A stretch of DNA of 64,000 nt from Bacteroidota bacterium (GTDB lineage: Bacteria; Bacteroidota; Bacteroidia; Chitinophagales; Saprospiraceae). The DNA is taken from NCBI GenBank assembly GCA_029781865.1, contig JAKOVW010000090.1, positions 96,355 through 160,354 on the forward strand, in the 5' to 3' direction. Position 1 is the stretch's first letter; every line of letters starts with the position of its first letter. Positions 1 through 64,000 of the stretch are shown here, piece by piece. A model generated the notes under the pieces. It had not been told where the DNA came from. It did not search any database and saw nothing but the letters and a program-made list of their open reading frames with translations. Position numbers and translations under genes: made by a program.

Positions 1-2831
1 TTTCATATGGAAAGTGTTGTTTTAACAAAGGGAAATTGGATTTTTATAGAGGTGAGTATTTAAAATCTGAAAAATGGTATCTTGAATATAGTTCGATAAT
101 AGCCCGCTTAAATGGTGAAGATAATATGGATTATGCCTGGTCTCTGAATGACTTGGGTCAATTATACAGTGCATTGGGACAGTTTGATAAAGCAGAAGCA
201 ATGCACATCAAATCGAAAGAAATTATTGGAAAAATACGGGGGTTTAATCATCCGGACTATGCCTGGAGTTTGAATGACCTTGCCGTCGTCTACCGCAACA
301 TGGGTGCTTATGAAAAAGCAGAACCCCTTTACCTTGATGCTAAATTAATTCGCGAAAAAACATTGGGTAAAAACCATACGGATTATGCGTGGAGTTTAAA
401 CAACCTCGCGAACTTATATAATTTTATGGGCTCTTTTGAAAAAGCCGAACCTCTTTATCTGGCTGCTAAAGGCATTTGGGAGAATCTGTTCGGGAAAGAA
501 AATGAGAATTATGCTTCCGTTCTCAATAATCTCGCTTCGCTTTATTTTAATATGGCTGTATATGGCAAAGCTGAGCCCTTATTTTTAGAATCCTGTAACT
601 TACGTGAAAAGCTTTTGGGTAAAAACAATCCGGATTATGCCGGGAGCTTGAATAATCTGGCTTCGTTATATATGGAAATGGGCAATTATCAAAAAGCAGA
701 GCCTTTGTTTCTGGAATCTAAATCAATCAGAGAAAAGATCTATGGTAAGAATCATGCGGAATATGCGAATCTTTTGGGTAACTTAGGTATTTTATATAAT
801 CGTATGGCGAACTATGAAAAATCGGAAGCCTATTTTTTAGAATCAAAATCAATTTGGGAAATTGCAGTAGGCTTGGAGCACCCTGATTATGCAACGAGTA
901 TATTTAATCTAGCTAACTTTTATCTGGAATTAAATCAATTGGATAAGGCTGAACCCTTGCTATTGAAATCCTATTCAATTCGTGAAAAATCGCTTGGAAT
1001 GGAGCATCCTGATTGCACTGAAAATCAAAGAGTCCTTTCAAAGTTATTCGTATTGCGGGGAAAAATCGCGGAAGCAATACCAATTATAAAAACGGTATCC
1101 AGACAGCACGAAGCGGAGTTATTAAAAGCAATCACCTATCTTTCAGAGCATGAGCTTACCGAGTTTATCGATACGTATCAATATCAAGAAGATGAATTGG
1201 GTACTTATTATGCCTGCCCGAATTCGCCAAATTGTCTATACACAGGCGATCTGGCCTCAATAGCTTATGATCATGCCTTGTTTTATAAAGGATTCCTGCT
1301 TTCAGCAGCTGTTCGTTTAAAAACACTTGCGGAATCAACAAAAGAATCCAAAGAGATCTATTTAAAATTGAAAAGTTATCGTCGCCGTTTGGCAAATGAA
1401 TATGCGCTTCCAATCGATGAACGAACCAATGTAGCAGAGTTGGAAGCGAAAGAGAACGAAACAGAAAAGGAACTTACCGTTATGGTATCCGGATATGCAG
1501 AGGCCCGTCGCCAGGTCAATTGGCAGGATGTTCAAAACGCACTTCAGAAAAACGAAGCGGCCATTGAATTCGTCCACTTTAAAGTGAACTTTCCACGGAT
1601 AAAAGATAGCATCATGTACGTGGCGTTATTGGTAAAGAAGGATGTAAAACAACCGATATTGATTTCCATGTTTGAAGAGAAGTCCATTGATTCACTTTTG
1701 CATACATCACCGGAGCGCAAATCAGATTATGTAAATGGATTGTACACATTGGCTGGTCGTGGCGCAGTTTCAATGGAGACGCCTAAAAAGTCATTGTATG
1801 AAATGATCTGGAAACCGTTGGAAATGCATCTTGAAGGAATCAATTCCGTTTATTTTTCTCCAAGTGGATTGTTGCATAGAATTAATTTAGATGCTATTCC
1901 GGTTACTGAAACAGAAACACTGGCAGACAAATACAAATTGATTCAGTTAAACAGTACTCGTCAGTTAGTGATTCCTGATCAGATCAGAAGTATTAATAAC
2001 GAAGCGATATTATATGGAGGCATTCAGTATGAAACCGACTCTACAGCTCGTGTTGATGAACTTTCACTTGCAAGCAGATCCAGGGGACAATTATCAAATA
2101 ATGCAGTTAACGCTACATTACGTGGAGGTAGTTGGAATTATTTAGCAGGAACAGAACGGGAAGTCAATTCGATTGAAAAAATAATCGAGGGTGCCGGAAT
2201 CAAGGTGAGATTGGAGAAAGCTTCAGAAGCCACTGAAGAGTCGTTTAAAAATATCGGATCAAATAATGCTCCATCTGCAGGAATATTGCACGTCGCAACG
2301 CACGGATTTTTTTTCCCGGATCCAAAAGAAAAAGCCGGCAGTTCTCAGTTGGCGGTTGGCAGTCAGGAGCCGGTATTTAAGATAAGTGATCAGCCTATGT
2401 TGCGTTCCGGATTAATCCTGGCAGGAGGAAATGCTGCCTGGCAGGGAAAACAAACTGTGGAAGGAAAGGAAGATGGAATTCTCACCGCTTATGAAATATC
2501 ACAAATGAATTTATCCAACACACAGTTGGTTGTATTGTCAGCTTGTGAAACTGGTTTGGGAGATATACAAGGTAATGAAGGTGTGTATGGATTGCAACGT
2601 GCCTTCAAAATAGCCGGTGCAAAATATCTCATAATGAGTTTGTGGCAGGTTCCGGACAAACAAACGTCTTTGTTAATGACTACTTTTTATAGAAAATGGC
2701 TGGGAGCCGAAGGTCCCGGCAAGGGCGGGAATAAAATGACAATTCCCAATGCATTTCATGCAGCTCAAAAGCAATTGCGCGAGAATGGCCTTGATCCATT
2801 CAATTGGGCCGGATTTGTGTTGGTTGAGTAA
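1..2831 (+). CDS. TPR-CHAT protein, paralog 1 (5' end outside window)
   Basis: Listed ORF starts at TTG 36, but the frame is open to the window edge (SYGKCCFNKGKLDFYRGEY...) and that stretch aligns with paralog 3 (SFGNACHNHGRIMLTKSEY). About 42-aa TPR units; CHAT His/Cys motifs ILHVATHGFFF and LSACETGLGD. Confidence 0.93.
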   Translation, partial: SYGKCCFNKGKLDFYRGEYLKSEKWYLEYSSIIARLNGEDNMDYAWSLNDLGQLYSALGQFDKAEAMHIKSKEIIGKIRGFNHPDYAWSLNDLAVVYRNMGAYEKAEPLYLDAKLIREKTLGKNHTDYAWSLNNLANLYNFMGSFEKAEPLYLAAKGIWENLFGKENENYASVLNNLASLYFNMAVYGKAEPLFLESCNLREKLLGKNNPDYAGSLNNLASLYMEMGNYQKAEPLFLESKSIREKIYGKNHAEYANLLGNLGILYNRMANYEKSEAYFLESKSIWEIAVGLEHPDYATSIFNLANFYLELNQLDKAEPLLLKSYSIREKSLGMEHPDCTENQRVLSKLFVLRGKIAEAIPIIKTVSRQHEAELLKAITYLSEHELTEFIDTYQYQEDELGTYYACPNSPNCLYTGDLASIAYDHALFYKGFLLSAAVRLKTLAESTKESKEIYLKLKSYRRRLANEYALPIDERTNVAELEAKENETEKELTVMVSGYAEARRQVNWQDVQNALQKNEAAIEFVHFKVNFPRIKDSIMYVALLVKKDVKQPILISMFEEKSIDSLLHTSPERKSDYVNGLYTLAGRGAVSMETPKKSLYEMIWKPLEMHLEGINSVYFSPSGLLHRINLDAIPVTETETLADKYKLIQLNSTRQLVIPDQIRSINNEAILYGGIQYETDSTARVDELSLASRSRGQLSNNAVNATLRGGSWNYLAGTEREVNSIEKIIEGAGIKVRLEKASEATEESFKNIGSNNAPSAGILHVATHGFFFPDPKEKAGSSQLAVGSQEPVFKISDQPMLRSGLILAGGNAAWQGKQTVEGKEDGILTAYEISQMNLSNTQLVVLSACETGLGDIQGNEGVYGLQRAFKIAGAKYLIMSLWQVPDKQTSLLMTTFYRKWLGAEGPGKGGNKMTIPNAFHAAQKQLRENGLDPFNWAGFVLVE

Positions 2832-3206
2832 TGAAATAATGACTTTCATAGAAATCCAATCACAATAATGTGTTTCCTGAATAAATTGCCGGCCTGATAA
2901 AATTATATATTATAGAAGTAGTCGATATCCTATTAAAAAAGAAAATTTGTCTTGTTTTTTAAAACACAACAGCCGGTTCTCATTAACTTCATCAATTTGA
3001 TTTATTTCTCAATTCGGTTAGACATGTAGTGCAGGCAGTTATGAAGAAGTATTTCGGATAGAAAATTATCTCACGAGTGAATTTTGATTTTCTGGCGACT
3101 TATTTCTTCGAATAAGATTAGTTCCGGATTTAAATTAAATGCAATTTAAATTCAGATTCAAGGCATAAAAAATTTAGGGTATATTTAGCTGTTGGGATTT
3201 TTAGAA

Positions 3207-3239
3207 TTGAGGATAAAAAGCTATATTTGCCTATTCCAC
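3207..3239 (+). promoter_or_regulatory. Bacteroidota-type promoter candidate (TTG ... TATATTTG)
   Basis: TAnnTTTG match at 3232-3239 with a TTG about 22 nt upstream, ahead of the ORF at 3281. Confidence 0.4.
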
Positions 3240-3280
3240 TTTTAATTCAATAAGTCATTCATCAATTCGAACTACCGGGT

Positions 3281-4561
3281 ATGTATAAAATCTTACAATT
3301 AGGACTTATTATTGTCACTTCAGTAACTTATTTTCCATTGGGTGCACAATCTTCCAAATGTGTAACGATGGAAATTCATAAAAAAAGGATGCTAGAACAT
3401 CCGGATCTAAAAGATCAGATGATAAAAAATGAACTTGCAACTCAGCAATGGCTTGCTGCTCATTCAGCATTGAGTCGTACTGAAAAGCAGATTATAAAAA
3501 TTCCGGTTGTTTTTCATATCATTTGGCATGATTCCATTGAAAATGTCAGTGATCGGCAAGTGTATTCGCAGTTGGATGTGCTGAATGCGGATTACCGATT
3601 AATGAATAAGGACTCATTGCCGGTTCAGCATCCTTTTCACAAATTTATTGGCGATGCGGGTATTGAGTTTTGTCTGGCCACCATTGATCCTAATGGTAAT
3701 CCTACTTCGGGTATTACAAGGACGTATACCTCTGTGACCAGCTGGTTGGAGAATTCATTAAAGGATATTAAATCAACAGCAAAAGGGGGGCATGATAATT
3801 GGTTGCCAACACAGTATTTAAATATATATGTAGTAAATATGCAGGGAGAAACGCTCGGGTTTGCAAGTTTCCCCGATGAATTGGTGATGGCTCCCGAACA
3901 GGATGGTGTTGTAATCCGTTATGAAGCCTTCGGAACCATAGGTACAGCTGGTGCAAAAAATTTTGAAACCGCTAATAAAGGAAGGACAGCTACTCATGAA
4001 GTAGGCCATTGGTTGAATCTTATTCATATCTGGGGAGATCAAATATGTGGTGATGACAAGGTTGCTGATACGGCTCCTGCTGTCGATGAAAATAAATTCT
4101 GCCCGGTATTTCCACAACGCCCAAACAATAAATGTGGATCTGATGCGAATGGTGAAATGTATATGAATTATATGGACTATGTCGAGGATAGCTGTATGGC
4201 AATGTTTACTGCCGGGCAGACCGCCAGAATGAATGCCGCTATTAACATGTTCAGATCATCGCTATTGAATTCTAAAGCTTGTACGATAACAAGTCTTCAT
4301 GAGGATAATAAGTCCAGCTTGGTAATTTCAGTATTTCCAAATCCCAATAGTGGAATTTTTACATGCAGCATAAATCAAACATTAAGTTCTAATAGTGCTT
4401 TGAGTCTTTATAATTCTTTAGGTATAGAGATGAAAAAGCAGCAAGTCATTGCATACGGTGATATTAAGTTCAACTTTGCCGAAATGCCATCAGGTATATA
4501 TTATCTTATGCTTAAGGATAAGTCAAAGTCAATTATTCAGAAAGTAATTGTGAATAAATAA
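3281..4561 (+). CDS. M43 (pappalysin/cytophagalysin-like) zinc metalloprotease with T9SS C-terminal domain
   Basis: HEVGHWLNLIHIWGD (HExxHxxxxxH); C-terminal VFPNPNSGIFTCSI...GIYYLMLKDKSKSIIQKVIVNK resembles a T9SS type A sorting domain; N-terminal signal-like segment. Confidence 0.88.
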   Translation: MYKILQLGLIIVTSVTYFPLGAQSSKCVTMEIHKKRMLEHPDLKDQMIKNELATQQWLAAHSALSRTEKQIIKIPVVFHIIWHDSIENVSDRQVYSQLDVLNADYRLMNKDSLPVQHPFHKFIGDAGIEFCLATIDPNGNPTSGITRTYTSVTSWLENSLKDIKSTAKGGHDNWLPTQYLNIYVVNMQGETLGFASFPDELVMAPEQDGVVIRYEAFGTIGTAGAKNFETANKGRTATHEVGHWLNLIHIWGDQICGDDKVADTAPAVDENKFCPVFPQRPNNKCGSDANGEMYMNYMDYVEDSCMAMFTAGQTARMNAAINMFRSSLLNSKACTITSLHEDNKSSLVISVFPNPNSGIFTCSINQTLSSNSALSLYNSLGIEMKKQQVIAYGDIKFNFAEMPSGIYYLMLKDKSKSIIQKVIVNK

Positions 4562-4715
4562 GCGGGTATCAATGTGGATTAAAGGATACAAATCAATAGG
4601 GCATTAAAACATCTCAATGTAGGAGTAAAAAATCGGCCATAAATAAGTTGATTGTTTTTTACAAATCATGAAAGCATCAGATCGGGCCATATAAATTTGG
4701 ATTTCAATTTAAAAT

Positions 4716-7700
4716 ATGTCGCGCGCTATCCGAATTATAAGTTTAAGTCTTTTTTCTGCTGGCCTGTTTTCACAGCAAGAAGATTCATTAAACCTCGTAA
4801 AGGAAATTCCGGAGAAAATCAAAATGGCTCAGGATTTCTTTTCTGGTAACAAAAAAGAAGAGGCTGACCGTATACTTATGCAATTAGAGCATATTTCTGA
4901 TAATATGTTGAATGTTGACACAATGCAATATGCAAATAGTCTGAATCTGGTTGCTAAGGCTTATACAAGTTTGGGTGAATTCTCAAAGGCGCAGCAGTCG
5001 TTTCTAAAATCCAATAAATTTATCATCAAGGGCCGATACAAGAATGATTCTTTATTTTCTGTAAATCTGGGAGAATTGGCCAGGCTTTTTTATTACCAAA
5101 GGAATTATGACAGTGCCAGTTTATACATAAAAAAAGCAATTGGAATTCAGGAAAAGGCAATTGGAAAAACTGCTATTGCATACGCTTTAAGTTTGTGTAT
5201 TCGTGCAAATGTCGAGGTGGATTTGGGTGATTATGAAAAAGCAAGAGATTTGGCTGAAGAATCAAAAAAAATTCTCGAAAATAAAACAGAGAAAAATACT
5301 ATGTATTATGCCAACAACCTTACGATATTGGCAAAAGCTTACTCCTATTTAAGTGATTTCACGATTGCAGAACCCATGTTGTTGGAAGCAATTGAAATGC
5401 AAAGTAAACTAGATCAATTAAACAGTCTGGATCATGCGCGCACTTTGGTGACCCTGGCAAATTTGTATGTAGATAATGGAAATTATGAACGTGCAGAGCC
5501 CTTGTTTTCGAATGCACTCTCCATTGTGGAGAAAATAATGGGAAAGCAAAATCTTTTATATTCAGCTGTTTTAAGTGATTATGCCCTTTTACTAAGACTT
5601 ACGGGTCAGTTGGAAAAAGCCGAGCCAGCATTGTTGCATGATAAATTGATTTGTGAATCAAATCTGGGAAGAAATCACTTAGATTATTCCACAGCTTGTA
5701 ACAATCTCGCATTATTCTATGAAGATGTTGGTAATTATGAAAAGGCCGAGCCCTTGTTTTTGGAAGCCAAAGAAATAACTGAGAAGACCATTGGAAAGGA
5801 CAAACCTGATTATTCTGCCATGCTGAATAACCTGGGTCATTTATATGAAAAAATGGGATTGTTTCATAAATCGGAATTACTTCATCAGGAGGACAGGAGT
5901 CTGTGTGCTAAAATATTAGGTAAATATCATCCGGATTATATTGCCAGCGTACATCATTTGGCTAATGTGTATTACGAGCAAGGTAAATTCAGGAATGCCG
6001 ATAGTTTATATGTCGAAGCGATATCAAAATGGAGAAAGTTATTAGGAAAATGGAATCCGGATTATGCTATGGGTCTATATTCATATGGAAAATTGCAATT
6101 AGCAACAGGTAATTATATCATGGCGGATTCTTTACTTAAGGAAGCCAAAATGATACAGGAAAAAGTGTTGGGTAGAGACCATGCTGATTATTTGAATACG
6201 TGCATAGAACTGTCAGAATTGTATGAAAGACAATTAAAATGGGATGAAGCTGAATTCATGCAGGAGGAAGTGGAGCGTATTCAGTTTTCGCATTTATCTA
6301 AAGCAGTTAGTTATTTATCTGTACTTGAATTGACTAAATACATCAGGACCTTTGAGCAAATAAATGATCAGCTATTTAGTGTTTTGATTCACCGGATGTT
6401 CAATCATTTCCCAACCGGAAAACTTTCAGAGCTGTGTTTTGACAATTTGTTGTTTTACAAAGGATTTTTATTGTCTTCTGCAAGCAAACTAAATGTGCTT
6501 GCAAATGCTTCTAAAGAGACCAGTGAATTAAACCAAAAGAGGAAAATGTATTTTCGCTCATTGGCAAAAGAATTTAGCAAGCCAATGAAAGACAGGGATA
6601 CCGTTGCAATCAATGATTTACAGGAAAAGGCAAATTCAATAGAAAAAGAGTTGGCAAAAAAAATTTCCGGTTATTCAGCTGCCAATTCGCAGGTTCGCTG
6701 GAAACAAATTCGTTCCATGTTAAAGCCGGATGAAGCGGTTATCGAATTTGTATCATTTCAAAAAACGTTTCCATTAGTATCAGATAGTATCATGTATGCT
6801 GCTATTATGTTGAGGCCAGGAACGGATTCTCCTGAGTATATTTTTCTTTGTGAGCACAATTCGTTGGATTCACTATTGCATTCGAATGGTGGTCGCAAAT
6901 CAGATTATGTAAATGAATTATATACTCTCTCAAATAGGGGAGCAGTATCCATGGAATCTCCACGAAGATCTTTGTATGAACTATTTTGGAAGCCGCTTGA
7001 TAGTCATTTATTGGGTGTTAAAACCATATACTTTTCAACCAGCGGGTTATTACATAGAATAAATCCGGATGCAATTCCCGTTTCCGAGACGGAAACACTC
7101 GCTGATCGATATCAACTCATACAATTGAACAGTACCAGACAACTGATCAATTCTGACAAAGTCGATACTTCAAATTTTGATGCAAGTTTGTACGGTGGAA
7201 TTCAGTTTGAAACAGATACAACTTTAAAAGACGAAAAAACATTATTGGCCTTTGAACCCATGAGTAACGATGTGAATTCTCCTTTAGAATTGAAAAACAG
7301 AGGAGGAACCTGGAATTATTTACCCGGCACAGATCGCGAAGTTAATGCGATAGGAATGATAATGAAAGCATCCGGTCTGCGTGTTATAATCTATAAAGGA
7401 AATGAAGCTTCAGAGGAGTCATTTAAAAATCTCGGTAACAACAATCATGCATCTCCTGGAATTATACATCTTGCTACGCATGGATATTTTTTTGCAGATC
7501 CGAAAGATAAAGTGGGCAGTTCTCAGTTGGCAGTTCCCAGTCAGGAGCCGGTATTTAAATTAAGTGATCATCCGATGCTGCGTTCCGGATTAATAATGGC
7601 CGGAGGCAATGCAGCCTGGCAAGGTAAACCATTACCAGAAGGAAAAGAAGATGGAATATTGACTGCATATGAAATATCACAACTGAATTTGTCCAACACA

Positions 7701-8009
7701 GAGTTGGTTGTTTTATCTGCATGCGAAACAGGATTAGGAGATATTCAAGGAAATGAAGGGGTCTATGGATTACAACGTGCATTTAAAATCGCTGGTGCAA
7801 AATATTTGATCATGAGTTTATGGCAGGTTCCCGATAAACAAACATCATTGTTGATGACAACTTTTTATAGGAAGTGGTTGGGAGCTGAAGGTCCCGCCAA
7901 AGGCGGGAAGAAAATGTCTATCCCCGATGCATTTCATGCGGCGCAAAAAGAATTAAGGGATCTGGGATTGGATCCTTATCAGTGGGCTGGGTTTGTGTTG
8001 GTGGAGTAA
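4716..8009 (+). CDS. TPR-CHAT protein, paralog 2
   Basis: Signal-like N-terminus, TPR repeats, GIIHLATHGYFF and LSACETGLGD. Confidence 0.95.
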   Translation: MSRAIRIISLSLFSAGLFSQQEDSLNLVKEIPEKIKMAQDFFSGNKKEEADRILMQLEHISDNMLNVDTMQYANSLNLVAKAYTSLGEFSKAQQSFLKSNKFIIKGRYKNDSLFSVNLGELARLFYYQRNYDSASLYIKKAIGIQEKAIGKTAIAYALSLCIRANVEVDLGDYEKARDLAEESKKILENKTEKNTMYYANNLTILAKAYSYLSDFTIAEPMLLEAIEMQSKLDQLNSLDHARTLVTLANLYVDNGNYERAEPLFSNALSIVEKIMGKQNLLYSAVLSDYALLLRLTGQLEKAEPALLHDKLICESNLGRNHLDYSTACNNLALFYEDVGNYEKAEPLFLEAKEITEKTIGKDKPDYSAMLNNLGHLYEKMGLFHKSELLHQEDRSLCAKILGKYHPDYIASVHHLANVYYEQGKFRNADSLYVEAISKWRKLLGKWNPDYAMGLYSYGKLQLATGNYIMADSLLKEAKMIQEKVLGRDHADYLNTCIELSELYERQLKWDEAEFMQEEVERIQFSHLSKAVSYLSVLELTKYIRTFEQINDQLFSVLIHRMFNHFPTGKLSELCFDNLLFYKGFLLSSASKLNVLANASKETSELNQKRKMYFRSLAKEFSKPMKDRDTVAINDLQEKANSIEKELAKKISGYSAANSQVRWKQIRSMLKPDEAVIEFVSFQKTFPLVSDSIMYAAIMLRPGTDSPEYIFLCEHNSLDSLLHSNGGRKSDYVNELYTLSNRGAVSMESPRRSLYELFWKPLDSHLLGVKTIYFSTSGLLHRINPDAIPVSETETLADRYQLIQLNSTRQLINSDKVDTSNFDASLYGGIQFETDTTLKDEKTLLAFEPMSNDVNSPLELKNRGGTWNYLPGTDREVNAIGMIMKASGLRVIIYKGNEASEESFKNLGNNNHASPGIIHLATHGYFFADPKDKVGSSQLAVPSQEPVFKLSDHPMLRSGLIMAGGNAAWQGKPLPEGKEDGILTAYEISQLNLSNTELVVLSACETGLGDIQGNEGVYGLQRAFKIAGAKYLIMSLWQVPDKQTSLLMTTFYRKWLGAEGPAKGGKKMSIPDAFHAAQKELRDLGLDPYQWAGFVLVE

Positions 8010-8050
8010 AACTGAAAATTCAAAATACTTTGTTGAATATTAGGGAAATA

Positions 8051-8116
8051 CTCAATACTCAATGTCCAATATTCAATGCTCAATGATTAAATTTCAAAGT
8101 TCAATACGCAATGGGA
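8051..8116 (+). repeat. Degenerate short intergenic repeat (TCAATNCTCAATG-like)
   Basis: ctcaatactcaatgtccaatattcaatgctcaatg followed by ttcaatacgcaatg. Confidence 0.6.
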
Positions 8117-8176
8117 TGAGCACACAAGCACTCGCACCCAAATCCGAGTATAATTCAGATCACGTTCATTTAAGTC

Positions 8177-8207
8177 TTGTCTTTTTTTACATAAATAGTT
8201 AGTTTTG
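8177..8207 (+). promoter_or_regulatory. Bacteroidota-type promoter candidate (TTG-N20-TAGTTTTG)
   Basis: TTG at 8177-8179 and TAnnTTTG at 8200-8207, just upstream of the ATG at 8228. Confidence 0.55.
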
Positions 8208-8227
8208 CTACCGTAATACTTCGCTGG

Positions 8228-11200
8228 ATGAAATACGGATATCTATTTTTAATTGCACTATGCGTAACCGGTGCTTCTGCTCAATCTATTGATTCGATTG
8301 CATACAAACAAGTCGACAGCCTCGTTAAAGCGTCGAAGGGATTATTGGGCAAAAAAGAATTTATAAAGGCACTGGAATTAAACACCCGGGCTGAAGAGAT
8401 GGCTCTTTCGACCTTCGGAGAAATATCCGCAAGCTTTGGTAATGCTTGTCATAATCACGGAAGAATCATGCTTACCAAAAGCGAATATCCCGAAGCAGAA
8501 AAATGGTTATTAAAATCCAAGTCAATTTATGAGAAGACGATAGGGATTGTTCATACTGAATATGCAAATAACATCATTAATCTTGGAATTTTATACAAGG
8601 CTATAGGACAATACAAAAAGGCAGAACCTCTTTTTCTGAACGCGATAGCAATCCGTGAAAAAAAATTTGGAAAAGTTCATCCCGATTATGCTGCTAGCCT
8701 GAGTTATCTGGCAGGTTTATATTTGGAAATGGGACAGTACGAGAAGGTAGAATCACTCTATCTTGAAGTAAAAACAATTCGTGAAAAAACATTAGGAAAA
8801 AATCATCCCGATTATGCTGGGATTCTGACCAATTTAGCAAATTTTTATTACGCCACAGCACAATACGAAAAAGCCGAACTCTTTTTTTTGGAAGCCAAGG
8901 GAATACATGAAAAAGTTATAGGTAAATCTCATCTTTTTTACGCAATGAACCTGTACAATTTAGCAATTTTATATAAAGATATGGGACAGTATGAAAAAGC
9001 AGAATCCCTTTTTCTGGAAGCCAAAGAATTTTTTGAAAAAAATTTCAGCAAAGTTGATCCCAATTATGCTTCGTGTGTAAACAATCTTGCCCTTGTTTAT
9101 TTACATATGCGTCTTTACGAAAAAGCGCAATCCCATTATTTGGAAGCAATAGCCATCCAGGAAAAAATCCTGGGCAAAGATCATCCCGGATATGCTAAGA
9201 CCCTGAATAACCTGGCAAGTTTATACATGGATTTGGGGCAATATGAGAATGCGGAGACTCTTTATCTGGAAGCAAAAACCATTTTCGAAAAAACTTTTGG
9301 CTTAGTTCATCCGGTGTATGCAAGTAGCATGATAAATCTGGCTAATTTATATTGGGCAATGGGACAATACGAAAAAGCGGAGCCCCTTTATCTGGAAGCA
9401 AAGGCAATCCGTGAAAAAGTTTTGGGGAGGTCTCATCCAGATTATGCTGAAAGTCTGGGTGATTTGGCAAATTTGTACTATGTGATTGGCCAGTATGAAA
9501 ATGCGGAACTCTATTTTAATGGTGCCTTCGAACTTCAACAAAAGAACATATTATCAGCCCTGCATCATTTGTCAGAAAAAGAAATGAATCTTTACTTACA
9601 GATATTTAAGGATTACGAGAATGTTGGTTTTTCATTTATTCAAAACACTGGCGATAAAACAGCTGGCAGCAAAAAAGCTTATGATAATACCCTTTTTTAC
9701 AAGGGTTTTTTACTCCATTCGTCCATTCAAAGCAAGCAGCTTCTTGTGAAGGACACCGCAGTAGCGGCCAAATACAAGCTGCTCCGATCTTTGGGTGTTC
9801 AGTTATCAAAAGAATATTCGAAGCCAATTGCTGAACAAAAAGGAGTGAACGAACTGGAGGAAGAATCAAACCTTCTCGAAAAAGAGATTGCACGAACAGT
9901 TGCCGGTTATGAGCAGACAAGAAAACAGATAAGCTGGAAAGATGTGCAACAAAAACTTAAAACGGATGAAGCAGCTATAGAATTTGTAAATTATCAATAT
10001 AGATACAAGCACACAACTGACTCGGTGATGTATGCTGCGCTATTGATTAAGTCGGGAAGTATGCAGCCGAAGTTTATCTCCCTTTTCGAAGAAAAATCAC
10101 TTGATTCATTATTGCATTCCAAATCAGAGCGCAAAGCGGATTATGTTAATTCATTATACACGCTTGCTGATCGCGGTGCAGTCGGGATCGAAGCTCCTAA
10201 AAAATCATTACATGAATTACTCTGGAAACCCCTTGATAAAGAATTGATTGATATTAAAACTATCTATTTTTCTCCGGCAGGTTTATTACATCGGATCAAC
10301 CTGGATGCAATACCCATTTCAGAGACTGAAACACTTGCCGACAAATATCAACTGATTGAATTAAATAGTACCCGTGAATTGGTCCTACCGGATCTGGTTA
10401 AACCAGAGGATCATAATGCCATTTTATTTGGTGGCATTCAATTTGAACAAGATAGTACGATTCAAATTGAAGAACCATTAATTGCATCCCGATCGAGAGG
10501 AGAATTGTCATTTAATAATATGGATTCTACTTTAAGAGGTGGATCATGGAATTATCTCGCGGGCACGGAACGCGAGGTGAATTCCATTGAAAAAATCTTG
10601 CTAGATGCTGGAGTAAAAACCACTTTAAAAAAAGGATATAGCGCTTCAGAGGGATTCTTTAAAAGTATGGGTGAAAATAATGCAGCTTCACCCAGAATAT
10701 TGCACGTCGCAACCCATGGATATTTTTTTCCAGATCCGAAAGCGAAAGTGGGTAGTTCTCAGTTGGCAGTTCCCAGTCAGGAGCCGGTATTTAAGATAAG
10801 TGATCATCCGATGCTGCGTTCCGGATTGATTATGGCCGGAGGTAATGCAGCCTGGCAAGGAAAACAATCGCTGGAAGGAAAAGAAGATGGAATTTTAACG
10901 GCATATGAAATATCACAAATGAATTTGTCAAACACAGAATTAGTTGTTTTATCTGCATGTGAAACAGGACTTGGAGACATACAGGGAAACGAAGGAGTAT
11001 ATGGTTTGCAACGTGCATTCAAAATTGCAGGGGTGAAGTATCTGATTATGTCGTTGTGGCAGGTTCCGGATAAGCAAACTTCCTTATTGATGACAACATT
11101 TTATAAAAAATGGCTAGGAACCGAAGGTCCTTCTAAAGGTGGCAATAAAATGTCGATACCCGATGCATTTCATGCGGCGCAAAGAGAATTAAGGGATATG

Positions 11201-11245
11201 GGATTGGATCCGTATCAGTGGGCAGGGTTTGTGTTGGTGGAATAA
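8228..11245 (+). CDS. TPR-CHAT protein, paralog 3
   Basis: Signal peptide MKYGYLFLIALCVTGASAQS; about ten 42-aa TPR units; ILHVATHGYFF and LSACETGLGD. Confidence 0.95.
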   Translation: MKYGYLFLIALCVTGASAQSIDSIAYKQVDSLVKASKGLLGKKEFIKALELNTRAEEMALSTFGEISASFGNACHNHGRIMLTKSEYPEAEKWLLKSKSIYEKTIGIVHTEYANNIINLGILYKAIGQYKKAEPLFLNAIAIREKKFGKVHPDYAASLSYLAGLYLEMGQYEKVESLYLEVKTIREKTLGKNHPDYAGILTNLANFYYATAQYEKAELFFLEAKGIHEKVIGKSHLFYAMNLYNLAILYKDMGQYEKAESLFLEAKEFFEKNFSKVDPNYASCVNNLALVYLHMRLYEKAQSHYLEAIAIQEKILGKDHPGYAKTLNNLASLYMDLGQYENAETLYLEAKTIFEKTFGLVHPVYASSMINLANLYWAMGQYEKAEPLYLEAKAIREKVLGRSHPDYAESLGDLANLYYVIGQYENAELYFNGAFELQQKNILSALHHLSEKEMNLYLQIFKDYENVGFSFIQNTGDKTAGSKKAYDNTLFYKGFLLHSSIQSKQLLVKDTAVAAKYKLLRSLGVQLSKEYSKPIAEQKGVNELEEESNLLEKEIARTVAGYEQTRKQISWKDVQQKLKTDEAAIEFVNYQYRYKHTTDSVMYAALLIKSGSMQPKFISLFEEKSLDSLLHSKSERKADYVNSLYTLADRGAVGIEAPKKSLHELLWKPLDKELIDIKTIYFSPAGLLHRINLDAIPISETETLADKYQLIELNSTRELVLPDLVKPEDHNAILFGGIQFEQDSTIQIEEPLIASRSRGELSFNNMDSTLRGGSWNYLAGTEREVNSIEKILLDAGVKTTLKKGYSASEGFFKSMGENNAASPRILHVATHGYFFPDPKAKVGSSQLAVPSQEPVFKISDHPMLRSGLIMAGGNAAWQGKQSLEGKEDGILTAYEISQMNLSNTELVVLSACETGLGDIQGNEGVYGLQRAFKIAGVKYLIMSLWQVPDKQTSLLMTTFYKKWLGTEGPSKGGNKMSIPDAFHAAQRELRDMGLDPYQWAGFVLVE

Positions 11246-11455
11246 GAGTTTAATTAAATTCAAAACACTTAGAGTTTAATACTAAAATTATTTCAATTCA
11301 TTGATTTTTAACTAGTTTGTATTCAGTAGTCATGTTTAACTTAATAATTAGTGGACAATTAAATCTTATAATTAAAATTATTATTTATAAAAAAAAGTGA
11401 GAATCTGATGTAAGTATTTATCTTGTCAATAATTCTATATTGAAATTTAATATCA

Positions 11456-14400
11456 ATGAAAATTTATGGCATCTTGTATTTATTAATTCTTCCGCTTGTA
11501 GCAATTACACAGTCCATTGATTCAACTATTACCAAACGCATTGAAAATCTGTTTAATGAAATCAATGACGTTGAATACCAAACCAGAATTGATTCAGTTT
11601 ACTCAATTAGTGTAAAGATTGAAAAACAAGTTGCTGAGGGATTTGGAAATGAGTCACTTGAATATGGAAGGTATTGCCATTTACATGGCAAATTACTCTT
11701 TCTGAAATCTAAATACCAGGAGGCTGAGGTTTGGTTAAAAAAAGCGCTGAATATATATAAGAAGCTACTAAAAGTACAAGATGCAAAGTATTTGCAATGC
11801 ATTATCAACATTGGTATTAACTATTATTCCAAAGGGGAATATAGCGAAGCAGAAAAGTGGTTTTTAGAAACAAAAGAAATATGTTTAAAGTCTTTTGGCA
11901 AAATGAATGTTCAATACGCTTCTTCTATTTACTGGCTAGGAAACGTGCAAATGTCATTCAAAAACACATCGGATGCACTTAAATACCATTTGGAAGCAAG
12001 AGAATTAAGGGAAAATATTTTAGGTAAATTCCATGTAGATTATGCAGCTAGTTTGACCAGTTTGTTTAATTGTTATTTAGATCAAAGTAAATTTAAGCAA
12101 GCTGAATCAGCTATACTGGAAGCAATTGAAATTCAGAAATCAATCCTAGGTACTTCTCATCCCAGTTATTTAAGCAGCAAAGATAATTTAGCAAATTTAT
12201 ACAGGAAAACAGGGCAATTGGATCAGTCACTTGAGATAAGAAAACAAACCTTAGAAGCAAGAGAAAAAGTTCTGGGTAAATTTCATCCGTCCTACGCAAC
12301 GAGCGCCTTTAACTATGCAAACATATTGACTGATCTGGGATTTTACGAGGATGCTGAAAAGTACTATATGGAATCGTTGAATATAAGAGAAAAGTTGCTT
12401 GGTAAAAAACACCCTCAATATATGAACACCATAAGCGGTTTGGCATCGCTTTATTTGTCAATGGGTATATACAATAAAGCAGAATCCTATTATTTGCAAA
12501 GTAAAAATTTGCGGGAAGAGTTCTTTGGCAAAGAAAATACAGATTATGCAAACGCATTAGCTGGTTTAGCTAATTTTTATAGAAAAACAGGAAATTATTT
12601 GAAGGCAGAATCTTATGAAAAAGAAGCTCTGCAAATTATTGAGAATAAAAATGGAAAAATGAATCTGGAATATGCAAGGGGTCTTTTCATCCTTGCAAAT
12701 ATATACAGTAACATGCGCTATTATAATAAAGCAGAAGTAATTCAGATAAATTCCCTTGAAATTCTGGATAGTCTTGTTGGTTCGAAAAATAATGAATATG
12801 CAAAGGGAATGAACTCCCTGGGAATAGTTTACGCTAATTTAGCCGAATATAATAAAGCAGATTCCTGTTTTTACAAAGCCCTGGACATAAGAAAAGACTT
12901 ATTTGGAAAGTATCATCGTGACTATGCAAAGAATCTGACTAATATAGCTAGTTTATATTTTCTTAAAAAAGATCTTAAGAAAGCAGAAGAACTTTATTTG
13001 GAAGGTATAGAAATTCAAGATAGTATATTAGGTAAAGAGCATCCTGATTACTGGGAAAGTTTAAGTTACCTTGAAAATTTGTATTTTGTAAGTGGAAATT
13101 ATCAAAAAGCCTATCCATTAATGGTTAATTTAGTCGATCTTTCTAAATTAGCAATAAATCAGGCGAAGCAACATCTTACCGAATCTGAACTTGATAATTA
13201 TCTTATAATTTTTCAAGACATTAATGACCGGTTGTTTTCATTGGCAAGCCTGGATACTATTCATTCGGCAAAGTATTTTGAATTAGGATTGGATAACTTA
13301 CTTTTTTACAAGGGATTTTTATTAAATGCTGTAAATCAATTGAGGAATTTAGCTCATATTGACTCAGCTGCAGGTCAAAAGTGGAACCTGTTGAAGTCAT
13401 ATGAAACTATGCTAGTTAAGGAGTTATCCAAGCCAATTAAAGCCCGGAGGGACATTTCAAAATTGAAAGAAAAGATCGATCAAATTGAAAAGGAACTATT
13501 GTATTCTGTGCAGTCTTATGGTATATTAGCCAGGCAAGTTACCTGGAAAGAAGTGAAGAATAAATTAAGAATAAATGAAGCTGCTGTTGAATTTGTGAAA
13601 TACAAATTTAATAATGTAAAAGATTCCATTACAAGTGAATATTATGGGGCGCTTTTGACAAGATGGGATAAGAATCAAGTAGAATTTATCCAATTATGTG
13701 AACAGAAGCAACTAAATACATTATTCCTCGTGGATTCTTCAAGTAGCAAACAAAAAGTAATATCGAAGAACTATACATCAGTGGGTGGTAGAAATCTACT
13801 ATACAATTATCTTTGGCAACCACTGGAAAAAAGTTTGAACGATATTAAAAAAATATATTTGTCTCCTTCTGGTTCAATTTATCAAATAAATATAGGAGCT
13901 ATTCCAGCTAATAATTACGAAACCATTTCAGACAAATATTTGCTGGTGGAAATGGGGTCTACGCGGAGTTTGGTAACAGATAGTTCCACCACTTTGATTA
14001 ATGTATTGGAATATCCTAATAAAAAGGCCATTCTGTTTGGTGGTGTTGAGTATGATTTAGATAGTAATAAATTAGCTGCTTTCGAGCGAAACGAAAATTT
14101 TGATAAACATTCAACTTCATTTTCGCAAATTTCAATTACTGGTTCTTTAATGGGAGATATAAGTAATTCAACAACCAGGGGAAAAAACTGGCAGTACTTA
14201 AAATGGACAGATAAAGAAGTAGACCAAATAAAAAAAATCTTCCAGCGTGAGGAAATAAATACCCTTGTTTATAAATATAATGATGCCACCGAAGAGCATT
14301 TCAAATCTATTAGTGGTGATAAGGCTTATACTAAATTTTTGCACCTGTCCACACATGGTTATTTTTTTGAAAATAGTTCAAGTAATTCTGCTGAGATTTC

Positions 14401-14860
14401 TGAAAAGCTAACTACAGATATTCCATTTAAGTCTTCAGAAAACCCCATGATTCGTTCGGGCCTGATACTTGCTGGTGGTAATTTTGCATGGACAAATGGC
14501 AAATCGTATGGGGAATACTTGGAAGACGGAATCCTAACAGCTTACGAAATTTCGCAAATGGATTTATACAATACTGAATTGGTAGTATTATCTGCGTGTG
14601 AAACAGGATTAGGTGATATCAAAGGGAATGAGGGAGTATATGGGTTGCAGCGTGCATTTAAAATTGCAGGAGTAAAATATATCATCATGAGTTTGTGGCA
14701 AGTGCCTGATAAACAGACATCTCAGTTAATGATTGCATTCTATAAAAACTGGTTGAATAGAAAAATGACTATACCGGATGCATTTTATGCCGCGCAAAAG
14801 GAACTGCGTAATCAGGGATTGGATCCTTTTCAGTGGGCTGGATTTATCCTGGTCGAGTAA
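11456..14860 (+). CDS. TPR-CHAT protein, paralog 4 (most divergent)
   Basis: Signal-like N-terminus; TPR units; FLHLSTHGYFF and LSACETGLGD. Confidence 0.95.
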   Translation: MKIYGILYLLILPLVAITQSIDSTITKRIENLFNEINDVEYQTRIDSVYSISVKIEKQVAEGFGNESLEYGRYCHLHGKLLFLKSKYQEAEVWLKKALNIYKKLLKVQDAKYLQCIINIGINYYSKGEYSEAEKWFLETKEICLKSFGKMNVQYASSIYWLGNVQMSFKNTSDALKYHLEARELRENILGKFHVDYAASLTSLFNCYLDQSKFKQAESAILEAIEIQKSILGTSHPSYLSSKDNLANLYRKTGQLDQSLEIRKQTLEAREKVLGKFHPSYATSAFNYANILTDLGFYEDAEKYYMESLNIREKLLGKKHPQYMNTISGLASLYLSMGIYNKAESYYLQSKNLREEFFGKENTDYANALAGLANFYRKTGNYLKAESYEKEALQIIENKNGKMNLEYARGLFILANIYSNMRYYNKAEVIQINSLEILDSLVGSKNNEYAKGMNSLGIVYANLAEYNKADSCFYKALDIRKDLFGKYHRDYAKNLTNIASLYFLKKDLKKAEELYLEGIEIQDSILGKEHPDYWESLSYLENLYFVSGNYQKAYPLMVNLVDLSKLAINQAKQHLTESELDNYLIIFQDINDRLFSLASLDTIHSAKYFELGLDNLLFYKGFLLNAVNQLRNLAHIDSAAGQKWNLLKSYETMLVKELSKPIKARRDISKLKEKIDQIEKELLYSVQSYGILARQVTWKEVKNKLRINEAAVEFVKYKFNNVKDSITSEYYGALLTRWDKNQVEFIQLCEQKQLNTLFLVDSSSSKQKVISKNYTSVGGRNLLYNYLWQPLEKSLNDIKKIYLSPSGSIYQINIGAIPANNYETISDKYLLVEMGSTRSLVTDSSTTLINVLEYPNKKAILFGGVEYDLDSNKLAAFERNENFDKHSTSFSQISITGSLMGDISNSTTRGKNWQYLKWTDKEVDQIKKIFQREEINTLVYKYNDATEEHFKSISGDKAYTKFLHLSTHGYFFENSSSNSAEISEKLTTDIPFKSSENPMIRSGLILAGGNFAWTNGKSYGEYLEDGILTAYEISQMDLYNTELVVLSACETGLGDIKGNEGVYGLQRAFKIAGVKYIIMSLWQVPDKQTSQLMIAFYKNWLNRKMTIPDAFYAAQKELRNQGLDPFQWAGFILVE

Positions 14861-15070
14861 ATTGGGTAAGAAATTGGATATCCGGATGTTTAAAAATAAA
14901 AATGGATCAAATGGTTTCGAAATAATAATTAGAAAAATGGTAAATTATTTTCTTCTTTCAAGCTAAGATAGGCAACACCTTAAGTATATAAGAATACTAA
15001 TTTACCTCGATTCGCTTGTATTAAAGGATTGAAATAAAATAATTACTGTAACTTATTTCAAATTGCTAAT

Positions 15071-15676
15071 TTGTGGCAGATAATCCACTTCGATTTGAAT
15101 TCAGAAGAAACCAGGTTTACGAGCGATAAGGAACTTTTTGAGGCGTTGAAAGGTGGCCATATGGAAGCCTTTGACCAAATATATAAAATGCATAGGACCG
15201 AATTCATTTACGCAGCTACTTCTAAATTCAGGGCAGTTCCCAAAGATGATATCATTGATGCCTGGCAGGATTCTGTTATTTCTTTTTATGAACAGATCCG
15301 GGACGGTAAATTGGTATATCTGAGTTGCAGCATCCGGAGTTTTCTTTTCCTTCTTGGATTCCGTTATATTATCAAATATAAAAGGCGTTATTTAAAGGAA
15401 ACTGATATTCAACCACTCGAAGAAACCGGCATACCTGATATGTCTTTGATTGACCTGGATTGGCAAAGTCGTACACAAGATAATCTCAAGCAATTGCATT
15501 CAGCCGTAAATCAACTTCCGGATCAAAGCCGTCGAATCCTGTATATGCGATTCTATGAGCAGAAGACAGTTGAAGAGATCAGGTCAATTATGAATTACAA
15601 TTCTTCAAATGCAGTTAGCGTAACACTTTCCAGGGCTCTTGTTAAACTAAAAGAATTATTACAACACAAAAAGTAG
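15071..15676 (+). CDS. ECF-type sigma-70 family RNA polymerase sigma factor
   Basis: Sigma region 2-like (FDQIYKMHRTEFIYAATSKF...DIIDAWQDSVISFYEQI) and region 4-like (LPDQSRRILYMRFYEQKTVEEIRSIMNYNSSNAVSVTLSRALVKLKELL). Start codon uncertain (TTG at 15071). Confidence 0.88.
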   Translation: MWQIIHFDLNSEETRFTSDKELFEALKGGHMEAFDQIYKMHRTEFIYAATSKFRAVPKDDIIDAWQDSVISFYEQIRDGKLVYLSCSIRSFLFLLGFRYIIKYKRRYLKETDIQPLEETGIPDMSLIDLDWQSRTQDNLKQLHSAVNQLPDQSRRILYMRFYEQKTVEEIRSIMNYNSSNAVSVTLSRALVKLKELLQHKK

Positions 15677-15679
15677 TAC

Positions 15680-16546
15680 ATGTACGAAGAAAAGATAGAG
15701 CGATATCTGGCAAATGAAATGTCTACTGAAGAAAGAAAAAACTTTGAAGGACAGCTTCAACATGATTCTGTACTTAAAGATGAATTTGAGAATACACAAA
15801 AAGCACTGGAGGATTTAAGGTGGCATCAGAGAATGGATTTAAAAGCACGATTGCAAAATATTGAAAAGACAATTCAAAGTAATGAATCCCAAAATACTAA
15901 ATTAAAGTTTGGCTGGATCGTCCTGGGTATCGTAATTCTTTTAATACTCTTTCTGATTTGGTTAAGATTTAACTCTAGTTCAACTCAGGAAATACCTGAT
16001 CTGAAGATTAAAACAAATCATGATACAATTATCCGGCATGTCCCTGATGCCATGCCACAAGAAACCATAAAAGTAAAGTCCGGAGAAATAATCCCTGATT
16101 CTAAGCCAGAGATAAAAAAAGCTAAGCATACTCCGGAAGAAATATATGCCATGGTCTATGAACCATATACAGATGCAGAATTAGAGAATCAAGTTCGGGG
16201 AGGGGATGAAAAAAATGATTATGAAGTATTTTGCAATTTCTATTACAATGAGCGCTATGCAAAGGCTATTTCCGTCTATGGAAATCTTAATGCAGATTTA
16301 AAAGCCAATGAGAGGGTTCTATTAATCAAAGCCAACTCGCATCTTGCCTTGAACCAATTGTTTCCGGCCATCTCCATTCTGGAAAAACTCCATAGAGATA
16401 CCAATTCCAAAAACAAGAAAGAAATTTGCTGGTATTTGGGACTATGTTATCTGAGACTCAATCGCATTGATGAAGCCACTAAATTGTTTTCGGATCCTTC
16501 ATTGAGATCGGACCCACGATCTAAAAAAGTCTTGAGAGCCATGTAA
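15680..16546 (+). CDS. Membrane-anchored anti-sigma-like protein with C-terminal TPR-like region
   Basis: 3 nt after the sigma ORF; IERYLANEMSTEERKNFEGQLQ N-terminus; single TM segment FGWIVLGIVILLILFLIWL; TPR-like C-terminus. Confidence 0.72.
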   Translation: MYEEKIERYLANEMSTEERKNFEGQLQHDSVLKDEFENTQKALEDLRWHQRMDLKARLQNIEKTIQSNESQNTKLKFGWIVLGIVILLILFLIWLRFNSSSTQEIPDLKIKTNHDTIIRHVPDAMPQETIKVKSGEIIPDSKPEIKKAKHTPEEIYAMVYEPYTDAELENQVRGGDEKNDYEVFCNFYYNERYAKAISVYGNLNADLKANERVLLIKANSHLALNQLFPAISILEKLHRDTNSKNKKEICWYLGLCYLRLNRIDEATKLFSDPSLRSDPRSKKVLRAM

Positions 16547-16689
16547 GTTCTCCAGCCAACTCACCATAAATGGGGGTGTTTTTTCCGAATTGAATGAAAA
16601 TCCAAAATTATTTTTCTTAGTGATGCTAAGATTCCTACCCTTTCTGGTATCTCTCCGATATTTAATAAAATTAATAATGATCTATCGGA

Positions 16690-16902
16690 ATGAAAAACCA
16701 GCATAATGGCATTACCGTCAGAGAATATGAAGTCTTGAAATTGATTGTGGATGGTTATTCAGACCGGCAAATCGCTGAACGCTTATGTATAACGATACAT
16801 ACGGTCAATGCTTATCGCAAGATACTATTGAAAAAACTGAATGCTAACAATGTTGCTTCTATGGTAAGAATAGCCATATTGAGCGATTTGGTAAAATTTT
16901 AA
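16690..16902 (+). CDS. Stand-alone LuxR/GerE-type HTH protein
   Basis: ITVREYEVLKLIVDGYSDRQIAERLCITIHTVNAYRKILLKKLNANN. Confidence 0.82.
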   Translation: MKNQHNGITVREYEVLKLIVDGYSDRQIAERLCITIHTVNAYRKILLKKLNANNVASMVRIAILSDLVKF

Positions 16903-17028
16903 AATTTTTTCAGAAGTAAGTACTTGAAGCTTAAGTCTTAATATGTAGTGCTACCATTTATGGCAATTGCATAGCGGATTTATAATAATCATTTTTGTCA
17001 ACTTTTTACAACTCTAAATTTCTCAATT

Positions 17029-20000
17029 ATGGAAAAACCAACCAGGAGTCTTATCTCCTTTATCTTTATTTTAAGTATTCCTTATTTAATACTGGCCCAG
17101 AATGCCGGAGATTACCGGAGTAAAGTTGCCAGTGGAAATTGGAGTAGTGCTGGTAGCTGGGAAGTATTTGATGGAACCAACTGGGTTGGCGCTGCCACTG
17201 CGCCAAACAGTGCAAATGGGATAATTACCATTAGAAGCCCACATGTCATCACTTTAAATTCAACAGTAACAGCAGATCAAATTGTAGTGGAGTCTGGTGG
17301 AAGTCTTTATATCAACAATCCTGGTGTATTAAATCTGAATGATGATACAGGCGAAGATCTTGTATGCTCGGGTTTTATTTGGCATACCAATGGCACTATT
17401 AATGGTCCGGGCACAATTCGTATTAATTCAGGAGGCACGATACAATTGTCTAATGGGACTGCACAAACTATGGTTATCGCAACTACTTTGACCAACTTCG
17501 GGACTGTTTATTGGTCGAACAATACAACAGGTGGTTCATCCACTTCGACGTTGACATTGACTAATGGAAAAATTATTAATAATGCAGCATTTACAGTAAA
17601 TAGTACTTCAGGACCTATATCTGAAAAAATAAATGGTGGAGATATTGTCAATAACGGTACAATAACTTATTCGAGTAGTTCTTCCGTCCCTAATTTTACC
17701 ATGAATGTGAATAAAATCACCAACAATCTCAATGCCAGCATTATTGCAAATGCGAATGGTGCTTTAATTATTCAAGCAGCAGTTGGAGATACACATGAAG
17801 GCACATTTACTTCAAATTCTTCCAATGGATTGAAATTTACGGGTGCGGCTATTCAAACGTATACTTCTAATTGTACCTTTAATGGAAGTGGCTTTATTGA
17901 ATTCAATCAAGGTACTCATACGTTTAATGCAAATTACAATGCAGGCTCAACAAGAATTACGGGAGCAACAACAGTTTATAATTATTCTAGTCTCAATTTC
18001 AATAACCTCTATTTAAGCGGGGGAACCTTCGGAGGGCCATGTGTTAAAAATATGAACGGAGGTATGGGATGGGATGGAGGAATGGTATCCGGTGGTGATC
18101 TAATTATACCCGCCACAAAATCACTGGCTATTGGGGGTGGTGCTTATGTCACCTGGACATTAGCATGCAATCTTACTAATAATGGAAGTATTGGCCTTGC
18201 CAATGCAAATCCGGGATGTTGCGGTACCTCAACGTTGGCAATGTCTGGCCAAACCATAACGAATAATGGATCCTTTGTCATTTCTTACAGTGGTTATGCA
18301 AGTGGAACAACTCAGAAAATTTCTGGTGGAACATTTATCAATAATGGAATATTAAAGACAACAAGCCACATTAACAACGTTGAATTGAATTTATCATCTT
18401 TTGTCAATAACCAAACCGGTCTTGTATTCGCAGAAGGAAACGGTCGACTCACTTTGAATATTACGAGCGGATCTGTTAATGATGGTGATTTTCAAAGTAA
18501 TTCAACAACCGGAATGTTATTTACGGGACCGGCCGCAATGACTTATGATATTAATAGTGATTTTACAGGAAGTGGCAAGTTTGAATTTCAATCTGGAACG
18601 CATACGTTAAACGGAGCCTATCATGGTAGTTCTACCATATTAAGCGGAGCCGCAATAAATTTTAACATGCCTAATGTCAATTTCAATTACATAGCTCTGA
18701 CTGCTGGAACATTTAGTGGTATTGGGTCAAGGACATGTAATAATATCGATTGGACGGGTGGGACGATAGCTGGAGCTCCTTTGTCTCAAGCATCAGGAAG
18801 TCAGTTAAATATGATTGTTCCTACCAGTGGAACTACATATAACTTAAATACAACATTTACCTGCAATGGAAATATTACATGGACAAATAATCCCGGTGGT
18901 AGTCAGAGCTCAACACTAAACCTAGCATCAGGCAACTTAATTAATAACGGCACCATGAATATTAATATGGGAGTAAATAATACAAACACGATATCAAATG
19001 GTCAGCTTACTAATAACGGCATTTTTAATCGCAATGCAAATGGTACATTTAATTTTCAATCATCTGCCACATTGACAAACACAGGTACCCTGAATTTTTT
19101 TGCTGGCTCCAGTGTACTGGGTACTCAAAATCTCGGTGGAATCATTAATTTGACTAGTGGGGTATTCAACTGCAATACCGTTAACTTTAATGGTACTGTT
19201 CTTAATATGACGGGTTCTGCATTAATAAACTCAAGCATTAATTTTAACTTCACTGGAAATACATTGCAATCATTTAATGGGGATGGTACCAGTACAATAG
19301 AAAGGATGGGAATGAATGCATCCGGAGGTTTGATTATTAATGCAAATCAACTTACGGTTAATTCTACTTTAACTTATACCAATGGAATCATTTATGCTAC
19401 TTACGGAAACCTAGTACTTAATGGTAGTCTCGTAGGCAATGGTAGTTCCACCGCTTATGTAGTTACAAATGGATCTGCAGGCTTTCTTCGAAATCTAAAT
19501 TCAATTGCGACGTTTACATTCCCTGTTGGAACCACATCAGGCTTTTCTCCAATTGATGTTCAAATCTTATCCACAGCGGGGCAGGGACTCCATGCAGTAA
19601 GGGTTTTTGATAATGTATATTCTTCTTATAGTCCATCAGGCAATGGCAGCCCGGCAGGACCTTCAATAACATCCGCACAGGTCAATCGTTCCTGGGTGGT
19701 ATGGAAATGGAATGGAGGAACAATTAATGCCAAGTTGAATTTAAAGTGGCTAACCAATGAAGAAAGTCCGGACTTCAACAGAAATCTATGCAGGATAGCA
19801 AAGTATGATGCTAATACAAATAACTGGACATTAGAGTCACAGACTTCAGGCGGATCTGGACCACTATTTAGTGTGGCTTCCTCAGCTCAAACTTCATTTA
19901 CAACGTCAAATATTTATTGTGTTATTGGCCAATTTACTACGGCTACACAAACCATAGCGCCACAATGTGCAGGTAATTCTATAAGTATTAATTATAAAGC

Positions 20001-23000
20001 AATTGGTTCATTTACCTCCGGAAATGCGTTTACTGCACAACTAAGCGATGCAAATGGGGATTTTACTTCGGCAGTGAATATTGGATCACTTAATTCAACA
20101 ACTGATGGCATTATATCTTGCATCATCCCTTCAAACACACCTGCAGGAACGGGGTATCGAATACGTGTTGTCAGCAGTATGCCGGTATCAAAAGGAAGCG
20201 ATAATGGATCCAACATCACCATTTTTCAGTCTATTACTTATTATGCAGATGATGATCACGATGGGTATGGAGATCCTATCCATTTTTTAGTAAGTTGTTC
20301 TGGACCGCCTAATGGATATGTTAACAATAACTTAGATTGTGATGATACGAATGTCAATGTCCATCCCAACGCAACTGAAATCTGCAATTTGATTGATGAT
20401 GATTGTGATGGACTAATAGATGATGCAGATCCGGGCATAGTAGGACGCAGCACCTGGAATGCTGATGCGGATGGAGATGGATATGGCGATGCGAACAATT
20501 CAGTATTGGCTTGTGTACAACCAAATGGTTATGTGTCGAATGGTAATGATTGCAATGATGCTAATGCATCGGTGCATCCGGGAGCCGGAGAATTCTGCAA
20601 TGATTACGATGATGATTGTGATGGCTTGATAGACGACAATGATCCTGAAATCACAGGGCAACCGACCTGGTATGTGGATGCCGATGGGGATGGATATGGA
20701 GATGCAAGCAATTCAGTATTGGCTTGCGTACAACCAAATGGTTATGTATCTAATGGCGATGATTGCAATGATGCTAATGCAGCAGTACATCCCGGAGCAG
20801 GAGAATTCTGTAATGATTACGATGATGATTGTGACGGATTGATAGACGACAATGATCCGGAAATCACAGGACAACCAACCTGGTATGCAGATACAGATGG
20901 AGATGGATTTGGCGATCCCAGTAATTCTGTTTTGGCCTGTGTACAACCAAATGGATATGTGTCGAATGGTAATGATTGCAATGATGCTAATGCAACGGTA
21001 CATCCGGGAGCCGGTGAATTCTGCAATGATTATGATGATGATTGTGATGGATTGATTGATGACAATGATCCGGAAATCACAGGCCAACCGACCTGGTATG
21101 CGGATGCGGATGGAGATGGATTTGGTGATGTTAATAATTCGGTGTTGGCTTGTGTACAACCAAATGGATATGTATCTAATAGCGATGATTGTAATGATGC
21201 TAATGCATCAGTACATCCCGGCGTCGGAGAATTCTGCAATGATTATGATGATGACTGTGACGGATTGATAGACGACAATGATCCGGAAATCAAAGGTCAA
21301 CCGACCTGGTATGTAGATGCGGATGGAGACGGATATGGCGATGCTAATAATTCTGTATTGGCATGTTTGCAACCGAGTGACTATGTATCCAATGGAGATG
21401 ATTGCAATGATTCAAATAGCGCGATTCATCCCGGAGCCGGAGAATTCTGTAATGGTTACGATGATAATTGTGACGGATTGATTGATGATAATGATCCTGA
21501 GATCACAGGCCAGCCGACCTGGTATGCAGATGTTGATGGAGATGGATTTGGTGATGTAAATAATTTGGTGTTGGCTTGTGTACAACCTTATGGATATGTA
21601 TCTAATGGCGACGATTGTAATGATTCAAATAATGCAATACATCCGGGAGCGGGAGAATTTTGCAATGATTACGATGATGATTGTGATGGCTTAATAGACG
21701 ATAATGATCCGGAAATCACAGGTCAACCGACCTGGTATGCGGATACAGATGGAGACGGATTTGGCGATCCCAATAATCCTGTTTTGGCTTGTGTACAACC
21801 GAATGGCTATGTATCCAATGGAGATGATTGCAACGACAGTAATGCATCAATACATCCGGGAGCCGGAGAATTTTGCAATGATTATGATGATGACTGTGAC
21901 GGTTTGATCGATGACAATGATCCTGAAATCACAGGGCAACTAACCTGGTATGCAGATACGGATGGAGATGGATATGGAGATGCTAACAATGCAGTTTTAG
22001 CTTGTTTGCAACCTAATGGTTATGTATCCAATGGCGATGATTGCAATGATGCAAATGCAGCAATACATCCGGGAGCAGGAGAATTCTGCAATGATTTTGA
22101 TGATGACTGTGATGGTTTAATAGACGATAATGATCCGGAAATCACGGGTCAACCGACCTGGTATGCGGATACCGATGGAGACGGATATGGCGATGCCAAC
22201 AATTCGGTATTAGCTTGTGTACAACCGAATGGCTATGTATCCAATGGAGATGATTGCAATGATGCAGACGCTGCGATTCATCCAGGTGCTGAAGAGATTT
22301 GTGGAAATAATGTTGATGAAAATTGTGATAATCTAATTGACGAAAATTGTTGTGTTGCACCTCAAATTATTAATTGTCCATCTAATATAACAATTGATGC
22401 TGTAACTAATGCTTGTGCAAAACTTGTGACCTATTCATCGGCATCAGCCAATGGAACCGGACCAATTACTATAACATATTCTCAGGCATCAGGCACTAAA
22501 TTTCCTGTAGGTATTACAACAGTTTTGGTTACTGCAGAAAATAATTGTGGGATAGATAATTGTTCGTTTAACGTTGAAGTTGTCGATAATCAAAAACCAG
22601 TAATATCTTGTAAAAATATAACACTAAATCTTGATCAGAATGGTGTTGCGGTTGTAAATCCTGATTTGGTAGTTTTAAGTGTTTATGATAATTGTGGAAT
22701 TCTTTCTAAAGTCACTTCACCGGCTGTTCTGGATTGTGATCATTTAGGATCTAATCAGGTTACTCTTATTGTTACGGACATCCACAATAATTCTTCAACT
22801 TGTATTGCCAATGTGAATGTCATTGATAATATAAAGCCTTTTGCAAAATGTAAAGATTTGACTGTGTCGCTGAGTATGTCAGGAACTGTATTAGTACAAG
22901 GATTTGAATTGGATGGTGGATCTTCAGATAATTGTGAAATTGCTTCATACCCCAATTCAACTTATATTCTTAATTGTAATAATCTTGGAAAAAACAATCT

Positions 23001-24315
23001 CGTAATGAATGTTTTTGATAAATCAAATAATTCAGCATCTTGTATATCGGAAGTAACTGTCATTGATAATTTAGGTCCAAAAGTAACCTGTAATAATCTA
23101 ACAGTAAAACTTAACAATGGAGGACAAGCCAATGTCAATGTAAATGAAATACAATCCTCCCTAGACAATTGCGGCGTGTCTCAAATCGAGTATAAGAAGA
23201 AATTTGATTGTACGGATTTAGGTGTGAATAACGTTTTAGTTACGGTAAGTGATGCATCCGGAAATAGTTCAACTTGTAACTCAATAGTAACCGTGTCTGA
23301 TAAAATCTTACCGGATGCCAAATGCAAAAATTCCAACAAATATGTATATTTGAAGAATGGATATGCAACGCTATCTGTCGATGATATAGATCAGAATTCT
23401 AAAGATAATTGTTCTATTGTGTCCAGAACATTGTCTCAATCTAATTTTAATTGCAGCGATATTGGCCCTCACTCCATATTTTTGACTGTAACGGATCAAT
23501 CGGGAAATTCTTCAAATTGTGCCACAAATGTTGTTGTTATTGGACCAATGCCAGTTTGTTATTTGAACGTTGTACCTGAAAACAATATAAATACAGGAGG
23601 AATTCCCACCAATATTTATTTGGGTTACGGTCCGCAAAAAGATACCATCAAATGTGTTGCAAACGGAGGTACTGGATTTACATATTCCTGGAGCCCCGTT
23701 TCGAATTTAAGTTGTTCTACATGTTCGCAACCGGTGTTTTCTCCTGCAACTGCCGGCAACTATACCTATACAGTTACTGTTACCAATGCAAGCGGATGTT
23801 CTTCAACCTGTAGTGTCAGCTTCTGTGTGAAAGACATTAAAGTGCCCGGTAGCAATGGAAGCTATGTGTATGTATGTCATTCCGGTGTTAGTTCATTAAT
23901 CTTGCCCCTTGCACAGGTTCCCTTGCATGTTCCTGGTCATGCATTGGACAAGCTTGGTAAATGCACCGACCTTTGTCCTTCTACACCAAGTACTTTAAGC
24001 AATACAGGAGTTTATTCAATGAATAACCAGGATACGAATAATTTTAGTAATGAATTAGCCGGATATGCAAATTCGGAATTTAAAATTTATCCAAATCCAA
24101 GTTTTGACCAGTTCATTGTTTCAAATCAAAATTATAAAATACAGAATTTGAAAATAGAGGTTGTGGATTTGTTCGGCAGGATAATTGAAACCAAAGAGTG
24201 GAATGATAATTTGGCTGAGCATAGTTTTGGTTTGCATTATAGATCAGGTGTTTATCTGGTGAAAATCCAGAGTGGAGAAATGAGTACTGTTTATCGAGTT
24301 GTAAAGCAAGAATAA
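17029..24315 (+). CDS. Giant secreted adhesin-like protein: repetitive N-terminal half, ten MopE-like repeats, HYR-like domains, T9SS domain
   Basis: 2428 aa; signal peptide; DADGDGYGD...CNDANxxVHPGAxEFCNDYDDDCDGLIDD repeats; C-terminal FKIYPNPSFDQFIV...GVYLVKIQSGEMSTVYRVVKQE. Confidence 0.92.
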   Translation: MEKPTRSLISFIFILSIPYLILAQNAGDYRSKVASGNWSSAGSWEVFDGTNWVGAATAPNSANGIITIRSPHVITLNSTVTADQIVVESGGSLYINNPGVLNLNDDTGEDLVCSGFIWHTNGTINGPGTIRINSGGTIQLSNGTAQTMVIATTLTNFGTVYWSNNTTGGSSTSTLTLTNGKIINNAAFTVNSTSGPISEKINGGDIVNNGTITYSSSSSVPNFTMNVNKITNNLNASIIANANGALIIQAAVGDTHEGTFTSNSSNGLKFTGAAIQTYTSNCTFNGSGFIEFNQGTHTFNANYNAGSTRITGATTVYNYSSLNFNNLYLSGGTFGGPCVKNMNGGMGWDGGMVSGGDLIIPATKSLAIGGGAYVTWTLACNLTNNGSIGLANANPGCCGTSTLAMSGQTITNNGSFVISYSGYASGTTQKISGGTFINNGILKTTSHINNVELNLSSFVNNQTGLVFAEGNGRLTLNITSGSVNDGDFQSNSTTGMLFTGPAAMTYDINSDFTGSGKFEFQSGTHTLNGAYHGSSTILSGAAINFNMPNVNFNYIALTAGTFSGIGSRTCNNIDWTGGTIAGAPLSQASGSQLNMIVPTSGTTYNLNTTFTCNGNITWTNNPGGSQSSTLNLASGNLINNGTMNINMGVNNTNTISNGQLTNNGIFNRNANGTFNFQSSATLTNTGTLNFFAGSSVLGTQNLGGIINLTSGVFNCNTVNFNGTVLNMTGSALINSSINFNFTGNTLQSFNGDGTSTIERMGMNASGGLIINANQLTVNSTLTYTNGIIYATYGNLVLNGSLVGNGSSTAYVVTNGSAGFLRNLNSIATFTFPVGTTSGFSPIDVQILSTAGQGLHAVRVFDNVYSSYSPSGNGSPAGPSITSAQVNRSWVVWKWNGGTINAKLNLKWLTNEESPDFNRNLCRIAKYDANTNNWTLESQTSGGSGPLFSVASSAQTSFTTSNIYCVIGQFTTATQTIAPQCAGNSISINYKAIGSFTSGNAFTAQLSDANGDFTSAVNIGSLNSTTDGIISCIIPSNTPAGTGYRIRVVSSMPVSKGSDNGSNITIFQSITYYADDDHDGYGDPIHFLVSCSGPPNGYVNNNLDCDDTNVNVHPNATEICNLIDDDCDGLIDDADPGIVGRSTWNADADGDGYGDANNSVLACVQPNGYVSNGNDCNDANASVHPGAGEFCNDYDDDCDGLIDDNDPEITGQPTWYVDADGDGYGDASNSVLACVQPNGYVSNGDDCNDANAAVHPGAGEFCNDYDDDCDGLIDDNDPEITGQPTWYADTDGDGFGDPSNSVLACVQPNGYVSNGNDCNDANATVHPGAGEFCNDYDDDCDGLIDDNDPEITGQPTWYADADGDGFGDVNNSVLACVQPNGYVSNSDDCNDANASVHPGVGEFCNDYDDDCDGLIDDNDPEIKGQPTWYVDADGDGYGDANNSVLACLQPSDYVSNGDDCNDSNSAIHPGAGEFCNGYDDNCDGLIDDNDPEITGQPTWYADVDGDGFGDVNNLVLACVQPYGYVSNGDDCNDSNNAIHPGAGEFCNDYDDDCDGLIDDNDPEITGQPTWYADTDGDGFGDPNNPVLACVQPNGYVSNGDDCNDSNASIHPGAGEFCNDYDDDCDGLIDDNDPEITGQLTWYADTDGDGYGDANNAVLACLQPNGYVSNGDDCNDANAAIHPGAGEFCNDFDDDCDGLIDDNDPEITGQPTWYADTDGDGYGDANNSVLACVQPNGYVSNGDDCNDADAAIHPGAEEICGNNVDENCDNLIDENCCVAPQIINCPSNITIDAVTNACAKLVTYSSASANGTGPITITYSQASGTKFPVGITTVLVTAENNCGIDNCSFNVEVVDNQKPVISCKNITLNLDQNGVAVVNPDLVVLSVYDNCGILSKVTSPAVLDCDHLGSNQVTLIVTDIHNNSSTCIANVNVIDNIKPFAKCKDLTVSLSMSGTVLVQGFELDGGSSDNCEIASYPNSTYILNCNNLGKNNLVMNVFDKSNNSASCISEVTVIDNLGPKVTCNNLTVKLNNGGQANVNVNEIQSSLDNCGVSQIEYKKKFDCTDLGVNNVLVTVSDASGNSSTCNSIVTVSDKILPDAKCKNSNKYVYLKNGYATLSVDDIDQNSKDNCSIVSRTLSQSNFNCSDIGPHSIFLTVTDQSGNSSNCATNVVVIGPMPVCYLNVVPENNINTGGIPTNIYLGYGPQKDTIKCVANGGTGFTYSWSPVSNLSCSTCSQPVFSPATAGNYTYTVTVTNASGCSSTCSVSFCVKDIKVPGSNGSYVYVCHSGVSSLILPLAQVPLHVPGHALDKLGKCTDLCPSTPSTLSNTGVYSMNNQDTNNFSNELAGYANSEFKIYPNPSFDQFIVSNQNYKIQNLKIEVVDLFGRIIETKEWNDNLAEHSFGLHYRSGVYLVKIQSGEMSTVYRVVKQE
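20239..22330 (+). repeat. Ten tandem MopE-like repeats, 213-bp (71-aa) period
   Basis: Equivalent GATGG(A/G)GA positions recur at 20464, 20677, 20890, 21103, 21316, 21529, 21742, 21955 and 22168, preceded by one divergent copy. Confidence 0.93.
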
Positions 24316-24395
24316 AAGCAATTGCGATTATATTTTCTCTTTACTAAATAGGCTAAAAGAGATCAACTTATTGTGATTCTAAATTTAAATAAAAA

Positions 24396-24425
24396 GGCTG
24401 CTTATTGGTTAAGCAGCCTTTTTTA
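24396..24425 (+). terminator. Rho-independent terminator
   Basis: GGCTGCTTA-TTGGT-TAAGCAGCC followed by TTTTTT. Confidence 0.88.
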
Positions 24426-24450
24426 TAATTGAATTATATTCTGGATCAAA

Positions 24451-24815
24451 TTAATTCAAATGGAATTCCTTTGATTTATTATTAGAATCTGTAACACGCA
24501 CTTTAAACCTTTTTCCATTTTTAGGTGTACCAAGTCCAACTGTATTAATGGTAACATTCACTTTGTCATTTACTACTTTCGTAGTTATCCGATTGGATTG
24601 AATGGGGACAATTGTAGTGCCATCATAAATAGTAATTTTGGCTGTCCGGGAAGTACGACCCTCAAGTGCATCTTCTGTAATTGGAGTTGCCGGGTTAACA
24701 TCAGGTCTGGAAGAGGCACTCTGAAAATCACTACGCTTTTTGCTCTTTCATTACCACCAGTTGTCACAGTAGATGAAAGATCGATGTCAACTTATGCAAA
24801 CAATGATGAACTCAT
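24451..24815 (-). pseudogene. Degraded small gene, one in-frame stop and one frameshift
   Basis: Minus strand: MSSSLFA*VDIDLSSTVTTGGNE, then in another frame KSKKRSDFQSASSRPDVNPATPITEDALEGRTSRTAKITIYDGTTIVPIQSNRITTKVVNDKVNVTINTVGLGTPKNGKRFKVRVTDSNNKSKEFHLN*. The second frame (24451-24747) has no upstream ATG. Confidence 0.5.
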
Positions 24816-24945
24816 TCCTAAAGTAAAAACCGATTAAATTCCTAAAAGCCTTTTTTTCATGATTCAAATTTATGTGATTAATAATAATTAATACCTTACA
24901 GATATGCAAGAGAACCTTTTGTTATCACATCCGTTTAATAAATAG

Positions 24946-25392
24946 TTAATTGATCTTGGTGCTTTGCCTGGCTAGTAATGTCCAGCTTCCTTCTGATTTT
25001 ACCCAGGTTTGACAGACATGTAGTTTTAAATTGATTGACTTTCCATTGAGGTTCACATCAATCGTAGAATCATACCGAACTATTGAAACATCATTATAGG
25101 TCTTTATCCGCAAACTATCCATGCTTATTTTCTCATAAACCAGATATTTCGATTTGTTATTCTGAATTAGTTCCTCCTTGCTTTCGATCCAGCCATTGGA
25201 ATGTCCGTATGTAAGATTAGGATGAAGTAAAGCATTGAGCTGATCCTGATTTTGATCAATAAGAGCCTTGTTTAATGATTGGGTGAGATGTACAAATGTG
25301 GTAGTATCCTGTGCCTGTATACTCAGAATTCCTACTAAGAGTAAGGATAATAGTGTATTTAAACATTTAAGTCTGTATATGCTCATCTTCAT
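24946..25392 (-). CDS. DUF4440/SnoaL-like (NTF2-fold) protein with signal peptide
   Basis: LTQSLNKALIDQNQDQLNALLHPNLTYGHSNGWIESKEELIQ...TWVKSEGSWTLLARQST. Confidence 0.75.
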   Translation of the reverse strand: MKMSIYRLKCLNTLLSLLLVGILSIQAQDTTTFVHLTQSLNKALIDQNQDQLNALLHPNLTYGHSNGWIESKEELIQNNKSKYLVYEKISMDSLRIKTYNDVSIVRYDSTIDVNLNGKSINLKLHVCQTWVKSEGSWTLLARQSTKIN

Positions 25393-25406
25393 GGAATTTG
25401 AAGTTC

Positions 25407-26432
25407 CTATTTTTTACGATTGTTGTTTTTTTGAATAATATGATTCATTTGAAATTTAATATTGGGAAGGTAAAACTCATCCAATAACCAATTCGTATAC
25501 GTTTCCGGAATGGTAATTTCTTTGAGTTGTTCCGGTTTAATTCCTTTGTCAACTTGCATTTGAGCCGTTTCATTGACTTGATCCAGATACGTAATTAAAG
25601 TTTTAATGTCTTGCATAGATCCGACAGGTCCATGTCCCGGAATTAAGGTGACCGCATCCAGAGTTTGCAACTGCAGCAGGCTGTTTTTCAGACTATCCAG
25701 GTTTCCATCGCCCAGCCATGGATGATTTTGAATAAATAACAAATCTCCTGTAAATAATATTCTCTTTTGGGGTAAATACATGATCAGATCGCTTTTGGTA
25801 TGACCAAGACCGAGTTCGATCAATATGAGGGATTGTTTTTTTCCGTAAATGGTTTGCATACCGCGGACGATCGTATTAGGTAAAACGGTATGTAGAATTT
25901 TATGAGATTCTTTTATTGTTTTGAAATAATCGCTCATCATGGTGAGCTGCTTTCTCTTTAAGGTATCTTTTGCAGGCAAAGCAGCTAACAGGGAATCATA
26001 TTTGGCAATCATTCCAGGTAAATAATTTTTTTCATCAGCTATTTCGCGGGGCTCACTGGTTTCAATCAGTTGTTTGGTAATCAAAGTACTGTATATTTTT
26101 GCAGTGTCAAAGACCTGATTGCCCCGGATGTGATCATTATGAAAATGGCTGTTTACCAGAATTTTAACGGGTGGTAGTCCCATTTCGGAAATGATGCGCT
26201 TTAATTCTTGCGCCGCATAGGGTGATAAAAACGGATCAAATACCAGTGTTTCAGTGCCAAGGTCAATAATGCCTGCATTGCAAATCGCTCTTCCTCCTGC
26301 TTTATGAATGGCTGCATACACGCCATCATCAAGTGTAATGAGATCAAAGTCCTTTGATGTTTTTTGGGCTGTACCGGACAGGCAGAATAAACAAATGAAT
26401 ACTAGTGAAGAAAAAGTAGAAATGAATTTCAT
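25407..26432 (-). CDS. MBL-fold metallo-hydrolase, secreted
   Basis: HFHNDHIRGN, LGLGHTKSDLIMYLPQKRILFTGDLLF and LIPGHGPVG motifs; signal peptide. Confidence 0.9.
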   Translation of the reverse strand: MKFISTFSSLVFICLFCLSGTAQKTSKDFDLITLDDGVYAAIHKAGGRAICNAGIIDLGTETLVFDPFLSPYAAQELKRIISEMGLPPVKILVNSHFHNDHIRGNQVFDTAKIYSTLITKQLIETSEPREIADEKNYLPGMIAKYDSLLAALPAKDTLKRKQLTMMSDYFKTIKESHKILHTVLPNTIVRGMQTIYGKKQSLILIELGLGHTKSDLIMYLPQKRILFTGDLLFIQNHPWLGDGNLDSLKNSLLQLQTLDAVTLIPGHGPVGSMQDIKTLITYLDQVNETAQMQVDKGIKPEQLKEITIPETYTNWLLDEFYLPNIKFQMNHIIQKNNNRKK

Positions 26433-26633
26433 ATAATTGTTGATTGAACATGCGAAATTAGGGAAATTGCCCGAATAAATCAGTCAATTAGCTGGTTCTT
26501 TATTCTTTATCGAGTATTCCTTGTTTCTGATTTACTGCATTGTAATTCTTGGTGTGACATATGGATAAGTTATCAACTCTGTGTCGGGATTATTTCGAAT
26601 GAAACTATACTGTCTTGTTTTGCATTCATTTTC

Positions 26634-26667
26634 AAAAAAAAAGCAGTGAAGCATTGCGCTTCACTGC
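26634..26667 (-). terminator. Rho-independent terminator of the TSP3-repeat gene
   Basis: 10-bp stem GCAGTGAAGC/GCTTCACTGC; nine As on the + strand give a minus-strand U tract; just past the stop at 26693. Confidence 0.85.
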
Positions 26668-26692
26668 CCTCAAAATAAAAGATAATTAAGGT

Positions 26693-29600
26693 TTACTTTA
26701 AAATCAGCAAAGGCTGAATTGCTTTTGTTTCTTCATTTTTAATCATGATTTGGAACAAACCAAAACCAACACTGCTGATGTCATCAGAATGAATTACGAG
26801 TTGTTCGGTCGGCGAATTTATAGCGCGGGTCCAAACTTCTACACCCAGCAAATTATAAATATGAACGGAAATGCGTTGTACGGTATGATTAAATTGAATA
26901 TTAAAATCTCCATGACTTGGATTTGGAATAACTTTAAAATTCAATTCCGTAGATTCAGAAATGGAAAGATCATCATAAACTTCTTCGCTGTTTTCTCCTT
27001 CCGTTGCATAAGAAGAACTTCCATTTGAACTTAGATTAAATCCACCGCTTCTGTTACAATTGGATTCTCCGCAAAGACCAAGATAATCACCATGTGCAAG
27101 ATGTGAAGTCAACTCCGTATAGGAAATGCACAGGTTACCTTTTTTAGAAGGATTACCAGGATCGGTATGACAGATGAATAATTTATTGTTACCACATTTC
27201 CATTTAGGAATAAGGTCAACATACGAAGGTGGATATTTGCAATCCGGTTTTCCATCATGGTTGTTATCAATTTTATCATTTCCACCCGGACAAACATCAT
27301 TGCAATCTGCAACGCCATCGCAGTCACTGTCCTTGTCGGGAACACCACAACCACATTGACCCGGGGATGTCTTTTTAGGATCTTCCGGGCATTTGTCGCA
27401 GGCATTGCCAACGCCGTCACCATCAGAATCTTTCTGATCCGCATTTGCAACTTCAGGACAATTGTCACATCCATTTCCAATGCCGTCTTTATCGGTATCT
27501 TTCTGATCCTTGTTTGATAATTTAGGACAATTGTCGCACACATCACCGATGCCATCTTTGTCTATGTCCTGCTGTTCCGGATTTGCTTTTTCCTTACAGT
27601 TATCACAGGCATCACCAACGCCATCGTGGTCTGTATCCGCCTGATCTTTATTGGATGTTTTGGGACAGTTATCACATACATTTCCGATACCATCCTGATC
27701 AGAATCTTCCTGATTCGGATTTGCTCTTTCCTTGCAATTATCGCAGGCATCGCCAATGCCATCATGGTCTGTATCCAGCTGATCCCGGTTTGCTACTTTC
27801 GGGCAGTTGTCACAAACATTTCCGATGCCATCCTGATCAGAATCTTCCTGATTGGAATTCGCTTTCTCTTTGCAATTATCGCAGGCATCACCAACGCCAT
27901 CATGATCTGTATCAGCTTGATCTTTATTGGCCACTTTAGGACAATTATCACAAACATCACCAACGCCATCACCATCTGAATCTTCTTGTTTTGGATTGAC
28001 TCTTTCTTTGCAATTATCACATGCGTCACCAATGCCGTCGTGATCTGTATCTGTTTGATCCCGGTTTGCCACTTTAGGACAATTGTCGCAAGCATCACCT
28101 ATGCCATCGCCATCCAGATCTTCTTGATTCGGATTTATTTTTTCCCTGCAGTTATCGCAAGCATCTCCGATACCATCATGGTCTGCATCAGTCTGATCCT
28201 TATTGGCCACTTTAGGACAATTATCACAGGCATCGCCAATACCATCCTGATCGGCATCTTCCTGGTTTGGATTTGCCTTCTCTTTGCAATTATCACATGC
28301 ATCAGCGACTCCATCTCCATCGGTATCTTCCTGTTTCGGATTTGCTTTTTCCTTGCAATTGTCGCATGCATCTCCAACTCCATCATGATCGGTATCGGTC
28401 TGATCTTTATTAGCAATCTTCGGACAATTATCGCAGGCATCACCAACACCATCTCCATCTGTATCTTCCTGTTTTGGGTTTACTTTTTCCTTGCAATTAT
28501 CACAAGCATCACCAATACCGTCATGGTCAATATCTGATTGATCCTTATTTGCAATTTTCGGACAGTTGTCACAGGCATCGCCGATGCCATCGCCATCGCT
28601 ATCTTCCTGATTCGGATTTAGTTTTTCTTTGCAATTATCGCAGGCATCACCGATACCATCGTGATCGGTATCCGCCTGATCTTTGTTTTCTGTTTTTGGG
28701 CAATTATCGCAGGCATCTCCGACTCCATCGTGATCCGTATCTGTCTGATCTTTATTTGCAACTTTAGGGCAATTATCACAGACATCGCCTATACCATCAC
28801 CATCTGTATCTTCCTGTTTTGGATTTATTTTTTCTTTGCAATTATCGCATGCATCACCAATACCATCATGATCGGTATCTGCCTGATCTTTATTGGCTAG
28901 TTTCGGACAATTGTCACAAGCATCTCCTCTTCCATCACCATCACTATCTTCCTGATTCGGATTTGCTTTTTCTTTGCAGTTGTCACAGGCATCACCGATG
29001 CCATCGTGGTCGGTATCCAGCTGATCTCTGTTAGCAAGCTTCGGACAGTTATCACAAGCATCGCCAATACCATCGCCATCCGTATCTTCCTGGTTTGGAT
29101 TTGCCTTTTCCCTGCAATTGTCACAGGCATCACCGATACCGTCGTGATCAGTATCTTCCTGATTGGTATTTGCTTTTTCACGGCAATTGTCGCAAGCATC
29201 ACCGATTCCATCATGGTCTGTATCAAACTGATCCTTGTTTGCAATTTTCGGACAATTATCACAAGCATCGCCTATGCCATCGCCATCGGTATCTTCCTGG
29301 TTGGGATTTATTTTCTCTTTGCAATTATCACATGCATCGCCGATGCCATCATGATCCGTATCTGTCTGATCTTTATTGGCAATTTTTGGACAATTATCAC
29401 AGGCATCACCTCTTCCATCCTGGTCGGAATCTTCCTGATTTGGATTTGCTTTTTCCCTGCAATTATCACAGGCATCACCAACGCCATCCAGATCGGAATC
29501 TAACTGATCTTTATTAGGCACTTTCAAACAATTATCACAAGCATCACCGATACCATCCTGATCCGAATCCAATTGATCCTTGTTTGCAATTTTAGGACAG

Positions 29601-31021
29601 TTATCACATACATTACCAAACCCATCTCCATCGGAATCTTCCTGATTCGGATTAAAGCGTTCCCTGCAATTATCGCAGGCATCGCCGATGCCATCGTGAT
29701 CTGTATCGCGCTGATCTTTGTTTTCAGTCCGCGGGCAATTATCACAAACATCACCAATGCCATCTCCGTCTGCGTCTTCCTGATTCGGATTTACTTTTTC
29801 TTTGCAGTTATCACAGAGATCTCCTATGCCATCGTGATCTGTATCTAACTGATCTTTGTTAGCGATTTTCGGACAGTTGTCGCAGGCATCACCTATGCCA
29901 TCTCCATCTGTGTCTTCCTGATTTGGATTTGCACGTTCGCGACAATTGTCGCAAGCATCACCAATTCCATCCTGATCAAGATCGGATTGATTTCTGTTTT
30001 CTATTTTAGGACAATTATCGCAAGCATCTCCGATGCCATCATGATCTATATCTGCCTGATCTTTATTTTCTACTTTCGGGCAATTATCACAGGCATCACC
30101 GATACCATCAAGGTCAGAATCCAGTTGATCTTTATTTTCAATGTTTGGGCAATTATCGCAAGCGTCTCCAATACCGTCGTGATCTGCATCTGCCTGATCT
30201 TTGTTTTCCACTTTCGGGCAATTATCGCAAACATCACCAATACCATCTTTATCTGAATCCAATTGATCCTTGTTCTCATTCTTCGGACAATTATCGCATA
30301 CATCGCCAATACCATCCTGATCTGCATCCGCCTGATCGAGATTTTGTACAGTGATACAGTTGTCACAGGCATCGCCGATGCCATCCTGATCTGAATCTGT
30401 TTGATCTGCATTTGCGACCAATGGACAATTGTCACAGATATCACCGATTCCATCTCCGTCAAAATCTTTATGATCCGGATCTGAATCACAATCGCAAACA
30501 TCACCAATGCCATCATGATCGTCGTCTTTCTGATCCGGGTTTAATTTAAACGGGCAGTTATCGCAAACATCACCAATGCCATCATGATCAATATCTTCCT
30601 GACCCGGGTTTACTTTTTCTTTGCAATTATCACAAGCATCACCGATGCCATCATTATCTGCATCGGCTTGATCTTTGTTTTCCGTACGAGGACAATTGTC
30701 ACAGACATCTCCAACGCCGTCGTGATCTGTGTCGAGTTGATCTCTATTTGCGATGGTGATACAATTGTCGCATGCATCACCAATTCCATCGTGATCAGCA
30801 TCTTCCTGACCTGGGTTAAATGTTCTGGGACAGTTATCCTTTTCATCTGGAATTCCGTCACCATCTGAATCTTCTACTGTTGCAGCGGATGCTTCGTGTC
30901 CACTGATTGTTGTGTTATTTTTTGGATTAATTTCTCCGTAGCTATTGGGTGGAGAAAAATGGAAGAAGAGGAAGAGAAAGACCATATAGGTCAAGCCCTT
31001 GAGTTTGTTCTGTAGTTTCAT
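26693..31021 (-). CDS. Giant thrombospondin type 3 repeat protein with T9SS C-terminal domain
   Basis: About 50 units of DNCPKxANKDQxDTDHDGIGDAC; signal peptide; C-terminal FKVIPNPSHGDFNIQF... Confidence 0.93.
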   Translation of the reverse strand: MKLQNKLKGLTYMVFLFLFFHFSPPNSYGEINPKNNTTISGHEASAATVEDSDGDGIPDEKDNCPRTFNPGQEDADHDGIGDACDNCITIANRDQLDTDHDGVGDVCDNCPRTENKDQADADNDGIGDACDNCKEKVNPGQEDIDHDGIGDVCDNCPFKLNPDQKDDDHDGIGDVCDCDSDPDHKDFDGDGIGDICDNCPLVANADQTDSDQDGIGDACDNCITVQNLDQADADQDGIGDVCDNCPKNENKDQLDSDKDGIGDVCDNCPKVENKDQADADHDGIGDACDNCPNIENKDQLDSDLDGIGDACDNCPKVENKDQADIDHDGIGDACDNCPKIENRNQSDLDQDGIGDACDNCRERANPNQEDTDGDGIGDACDNCPKIANKDQLDTDHDGIGDLCDNCKEKVNPNQEDADGDGIGDVCDNCPRTENKDQRDTDHDGIGDACDNCRERFNPNQEDSDGDGFGNVCDNCPKIANKDQLDSDQDGIGDACDNCLKVPNKDQLDSDLDGVGDACDNCREKANPNQEDSDQDGRGDACDNCPKIANKDQTDTDHDGIGDACDNCKEKINPNQEDTDGDGIGDACDNCPKIANKDQFDTDHDGIGDACDNCREKANTNQEDTDHDGIGDACDNCREKANPNQEDTDGDGIGDACDNCPKLANRDQLDTDHDGIGDACDNCKEKANPNQEDSDGDGRGDACDNCPKLANKDQADTDHDGIGDACDNCKEKINPKQEDTDGDGIGDVCDNCPKVANKDQTDTDHDGVGDACDNCPKTENKDQADTDHDGIGDACDNCKEKLNPNQEDSDGDGIGDACDNCPKIANKDQSDIDHDGIGDACDNCKEKVNPKQEDTDGDGVGDACDNCPKIANKDQTDTDHDGVGDACDNCKEKANPKQEDTDGDGVADACDNCKEKANPNQEDADQDGIGDACDNCPKVANKDQTDADHDGIGDACDNCREKINPNQEDLDGDGIGDACDNCPKVANRDQTDTDHDGIGDACDNCKERVNPKQEDSDGDGVGDVCDNCPKVANKDQADTDHDGVGDACDNCKEKANSNQEDSDQDGIGNVCDNCPKVANRDQLDTDHDGIGDACDNCKERANPNQEDSDQDGIGNVCDNCPKTSNKDQADTDHDGVGDACDNCKEKANPEQQDIDKDGIGDVCDNCPKLSNKDQKDTDKDGIGNGCDNCPEVANADQKDSDGDGVGNACDKCPEDPKKTSPGQCGCGVPDKDSDCDGVADCNDVCPGGNDKIDNNHDGKPDCKYPPSYVDLIPKWKCGNNKLFICHTDPGNPSKKGNLCISYTELTSHLAHGDYLGLCGESNCNRSGGFNLSSNGSSSYATEGENSEEVYDDLSISESTELNFKVIPNPSHGDFNIQFNHTVQRISVHIYNLLGVEVWTRAINSPTEQLVIHSDDISSVGFGLFQIMIKNEETKAIQPLLILK
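27360..30840 (-). repeat. About 50 tandem TSP3 repeats, 69-bp (23-aa) unit
   Basis: Hand-counted DNC-starting units; P(K/R)-type and (K/R)EK-type units mostly alternate. Confidence 0.9.
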
Positions 31022-31465
31022 TATTTGAGGTATTAATTAGGGAATAAAATAAGTTGTCAAGTTTTTGGGTCAAATGAGCTTTGCGCTGCGGGGGGAAACA
31101 AAGATATGAGATTAATTCCTAATATGTATCTAATTATAATAAAAAATATATATAATAATAAAATAACCAATTATATACATAGTAATAAAATTATTTATAT
31201 TATATTTTCTTTATAAAAAAGATGCTCTGGTTTTAATTATAAGGATCTTTAATGGAGTGTTGATCAGCACCTGATAGATGTATAAAATAAGGTTTACGGT
31301 TTTGTGAATTTGGCGATACCATTCATCTTTTTCACCTGTAATAAATTAAATTTTTGAGTTCTGGTGAAATGGAATGGGTTTATTCTGGTATCTGTTATAG
31401 AATCATGACTCATTTAATACAGCCATATCCATTTAGTTCATTAAATTTGAATAAGACAAGCGCTG

Positions 31466-34400
31466 ATGAAAATTCTCATTTCTATTGTTACAGTCATTTA
31501 TTCCATCGGGTTGAATGCACAAATCATCAGGTATGTGCAAACCGGTGAGGAATTTTCAGGGCCATTAAGCAGTTGGAAAAATGTAAAAACCGATTTTGGT
31601 GCAAAGGGCGATGGCTTTAGCAATGATGCACCGGCTATAAATGCTGCGATGTCTGCAATGAGAGTCTCTGCTTCCGATAGTTTCAATGTACTTTATTTTC
31701 CAGCCGGTACTTATCTGATCAATGATTCTTTGTACAATCCGGGGAACGGATACGACGGAATGACTATCATCGGTGAAGATCCGGCCAATACAATTATTTC
31801 GTGGAATGGTCCAGCCGGTGGATCGATGTTTTATCTTACAGGTTGGTATCTTAGAGTAAGCCGTTTAACTTTTGATGGAAAAAATAATGCATATCGGGGG
31901 CTATTTAAAGCAGGTGGATTTTCTACGCACAACGAATTCAGCGATCTTGTTTTTAAAAATTTTAAAACAGGGGTTGGTTTAGACCTCAGTGGCACCAGTC
32001 AGGGACAAGCTGAAAATGCAATAATGCGTTGCAGGTTTACGGATTGCAGTAGCGGTATTGCCAGTTGTAACTGGAATAGTCTTGATCAATGGGTTTGGTA
32101 TTGTTTGTTTGAAGATTGTAAAATGGCCATCAATCAATGCGTAGGTTATTTTCAAATTTACAATAATGTTTTTTTGCGGTCTTCTGTTTATGACATCGGT
32201 TCGTCTCCTTATAAATCGGCTATTGTAAATAATACTTCGATCAATTCAAAATGTTTTTATGCAGGTACGGAGGCCTATATCCGTGGAAATAAAATCTATA
32301 GTAATGCAGACTCATTTTATACTGTGGCAGGCAACAACACAGTCATGCTGGATAATGTGATCAGGACGACTCACAATGCCATGGCAACAACAAGGGTGGG
32401 GAATGCAAACTTGTTTGTAGGAAATACATTTTCAAAGCTCAATTCAAAATGGAGTCAATGGGCTTTTCAACCTCCATTTAAAGAGCGCAGCCACGGAATT
32501 GGTTCAGGAAATGTTGTCAATAAACCCATTGAAAAGGGAATCGACGGAGATCCGGTTACGAGTTATGCAGTTGATGCACCACCTTTTGGTATAAAATGGA
32601 ATTGTCCAATGGGTACTCAACGTTCTGCAGTGAAATACTCTATATCAGCTAATGCAAATGCAAATTCGCCAAAACATTTTCAGTTGCTGGGATCAAACGA
32701 CTGGGGAAGCCACTGGGATGTTTTGGATTTCAGAACGAATCAAAAATTTACAGGCGGTGCAAATCCGGTTTCGTATCGTTTATCTAATACTACTCCTTAT
32801 AGTATGTATGAATTGCTGGCCATAAATCCCTGGCAGAATACCACTTCAGGAGGTCGTGCTATTAGTAATATGGGTGCGCAGTCAGGCAGTTATTGCGAAA
32901 AAATGACCTTGTCTCCTTTTCCAAGAAATGTGTATCAGAATATTGCAGTCAATGGGGATTCGTCTTATCTCGCTGAAGGATGGATGTCCAGTGATGCAGT
33001 AACAACCAATGGTATCATTTTGGTTTTTTGGTATAGCAAACGGTTTGCACCGCCATTCGGCATTTATCCCATCGATATTTTAAGTGTCGATACCTTAGGC
33101 TTGATGAGTGGCACCAATGGATGGACAAATTATAAGAAAATAATGAAAGCACCATCAAATTCAAAAAGTGCTTTGTTTTATTTGGGAAGTCTTTCCAATG
33201 CAGTCAGCTCCGGTACAGTTTGGTTTGATCATTTATCTTTTGCAACTGTTGCTGATCCGGGTAATAACCTATTGCTGGATCCGGATTTTGAAGATGGTCA
33301 AAATCAATCGGTATTTGAATTGAATGAGTTTACGCTATTGGATACTTTCGGAAATGATATCACGAAAGATAAATCGGGTTTTGTTTCCGGTGCAAATGAG
33401 CCCTGGGGAAATTTTTATTCATTTGATAATAATGTGGTTGATACCGCTGCAATACCTGTGCCTTCCATTATCAACTTGCCGGGCACTCCGCAAAATGTGA
33501 AGCGGATTATTTTTGATGTTGTAAAAGGGACCGGAAATGACGCCTTGGAAATACAATCTAAAATAAACGCAGCGGCGCAGCTATCTCCGGGATCTAAACC
33601 AATCGTACATATTCCCATTGGTCAATTCAATATCAATACCACACTTACTGTTCCGTCTAATTCGGATATGCAAATCATAGGCGATGGTTTGGGTACTGGA
33701 GTAACGACGCGACTGAATTGGAGTGGTAATAAAGCAGGCCCGCTGATGTTACTCAAGGGACCCAGCCGTGTTACGATAAAAGATTTATTATTGAATGTTC
33801 CTTATGACCGGTACATAGGTCCGGAAGCATTGGTCATTGAAAATGCGGATCAAAGCGGGGGACGAATTTTTGGAAATCAATTCAGTGCAGGTGGTCCGCA
33901 ATGGACTCAGCCCTGCGATATCGGAATGTTTGTAGATGGTATAGAAAACACTGATGTTACCATGATTAATTTTTATCCCGGATCCGGTAATGCGGCAATG
34001 GTGAAAGCAAAAGGGGGCAAGGTTTTGTCGGCAGGTGGAATTACCGACGGACAAATTTCATTGCTGGCAGGTGCAACGGGCAATGCACAAAATTTATTCA
34101 GTGTATCCAATGGTGGGAGAATTGATGCAGAAGGCATGTGGAATGAAGGGGATTGGGCCCGCACCAGCGGACTACTCAATTTAAGTAATAACTCAGGGCA
34201 GGTTTCGGTTGCATGTATGTCATGGATCATTCAGACTCCGATTCCAATGATAGAAGCAAATGATTTTAAAGGATCGCTCACCTTGTTATTAAATCATTTT
34301 AAGCAAGCGCCCCTTACAGCAATTCCTTTGTCAGGTGATGGATCAAAAATGAATTTGTTTAGTGCATACAACGATTTCGGTGCTGGGAATAAAATAGGCA

Positions 34401-34978
34401 ATACATCGGATTCAACCTGGTTGGATACAACTTCACCGGATGCAAATTCGGATTTCATCAGCAACACTTCGCCGAATGGTTTGTATCTGGATGATGTAAT
34501 CAACAAAGTGCATAACGGCCGCGCGGATACAGCGTCCATACTTAATTCACTTGCCCAATTGCGGGCCGTTCGCACCGATCCTCCGAATGATCGTATTCCA
34601 GGCGTTACAGACGTAAAATTGTTTCGCGTTGCAGCCTGGGGAACGAAAGGACATGTAGCGGCACATTTTTATGATAGCAATGTAAGTACTGCAACACAAC
34701 ATCCGGTATCTGTATCAGCGGATGACTTCATAAAAGTATATCCTTCACTGGTATCGCATGAATACAAAGTCCGGTTTGATTCGCCGCAAACGGGAACTAT
34801 ATCAATTGCATTGTTTGATGTATTTGGAAAAAGAATTTTCAGGCAAGAGGTGAAAAACGCGGAAGCTCTAAATGAAATGCATTTTAATGCAGAAACTTTG
34901 ATGAACGGTACTTACTTTTTGCAGGTTCAATCCGGTGGGCGCTTAAGTAGTTGCAGGTTTATGGTGCAAAGGGATTAA
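31466..34978 (+). CDS. Parallel beta-helix (pectate-lyase-3/GH28-related) protein with T9SS domain
   Basis: VKTDFGAKGDGFSNDAPAINAAM and later VVKGTGNDALEIQSKINAAAQLSPGSKPIVHIPIGQFNI; C-terminal VYPSLVSHEYKVRF...GTYFLQVQSGGRLSSCRFMVQRD. Confidence 0.85.
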   Translation: MKILISIVTVIYSIGLNAQIIRYVQTGEEFSGPLSSWKNVKTDFGAKGDGFSNDAPAINAAMSAMRVSASDSFNVLYFPAGTYLINDSLYNPGNGYDGMTIIGEDPANTIISWNGPAGGSMFYLTGWYLRVSRLTFDGKNNAYRGLFKAGGFSTHNEFSDLVFKNFKTGVGLDLSGTSQGQAENAIMRCRFTDCSSGIASCNWNSLDQWVWYCLFEDCKMAINQCVGYFQIYNNVFLRSSVYDIGSSPYKSAIVNNTSINSKCFYAGTEAYIRGNKIYSNADSFYTVAGNNTVMLDNVIRTTHNAMATTRVGNANLFVGNTFSKLNSKWSQWAFQPPFKERSHGIGSGNVVNKPIEKGIDGDPVTSYAVDAPPFGIKWNCPMGTQRSAVKYSISANANANSPKHFQLLGSNDWGSHWDVLDFRTNQKFTGGANPVSYRLSNTTPYSMYELLAINPWQNTTSGGRAISNMGAQSGSYCEKMTLSPFPRNVYQNIAVNGDSSYLAEGWMSSDAVTTNGIILVFWYSKRFAPPFGIYPIDILSVDTLGLMSGTNGWTNYKKIMKAPSNSKSALFYLGSLSNAVSSGTVWFDHLSFATVADPGNNLLLDPDFEDGQNQSVFELNEFTLLDTFGNDITKDKSGFVSGANEPWGNFYSFDNNVVDTAAIPVPSIINLPGTPQNVKRIIFDVVKGTGNDALEIQSKINAAAQLSPGSKPIVHIPIGQFNINTTLTVPSNSDMQIIGDGLGTGVTTRLNWSGNKAGPLMLLKGPSRVTIKDLLLNVPYDRYIGPEALVIENADQSGGRIFGNQFSAGGPQWTQPCDIGMFVDGIENTDVTMINFYPGSGNAAMVKAKGGKVLSAGGITDGQISLLAGATGNAQNLFSVSNGGRIDAEGMWNEGDWARTSGLLNLSNNSGQVSVACMSWIIQTPIPMIEANDFKGSLTLLLNHFKQAPLTAIPLSGDGSKMNLFSAYNDFGAGNKIGNTSDSTWLDTTSPDANSDFISNTSPNGLYLDDVINKVHNGRADTASILNSLAQLRAVRTDPPNDRIPGVTDVKLFRVAAWGTKGHVAAHFYDSNVSTATQHPVSVSADDFIKVYPSLVSHEYKVRFDSPQTGTISIALFDVFGKRIFRQEVKNAEALNEMHFNAETLMNGTYFLQVQSGGRLSSCRFMVQRD

Positions 34979-35104
34979 GGTTTTAAATAAATGCACATCT
35001 GGTTTTATTGAATAGAAAAATTCGGATAAGATTGTAATTGGAAGTTTGAACCAGGTGTGGAAATGTTTAGTGATATATCTATTACAAATTTAAATGCATG
35101 CCAA

Positions 35105-35764
35105 ATGCATAAAAAGGTACAATTGGTTTTTATAACCTTACTCTTGGGTGGTTGTTTATCCAATTCAAGGATAGATGAAAACAGTAAAGGCTTATATAAA
35201 AATGACCATAATCAGTATTTGTGGTTAAATAAGGATACATTATTGTTTTTTAATTATATAGGTTCAGAATTTGTTTTGAAAGGAAAAATAAACCAATTCA
35301 AAACAAATTCATTGCGGTTTGATTGTTTAAATAATGAAAATTATTACGACTTAACGCTTGGGATTAATATTGTAAATAATAAACAAATAGATGTAAATTC
35401 TGAAGATACATGTTTAATTAGATCTGAAAAATACCTGGGTGAATACAATAAAGTAAATCTGCATTTAATAAAATTTGATTCCATAAAATTTTCATTTGAT
35501 AGTATATACAATGCAAACGTAATAATAAAAAGCACATCAACTGATGATTCTCAGAAATTGATGTTGAATTTGGAAACAGACTTAACAATTTTATTAAATC
35601 ATAGTGAAATTTTTGAATCACTTAAAATGAAAATCCCTATGCCAAAAATTGCGGTCTATAGAAATGGGCTAATAACAAATGAAAAGCAATTATATTATAT
35701 GCCTGTTTACTTTAAGGAGATTCCTTCTTTAATGTACAAAAATATGAAGCATGTGTTGGAATAG
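35105..35764 (+). CDS. Hypothetical lipoprotein
   Basis: Start moved to MHKKVQLVFITLLLGGCLSNS, with lipobox LGGC. Confidence 0.6.
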   Translation: MHKKVQLVFITLLLGGCLSNSRIDENSKGLYKNDHNQYLWLNKDTLLFFNYIGSEFVLKGKINQFKTNSLRFDCLNNENYYDLTLGINIVNNKQIDVNSEDTCLIRSEKYLGEYNKVNLHLIKFDSIKFSFDSIYNANVIIKSTSTDDSQKLMLNLETDLTILLNHSEIFESLKMKIPMPKIAVYRNGLITNEKQLYYMPVYFKEIPSLMYKNMKHVLE

Positions 35765-35905
35765 AGAACACTTTTTTATAACAATATCATCGTTTTATTT
35801 GTAAATTGAAAAGATCGGCTCTGGCCAGGCTGAATGTTTTAGAATAACTAAGATAGCAGCTCTGTTTTTTTATGTATGCTCGATTTTGAAAATAAATTAT
35901 GATCA

Positions 35906-37174
35906 ATGAAGCGAAGTACAAAGATTGCAGTTAAGTTCAAGCGGTTTTGGAGAATTCTTGGCCCTGGGCTTGTCACAGGTTCAAGTGACGATGATCCATC
36001 CGGCATTGCAACTTATTCACAGGCAGGTGCAAGTTTTGGAACAAGTACCTTATGGACTTCTCTCATTACATTCCCTTTAATGTCGGCAGTACAGGAAATG
36101 TGTGCACGCATTGGATTGATCACTTCGCACGGATTGGCGGGTTCATTAAAGCGCCATTATTCCAAGTCTGTTTTATACCTGATGCTTTTATTTAGTTTTC
36201 CGGCAATCGTATTGAATATAGGTGCAGATATTGCGGGAATGGGGGCCGTATCAAATCTTATATTTCCTTATTTTGCTGCAGAAACTTACAGTGTTACATT
36301 TACCGGTTTGCTTATAATTGCAATCATTTATTTGCCATATCAGCGATTTGCTTCCGTATTAAAATATCTTTGTATGTTCCTTTTGGTTTATGTTATAGTT
36401 CCATTTTTATACAAACAGGATTGGTTGCAAATTGTAAAAAATACGTTTATCCCAACAATCCAATTTAACAAGGAATATATCAGTATTATCGTTGCGATAC
36501 TTGGTACAACTATTTCTCCTTATCTGTTTTTTTGGCAAGCGACTATGGAAGCAGAGGAATCAAAACACAAGAAACGTCATCTTGTCGTGAATAAAAAAAT
36601 CATTCACGATATGGATCTGGATGTTGATTTCGGAATGTTGTTTTCAAATGTTGTCTTTTATTTTATCATCCTCACGGCAGGAACTGTTTTATTCAAGGGA
36701 GGAATTCATCAAATAGATACGGTAGAGCAAGCTGCCAAGGCCTTGGAACCATTGGCCGGTAAAGCAGCATATCTTCTTTTTGCTATCGGTGTAATTGGTA
36801 CGGGTTTTTTAGCGATCCCTGTTTTAAGTGGTTCACTGGCTTATATTATTACCGAAACATTCGGCTGGGAAGAAGGTATGGATAAGAAATTTCATGAAGC
36901 CAAAGCATTCTATGTGGTAATCATAATTTCTCTTATTCTTGGATTATTAATAAACTATATTGGGATAAGTCCTATTCAGGCATTGATTTATACCGCTATT
37001 CTATATGGCATAACCGCACCTGTTCTCATAGCTATTATACTACATATTTCAAATAATAAAAAAGTAATGGGCGAATTTACAAACGGGATATGGTCGAATA
37101 TCTTAGGCGTGTCTGCTTTAGTCATAATGGCTGTGGCCGCAATATTCTTATTGTATTTTCAATTCAAAAGTTAG
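35906..37174 (+). CDS. NRAMP-family divalent metal transporter
   Basis: LGPGLVTGSSDDDPSGIATYSQAGASFG...MSAVQEMCARIGLITSHGLAG; multiple TM segments. Confidence 0.9.
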   Translation: MKRSTKIAVKFKRFWRILGPGLVTGSSDDDPSGIATYSQAGASFGTSTLWTSLITFPLMSAVQEMCARIGLITSHGLAGSLKRHYSKSVLYLMLLFSFPAIVLNIGADIAGMGAVSNLIFPYFAAETYSVTFTGLLIIAIIYLPYQRFASVLKYLCMFLLVYVIVPFLYKQDWLQIVKNTFIPTIQFNKEYISIIVAILGTTISPYLFFWQATMEAEESKHKKRHLVVNKKIIHDMDLDVDFGMLFSNVVFYFIILTAGTVLFKGGIHQIDTVEQAAKALEPLAGKAAYLLFAIGVIGTGFLAIPVLSGSLAYIITETFGWEEGMDKKFHEAKAFYVVIIISLILGLLINYIGISPIQALIYTAILYGITAPVLIAIILHISNNKKVMGEFTNGIWSNILGVSALVIMAVAAIFLLYFQFKS

Positions 37175-37179
37175 TTGAT

Positions 37180-37743
37180 TCAAAATTGGCGTCCGGATTT
37201 ATTTCCAGAATTCTGGCTTGTCAGGGCTTGACGCATGTGTTTACCAAAAATGAAGCAGTATTTACTCATACGTATATTTTTAACGAATCACAACCCGGCA
37301 ATACTTCGCCACCCTATCTATTGACCTTGATCAAAGGAATGACACATATGTATCGAAATGGAACCAATTTTCCGATAGACGCTGCAAAATTATTCCGGGA
37401 GTTTTTCAAACAGTCCACTGGGGTGTCAACAGATGAGACTTCATAATCCCGCAATTCAATTACCGCATTTCCCAATCCCTCTCAGGACAAAATGGAGTTC
37501 AGTTTGAATGACATATCTGTAGCATCTCCTTGTGAAATTAAAGTGATAAACAGTGTAGGAATTCCGGTGTATAAACAAAGTGGCAATGTGGCTGATCGTT
37601 TTTTATTGGACAAAGCAAGTGTGGGTTCCCGTTTATTTATACTTCGAATAAAATCTGGAAGACAGGTCTATTCTGAAAAATTTATTTTTGAGTATAGTTT
37701 TGAAATACGCAAATATCCATGGGGTCATGTTAATTTCAAATAG
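37180..37743 (+). pseudogene. Remnant of a secreted esterase-like protein with T9SS domain; N-terminus lost, in-frame TAA
   Basis: One frame reads ILACQGLTHVFTKNEAVFTHTYIFNES...LLTLIKGMTHMYRNGTNFPIDAAKLFREFFKQSTGVSTDETS*SRNSITAFPNPSQDKMEFSLNDIS...GSRLFILRIKSGRQVYSEKFIF. The TAA is at 37444-37446. Confidence 0.65.
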
Positions 37744-37983
37744 CTTACTGAGCCAGAGTTATTTCAATATTTTGGGTATGCGTACAAAAAATGAATCATG
37801 AGACATGTTGTAATTTACGAATCCCGCAAATCTTTATAGTATGGATATCTAACTGCATAAATAATTTGAATGTACATTATCATGATATTGTGTTTGATGA
37901 TGTTTGTCCTGTGAAACGGGTAAATAATATATTTTTAAACACCAATGCAATGCAATTTTTCGTTTGATAACTATTCCCAATAC

Positions 37984-38148
37984 CTAAATTGACTTTTTGC
38001 CAATGGATAGTTTGATAATAACTGAAATCAGTGAAGCAATCAAAAGTAGATGAATTGGGCCTCCAATATGAAATCCAAAAAAGCAAATTGCCCAAAGAAT
38101 AACAAGTACAACTGCTGCACTGTCCAGAAGGTTTGCTGAATAATCCAT
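37984..38148 (-). CDS. Small membrane protein, Lmo0937/DUF5670-like (54 aa, absent from the ORF track)
   Basis: MDYSANLLDSAAVVLVILWAICFFGFHIGGPIHLLLIASLISVIIKLSIGKKSI; pattern of the Lmo0937 family. Confidence 0.65.
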   Translation of the reverse strand: MDYSANLLDSAAVVLVILWAICFFGFHIGGPIHLLLIASLISVIIKLSIGKKSI

Positions 38149-38321
38149 TGATATAAATTAAGCTTCAAAGGTCATATGGTTTACCGTTTGTGCACTTACA
38201 AATTATCCGATTTCTTTTATATAATTTTCATTTCTGGGATACTTTGTAGGTCTATTAAGGTATCTGGCTTGTTTTTAGTTGTCAAAAGTTGAATTTGTTT
38301 TTATAATTTTGCTGAATCGCG

Positions 38322-38882
38322 ATGAGATTATATTTTAAATATGATATGAGCAAAGCTTACAAGGTGATACTTGGCGAGCAGTTTGATAAGCTAGGAATAC
38401 CCTATACTTTTATTGCCTTTGGCGAGGTAGAGGTAGCCCCCGGAATCAATAATGAGCAAATTATCAAGTTAAGTGAAGCATTAAATGTTTATGGAATAGA
38501 TCTTATAGAAAGCCAAAAGAATATCCTGATTCAGAAGATTAAAGATGCGATTATTGAGCTGGTTTACAGGGACGAAAAACTTTCAAATTCAAAAGTTTCT
38601 TCGTACCTGGCTAAAAAGCTGAACCATAGCTATGGATATCTTTCAAATTTATTTTCTGAATTGACCTTCTCTTCGATTGAAAATTATATTATAATCCAAA
38701 AAATCGAGCGGGCAAAACAATTGATTACGACAGAGGAAATCACGTTTTCAGAAATTGCCTGGAGATTAAATTACAGTAGTGTTGCCCATTTTAGTGCGCA
38801 ATTTAAAAATGTGACAGGTCTTACGCCTACTGCATTTCAACGCATTATTAAAAAGCGCCGTGAAATCAGCAAGGCTGATTGA
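38322..38882 (+). CDS. AraC-family transcriptional regulator
   Basis: C-terminal IENYIIIQKIERAKQLITTEEITFSEIAWRLNYSSVAHFSAQFKNVTGLTPTAFQ. Confidence 0.85.
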   Translation: MRLYFKYDMSKAYKVILGEQFDKLGIPYTFIAFGEVEVAPGINNEQIIKLSEALNVYGIDLIESQKNILIQKIKDAIIELVYRDEKLSNSKVSSYLAKKLNHSYGYLSNLFSELTFSSIENYIIIQKIERAKQLITTEEITFSEIAWRLNYSSVAHFSAQFKNVTGLTPTAFQRIIKKRREISKAD

Positions 38883-38934
38883 TATCAGCTAAGCTCTGAA
38901 TTGTGACTTTTAAATGTAATCCTAAATTCATACC

Positions 38935-39381
38935 ATGCAGGAAGATTTGATTCATATTTTACTTGCGGACGACGATGAGGATGACCGCTTGCTTTTCAGG
39001 GATGCCTTTGAAGAAATCCGACTTAAAACCAAAGTGGATACAGTAAACGATGGTGTAGAGCTAATGGCATACCTCAACCGCAAAGAGATCATCTTGCCCC
39101 ATATCCTGTTTCTCGATTTGAATATGCCCAGAAAAAATGGAATGGAATGTTTGTCCGAGATCCGGCGTTTGGATCATCTGAAAGACATAGCGGTGGCTAT
39201 CTATTCAACATCTGCTTCTGCTGACGATATTGAAGATACATTCGTGAAGGGCGCCAATGTATATATAAAGAAACCGAGTGATTTTGCCAAACTACGGGAA
39301 ATCCTTCAACATGTAGTGTCCATCAACTGGCAGTATCATACCTCCGGATTAAATCGCGATAATTTTATACTTAGTCTGTAA
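38935..39381 (+). CDS. Response regulator receiver-domain protein
   Basis: ILLADDDEDDRLLF...ILFLDLNMPRKNGMECL...AIYSTSAS...YIKKPSDF. Confidence 0.93.
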   Translation: MQEDLIHILLADDDEDDRLLFRDAFEEIRLKTKVDTVNDGVELMAYLNRKEIILPHILFLDLNMPRKNGMECLSEIRRLDHLKDIAVAIYSTSASADDIEDTFVKGANVYIKKPSDFAKLREILQHVVSINWQYHTSGLNRDNFILSL

Positions 39382-39391
39382 AGTGAATTAA

Positions 39392-41176
39392 ATGCGGCAA
39401 AAATTCTCCTATGCTTCTTCATTCCTGCTAAAAAGCATTTTTGTCGCGTCGCTGTTTGTATTGATATTTATATCAGGTGTGTCGTACAACCATACGGTGG
39501 CATTGACAGAATCTTCAGAGCTTGTAGTGCATTCTTATGAAGTTCACCTGGAGCTGGATCAGTTATTTTCTTATGTTAAAGATGCTGAAATCGGACATCA
39601 TAGTTTTGTAATATCCGGAGATTCAGTTTTCCTTCAGCCATTTGATGAAGCAAGAGATAAGATTAGCAAATCATTTATCAAACTTATCAAGCTGGCAGCC
39701 GATAAGAAACAGCAACAAGCCAATCTCGATTCTCTTTATGAACTCATTAGTCTCAGGTTGGGTCAAATGGCCAATTCGTTTACACATAAAGCAGGAACCC
39801 GAATGGATCAAATCCAGATTGATCGGGAAATGCTTTGGGGACGCGATGTTATGAATTCAATAAGGACACAGATCAATTCTATGATTGCTTTGGAAGCTCA
39901 ATATCTCAACACGCAGCAACAGAAGTATAAGTATGAAACTCTGTTTACACCCTTAATTACATTGATGCTACTTATTTTCTCACTCACGGTTTTTAGTTTT
40001 TCGTATTATCGAATAAGCAATGATCTTGAAAATTTGCGGGAAACCAATAAGGAACTCATGATTAGTACGGAGTCCATTAAACATGCTGAAAAAATTGGGG
40101 AATTCAGTACCTGGCAATGGGAGCTGGAAACAGGTAAATTGGTTTATTCGGATAATCAATACCAACTCCTGGGCTGCCAGCCACAATCATTCGAACCTAG
40201 TCTGGAGAAGTATTTAGAATTCGTTCATCCCGATGATCGTCATATTTTCACGGTGGGAAATGATCCGGAAAAAATTAACAAGGATACATCAGTTGCATTT
40301 TACAGAATCATCAGAAAGGATGGGCAAACGAGGTTTTTTAAATCGATTGGCAAGTTGCTGAAGGATTCAAAGGGAAAGCGCATCATGATTGGGATCAATT
40401 GCGATGTTACGGACCAGCACCTGAGCAGCATTGCCCTGGAAGAGCGTAACCGAGAACTCGAACAGAGTAATAAGGAGCTGGCATCTTTTAATCATATAGC
40501 CAGTCATGATTTGCAAGAACCACTTAGAAAAGTTCAGACCTTTATTTCCAGGATATTGGAAAATGATTCAGATCATTTTACAGAATCAGGGAAAGAAAGT
40601 TTTTCGAAAATACAATCAGCCGTTGGCAGAATGCGTATGTTGATTGATGATCTTCTTTTGTTTTCGAGAGCAAATAAGGCTGAGAAAATATTTCAAAAAT
40701 CGGATTTAAATCAATTATTGGAAAATGCCAAAGCCGAACTTGCGCAACGGATAGAAGAAAAAAATGCAATTATAAATTCTACCAGTCTTCCGGAATTGCA
40801 AGTCATACCGTTTCAGATACAACAATTATTTATCAATCTGATTGAAAATTCGTTAAAGTATAGTCGCCCTGATGTGCAGATTAGAATTGACATCAGCTGT
40901 GAAAAAACCAACCTTCAGAATCATCCCGTTTTTAAATCAATCAACAATAAACAGTTTTATAAAATCACGGTTTCAGATAATGGTTTGGGTTTTGAACAAC
41001 AATATGCTGATAGCCTTTTCGTCCTTTTCTACAGGCTGCATCCACCAAACGAATATCCGGGGACAGGAATCGGATTAGCAATTTGCAAGAAGATTGTTGA
41101 AAACCATTCAGGCTTTATCGAGGCTAAAGGGCAACCGGGTAAGGGTTCAAGTTTTATGATCTATCTGCCTGAATAG
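39392..41176 (+). CDS. Sensor histidine kinase with CHASE3-like and PAS domains
   Basis: FNHIASHDLQEPLRKVQ H-box; NLIENSLKYSRP N-box; VSDNGLGF and GTGIGLAICKKIVENHSG. Confidence 0.93.
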   Translation: MRQKFSYASSFLLKSIFVASLFVLIFISGVSYNHTVALTESSELVVHSYEVHLELDQLFSYVKDAEIGHHSFVISGDSVFLQPFDEARDKISKSFIKLIKLAADKKQQQANLDSLYELISLRLGQMANSFTHKAGTRMDQIQIDREMLWGRDVMNSIRTQINSMIALEAQYLNTQQQKYKYETLFTPLITLMLLIFSLTVFSFSYYRISNDLENLRETNKELMISTESIKHAEKIGEFSTWQWELETGKLVYSDNQYQLLGCQPQSFEPSLEKYLEFVHPDDRHIFTVGNDPEKINKDTSVAFYRIIRKDGQTRFFKSIGKLLKDSKGKRIMIGINCDVTDQHLSSIALEERNRELEQSNKELASFNHIASHDLQEPLRKVQTFISRILENDSDHFTESGKESFSKIQSAVGRMRMLIDDLLLFSRANKAEKIFQKSDLNQLLENAKAELAQRIEEKNAIINSTSLPELQVIPFQIQQLFINLIENSLKYSRPDVQIRIDISCEKTNLQNHPVFKSINNKQFYKITVSDNGLGFEQQYADSLFVLFYRLHPPNEYPGTGIGLAICKKIVENHSGFIEAKGQPGKGSSFMIYLPE

Positions 41177-41229
41177 TATTATCTCCAAAGCCGGTTCGAT
41201 TCAGCATTCCATGGGAATTATATAAGATA

Positions 41230-41276
41230 TTACAGCAATGCTGTAAAAACAGTGGTAGCATCTCATAATAGCTTTG
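41230..41276 (+). promoter_or_regulatory. Palindrome TTACAGCAATGCTGTAA plus TAGCTTTG promoter element
   Basis: 8-bp arms around one central base at 41230-41246; TAnnTTTG at 41269-41276. Confidence 0.45.
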
Positions 41277-41310
41277 TACCATTGGTCATATATAAAATTT
41301 TAGTTCTGTT

Positions 41311-41706
41311 ATGAAATTCTTCAAATCCTGTTCAATACTTTTTGCTTTTGTCATATGTTGCGAAATCTCTTGTCATTCAGCAAAGACCGTTTCAAACAAC
41401 ATTAAGGGAACGGATACAAGGCAAGTAGCTTCGGATGGAAGAATGTTAAAAAAATATCGCAGTAAAAGTGCAGCAGTTTTAATGACTTCATCCCATGCGA
41501 AGTTGCCTAAATGTAATCCTGATGATCTTCAATGTCAAAATCAAGGTATTAGGGTTATCCCTGACACGCAGAAAAGCAAAGCCGAAATATCATTTTACAA
41601 ATTGAAAACCCACCGGAATTTAAATCATGGTGAATCTTGCGGTTCAGAAAATATAGAACCACTTGTTTTGACACGGTTTTATTCTGCTGGATCTGATATT
41701 AAATAG
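41311..41706 (+). CDS. Hypothetical exported protein
   Basis: Intact ORF with hydrophobic N-terminus and Cys. Confidence 0.5.
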   Translation: MKFFKSCSILFAFVICCEISCHSAKTVSNNIKGTDTRQVASDGRMLKKYRSKSAAVLMTSSHAKLPKCNPDDLQCQNQGIRVIPDTQKSKAEISFYKLKTHRNLNHGESCGSENIEPLVLTRFYSAGSDIK

Positions 41707-41729
41707 GAACGATACGCAAAGAAACCAGG

Positions 41730-42404
41730 ATGAAAATAAATATTATGAAAAATGTAATAAAGAGATCTTCCGGTAGTGGAGCAGAATTCAGTTTGATTCG
41801 ATATAATCATATAACCAAAAATCACCAGGCTACTGATTTACTTGGATTTTTTACTGAGGAACTTAAGAGTATATATTGGGGAGAAATTACCTTGCTTCGG
41901 GCATTATCCGAAATGATATCGTATGCAGGTTCATACGAATTGGGAACAACTTTAACCTTACACTATGAGTCCACCCAAAATCATATAACCAGGTTGGAGG
42001 ATGTTTTTACAGGACTGGGAATAAAACCCGAAGCTAAAAATTGTGAAGCTATGAAGGGTCTGGTTAAAGAAACCGAAGAAATAATTTCTAAAACGGAGCC
42101 GGGATCAATACGGGATGAAGGAATTATTTCGGCGGTTCAAAAAATCGAACATTATGAGATTGCCACTTACGGTACCTTATGCTCATTCGCCCGGACATTG
42201 GGCCGTGACGATCTGGCCATTATTTTACAGAAAACATTGGATGAAGAATACGATGCAGATGAAAAGCTTACTGAGATTGCTGAAACCAAGCAGTTTGAGT
42301 TATACGATGAAGGTGAAAAAGAACGCGAAACGAATAAAGCCGCTAAGACCGATTTAAAAGATAAAGATACATTGAAAGGTCCGTTAGATCCGGATCCGGC
42401 TTAA
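41730..42404 (+). CDS. Ferritin-like DUF892 (YciE/YciF-type) protein
   Basis: LGFFTEELKSIYWGEITLLRALSEMISYA...HYEIATYGTLCSFARTLGRDDLAIILQKTLDEEYDADEKLTEIAE. Confidence 0.88.
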   Translation: MKINIMKNVIKRSSGSGAEFSLIRYNHITKNHQATDLLGFFTEELKSIYWGEITLLRALSEMISYAGSYELGTTLTLHYESTQNHITRLEDVFTGLGIKPEAKNCEAMKGLVKETEEIISKTEPGSIRDEGIISAVQKIEHYEIATYGTLCSFARTLGRDDLAIILQKTLDEEYDADEKLTEIAETKQFELYDEGEKERETNKAAKTDLKDKDTLKGPLDPDPA

Positions 42405-42435
42405 TGATATATTTTAAAATTTTAAATCAATCGCC

Positions 42436-42840
42436 ATGAAAAAGCAAATCAAATTACTTTCTTTCTTTTTGCTGATCAGTAGTTTCTGCATCGCGCAAAC
42501 TACCCGCATGAGTTCAAAGAAAGCGGATCGACTATTGAAAGACAATAGTTATTGCGTACTGTTACGTGAAGCTGATCATTATTTAGTTGTAAAAAAAGCA
42601 GATCAGGAAGTCCTCGAAGATGTAGTTCTTGAGAATGGCTCAACCTTGCGCATGGATGGTGTTGTGATTCATAAGAATGGAAGTTCTACTCCTTTGAATT
42701 TCGGAGAATGTGTTGATGCTTCAGGTAACCCGGTATATGTTCAGGAATATAAATTGATCAGGGATATGAATCGGATTCAGGATCGTGAATTGAATTGGAA
42801 TCTTGACAATAACGGAAGCATTTCGCAACTTATAAAATGA
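42436..42840 (+). CDS. DUF6799-like exported hypothetical protein
   Basis: Signal peptide; LENGSTLRMDGVVIHKNGSSTPLNFGECVDASG. Confidence 0.55.
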   Translation: MKKQIKLLSFFLLISSFCIAQTTRMSSKKADRLLKDNSYCVLLREADHYLVVKKADQEVLEDVVLENGSTLRMDGVVIHKNGSSTPLNFGECVDASGNPVYVQEYKLIRDMNRIQDRELNWNLDNNGSISQLIK

Positions 42841-43321
42841 AGTCAATTCCGGTTTGCAGGAACGAATTAACTGTCTTCAGTCAAAGTCAGATATTGAACA
42901 CCATGATACGAAGGATAGCCTGTTCTGTTTTTAGTTTTTTAAACCGGTTTGATTCAGTTAGTTGTTTTCAAAATAGTTATCCTAAAGCACAAAAGAACAA
43001 ATGGGTCCGGCAATACAACCAGGAGCAACTCGTGAAAAGGTTTAATGTTGCATATAGAAAATTGTTTCTGGATTCACCATATTGATTGGTATCTGATGAT
43101 TTTATTTCATGAAGATCAATACTGCATAATATTGCAGGTGTCTGGATAAAAGATATTACGATGCTTAAAATCTAAGTAGCAGTGCGAAATGAGCCCACGA
43201 AAGCTAGTCTGGAGTGGGTTTTTATTTCTTATGGATGGGAATCTTGTAAACATTATAGTTAAATACATAAAGTACGGTCATGGATTGAAACATAAATTTG
43301 TAAATACAAAAAGGATTCGTT

Positions 43322-43930
43322 ATGAAATCGATCATATTACTTGTCTTGCTGCAAATAATGATCAATAACCAAATAAAGTCTAAAACCTGGACCGTAGACA
43401 ATGCCGGTAACACATTTGTACCGGCAGACATTACGATTCATGAAGGCGATGACGTGAATTTTGTGCTGGCTTCTTCGCATGATGCAAGAGAAGTCAGCGA
43501 AGCTACATGGAATATGAATAAAAATACACCTTTACCGGGCGGATTCCAAACGCCTTTTGGCGGTGGTTTAGTAACCAGTGATAAACTCACAGTTGGAACA
43601 CATTGGTATGTTTGTTCAGTACACGCATCATCAGGAATGAAAGGCATTATTGTTGTACAACCTGCTTCCGGATCCGACGATCAGGACCCCGGTGAATTAT
43701 ACCAGATTCAGTTATATCCAAATCCGGTAACTGATCAACTGATAATTAAAGCTAACCTGACTGACAATACACATCAATTTTCCCTGATGGATAATAGCAG
43801 CAAAGAACTTATGCATGGTTGGGTCAATGAAAGTACCATTTTGGATTTAAATTTACTGAAGCCCGGTGTCTATATTTTGAGATTTCCAATCACCGGAACA
43901 AGGCGCTCAGTAAAAATTCTAAAAATTTAG
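43322..43930 (+). CDS. Plastocyanin/cupredoxin-like protein with T9SS domain
   Basis: TWTVDNAGNTFVPADITIHEGDDVNFVL...THWYVCSVHASSGMKGIIVVQ; C-terminal LYPNPVTDQLIIKA... Confidence 0.85.
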   Translation: MKSIILLVLLQIMINNQIKSKTWTVDNAGNTFVPADITIHEGDDVNFVLASSHDAREVSEATWNMNKNTPLPGGFQTPFGGGLVTSDKLTVGTHWYVCSVHASSGMKGIIVVQPASGSDDQDPGELYQIQLYPNPVTDQLIIKANLTDNTHQFSLMDNSSKELMHGWVNESTILDLNLLKPGVYILRFPITGTRRSVKILKI

Positions 43931-44033
43931 CCGGAGCGTTCCAAAATTGTATAGTGGAAATTGTGCATGTGTCATGATCTTGTTTAAATTATTTTTAAAA
44001 TACATTATTTACTTCATGTAAAAAGATTAAAGT

Positions 44034-44513
44034 ATGTATCATCATATAGTAAAAAGAAAACTCACCGATATGCAACTGACTTCCATTCGATATGGAATAT
44101 TGATGTTTGCAGGCCTGGTTGCATATTTTTTACTTATGTATTTATTTGGAATTGCCCATCATTCCGAATTAAGAGTATTTAATGGCATAATCCAGATTTT
44201 CTATATCTATCTTACTATTCGTTCATTTTATGCTTTCTATCCTGAACAGATTCATAATTATCTGTTTGGTGTAGTTCAGGGCATTAAAGTTTCAGTATAT
44301 GGAATTGTGCCTTTTGCAATTTTTATCATGTTGTTTTTATATTTTGATCCTGAATTGATGAGTAAGATTAAATATCAATCGCTGATGGGTGATTACTTGA
44401 ATCCATTCACTGCAATTATTTTTATATTGGCAGAAGGATTGGTAATTGGACTCATCATTTCTTATGTACTCACAAGGATCATAGAAGTTAAACAAACCGG
44501 CAATCTGAAGTAA
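44034..44513 (+). CDS. Conserved membrane protein
   Basis: Four hydrophobic helices in a 159-aa ORF. Confidence 0.65.
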   Translation: MYHHIVKRKLTDMQLTSIRYGILMFAGLVAYFLLMYLFGIAHHSELRVFNGIIQIFYIYLTIRSFYAFYPEQIHNYLFGVVQGIKVSVYGIVPFAIFIMLFLYFDPELMSKIKYQSLMGDYLNPFTAIIFILAEGLVIGLIISYVLTRIIEVKQTGNLK

Positions 44514-44718
44514 GTACCTGTAATGATTTTATGTTATTTCCAAAGTTGTGTTAATGATTCTGCTGTGCATTTTTTATAACAACTCCAATTTGACTACAAT
44601 TGATTGCTTGAAGATTGATATTACATAAATAGTATAGTTTTAAATGTAAGGCATTATATTGATTTCCGGTGGATCTTTGCCTTGAAAATCTAATTGTTAA
44701 TCATATAAATTAAAAATC

Positions 44719-44976
44719 ATGAATGGTAAATTAGTATTAAGTGTTTTGGCAGGCTTAGCGGCAGGTGCTGCGCTGGGAATCTTATTTGCTCCTGATAAAG
44801 GAAGCAGAACCCGTCGGAAATTAGCAAACAGAGCCAATGAGTATACAGATGAGTTGAGTGATCAACTTAGTGATATTGGGGAAGGTCTCAACAGTAAATT
44901 GGGCAATCTCAAAAAGGCGGCAAGCCGCATTGTTTACGATGGCAAAGGGAAAGCCGAGTTGGCAGAAATAAAATAA
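44719..44976 (+). CDS. YtxH-domain protein
   Basis: LVLSVLAGLAAGAALGILFAPDKGSRTRRKL. Confidence 0.88.
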   Translation: MNGKLVLSVLAGLAAGAALGILFAPDKGSRTRRKLANRANEYTDELSDQLSDIGEGLNSKLGNLKKAASRIVYDGKGKAELAEIK

Positions 44977-45072
44977 GGTAAATCAATTGCAGGTTATATG
45001 CAGGTTCAAGCAAGCCTGGTATGGTTAAATGCTCTAATGAGAATGTAGTTTAGTAATGATTGCTTATTTGAT

Positions 45073-45115
45073 TCGCCCATTAGTGGAATAAAGATCACTA
45101 ATGGGCGAGTTTTTT
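45073..45115 (+). terminator. Rho-independent terminator
   Basis: 13-bp stem TCGCCCATTAGTG/CACTAATGGGCGA followed by GTTTTTT. Confidence 0.88.
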
Positions 45116-45551
45116 AATTGTAATTAGATTTATTCTGAATGAACAATCAGCATCAAAACAAACAAACTTGACGTTTAAATTTAACTAAAGTAATTTCAAG
45201 CATTTATATCATAACATTCCATCAGGATTATTATTCCTATAATCATAACAACAACGCATGTGAATTGTGTAAGATTTGTTACATATTGTGTAACTGTCAC
45301 TAATTTGAATGATAAGATATTTGCAATCAGATGACAACTATTCGCATCAACAAACACCTGGAAAAATAGAACTGTGAAACAGTGCAAAAAATATAAATGC
45401 TAAAGAGCTTATATTATAACTTAGGGACCTTTGGTGTTGAAAAAAATTTGCCTTGACTAAAATTCATAATCGGCTTATTCAAGATGAATGATACTCATAA
45501 GCAAATCAAGTCTTCAGGTCAATTTATTTTTAACCTTAAAAACGGATTAAT

Positions 45552-46352
45552 ATGAAATCTACCAATTATCTAATGATCATCATGATTTTGGTTATGATGA
45601 TTACTTCTTGTAATGAAGATTCAAATGAAACTTTAAATAATGGTTTCTTAAATGTCAGTCTGGTCGCGGGAGCAGCCCAGTTTAATTCAGTCAACCTGGA
45701 TATAAAGACTGTTAAAGTTAAAAATAGCGATGGAGCAGTAGTATCGCTGAATACGCATTCTGCAGTTTACAATCTGCTTTCCCTCAATAATGACGAATTG
45801 CAGGTAGCGACCGGACAACTGGATTCAAAGCAAATTGTAGAAGTCATACTGGTATTAGGGCTCAATAATACAGTTGTTAAAAATGATGTCAGCTATCCTT
45901 TAATTCTTCCTGAATCAGGCGAAATGGTATTGCATGCTCCGATTCACAAAACAGTTCTTCCGGGTTCATCAAATTTTATACTTCTTAATTTTGATCTGAT
46001 GCATTCTATTACATCTCAGACTGCCGGTCATTATTTGTTTCAACCGGTCTTCAGGGCAATCGATGACTCATTGACGGGTACGATAACTGGCCGGATTGTT
46101 CCTGCTGGTTTACATGGTACGGTCAGAGCAGTCACTACCGACCATATTACTTTTAGTTCAATAAGTCCAACAGGTCAATTCAGGATAAGGGGATTAATGC
46201 CAGGCAATTATTCCGTATCTGTAATTCCGGAAGATACTTTTTTATCAAAGACTATCAACAATATTAAGGTTGATGCAGGTTCTTCTGTTGATCTAGGGTT
46301 AATCAGAATTGAAGAGCATTGCGATTTTTGCAAAATAAAAGAACGGTTATAA
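45552..46352 (+). CDS. DUF4382-like lipoprotein
   Basis: Lipobox-like ITSC; FLNVSLVAGAAQFNSVNLDIKTVKV... Confidence 0.75.
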   Translation: MKSTNYLMIIMILVMMITSCNEDSNETLNNGFLNVSLVAGAAQFNSVNLDIKTVKVKNSDGAVVSLNTHSAVYNLLSLNNDELQVATGQLDSKQIVEVILVLGLNNTVVKNDVSYPLILPESGEMVLHAPIHKTVLPGSSNFILLNFDLMHSITSQTAGHYLFQPVFRAIDDSLTGTITGRIVPAGLHGTVRAVTTDHITFSSISPTGQFRIRGLMPGNYSVSVIPEDTFLSKTINNIKVDAGSSVDLGLIRIEEHCDFCKIKERL

Positions 46353-46427
46353 TAGTAAATGAAGAAGGCTGAACATGTAAAAAATAAATTATGTTCCAGA
46401 CCTATTTTATTCACAAAATCAAACGCC

Positions 46428-47039
46428 ATGAAAGCTAAAATGTTAAGTATTCTCATTGTGAACGGATTGATTTTCTGTTCAACAGTACAATTTGCTCAAT
46501 CAATTGACTTTGGTCTGACAGCCGGAGTATCCACCGGATCGGTAAAGATTTCAGAAATTGGAAACTCCATAACCAATACCATTCACGGAGATGGAATTTT
46601 AGGATTTGAAGGTGGAATTTTTACCCGGTTAAATTTCGATCCGCTTTCCGTTAAAGGTATGTTGTTGTATGCGTGGAGGAAAGGTAGTTCCGAATTTACC
46701 AATGGAGATGGAACTGTAAAAAGTTCAGAGCTCTCAGTGGGTAAAATAGAACTTCCGGTACTGTTTGGTCTTCGGCTTATTGGTCCGGTTCGGTTTGAAT
46801 TAGGTCCTGTGGTCAATTGGATTGTTCATGAAAATCATTTAGCGGATGAAACATTTAATCTCCGAAAGACAGGTTATGGGTATCGAATTGGAGCAGCCGT
46901 TGAGTTAGGTCAGTTAAGTCTTGGTCTTTCGTATCAGGGTCTCAAGAATAAATCAGACGGAACCAATACAGCAACTTATGCTTCACCTGACGAGTTGATT
47001 TTTAGCTTGTCTCTATTGTTGAGTAGAAGTAATCATTAA
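46428..47039 (+). CDS. PorT-like outer-membrane beta-barrel protein
   Basis: Start moved to MKAKMLSILIVNGLIFCSTVQFAQ (ORF track starts at 46359); alternating beta-strand pattern. Confidence 0.75.
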   Translation: MKAKMLSILIVNGLIFCSTVQFAQSIDFGLTAGVSTGSVKISEIGNSITNTIHGDGILGFEGGIFTRLNFDPLSVKGMLLYAWRKGSSEFTNGDGTVKSSELSVGKIELPVLFGLRLIGPVRFELGPVVNWIVHENHLADETFNLRKTGYGYRIGAAVELGQLSLGLSYQGLKNKSDGTNTATYASPDELIFSLSLLLSRSNH

Positions 47040-47224
47040 TTGTCACTAGTAACTTGCACATTTAAGAATTTATGAATACTTTTTGAAAATGATCTTTTGT
47101 CAGAGGAATATAATAATAGTGCATACCGCTATTTCATTTTTTGATTTGCTCCAAATTCTTAAATGAATTAAAAACAAGGCAAGATCTTATTCCATTGATG
47201 TAATTTGATATGCCTGAAAGTAAA

Positions 47225-47256
47225 AAGGAGTTACAAAAGTAATTTTGTAACTCCTT
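47225..47256 (-). terminator. Hairpin adjoining tRNA-Ala fragment copy 1
   Basis: AAGGAGTTACAAAA-GTAA-TTTTGTAACTCCTT, 14-bp perfect stem. Confidence 0.7.
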
Positions 47257-47262
47257 GATGAT

Positions 47263-47308
47263 TGGTGGAGGATCAGGGATTCGAACCCAGGACCCCCTGC
47301 GTGCAAGG
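47263..47308 (-). repeat. tRNA-Ala(TGC) 3' fragment including CCA (att-type direct repeat, copy 1)
   Basis: Reverse complement CCTTGCACGCAGGGGGTCCTGGGTTCGAATCCCTGATCCTCCACCA; no 5' half to the right. Shares 44 bp with 55753-55796. Confidence 0.88.
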
Positions 47309-47410
47309 AAGTTTCTCTTGATTTTTCTAGGGTTTTAGATACACTATATCAGTAGGTTACATATTTGACATTTTGTAATAAGTCAATGATTTAACCATTA
47401 ATCTGAACCC

Positions 47411-48595
47411 ATGCAATTAGTCAAGATCAAACTCTTCAAATCGAAGAAACACAAGAACGGGAAGTACCCGATTGTCCTACAGGTAAATCGGGCGGGATAC
47501 AAACGTATTTTCCTACCATTGGAAGCTATAGAGAAAAATTTCGATGATTCCATTGGCCGTTACCGCAAAAACGAAGACAACCACAATCAGAAAAATCTAA
47601 TACTTCAAAAGTATGAAGCAATGGCCGGAAGGTTAATGGATGATTACCTATTGTCCGGCAAGCATTTTGATTTCGAGGATTTCAAACAAAAATTTACCAC
47701 AGGTAAAAAGACCGTCGGTGTTTACGAGATGTTTGAAACGATCATTAAGGAAAACAATGCAAAAGAGAAATTGAAAACAGGAGAGGCGTATCGGGATGCC
47801 ATGCGTTCCTTGAAGAAATATAGACCTGGTAAACTTAATTTCACTGATATTGACTACAAGTTTCTCAAAGGTTATGAAAAACACTTGTTCGAAAGAGGAG
47901 TGGGTGGTGGAGGTGCAAATCTTTACATCCGTACTCTTAGAGCTTGTTACAATGAAGCAATCAAAAGAGGATTTGTACAAGTGGAGAATTATCCGTTCAA
48001 ATCACAAGCCAAACCAAATGGATATTCATTTTCACATCTGAAATCAACGAGGAAAGTAAGAGCGATCAATGTAGAAGATCTTCAAAAATTAAAGGAGTAC
48101 CCACCATGTTTAGAATTAGATCTATGGTTGTTCTCCTATTATTGCGGAGGCATTAATTTATGGGATATGACCTTGCTCAAATCCGCCAATATTTACAATG
48201 ACTTATTACAGTACACTAGATCTAAAACTGGTGACAAGTTCACAATAAAACTCAGAGAAGAAGCAAAAGAGAACCTGATAAAATATCAAGGTGGTGAGTA
48301 TCTATTTCCAATACTGTTTGATTATCACGAAACAATGCGGCAGAAAAAAGATAGGCTAAAAAGGATGGCCAAGCAAATAAACAAGACGCTCAGATCAATT
48401 GCAAAAAAGCTGAATATCGATGTCCGATTTACCTTTTATACGGCCAGACATACTATGGCAAGTATTCTTCTTGATCGTGGAGTTGATCCGGTTACTATTC
48501 AGTCGGTACTTGGGCATACTAACTTAAAAACTACTCAAGGGTATCTTGAAAGTCTTAAAAAGAATGCGGTGGATGATGCAATTTCCGTTTTATAA
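47411..48595 (+). CDS. Tyrosine recombinase/site-specific integrase (element 1)
   Basis: TARHTMASILLDRGVDPVTIQSVLGHTNLKTTQGYLESL; N-terminal SAM-like segment. Confidence 0.95.
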   Translation: MQLVKIKLFKSKKHKNGKYPIVLQVNRAGYKRIFLPLEAIEKNFDDSIGRYRKNEDNHNQKNLILQKYEAMAGRLMDDYLLSGKHFDFEDFKQKFTTGKKTVGVYEMFETIIKENNAKEKLKTGEAYRDAMRSLKKYRPGKLNFTDIDYKFLKGYEKHLFERGVGGGGANLYIRTLRACYNEAIKRGFVQVENYPFKSQAKPNGYSFSHLKSTRKVRAINVEDLQKLKEYPPCLELDLWLFSYYCGGINLWDMTLLKSANIYNDLLQYTRSKTGDKFTIKLREEAKENLIKYQGGEYLFPILFDYHETMRQKKDRLKRMAKQINKTLRSIAKKLNIDVRFTFYTARHTMASILLDRGVDPVTIQSVLGHTNLKTTQGYLESLKKNAVDDAISVL

Positions 48596-48679
48596 AGCCA
48601 TAATGTAGAGACCGTTTTCTTGCACGCAGGTTACTAAATTAAGTATTTCCCGCAATGCTTTACCGTAATTCCCGCGACC

Positions 48680-48701
48680 GCATACGTAAATTTGCGTATG
48701 C
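48680..48701. repeat. Near-perfect 22-nt palindrome downstream of int1
   Basis: GCATACGTAAATTTGCGTATGC. Confidence 0.6.
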
Positions 48702-48731
48702 TGCCTGCGTATTTTGCTCAATCAGATGGCA

Positions 48732-48822
48732 TGAATTGTAACTTGTTACAATTTTATATTGCTATAAATAGTAATTAAGTATGCGATAAATACTATTTCT
48801 TTTGCAACAAATACCATTTTTT
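48732..48822 (+). repeat. Imperfect intergenic repeat, copy A
   Basis: Carries TTGTAACTTGTTACAA, CTATAAATAG and TTGCAACAAATACCATTTTTT; matches copy B at 49212-49302. Confidence 0.75.
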
Positions 48823-49211
48823 ACAATAATTTCATTGTTCTAGTAAACTTCTCTCTGATTTTGTTATAAATTTGAATTAGACGTTAAATCCTTAGACTAT
48901 GAACAGGACAAATAAACCAGAAGTTATTATTCTTGAACCATTCTACAAGCAGCACGTTCACTCTTGTGTCAATCACACTATTCTGGAGCCATCCGATTTC
49001 ATTAATCAAATCAAAAGAAGTACTCACGGCATTCACACTTACCATTCTTCTTGTAATCATCCCGGCGTCCCTTGCGGCACTAAGTATCATCGTGGTAGTG
49101 GACATGGATATTGTTATTATTGCAAACTGTGTAATTGATTACTATAAGTAAATCCCGCAATACCGTTGGGTAATTTCTGCAAGGCACTAGGTATTACATG
49201 AACACAAAACA

Positions 49212-49302
49212 AGAATTGTAACATCTTACAAAATTTTATTACTATAAATAGAAATTATGTAATAGTATTTAGACTATTTCGATTGCAACAAATACCATTT
49301 TT
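49212..49302 (+). repeat. Imperfect intergenic repeat, copy B
   Basis: Carries TTGTAACATCTTACAA, CTATAAATAG and TTGCAACAAATACCATTTTTT. Confidence 0.75.
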
Positions 49303-49806
49303 TTGATTTTTGTACAAAATCAGGGTTTTCCCTGATATTTTTCGAAACGACTTGTAATACCTTCGCTTTAGTTCTAATCCCATGACTTCACTTCACTGGT
49401 CATGTAATTCTCGTCACAAGAATTTATTGTCCGACAGAATATATTCGGTTCTGCAAGCTGGAAATTAATTTGTTTCGTAATTGATTTTCTTGATTTGATT
49501 ATTTAACTTTTTATCCACTTAGTATGAATACAAGCGATTCTACTCCACCAAGCAACTAAGGGCTGATTTATTTACTCATGCCGATTACTTCTCTCAAGAA
49601 CTGTTAACTCTTCCCCGCAAGAATTAAACCGATTGCTCAGAGAAACCCTTCTGATAGATCTAAATTGAGCACTTCTTCAACTAGGTCAGCCTCATTGCCC
49701 TAAGCATCCTCCTTAATGAAATAAGAATATATCTGTGCGCTCACAGATGTAATGAAGCTGATTTTGGATTTTTGGTTTCTTATTATTTATTTCAAATTCT
49801 TTACTT

Positions 49807-52800
49807 ATGAAAAATCTATTTATTAAATACGTTTCGTCTCTTCTTTTATTTACGCTCATTTTTTCTAAAGATTTGTCGGCTCAAACTGGATGCGGTTTTT
49901 TAGCACCAGCAGAGGCAGAACCCATTTTTGAAAATTATACAAGTACTGATATTACAGTCTATTTAGCATTTCACATTATACGACGATCGAATCAAACAGG
50001 AGGAGCATCAAGTAGTGATCTAGGAAATTATATGACTGAATTGTATGATGTTTACCATACTTCAGGTATTTTTTTTGATACATTGTGCACAAATTTCATT
50101 GATAGCACTGCTCTTTACGATGATTGTGACAGCAAACTTAGAGCAAACTGGGCTAGTTTTCAATCAAGATTTGAATCGCCAAATGCTGTAAATGTATTTA
50201 TACATCCAGGTAGTTGCAGTGATGAATTTGGGAATGGAAATATTAACGGATATAGCTGCTGGATACAAAATAATGGCCATAGAAATTTGATTTCTCATGA
50301 AATTGGTCATGTTTTAAATCTTTTACACACATTCGAAAATTCGTATGGAATGTCTTGCTATAGCGATCCATCATCCTTAATTTATAAAGGAGACCTGTGT
50401 GAAGACACACCTCCTGATACCGGAATTCTATTTTTGTTTTTTAAAGATTGTAATTGGAGTGACTCCTTATGTGGATTAGATTCAAGATGTAATGATGGAT
50501 GTGGAAATTCACCTCATCTCGGTTTTGACCCAGGAATAATGATGTCTGATTATCATTCTTGTACTTCATTCTTTACTACTGATCAGCAGAATAGAATGAA
50601 GGATAAAATCCTAAACAATCGTTCAGGCTCATATTTTAATTTGCCTGTTGCCGATCTCATTTTAGATGACTCATTTGTAATTTCCACACCGTATCGTGCA
50701 GCAGCCAATATTATTATACAAAGTGGAGGCGTCTTAATTGTTACTTCTACTTTGTACATGCCAGAAAAAGCTAAAATAACAATTCAAGCTGGAGGCATAC
50801 TAAGTGTTAATGGAGGCACAATCACGAAAGGAAATTTTAAAGACATGTGCCATGAAAGAACAGGTGATCCCCGGTTTTGGCATGGTATAGAAATGCAATT
50901 CTCTAATTCATCTCCACCAAGATTTGCATGTGTAAACGGCACAATTGAGTACTCTGAAAACGGATTACATGGTCCAGATGGAAAACCCGCAGGAAATGGA
51001 TTGATAAGTATTTATAACAGTACTTTCAAAAACAATAAAGTGAGTATTTTCATAGAGAGACCGCCGTCTTTTTCATCACCCATATCAGTTAAAAGAACAA
51101 GGTTCTATCTTGATAATTCATTTCCTTTGAGTCAGTATTACACTCAAGTTCACATCGATCATTCAAAAATCTATTTTGACAGTTGTACTTTCGATAATCC
51201 GAATTATAAGAAACCTTTGACTGAATCTGCTTATGCTATAAGATCTATGAGTGCCGATGTGAGTGTTCAACATACAACTTTTAAGGATAGCATTTATGGC
51301 ATTCAGAGCATGAATTTTATGTCAAAGGCTACGCTTGGCGTTTCAATTTGTCGATTTTTGACAACACGAATAGGAATTAACATTTTCAACCACAATAGTT
51401 ATTCCATCACAAAAGACACATTTGATTCCTCAGTTAAATTTGGGCTTTTAAGTAATGAATGTTCTGGCTATATCATAAATAATAATTATTTTAGAAGAGG
51501 CGGAGGTGGTGCAGTTACTGATTCAGCAGGAATCCAGATGAATAGTTCTGGTTTAGGTGAAAACGTAATAGAAAAAAATGTGTATACTGCGGTTAAACAT
51601 GGTCACGTAACTAATGGTATAAATGGTGATGTTGTTAGAATGGTGGGTCTGAAATTTTATTGCAATGATTTTTCTAGTATGTCTGGTAACGATGAAAACG
51701 TTTTCAATGGTCAAGTAAACGGAATACAAGGATTAAGTGATATTGGTGCAGGGAACACCGCAGGCGATGATCAGGTTGATCATGCACTTAATTTTACTTT
51801 TGGAGCACCAAAAGATGTTATGGTGTATTATTATAAAAGTGGTATCAGCTCACATACACCGGATTCTGATCCTAAATACAGAATGACTAAAACTCCTGTT
51901 AGTTCTTATAATTGCAGCAGATCATACAAAAAGCCGGATACCGTTTCGCATTTAGTTACATATCAAAAATATGTTGACAGTTCAGATCTCCGCAAAACCC
52001 AACGTACAGATTCAATTGATGGAGGTAATACCACCACTTTGCTAACTTATATTGGCGCAGCCAATTCAGGAAATGCTACAACTTTGTATAATCACCTCAT
52101 AAATAAATCGCCTTGGTTAAGTGAAGCCGTTGTATTGGCAGCCTACAATCGATCAGATATTTTTGACTCAACAAAGCGAGCCCAAATAATTTTTAATAAT
52201 CCAGATGCAATGAGGTCAGGAGCTTTAAGAGCAGATATAAGAGATGCGGATTCACCTTTGCCGACTTCATCCTTAGATGCATTAGATACCTTAACATTGT
52301 ATACTACGTCTAGGACAGCATTTGAAGCTGAAATAACGGAGTTAGATTTGTTTAAAAGTATGGTTTGTTATGATATTTTAAATCAATTAAAATTAGATAC
52401 GGTAGATCAATCTGATAGTATTCTAGTTTGGCTCGAAAGGGTCGGTGATTATCTTTCAAAAAGAGAGATTATGGAAACTCATTTTGAAAACGGTGATTTT
52501 ACGGACGCCAGTTCTGCTTTATCAGATTTGGAAGAAATGGAAAACTTAAGTGAAGATGAAATTTCTGATATTGAAGGATTACCTGATTTGTTAGATTACA
52601 TTGCTACAGTTAGGGATGATAAACGATATGAAGGTAATTTATCACCCGAAGAAATTGAGTGGATGATTGATTATGCGGAGAATAACGATAATCAGAGTGG
52701 TCGCGAGGTCAGATCTGCGTTATTGTTTTATTATGATATTAATGTTGATGAACCTGAAGCCCTCCGGCAATCAAAATATCGCAAACCAAATCCTGAAGGA

Positions 52801-53085
52801 GTACAAGTAAAGGTTATAGATTCGAAAGCAATTAGCAAGAAGGATTTTATCATTTATCCAAATCCTTCGAAAGACGAATTGATAATAAGTGTACCCACTG
52901 AAGACAAAGGAGACAGATGGAATGTGAAAATCATAGATCTTGATGGAAAAATATTAAAAGAGGCCGGCAGTAATAATTCTGCTTTCAAAGTTGGAATAAA
53001 TCAAATTCCTACAGGAATTTTTATTGTCCAATTATCGAATTTAAAGGGTAACCGTTTTACAAAAAGAATACAGGTAATTAAATAG
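49807..53085 (+). CDS. M43-like zinc metalloprotease with beta-helix-like region and T9SS domain
   Basis: HEIGHVLNLLHTFEN with downstream MMSDYHSC; beta-helix-like middle; C-terminal IYPNPSKDELIISV...GIFIVQLSNLKGNRFTKRIQVIK. Confidence 0.82.
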   Translation: MKNLFIKYVSSLLLFTLIFSKDLSAQTGCGFLAPAEAEPIFENYTSTDITVYLAFHIIRRSNQTGGASSSDLGNYMTELYDVYHTSGIFFDTLCTNFIDSTALYDDCDSKLRANWASFQSRFESPNAVNVFIHPGSCSDEFGNGNINGYSCWIQNNGHRNLISHEIGHVLNLLHTFENSYGMSCYSDPSSLIYKGDLCEDTPPDTGILFLFFKDCNWSDSLCGLDSRCNDGCGNSPHLGFDPGIMMSDYHSCTSFFTTDQQNRMKDKILNNRSGSYFNLPVADLILDDSFVISTPYRAAANIIIQSGGVLIVTSTLYMPEKAKITIQAGGILSVNGGTITKGNFKDMCHERTGDPRFWHGIEMQFSNSSPPRFACVNGTIEYSENGLHGPDGKPAGNGLISIYNSTFKNNKVSIFIERPPSFSSPISVKRTRFYLDNSFPLSQYYTQVHIDHSKIYFDSCTFDNPNYKKPLTESAYAIRSMSADVSVQHTTFKDSIYGIQSMNFMSKATLGVSICRFLTTRIGINIFNHNSYSITKDTFDSSVKFGLLSNECSGYIINNNYFRRGGGGAVTDSAGIQMNSSGLGENVIEKNVYTAVKHGHVTNGINGDVVRMVGLKFYCNDFSSMSGNDENVFNGQVNGIQGLSDIGAGNTAGDDQVDHALNFTFGAPKDVMVYYYKSGISSHTPDSDPKYRMTKTPVSSYNCSRSYKKPDTVSHLVTYQKYVDSSDLRKTQRTDSIDGGNTTTLLTYIGAANSGNATTLYNHLINKSPWLSEAVVLAAYNRSDIFDSTKRAQIIFNNPDAMRSGALRADIRDADSPLPTSSLDALDTLTLYTTSRTAFEAEITELDLFKSMVCYDILNQLKLDTVDQSDSILVWLERVGDYLSKREIMETHFENGDFTDASSALSDLEEMENLSEDEISDIEGLPDLLDYIATVRDDKRYEGNLSPEEIEWMIDYAENNDNQSGREVRSALLFYYDINVDEPEALRQSKYRKPNPEGVQVKVIDSKAISKKDFIIYPNPSKDELIISVPTEDKGDRWNVKIIDLDGKILKEAGSNNSAFKVGINQIPTGIFIVQLSNLKGNRFTKRIQVIK

Positions 53086-53095
53086 GATTCACTTT

Positions 53096-53143
53096 AAATC
53101 GGGATATTTATAAGAGTTTCTTATATTTATCCCGATTTATTTT
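53096..53143 (+). terminator. Rho-independent terminator
   Basis: AAATCGGGATA...TATCCCGATTT, with a nested ATAAGA/CTTAT stem, then ATTTTTG. Confidence 0.78.
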
Positions 53144-54765
53144 TGTGTCAAATGAAATCATTAACACTCGCTATCTTAACTCTTGTAAGCTACGAACTGC
53201 TTTCTCAGCCTTACTTTAGTAGAGTTTATACTGTACCGGAAGATGGCACAGGTCTATTGAATGTTTGGCCAAATTATCTTCGAGCTGTATTTCCAACGGA
53301 TAGCCTTATTTATTCTTTTGGTTATTCGGCAGACACGACATATAAACAAGTCGATGGAACTGGCTTTTTCGTTTTCAACACTGAAGGAACTCTTTTAGAG
53401 TATTATCACATTAAGGATTCAGATGAATACAATTTCTTTTATCCCGAAGGAATTCACACGTGGGACGGAATAACATTTTATACTTCTTTCAATAACTTTT
53501 ATAAAGAGGAATCTATTTTAAAATTTAACAGATTTACGAAGCAACAAGAAGTGCTAAAAATTAGCAACTCTGTAATTCTAAATGGAGACATACTGAGAGG
53601 AAATATGGTTGTATCTCCGGACGGATGTCTTTTCACAGCTAGCGATATTGCAATAGATTCCTTGGGTTATAATTATAAAATACAAGTTACCAAAATTGAT
53701 ACTCAAGGAAAAATAAAATGGCAAACCATCATTGGTAAAGAACCAATTAATGTATTTATTAACACTTGCTATTCATCTTTTGCTGATAATATCGGAAATG
53801 TTTACGTCGGAGTAAATTGCTTTGATTACATGCCTGGAACTAGAACAAGTTTTCAAAGTTCTCTTTACAAACTAGACTCAAATGGAGTTATTAAGAATAA
53901 CTATAACTCTAAATTGGCTTATGAAGGATTCCATCATATATATGATATTACTCAAGATGCAAAAGGTTGGCTCTATCTATCGTCAAATTACAATTTCAAT
54001 GGCCAAACGTTTCCATTTGGCATTTATGGCTATGGTGTTATACAAATTTTAGACTCTAATTTGAACTTCAAGGGATTCGTAAATTTAAATTACGATACAA
54101 TTATTACCGCTCCTGAAATTAAATCTTATGAGAAAGTTATAAAAGCCAATGGAAATGATGGAATATTAGCTGGAGGATTGGAAATTAGAAAAGATTTTGT
54201 TGTCAATTATATTGATTCATTAAATCGTTTCGATACTTCGGAAATTGAACATTATGTGTTGACTCTTTTAAAAATAAACAAGGATAAAAATATTGAATGG
54301 AAAAGACATTATAGAATAAGAAATGGATACGATAATGGTTGGCTTTGGGATATAAAATCTTTTCAAGGAAAGGGTTATGTTATTGGCGCTCAATCTTTCG
54401 AAGGCCTGGCGTATGAGAAATTTAAAGAACCATATTATATGCCCTGGCTCCTCCGAGTCGACGACGACGGTTGCTTAATTCCAGGATGCGGAACTGTCAG
54501 TACGAAAGACCAAAAATCAAAAGACAAAGCACAAATTCTTGTCTATCCCAATCCAGCTTCCAATTACATAGTAATCCTTCATCCAGGCTCAGATAAAACG
54601 CATTACCAGGTCGTTTCCGCTGACGGTAAACTTATGGACGAGTTTTATTCTTTAATCGAGGGTGAGCAAATAATTGTTCCGGTGAATAGCTTTAGGTGTG
54701 GAAGATATTTTGTTAAGGCTGAAAGTAAAAGTGGCATTAGTTCGCAATCATTTATTAAGCAATAG
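53143..54765 (+). CDS. Secreted hypothetical protein with T9SS domain
   Basis: N-terminal signal-like segment; C-terminal VYPNPASNYIVIL...GRYFVKAESKSGISSQSFIKQ. Confidence 0.75.
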   Translation: MCQMKSLTLAILTLVSYELLSQPYFSRVYTVPEDGTGLLNVWPNYLRAVFPTDSLIYSFGYSADTTYKQVDGTGFFVFNTEGTLLEYYHIKDSDEYNFFYPEGIHTWDGITFYTSFNNFYKEESILKFNRFTKQQEVLKISNSVILNGDILRGNMVVSPDGCLFTASDIAIDSLGYNYKIQVTKIDTQGKIKWQTIIGKEPINVFINTCYSSFADNIGNVYVGVNCFDYMPGTRTSFQSSLYKLDSNGVIKNNYNSKLAYEGFHHIYDITQDAKGWLYLSSNYNFNGQTFPFGIYGYGVIQILDSNLNFKGFVNLNYDTIITAPEIKSYEKVIKANGNDGILAGGLEIRKDFVVNYIDSLNRFDTSEIEHYVLTLLKINKDKNIEWKRHYRIRNGYDNGWLWDIKSFQGKGYVIGAQSFEGLAYEKFKEPYYMPWLLRVDDDGCLIPGCGTVSTKDQKSKDKAQILVYPNPASNYIVILHPGSDKTHYQVVSADGKLMDEFYSLIEGEQIIVPVNSFRCGRYFVKAESKSGISSQSFIKQ

Positions 54766-54771
54766 AGGGAA

Positions 54772-55458
54772 TCATTCTTTTCCCATTGCAACATCCAATT
54801 GAAATTTTACAAAATCATACTCAATGTGTTCAAGTAGCTCATAGCAATATTTTATTGCCTCATCGAACATATGTTTAAGAAGATCAGTTTTGAAAATTTC
54901 CTTTATTATTTGTGTAGAATCCCCTGATTTCATAACCGCTTTATCCATTATTTTTAATTTCTCACGACTAAAATGATCTAAGGCTTCTTGAAAATATTTA
55001 ATTTCTTCAGGTCTTTCATAGCTCCATTTATCATTAAACATTAATTGAAGATCATTGCTATGAACCATTCCGTTTCTTAATTTACAAATCATTTCAATAG
55101 TTTTCCATAGGTCTTGATTTATCACCGTCGAGAGATCTAACCCATTATCGTTACAATATTGTTTGATTCGTTTCCAATCCGCTGATATAACTTTTTCGCT
55201 ACACTTTACAGCTATTCTCTTCTCATCAAGTGATTTGCCCTCAACCAGAGCTAAGTCAGATAGATATTTCCATACAACCTCCTTTGTAAATCCTTCAATC
55301 AGAATCCAGACTTGAACGATAAAATTTACCCGTTCAGCTAAATCAACTTCATTTGATGGATAATCTTCAATCGTTGATAATTTGTTTGCGCAAAATAGAA
55401 TAGCAGTTTTCCAAAACTTAAGTGCAAATCCTTTCGACCTTGATACAATTTGTAACAT
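54772..55458 (-). CDS. Hypothetical helical protein, possible HEPN domain
   Basis: KLRNGMVHSND fits HEPN Rx4-6H (R-NGMV-H); remainder predominantly helical. Confidence 0.5.
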   Translation of the reverse strand: MLQIVSRSKGFALKFWKTAILFCANKLSTIEDYPSNEVDLAERVNFIVQVWILIEGFTKEVVWKYLSDLALVEGKSLDEKRIAVKCSEKVISADWKRIKQYCNDNGLDLSTVINQDLWKTIEMICKLRNGMVHSNDLQLMFNDKWSYERPEEIKYFQEALDHFSREKLKIMDKAVMKSGDSTQIIKEIFKTDLLKHMFDEAIKYCYELLEHIEYDFVKFQLDVAMGKE

Positions 55459-55710
55459 AAAAGTGTTTTTGCATGTAAAAATATCATGGTTTATGCCCCC
55501 ACGATTTAATTATTTCCCAGACAATCTTTGCTAACACGACAAAATACCCAAATACTTTAATTCTTTGGTTTCTTTTGTCACCTTAGGAGTTTCAACTCAA
55601 AAAATTTGATTAGGAATAAGACAAAATACATTTCTCTCAAAAACACAGATGAGGAGCTTGTGAGGCCTTCAATAAGATATAAAAAATTTATCCATTGTTT
55701 GCAAATAAAA

Positions 55711-55742
55711 AAGCAGCTACAAAATATTCATTGTAACTGCTT
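55711..55742 (-). terminator. Hairpin adjoining tRNA-Ala fragment copy 2
   Basis: AAGCAGCTACAA...TTGTAACTGCTT, 12-bp stem with one mismatch; A-rich left flank gives a minus-strand U tract. Confidence 0.55.
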
Positions 55743-55752
55743 GATTATCAAT

Positions 55753-55800
55753 GTGGAGGATCAGGGATTCGAACCCAGGACCCCCTGCGTGCAAGGCAGG
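55753..55800 (-). repeat. tRNA-Ala(TGC) 3' fragment with full anticodon arm (att-type direct repeat, copy 2)
   Basis: Reverse complement CCTGCCTTGCACGCAGGGGGTCCTGGGTTCGAATCCCTGATCCTCCAC; no encoded CCA and no 5' half. Confidence 0.88.
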
Positions 55801-55985
55801 AGAATAAATGTAGCCAATAGTTGTCATAATTATTTAATAGTCTGTATTACAACTATTTATTTCTTTTCATAATTGCCACCAGTGCTCAAATAAACCTATA
55901 ATAAACCAATTTTGTTAGTGAAATTGTTAGCGATATTTTGATGTTCATTAATTACAATTACCATATTTATAGTTAAAAGGAAATT

Positions 55986-57251
55986 ATGAAAAAACCTACG
56001 TTTGATCTCGTACTATCTAAAAACAGACCGCATCTTAATGGTACATATCCATTATCATTAAGAGTTACCTATGAGCGAATTCCAAATTTAATTGGCCTCG
56101 GAATATCCTTAAAGGAAGATGAATTTAATAAAATTTGGAAATCGAAAACACCACGAAATGAATCTTTAACGAAAAAGATTAAACTTCAAAAAGAATTTAT
56201 ACAAAAAAGTTATGATATAATTGATCAAATGGAGAGGGAAGGAGTTGAATTATTTGATTTTAAGGAATTTAAGGCCAGGTTCAATGGCAAGAAATTAAAT
56301 ATTGATTCTAACTTGCTATGTATGTATGATAGAGTTATAACGGAGTATGCTTCAAATGATCAAATTAGCACATCTGAAAATTATAGAAACAGTAAGGCAG
56401 CTCTTGTTAAGTTTATAAACCCTAAAAACGGAGAAATTAAATTCAATTCTTTAAAAACAAAAGATCTGAGAGATATTGAGAATTATATGATTGTTGAGCG
56501 TAAATTAAGTCCAACAACATTATCTATGTATCTCAGGTGCTTAAAAACTGTTTATAATAAAGCTATTAGTGGAGGAATTATATCACATGACATTAGTCCT
56601 TTTAATTCTAAAATAGATCATTATGTCATTCCAATGGTCAGAAATGTAAAAAAGGCTTTAGGAACAGACGAAATTAATCGGTTGGCAGACTATTATGATT
56701 TTGAGAATAGTCCTCGGTGTAGGGCACGCGATTTTTGGATGCTATCATTTTATTGTTATGGTATGAATATTTGCGATATACTTCAATTGAAAAATAATAA
56801 TTTAGATGGAAATGTATTGCATTTCTATCGACAGAAAACGATGAATTCTCATCGGGGCAATCAAAAACCGGTTCAAATGTCACTAAAGCCTAATGCAATG
56901 GAGATTATTGACAAATACAGAAATCCGGACCAATCACCAGATAAGTATCTCTTTGATGAATTAGATCATAAGGATTCCGCAATTATAAAGCGTAAAAAAA
57001 TTAAAAAATTCACCAGATTCATTAACCAGCATATTAAAAAAATTGCAATAATAATAGGAATAGACCCAAAAGTGTCCACTTATTATGCAAGACATAGTTT
57101 TGCCACTATAGCCAGAAACAATGGAACGGAGGTAGAAAAAATATCACTCCTAATGGCCCATTCAAATATTTCTACTACTCAAAAATATTTGGATTCATTA
57201 AATTTAGAACAGTCTCGTGCAATATCAGATAATATTTATCGGGATTTTTAA
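55986..57251 (+). CDS. Tyrosine recombinase/site-specific integrase (element 2)
   Basis: YYARHSFATIARNNGTEVEKISLLMAHSNISTTQKYLDSL. Confidence 0.95.
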   Translation: MKKPTFDLVLSKNRPHLNGTYPLSLRVTYERIPNLIGLGISLKEDEFNKIWKSKTPRNESLTKKIKLQKEFIQKSYDIIDQMEREGVELFDFKEFKARFNGKKLNIDSNLLCMYDRVITEYASNDQISTSENYRNSKAALVKFINPKNGEIKFNSLKTKDLRDIENYMIVERKLSPTTLSMYLRCLKTVYNKAISGGIISHDISPFNSKIDHYVIPMVRNVKKALGTDEINRLADYYDFENSPRCRARDFWMLSFYCYGMNICDILQLKNNNLDGNVLHFYRQKTMNSHRGNQKPVQMSLKPNAMEIIDKYRNPDQSPDKYLFDELDHKDSAIIKRKKIKKFTRFINQHIKKIAIIIGIDPKVSTYYARHSFATIARNNGTEVEKISLLMAHSNISTTQKYLDSLNLEQSRAISDNIYRDF

Positions 57252-57489
57252 AATTAAAATTGATACTTACGACGTATTACGAAATTAATTAAAAACCATT
57301 TTTATAGACATAGTGTAAGTGATTTCTATGGTAATTGAAATTCATAAGTCTCGTATTCTTTCTAGGCTAGAGCATGCATATTATTTTAAAATAATAATTT
57401 ATAGTACGATTCGATTAAATAATTTGAAATAAATAGCATAAAGAATGATTGTTTGATTCTCTGGGCACTATTTATATTAAAAGAGAATT

Positions 57490-57675
57490 ATGAGTGCTCT
57501 TCCCAAACTGTACACATTAAAAGAAGTTGCTGAGTATTTGCATTGCTCGGACACCACGCTTTACCGCTATGTTAAGGCACAGCAAATAACTTATTTGCGC
57601 AGAGGCCGATTATTATTGTTTAAAGAAGATGATATTAAGGAGTTTATGAACAAATCTACCATTAAGTCATCATAA
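57490..57675 (+). CDS. Small HTH/excisionase-like protein
   Basis: YTLKEVAEYLHCSDTTLYRYVKAQQITYLRRGRLLLFKEDDIKEFM. Confidence 0.85.
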   Translation: MSALPKLYTLKEVAEYLHCSDTTLYRYVKAQQITYLRRGRLLLFKEDDIKEFMNKSTIKSS

Positions 57676-58264
57676 TGAACTAAATCAGATAGAACTTCTC
57701 GATTAATTTCAGTTCGAAAGATCCAAATGAAATGGCGGATTCGTTAGCCTATACCCGTCTATTTAAACTGAATTATTAAAAGATTAAATATTTGCAGAAT
57801 TTAGCAATAATAGTACGCTTGCATTGAATTCAAATAGTTTACCTATGAAATATATGACGTGATAAAACTAATAAAATCAGAATGCTTAGATCAAAAGTGG
57901 TCAGAATTACATCATTAAAATCAAGAAAGTAAACTTAATAATCAATTTTCCTTAGGAGGATTTTATTATCACTTTATTAAAAACCTTCGAAAAAAGAAAT
58001 TCCCTTATTAATGTAAATCAAAAATGAAACCAATTGATTTATTATATGACCATTTTTTCCCCCCACGAAATTTTTTGTTCCCCGAAATGCAAGGCTATTG
58101 AAAGCGCAGCCAGAATAGGGGTTGGTTTACCCCTTCCCGATATAATTCCCCCCTACCCCTCCCAAGCCAGAAGGTTGAATGCATATGTTAAGTTTTGAAA
58201 GCTCTTAAATATTGGCAACAAAAGAATAGATCATTCTCGGAGTTTATTTTTAGACCAATTAAAA

Positions 58265-58579
58265 ATGCTCATTCCCAAGTACATCTATAAATGGGAGCAA
58301 ATAATGCATATCAAAGTTTCAGAATTCGGCATCAAGAAAATGAAAACTAAGTGGGGGACTTGCAATATAGAAGCCAAGAGAATATGGCTTAACTTGGAAC
58401 TTGCCAAAAAACCAATCCAATGTCTGGAATTTATTATAGTCCATGAGATGGTTCATTTATTGGAGCGCAAGCATAATGATCGGTTCATAGCCTATATGAA
58501 TAAATATTTGCCTAAATGGCGCAGCTATAAAGAAGAACTCAATAGCATCCCTGTCGGTCATGCTGAATGGGAATATTGA
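58265..58579 (+). CDS. YgjP-like M48 metallopeptidase domain, N-terminally truncated
   Basis: IKKMKTKWGTCNIEAKRIWLNLELAKKPIQCLEFIIVHEMVHLLERKHNDRFIAYMNKYLPKWR; only 104 aa. Confidence 0.82.
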   Translation: MLIPKYIYKWEQIMHIKVSEFGIKKMKTKWGTCNIEAKRIWLNLELAKKPIQCLEFIIVHEMVHLLERKHNDRFIAYMNKYLPKWRSYKEELNSIPVGHAEWEY

Positions 58580-60165
58580 TTCTTATCATTTTCCTTATCA
58601 CATCCGTCATATATTTCTTCACTCAATTGATAATGCACCAATTCTGCGTTCAATATTTTCTCCATTTCTTCTCTTACACGGTCTTTTTCTGAAAGAGGGC
58701 ATAAAATACTATCATGCTTAGAAAGTACGTGAAAACCTTCTTTAATTAACTTTGGGAGGATTTTATCTATGTATATTTCACTTTCCTTATGCATTAACGA
58801 AATTGCAAAAGCTGGTGATCCTTTTGATCTCTTATATGAATCAATTAGGTTAATAAGATTCGGAAAAATCTCTTTCATTTTAACTTTGGACTTTGGATTG
58901 TATCTATAGCTTGAATAGAAAATCAAAAATGCTACTGCTTTGGCAGAATCCCGAGAATCCAATTCTAAAATATCTTTAATCTCATCATAAAACTTTCCTT
59001 CACAAGCTAAATCAATAAATTCAACCAAATCCTGTGTTAATACCCTAAATTCCCTATTTACTAAATCATTATAGTTGAATTGTCTTGTAATCCCTTTATT
59101 TGTTTTAATTCCTTGAATTGTACTTGTAAATTTATTCAGAATCACATTTCTTTCTATAAAAGTAGTAATGCTTTTCTTAATTGGTATTAGCTTTCCAGGA
59201 ATCTTCGTATCAAAAATATAGTCATCAAAATATCCATTCTTAATCATTCGTGCCAAAATTGTAGAATGAGAATTTTTCAAATCTATTGAACAAATTTCTT
59301 CCCCGTTAAACTTTAAAGCTGGCAACAGTTCCTTTGGAAATGAAGTAATATTTGTATGAAGTCTCTTATCTGTCTGTCCCTTTTTTATAAAAAACTCTTT
59401 ATTTATCAAACTTGTAATACTATTATTATATGACAATGAAAGCAACATCTTCTTCTGAGTTATATAATCTGTAATATTAGTCAATCTAAAAGTATTTTTA
59501 TCCTTAATCAAATCAATATCCCTTTCACTTTCTTTTAAAACAGACAATATCATTTTGACAGGATAAAATATATTCTTTTCATTAGGATCACTATTTGGTT
59601 CTAAATCATTCACATTTACTATCTGGCTATCATCAATTTCATTATTAATTTCAATATATTTTCTAAATCTTTCATTTTCAATATAATCTTTAATTAATCT
59701 GTCAGCTGATTGCTTATCAACAGTTATTAATTCTAAACTTTTTAAAGTCTCCTTCTTTAATTTCCCACCAACATTTTCTTTTCTATTTTTTATTATTTGT
59801 TCCTTTAAATAAGTCAATTCTACCAAATTACCCCAATCAGTCATCAAATTTGGATTAATTCTATAAGTTTTACAATATTTAAACCCATTAAAATTAGAAT
59901 AACTATTATTTCTTTGAATAATATTTCTATCAATTAAATCATTCATATAGCGATTATAATTCTCTAAAAATGCTTTCTTCCAGTATGTACTAGGAATAGG
60001 TATATAATCATGAAAAGTTAAGTTTTTTCTTTTTATTAACTTTATAATAATATGAACCAAATGAAATTTCTTATTATTCTTAGATTTTCTAGTCTTTAAA
60101 CTCATAATTTGATCTACCAATACCTTTGGTAAATTAAAATGTATTCTATTGTTTTTCATTTTCAT
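58558..60165 (-). CDS. Putative divergent PolA/single-subunit-polymerase-like palm protein
   Basis: Candidate motif A ICSIDLKNSHSTILARM, motif B RDSAKAVAFLIFYSSY and motif C FHVLSKHDSILCP in the expected order. Confidence 0.5.
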   Translation of the reverse strand: MKMKNNRIHFNLPKVLVDQIMSLKTRKSKNNKKFHLVHIIIKLIKRKNLTFHDYIPIPSTYWKKAFLENYNRYMNDLIDRNIIQRNNSYSNFNGFKYCKTYRINPNLMTDWGNLVELTYLKEQIIKNRKENVGGKLKKETLKSLELITVDKQSADRLIKDYIENERFRKYIEINNEIDDSQIVNVNDLEPNSDPNEKNIFYPVKMILSVLKESERDIDLIKDKNTFRLTNITDYITQKKMLLSLSYNNSITSLINKEFFIKKGQTDKRLHTNITSFPKELLPALKFNGEEICSIDLKNSHSTILARMIKNGYFDDYIFDTKIPGKLIPIKKSITTFIERNVILNKFTSTIQGIKTNKGITRQFNYNDLVNREFRVLTQDLVEFIDLACEGKFYDEIKDILELDSRDSAKAVAFLIFYSSYRYNPKSKVKMKEIFPNLINLIDSYKRSKGSPAFAISLMHKESEIYIDKILPKLIKEGFHVLSKHDSILCPLSEKDRVREEMEKILNAELVHYQLSEEIYDGCDKENDKNQYSHSA

Positions 60166-60340
60166 ATAATTTCTATTGTTACTAATAAATATATCAATTC
60201 ACATAATTAATCATTTCAATTCTATTTCTACTTCACTATTTTGTTCCATATATGTTCATCACTTTTGTTACATCACATTCATTTATAATCATTTAGAAAT
60301 GTATTTTTTGACAAAATTTAACTGAAATAATTTTTCGTTT

Positions 60341-60359
60341 TATAGAACGCTGTTCTATA
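60341..60359. promoter_or_regulatory. Inverted repeat TATAGAAC-GCT-GTTCTATA
   Basis: Perfect 8-bp arms, between the HTH gene and the polymerase-like gene. Confidence 0.45.
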
Positions 60360-60411
60360 TAATGAGCGCTTGTTACGCCTTAAAGAATAAGATTGTATAA
60401 CCTGATAGATT

Positions 60412-60603
60412 TCATATTGATTGCTGCCGCGCGGTTATATGAAAACGTTCAAGAAATTCTTTTACATCTTTCTCAGGAAACAGCAATGTCCTCACTCTCC
60501 TTATATAACCTATTCTATCTTCACTTACATATCTATATACTGTAGATCTTGAGCAACTAAGAATTTCACATAACTGTGGGTCTGTGTATAATTTATTCTC
60601 CAT
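60412..60603 (-). CDS. Small HTH/excisionase-like protein (second in element 2)
   Basis: YTDPQLCEILSCSRSTVYRYVSEDRIGYIRRVRTLLFPEKDVKEFLERF. Confidence 0.82.
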   Translation of the reverse strand: MENKLYTDPQLCEILSCSRSTVYRYVSEDRIGYIRRVRTLLFPEKDVKEFLERFHITARQQSI

Positions 60604-60614
60604 TCTGAAAATAT

Positions 60615-61185
60615 TATATGACTGAGTTAATAATTAAATCGACTGCAAAATTAAATGCATTATCAAAAAGGTAATATCTAGTATCATTGAAAAGTTTAAA
60701 ATTAAAATAATTATTTTTTTAAAAACCAAATAATATTTCGATTCTGTATATGAACAGCTTGTGGTCATATAATTTTGGTCATATACATCGGTCTTTTAAG
60801 ATCTTAAATAGTGGTTATATACACTTTCCTTTCAAAATTTAAATCACGGTGAATCATTATATCAGAATTATATCGTCATATAATACTCATAAAATAAAGT
60901 TCAGTTCTATAAATTATATGACTCATGAACTAATTAATAGAAATAATATTAGTTCATTCATAATTCTGTTTCAATAACAAAATTATACATACTTATTGTC
61001 AGTAAACGACAACTATCGCTATCAATGTCAGGAATTGAATTTTGATGCTCAGGTAGTTTTCGAAAATTTAAAAGGCATGCAGTAAATATGCCTGATAAAT
61101 GGCTGGTATATAATATGATTGATGCTAATAATAAAGAATGAAAAATAATTACACGTATAACTTAAAATAGAACTATAGTCATATA
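60615..61185. promoter_or_regulatory. Cluster of GTCATATA/TATATGAC motifs (operator or iteron candidates)
   Basis: Exact octamers at 60615, 60764, 60778, 60875, 60915 and 61178; near matches at 60747 and 60814. Confidence 0.5.
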
Positions 61186-61203
61186 CAGATTTAAATCTGT
61201 ATA
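61182..61203. promoter_or_regulatory. 22-bp perfect palindrome upstream of helicase
   Basis: TATACAGATTTAAATCTGTATA, 45 bp upstream of the ATG at 61248. Confidence 0.55.
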
Positions 61204-61247
61204 GTATTGTTAAAAACAAATTTTATTTAAAACTTAAATAGTTACAA

Positions 61248-62783
61248 ATGAATATATTAAAAAACAACGAGATTTCAAGAACTGAGCCCAATACTTCAGT
61301 TACCCTCAGGGATTATCAAAAAACAGCATTAGCTCAAATTTTGAAGAAATGGGAAGATGGAAAGAGAAAACTTTTATTACAAATGCCTACAGGAACTGGA
61401 AAAACGGTTGTGTTTGCGGAAATTGCACGTATGAAAAGTGTAAATGGAGGTAATATTCTTATTATAGAGCATAAACGGGAATTAGTTGAACAAGCAGTTA
61501 GCAAATTGACAGATAATAGTATATCGGCTGGAATTATTATGGCTGGTGAATTAGAAGATGATAGTAAGAAAGTACAAATAGCGACTATTCAAACTCTCAA
61601 AAATCGTATAAAACCTAAAGCCGATTTAATAATTATTGATGAAGCACATCATGTTGCAGCGAAAACTTATAGAAAACTTTGGAATTTCTATCCAGAAGCA
61701 AAATTCTTGGGTGTTACCGCTACTCCAATTCGGCTAAACGGAGAAGGATTTGATGATCTTTTTGACGAACTAATAGTGAGTGATTCTATACGAAAATTCA
61801 TTGATAATAAATATTTGGTTTCGATAGATCATTTTGTATGTTCCACGCCGGACTTATCAGATCTTAAACTAATTAATGGTGATTATGAAAAGTCAAATCT
61901 TTCCAGGAAAATGATGAAAGACAATACTCTTAATGAACTTATCTCTACATACAAAAGTAATTACCTTAGTAAATCCGCTATAGTATTTGCTGTTGATATA
62001 GAGCATAGCAAGAAAATTGTTGAGTATTATACAGATGCCGGAATAAATGCTGTACATATTGATTTTACAACGCCTATTGAAAAACGAAAGAAAATTTTAG
62101 ACGACTTCAGAAACAAAAAAATTAAAGTCATTAGTAATGTTGAAATAATTACGGAAGGCTTTGACTTTCCTGCTTGTGAAGTAGTGCAGTTAGCAAGGCC
62201 TACGAAATCATTGTCATTGTATCTTCAAATGGTTGGTAGAGTTATGAGGCCAGCAGCCGGTAAAAGCAAGGGAATCATATTAGATCATGCCAATCTCTGG
62301 TTGGAGCATGGAAGCTCCATAAATCATAGAAATTGGAATTTAAAAGGACAAAAAAATGACATAAATAAGAAAACAGATCCAGAAGTCTGCGCTTTTCGGA
62401 AGGATGGTTCACTCAAAAAAGTAAATCGGGAAGACTTGAGAGAAATAAACGGCTTAAAAATCGTACCATTATGTGAAGAGCACAAGAGGCTATTCATTTT
62501 TGAAGACAAATTAACCTATTCAAATAAAAAAAACTTTAAAATTATAAATGCATATTTACTTTATAAAGAATATTTAAAAAGTAGAAATGTAATCCTTACT
62601 GATTATGAATTTAATTACATTCAGAATCGATTAAATGTTTTAAATAAACAAGTAGCAAAAGATAGGCAATTCAGCGAAGGGTTTTGGTATTATGAGGAAA
62701 GGAAATTGCAGTCGCAATCTTTAAGAAAAGATGACACTATAATAAATCGTTCCTCTAATAGGCAAATGCAATATTCACGTTGA
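61248..62783 (+). CDS. SF2 DEAD/DEAH-box helicase (RadD/SSL2-like)
   Basis: LRDYQKTALAQIL, MPTGTGKTVVFAEIA, IIDEAHH, GVTATPIRLNGEGF, QMVGRVMRP. Confidence 0.92.
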   Translation: MNILKNNEISRTEPNTSVTLRDYQKTALAQILKKWEDGKRKLLLQMPTGTGKTVVFAEIARMKSVNGGNILIIEHKRELVEQAVSKLTDNSISAGIIMAGELEDDSKKVQIATIQTLKNRIKPKADLIIIDEAHHVAAKTYRKLWNFYPEAKFLGVTATPIRLNGEGFDDLFDELIVSDSIRKFIDNKYLVSIDHFVCSTPDLSDLKLINGDYEKSNLSRKMMKDNTLNELISTYKSNYLSKSAIVFAVDIEHSKKIVEYYTDAGINAVHIDFTTPIEKRKKILDDFRNKKIKVISNVEIITEGFDFPACEVVQLARPTKSLSLYLQMVGRVMRPAAGKSKGIILDHANLWLEHGSSINHRNWNLKGQKNDINKKTDPEVCAFRKDGSLKKVNREDLREINGLKIVPLCEEHKRLFIFEDKLTYSNKKNFKIINAYLLYKEYLKSRNVILTDYEFNYIQNRLNVLNKQVAKDRQFSEGFWYYEERKLQSQSLRKDDTIINRSSNRQMQYSR

Positions 62784-63118
62784 CCAGAAAATTAAAACAT
62801 TCAGGTATACTGCCAACTCAATTATATTTCTTATCAGACCAATCAAATAGAGGATTTTGTTTCTGGACCACGAAATTTAATTGGATCTGGGTGTGCTTTG
62901 TAGGGTAATTTCCTGAACTATTGCAACACTGTAATCAATTTGTCATGACTTTCAGGCTTGATTCCTTAATAAGAATGTGAAAGTGGTGACAGATTGCTTA
63001 CTTCAACATAAATAAAATTGCTTTCTGTTTTAGAAATTTCATTCAAAGTTGACGATTGATGGCAAGCTGAGTAGGCCCTTTAGTGAAATTACTCTATCCA
63101 CTAAAATTAAGTAGGCAA

Positions 63119-64000
63119 CTAATTCATCTTAATCAATTTTCCTTCCCCAATTTCAATGTTCTTATCATAACAAGAAAAGTAGTAAATTCCGCTTGGCAAA
63201 TTAATTATATTTATTGAATTCCATCCATGAAAGACTTTAAATTTAAGCATCTCTTGTCCTATTTGATTTGCAATCACCAGATGAGCATCAACTGGAAGGT
63301 AATCATGTATCATTAAAGTAAATCTGTCTTTAACTGGATTCGGATAAATTGAGACAATTGATTTATTTCTAGCGGTTTCTTTAGTAGCTATCGTACCCAA
63401 TTGCAAATCCTTGCAGATTGAGTTCTCTCCATTGGCATTTTTTACTTTCAGGCAAACCTTGTAAATTCCTGTAGTCGAAAAAATATGAATAGGTGAATTA
63501 TCCTTACTTGTTGGGTCTGAGCTGCTAGGATCTCCAAAATTCCAATCCCATTCAGCAGGTTCATAATAACTCAAATCTGTAAATTCTATTTTAAGATGAT
63601 TCGTAGTATCTTGTTTGTATCGAAATTCAGCAATTGGATAATTATTAATACCTAAACTATCACAGACACTACCATCAATTGGTCCAAGCCTGTAGTTTGG
63701 ATGCACCGGCATTGATCTTGTTGGAGTTGGCAGTTTTAAACTATGTTGCAGGGCATTACAAGCAAATCCTTTTTTATTGGGAAACTCAATAATATTCAGA
63801 GACCTGGCTCCAGTATAAGTGGGACAGTTATAAATTTTTCCATCAGGGCCTACTTCCATAAATCCAAATCCATTCTCGTATGGATATCCACGTTCAATAT
63901 CCCCAATAAAACTATCATAAACAATAACACTTTCCAATTTATAAGGGCTTTCGGTAAGATCTACTTGGTAAAGATCATACGCATACCCAATATACAAATA
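63119..64000 (-). CDS. PKD- and T9SS-domain secreted protein (5' end outside window)
   Basis: EWDWNFGDPSSSDPTSKDNSPIHIFSTTGIYKVCLKVKN; C-terminal IYPNPVKDRFTLMI...GIYYFSCYDKNIEIGEGKLIKMN; frame open to the window edge. Confidence 0.85.
   Translation of the reverse strand, partial: YLYIGYAYDLYQVDLTESPYKLESVIVYDSFIGDIERGYPYENGFGFMEVGPDGKIYNCPTYTGARSLNIIEFPNKKGFACNALQHSLKLPTPTRSMPVHPNYRLGPIDGSVCDSLGINNYPIAEFRYKQDTTNHLKIEFTDLSYYEPAEWDWNFGDPSSSDPTSKDNSPIHIFSTTGIYKVCLKVKNANGENSICKDLQLGTIATKETARNKSIVSIYPNPVKDRFTLMIHDYLPVDAHLVIANQIGQEMLKFKVFHGWNSINIINLPSGIYYFSCYDKNIEIGEGKLIKMN

Follow-up and report, generated by a model that had tools for sequence, protein, structure and literature searches.

A-family polymerases encoded by mobile elements were named TV-Pol in 2008 by Iyer, Abhiman and Aravind, who predicted from gene context that they are primase-polymerases and listed members from Bacteroidetes (PMC2579912). 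In 2020 an A-family primase, CcPol-MP, was described, whose polymerase, CcPol, comes from a staphylococcal cassette; CcPol makes primers de novo when it is bound to its partner MP, a reaction for which two aspartates are needed, and on its own only extends primers (PMC7581432). CcPol-related PolA-SSB pairs occur in elements of Bacillota, and all the examples of 2023 come from that phylum (PMC10061031).

The protein considered here is encoded in a window of 64,000 nucleotides (the whole stretch of DNA analysed) from a Bacteroidota bacterium and belongs to a family here called F1. A sequence-only reading had proposed a divergent polymerase-like protein at positions 58558-60165. The open reading frame is real, running on the minus strand from ATG to stop over 535 amino acids, and motifs A (D295), B (R405, K409) and C (H484-D485) lie where they had been placed and exceed chance, as judged by their conservation in sets of 7 and 47 sequences. 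The gene and its sub-features are the following.

58558..60165, minus strand: polymerase gene of family F1, 535 aa (open frame from ATG to stop; homologues; A-family fold in models)
59857..59991, minus strand: predicted winged helix formed by residues 59-103 (order helix-helix-strand-strand, in both AlphaFold2 models)
59362..59364, minus strand: R268, the arginine in the beta-hairpin that precedes motif A (invariant in alignments; hairpin E260-262/E269-271 in the model)
59245..59295, minus strand: motif A, residues 291-307, with the putative catalytic D295 (conservation, profile alignment)
58906..58953, minus strand: motif B / O-helix, residues 405-420, with R405, K409, F413 and Y417 (PolA register; helix H405-417 in the model)
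58747..58785, minus strand: Q-helix equivalent, residues 461-473, with the invariant E461 (two alignments of relatives)
58696..58734, minus strand: motif C, residues 478-490, with H484-D485-S486 (strand-turn-strand E481-483/E486-490 in the model)

The beta-hairpin of R268 and the winged-helix-like segment at the N-terminus were absent from the earlier reading; from the models we infer that the latter segment (residues 59-103) may bind DNA. Database searches with the window protein gave no match in NCBIfam or PADLOC, nothing meaningful among PDB sequences and only a sub-threshold match in Pfam (E=0.08), the sole trace being PHROG 4756, annotated as "unknown function" (E=1.3e-4). Judging by these searches, F1 is covered by no Pfam or NCBIfam model. 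The Pfam search also found no exonuclease domain, in agreement with the earlier reading, which had moreover placed the protein in a poorly described branch: this holds as far as Pfam and NCBIfam models are concerned, but the concept itself is known from TV-Pol in 2008 (PMC2579912) and from the CcPol primase in 2020 (PMC7581432). The proposal of a template-independent synthesising enzyme was rejected, since nothing supports it. At 58265-58579 of the window there is an ORF for a YgjP-like metallopeptidase, which matches only the C-terminal half of that family and is probably a remnant.

Relatives of the window protein occur in integrating elements of Bacteroidota, on one Planctomycetota contig and, as found by tblastn, on one Hymenobacter plasmid and in uncultured phages of 595-735 kb. 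A search with the single protein hit 8 of 198 related genomes, one of them that of the window itself, and a seven-protein profile matched 19 of 398 genomes of the phylum (about 5%), a count that is not purely F1, since the profile also picks up some members of a second clade, F2. A single-protein scan of a wider collection of genome contigs found nothing; a DNA pattern (R-L-x-T-x-L-T, 20 residues, D-x-x-N-S-Q) run over 264 billion bases succeeded instead, yielding 66 loci, with a family member by the F1 profile in 62. These loci are from Bacteroidota nearly throughout and from Planctomycetota once. A named Saprospiraceae locus encodes the identical protein to that of G040, a related genome assigned to the window's own family, which points to Saprospiraceae as the family of the window. 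One relative (L022, 1243-3432) is an F1 polymerase with a C-terminal fusion resembling GIY-YIG/NUMOD1 homing endonucleases, another (L006, 58-1887) has an in-frame stop inside motif A, due to decay or to a sequencing error, and a contig of 1.85 kb from the same genome as the window (L104, G000:C88) codes for the N-terminal portion of another F1 protein.

In the first set of 7 proteins the window protein shares only 21-26% identity with the six relatives, and the invariant residues include R268, D295, N298, K409, E461, H484 and D485. The second set comprises 47 full-length pattern-derived relatives; since the pattern itself required R268, T271, T274, D295, N298 and Q300, these residues are not independent evidence there. 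The pattern covered only R268 to T274 and D295 to Q300, and because it omitted motifs B and C, the columns of these two motifs provide an independent test of conservation. Here K409 is kept in 47 of 47, residue 405 is R or K in 47 of 47, residue 417 is F or Y in 46 of 47, and E461, H484 and D485 are each found in 46 of the 46 sequences in which the column is present, the remaining one having a gap. The conservation check suggested for D295, R405/K409 and H484/D485 thus turned out positive, with R405 present as R or K, and the Q/E-rich helix proposed between motifs B and C is borne out by L457, Q458 and E461, which hold among the relatives. A catalytically dead polymerase fold, kept as a DNA-binding replication or regulatory protein, could be imagined from H300 of the window copy, where the relatives have Q, and from the stop codon of L006; it is highly improbable, as the window copy retains every catalytic residue and F1 as a whole conserves them.

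When the F1 profile is aligned with a PolA profile built from genomes of the window's phylum, D295 corresponds to D705, N298 to Q708, residue 300 to E710, R405 to R754, K409 to K758, F413 to F762, Y417 to Y766 and H484-D485 to H881-D882, in the E. coli numbering of PolA. The counterpart of R268 in PolA is ambiguous, the alignment having taken the arginine of GRVHT and not that of GRLSS. F1 scored 27.1 against PolA, where 60 column shuffles gave 14.1 +/- 1.8, and 42.4 against the profile of T7-type RNA polymerases (RNAPs), where 60 shuffles gave 14.6 +/- 2.2; the real score was reached in 0 of 60 shuffles in both cases. Because the profiles are shallow, the raw hhalign probabilities of F1 against PolA and T7 RNAP amount to only 4-34%, and shuffles were used in their place because PolA and T7-type RNAP, a known pair, themselves score only 15.8 in the identical set-up.

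AlphaFold2 models were built for the window protein (46 sequences; pLDDT 75.3, pTM 0.62, with residues 381-520 near or above 90) and for the relative L170 (pLDDT 92.2, pTM 0.88). In Foldseek searches against the PDB, the top 50 matches listed for each model were solely family A DNA polymerases, the best being 2ktq for the window protein (2e-5) and 7sxq for L170 (1.4e-6), with a probability of 0.99-1.00 for the best family A matches; the structural check that had been proposed thus came out largely in favour of the polymerase assignment. Full-length TM-scores of the two models against the PDB reach only 0.21-0.39. Low values are to be expected when a core is compared with bigger multi-domain enzymes captured in a different state, and the overall geometry should be read with caution. 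Both models contain helices followed by a beta-hairpin with the conserved arginine before motif A. In the model of the window protein, D295 stands at the end of strand 291-296 and D485 in the turn that joins strand 481-483 to strand 486-490, a predicted placement that is the palm arrangement. Conserved catalytic aspartates in motifs A and C, an O-helix of the form R-x3-K-x3-F/T-x3-Y and the match to a right-hand fold, all features of superfamily A, support the assignment of the window protein to a catalytic core of the PolA / T7-RNAP type, as far as sequence and models can tell.

With a profile nearer to T7-type RNAPs (42.4) than to PolA (27.1) and with a motif C reading HDS, as in T7 RNAP, F1 might be taken for a single-subunit RNA polymerase that transcribes the genes of the element. 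This is quite unlikely, since the T7 N-terminal domain is missing from F1, the protein has 535 aa compared with 883 aa in T7 RNAP, and the fold matches in the PDB are DNA polymerases, with no RNAP among the 50 listed. F1 gave no match to Pfam RNA_pol, and PF00940 was not found in the window's genome, nor in any of 14 control genomes.

The F1 polymerase of the window is encoded by an element integrated at tRNA-Ala: as the earlier reading had suggested, the gene is surrounded by signs of a mobile element, namely an integrase, HTH_17 proteins and a tRNA-Ala attachment site. The features around it are listed here.

55753..55796, gene sense on the minus strand: left attachment site, the 3' part of tRNA-Ala(TGC) (95% tRNA match)
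55986..57251, plus strand: tyrosine integrase (PF00589, PF13102, PF17293)
57490..57675, plus strand: second HTH_17 protein, downstream of the integrase (PF12728, E=2.9e-14)
60412..60603, minus strand: small AlpA-like DNA-binding protein of the HTH_17 type, encoded upstream of the polymerase in the same orientation (PF12728, E=3.8e-12)
61248..62783, plus strand: SF2 helicase (ResIII/Helicase_C), a neighbour gene and candidate member of the element (domain matches)

The 44 bp of the attachment site match at 95% the intact tRNA-Ala(TGC) gene carried by another contig, C51, and lie about 190 bp from the start of the integrase. A second 44-bp copy, at 47265-47308, stands in front of another integrase (47411-48595); since the two copies each precede an integrase, two elements are arranged in tandem. 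The second tRNA-Ala-bounded stretch (47265-55752) carries this tyrosine integrase and large ORFs (49807-54765), which look like secreted proteins carried as cargo. The right end of the element with the polymerase was not found within the window, with which the contig also ends.

Two layouts recur in the F1 loci. In the first a tyrosine integrase is followed by the AlpA-like HTH_17 protein and then by the polymerase; in the second the integrase lies about 2.7 kb downstream of the polymerase on the opposite strand. BLAST clustering of the genes of the examined loci placed an integrase-containing cluster in 15 and an HTH_17 cluster in 8. Among the pattern-derived stretches, each of at most 8 kb, 37 of 62 contain an integrase, and of the 43 loci with enough sequence, 20 have an HTH_17 gene in the same orientation no more than 1.2 kb upstream. 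Of 51 integrase-bearing loci, 19 have the integrase at most 500 bp away from a complete tRNA gene (the rough chance share being 0.11), and in these it always starts beside the tRNA. Integrases predominate among 120 neighbour proteins of F1 genes, and no D5 helicase appears among the 25 commonest families shown for these proteins. In some relatives (L090, L091, L103) genes for an AAA_24 ATPase and a DUF3871 protein recur together near the F1 gene, in others (L015, L018, L094) an ORF of about 270-320 aa with no Pfam match lies between integrase and HTH_17, and small ORFs adjoin some members. In a phage of 595 kb (L086, 3800-6246) the end of the F1 gene and the beginning of a short DNA_pol_A gene (PF00476, E=1.2e-19) overlap, a side-by-side arrangement that would fit priming for a separate polymerase, seen in this one case.

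The recurrent position beside integrase and HTH_17 would be accounted for by priming, which speaks against a primer-dependent A-family DNA polymerase limited to extension, for instance to fill gaps when the element is excised, enters by conjugation or is repaired. Such an enzyme would agree with motif B, where F at K+4 and an aromatic residue at K+8 follow the pattern of DNA polymerase I, and with the behaviour of CcPol without MP, which merely extends primers (PMC7581432). At the position of the PolA sugar-gate Glu (motif A D+5), however, Gln is found in 47 of 47 relatives, for which the pattern selected, and His (H300, by profile alignment) in the window protein. On balance, a role restricted to extension seems unlikely.

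By analogy, the F1 protein is probably a minimal family-A-type polymerase that acts as the primase-polymerase of its element. This reading draws on the catalytic residues conserved in independently sampled relatives; on Foldseek matches, profile scores above those of shuffles and motifs in PolA register, which point to a polymerase core; on the integrase - HTH_17 - polymerase layout, with the integrase beside a tRNA in 19 of 51 loci; and on the F1 gene located directly before a DNA_pol_A gene in one phage. The priming step itself is suggested by analogy with CcPol, whose de novo priming needs the same two aspartates (PMC7581432) and takes place only with MP. Against a primase-polymerase it counts that no OB-fold partner gene was identified, that no D5 helicase is among the 25 commonest neighbour families shown, and that the TM-scores are low.

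In the mechanism proposed, the winged helix or the HTH_17 partner would bring the F1 enzyme to an origin site on the element after excision, the A-type core would start a short strand on melted DNA and then extend it, and host polymerases would complete the copy of the element. F1 would thus occupy the role that in other satellites falls to AEP or DnaG primases. It need not be the initiator, because the F1-bearing Hymenobacter plasmid has its own annotated replication initiator, which also weakens F1 as a candidate for sole initiator. A bolder version is that a single F1 polypeptide combines origin binding (by the winged helix) with priming and extension, that the clade replicates tRNA-targeted elements of Bacteroidota, and that its Gln/His sugar gate allows ribonucleotides to begin the strand or to be used in it; this is conceivable, and we put it forward as a tentative and rather doubtful idea.

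To our knowledge, only one A-family primase lineage, CcPol-MP, has been tested. F1 is a separate and widespread lineage, present in about 5% of the sampled genomes of the phylum and in huge phages, and offers a way to study primer-free initiation by an A-type polymerase and the basis of its choice between ribo- and deoxynucleotides. It also bears on how a large class of integrative elements of Bacteroidota replicates.

Compared with known systems, F1 shares motifs A, B and C and the predicted fold with DNA polymerase I and T7 RNA polymerase. It differs from DNA polymerase I in having Gln or His in place of the sugar-gate Glu, 76 residues between motifs B and C in place of about 124 in PolA, no exonuclease and no match to Pfam DNA_pol_A. 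On sequence grounds F2, which corresponds to PHROG 4756, is the sister clade and clearly homologous: the F1-F2 profile comparison gives 97-98%, and the two form separate clades with full support (100/100) in the tree. Both have the same motif order ending in HDS, but F2 has a motif A of the form D-[FY]-x-x-x-H, its RxxxK is preceded by a DPY that never varies, and Asn stands at K+8. F2 is found in plasmids and many phages (members L034, L036-L038, L083, L084), and tblastn with one member gave 177 phage records, named "hypothetical protein" in all rows listed. PHROG 4756, so far of "unknown function", thereby gains a function prediction as a polymerase-related sister clade.

The CcPol-MP / PolA-SSB primases resemble F1 in being A-family cores of mobile elements with site-specific recombinases. 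CcPol-MP has been shown experimentally to be a primase, whereas F1 is known here from sequence and models. Furthermore, CcPol stands near DNA polymerase I, whose Glu and Phe selectivity residues it retains, and its operon includes an OB-fold partner together with a replicative helicase, neither of which was identified for F1.

TV-Pol and F1 are both stand-alone minimal A-type cores of mobile elements and viruses, with an arginine hairpin, two palm Asp, RxxxK, no nuclease and integrase or resolvase neighbours; the two-helix thumb and the beta-hairpin with a conserved Arg before motif A, typical of TV-Pol, are also seen in the F1 models. TV-Pol has a conserved fingers Asp before RxxxK, whereas F1 has none between D295 and R405 and shows G390 and Y393 instead; the N-terminus is an all-helical domain in TV-Pol and a predicted winged helix in F1; and linkage to a D5-like helicase, present in part of the TV-Pol family, was not seen for F1 among the 25 commonest neighbour families. 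Neither the F1 nor the F2 models match L183, a protein chosen by its motifs as the likely TV-Pol of the Microcystis phage Ma-LMM01. Since the conserved fingers Asp is lacking and these models do not match L183, F1 is described, on its sequence, as TV-Pol-like and is not filed as TV-Pol. The F1 clade appears to be undescribed as such in the literature found, and the Bacteroidetes sequences of the 2008 TV-Pol paper (PMC2579912) may belong to it.
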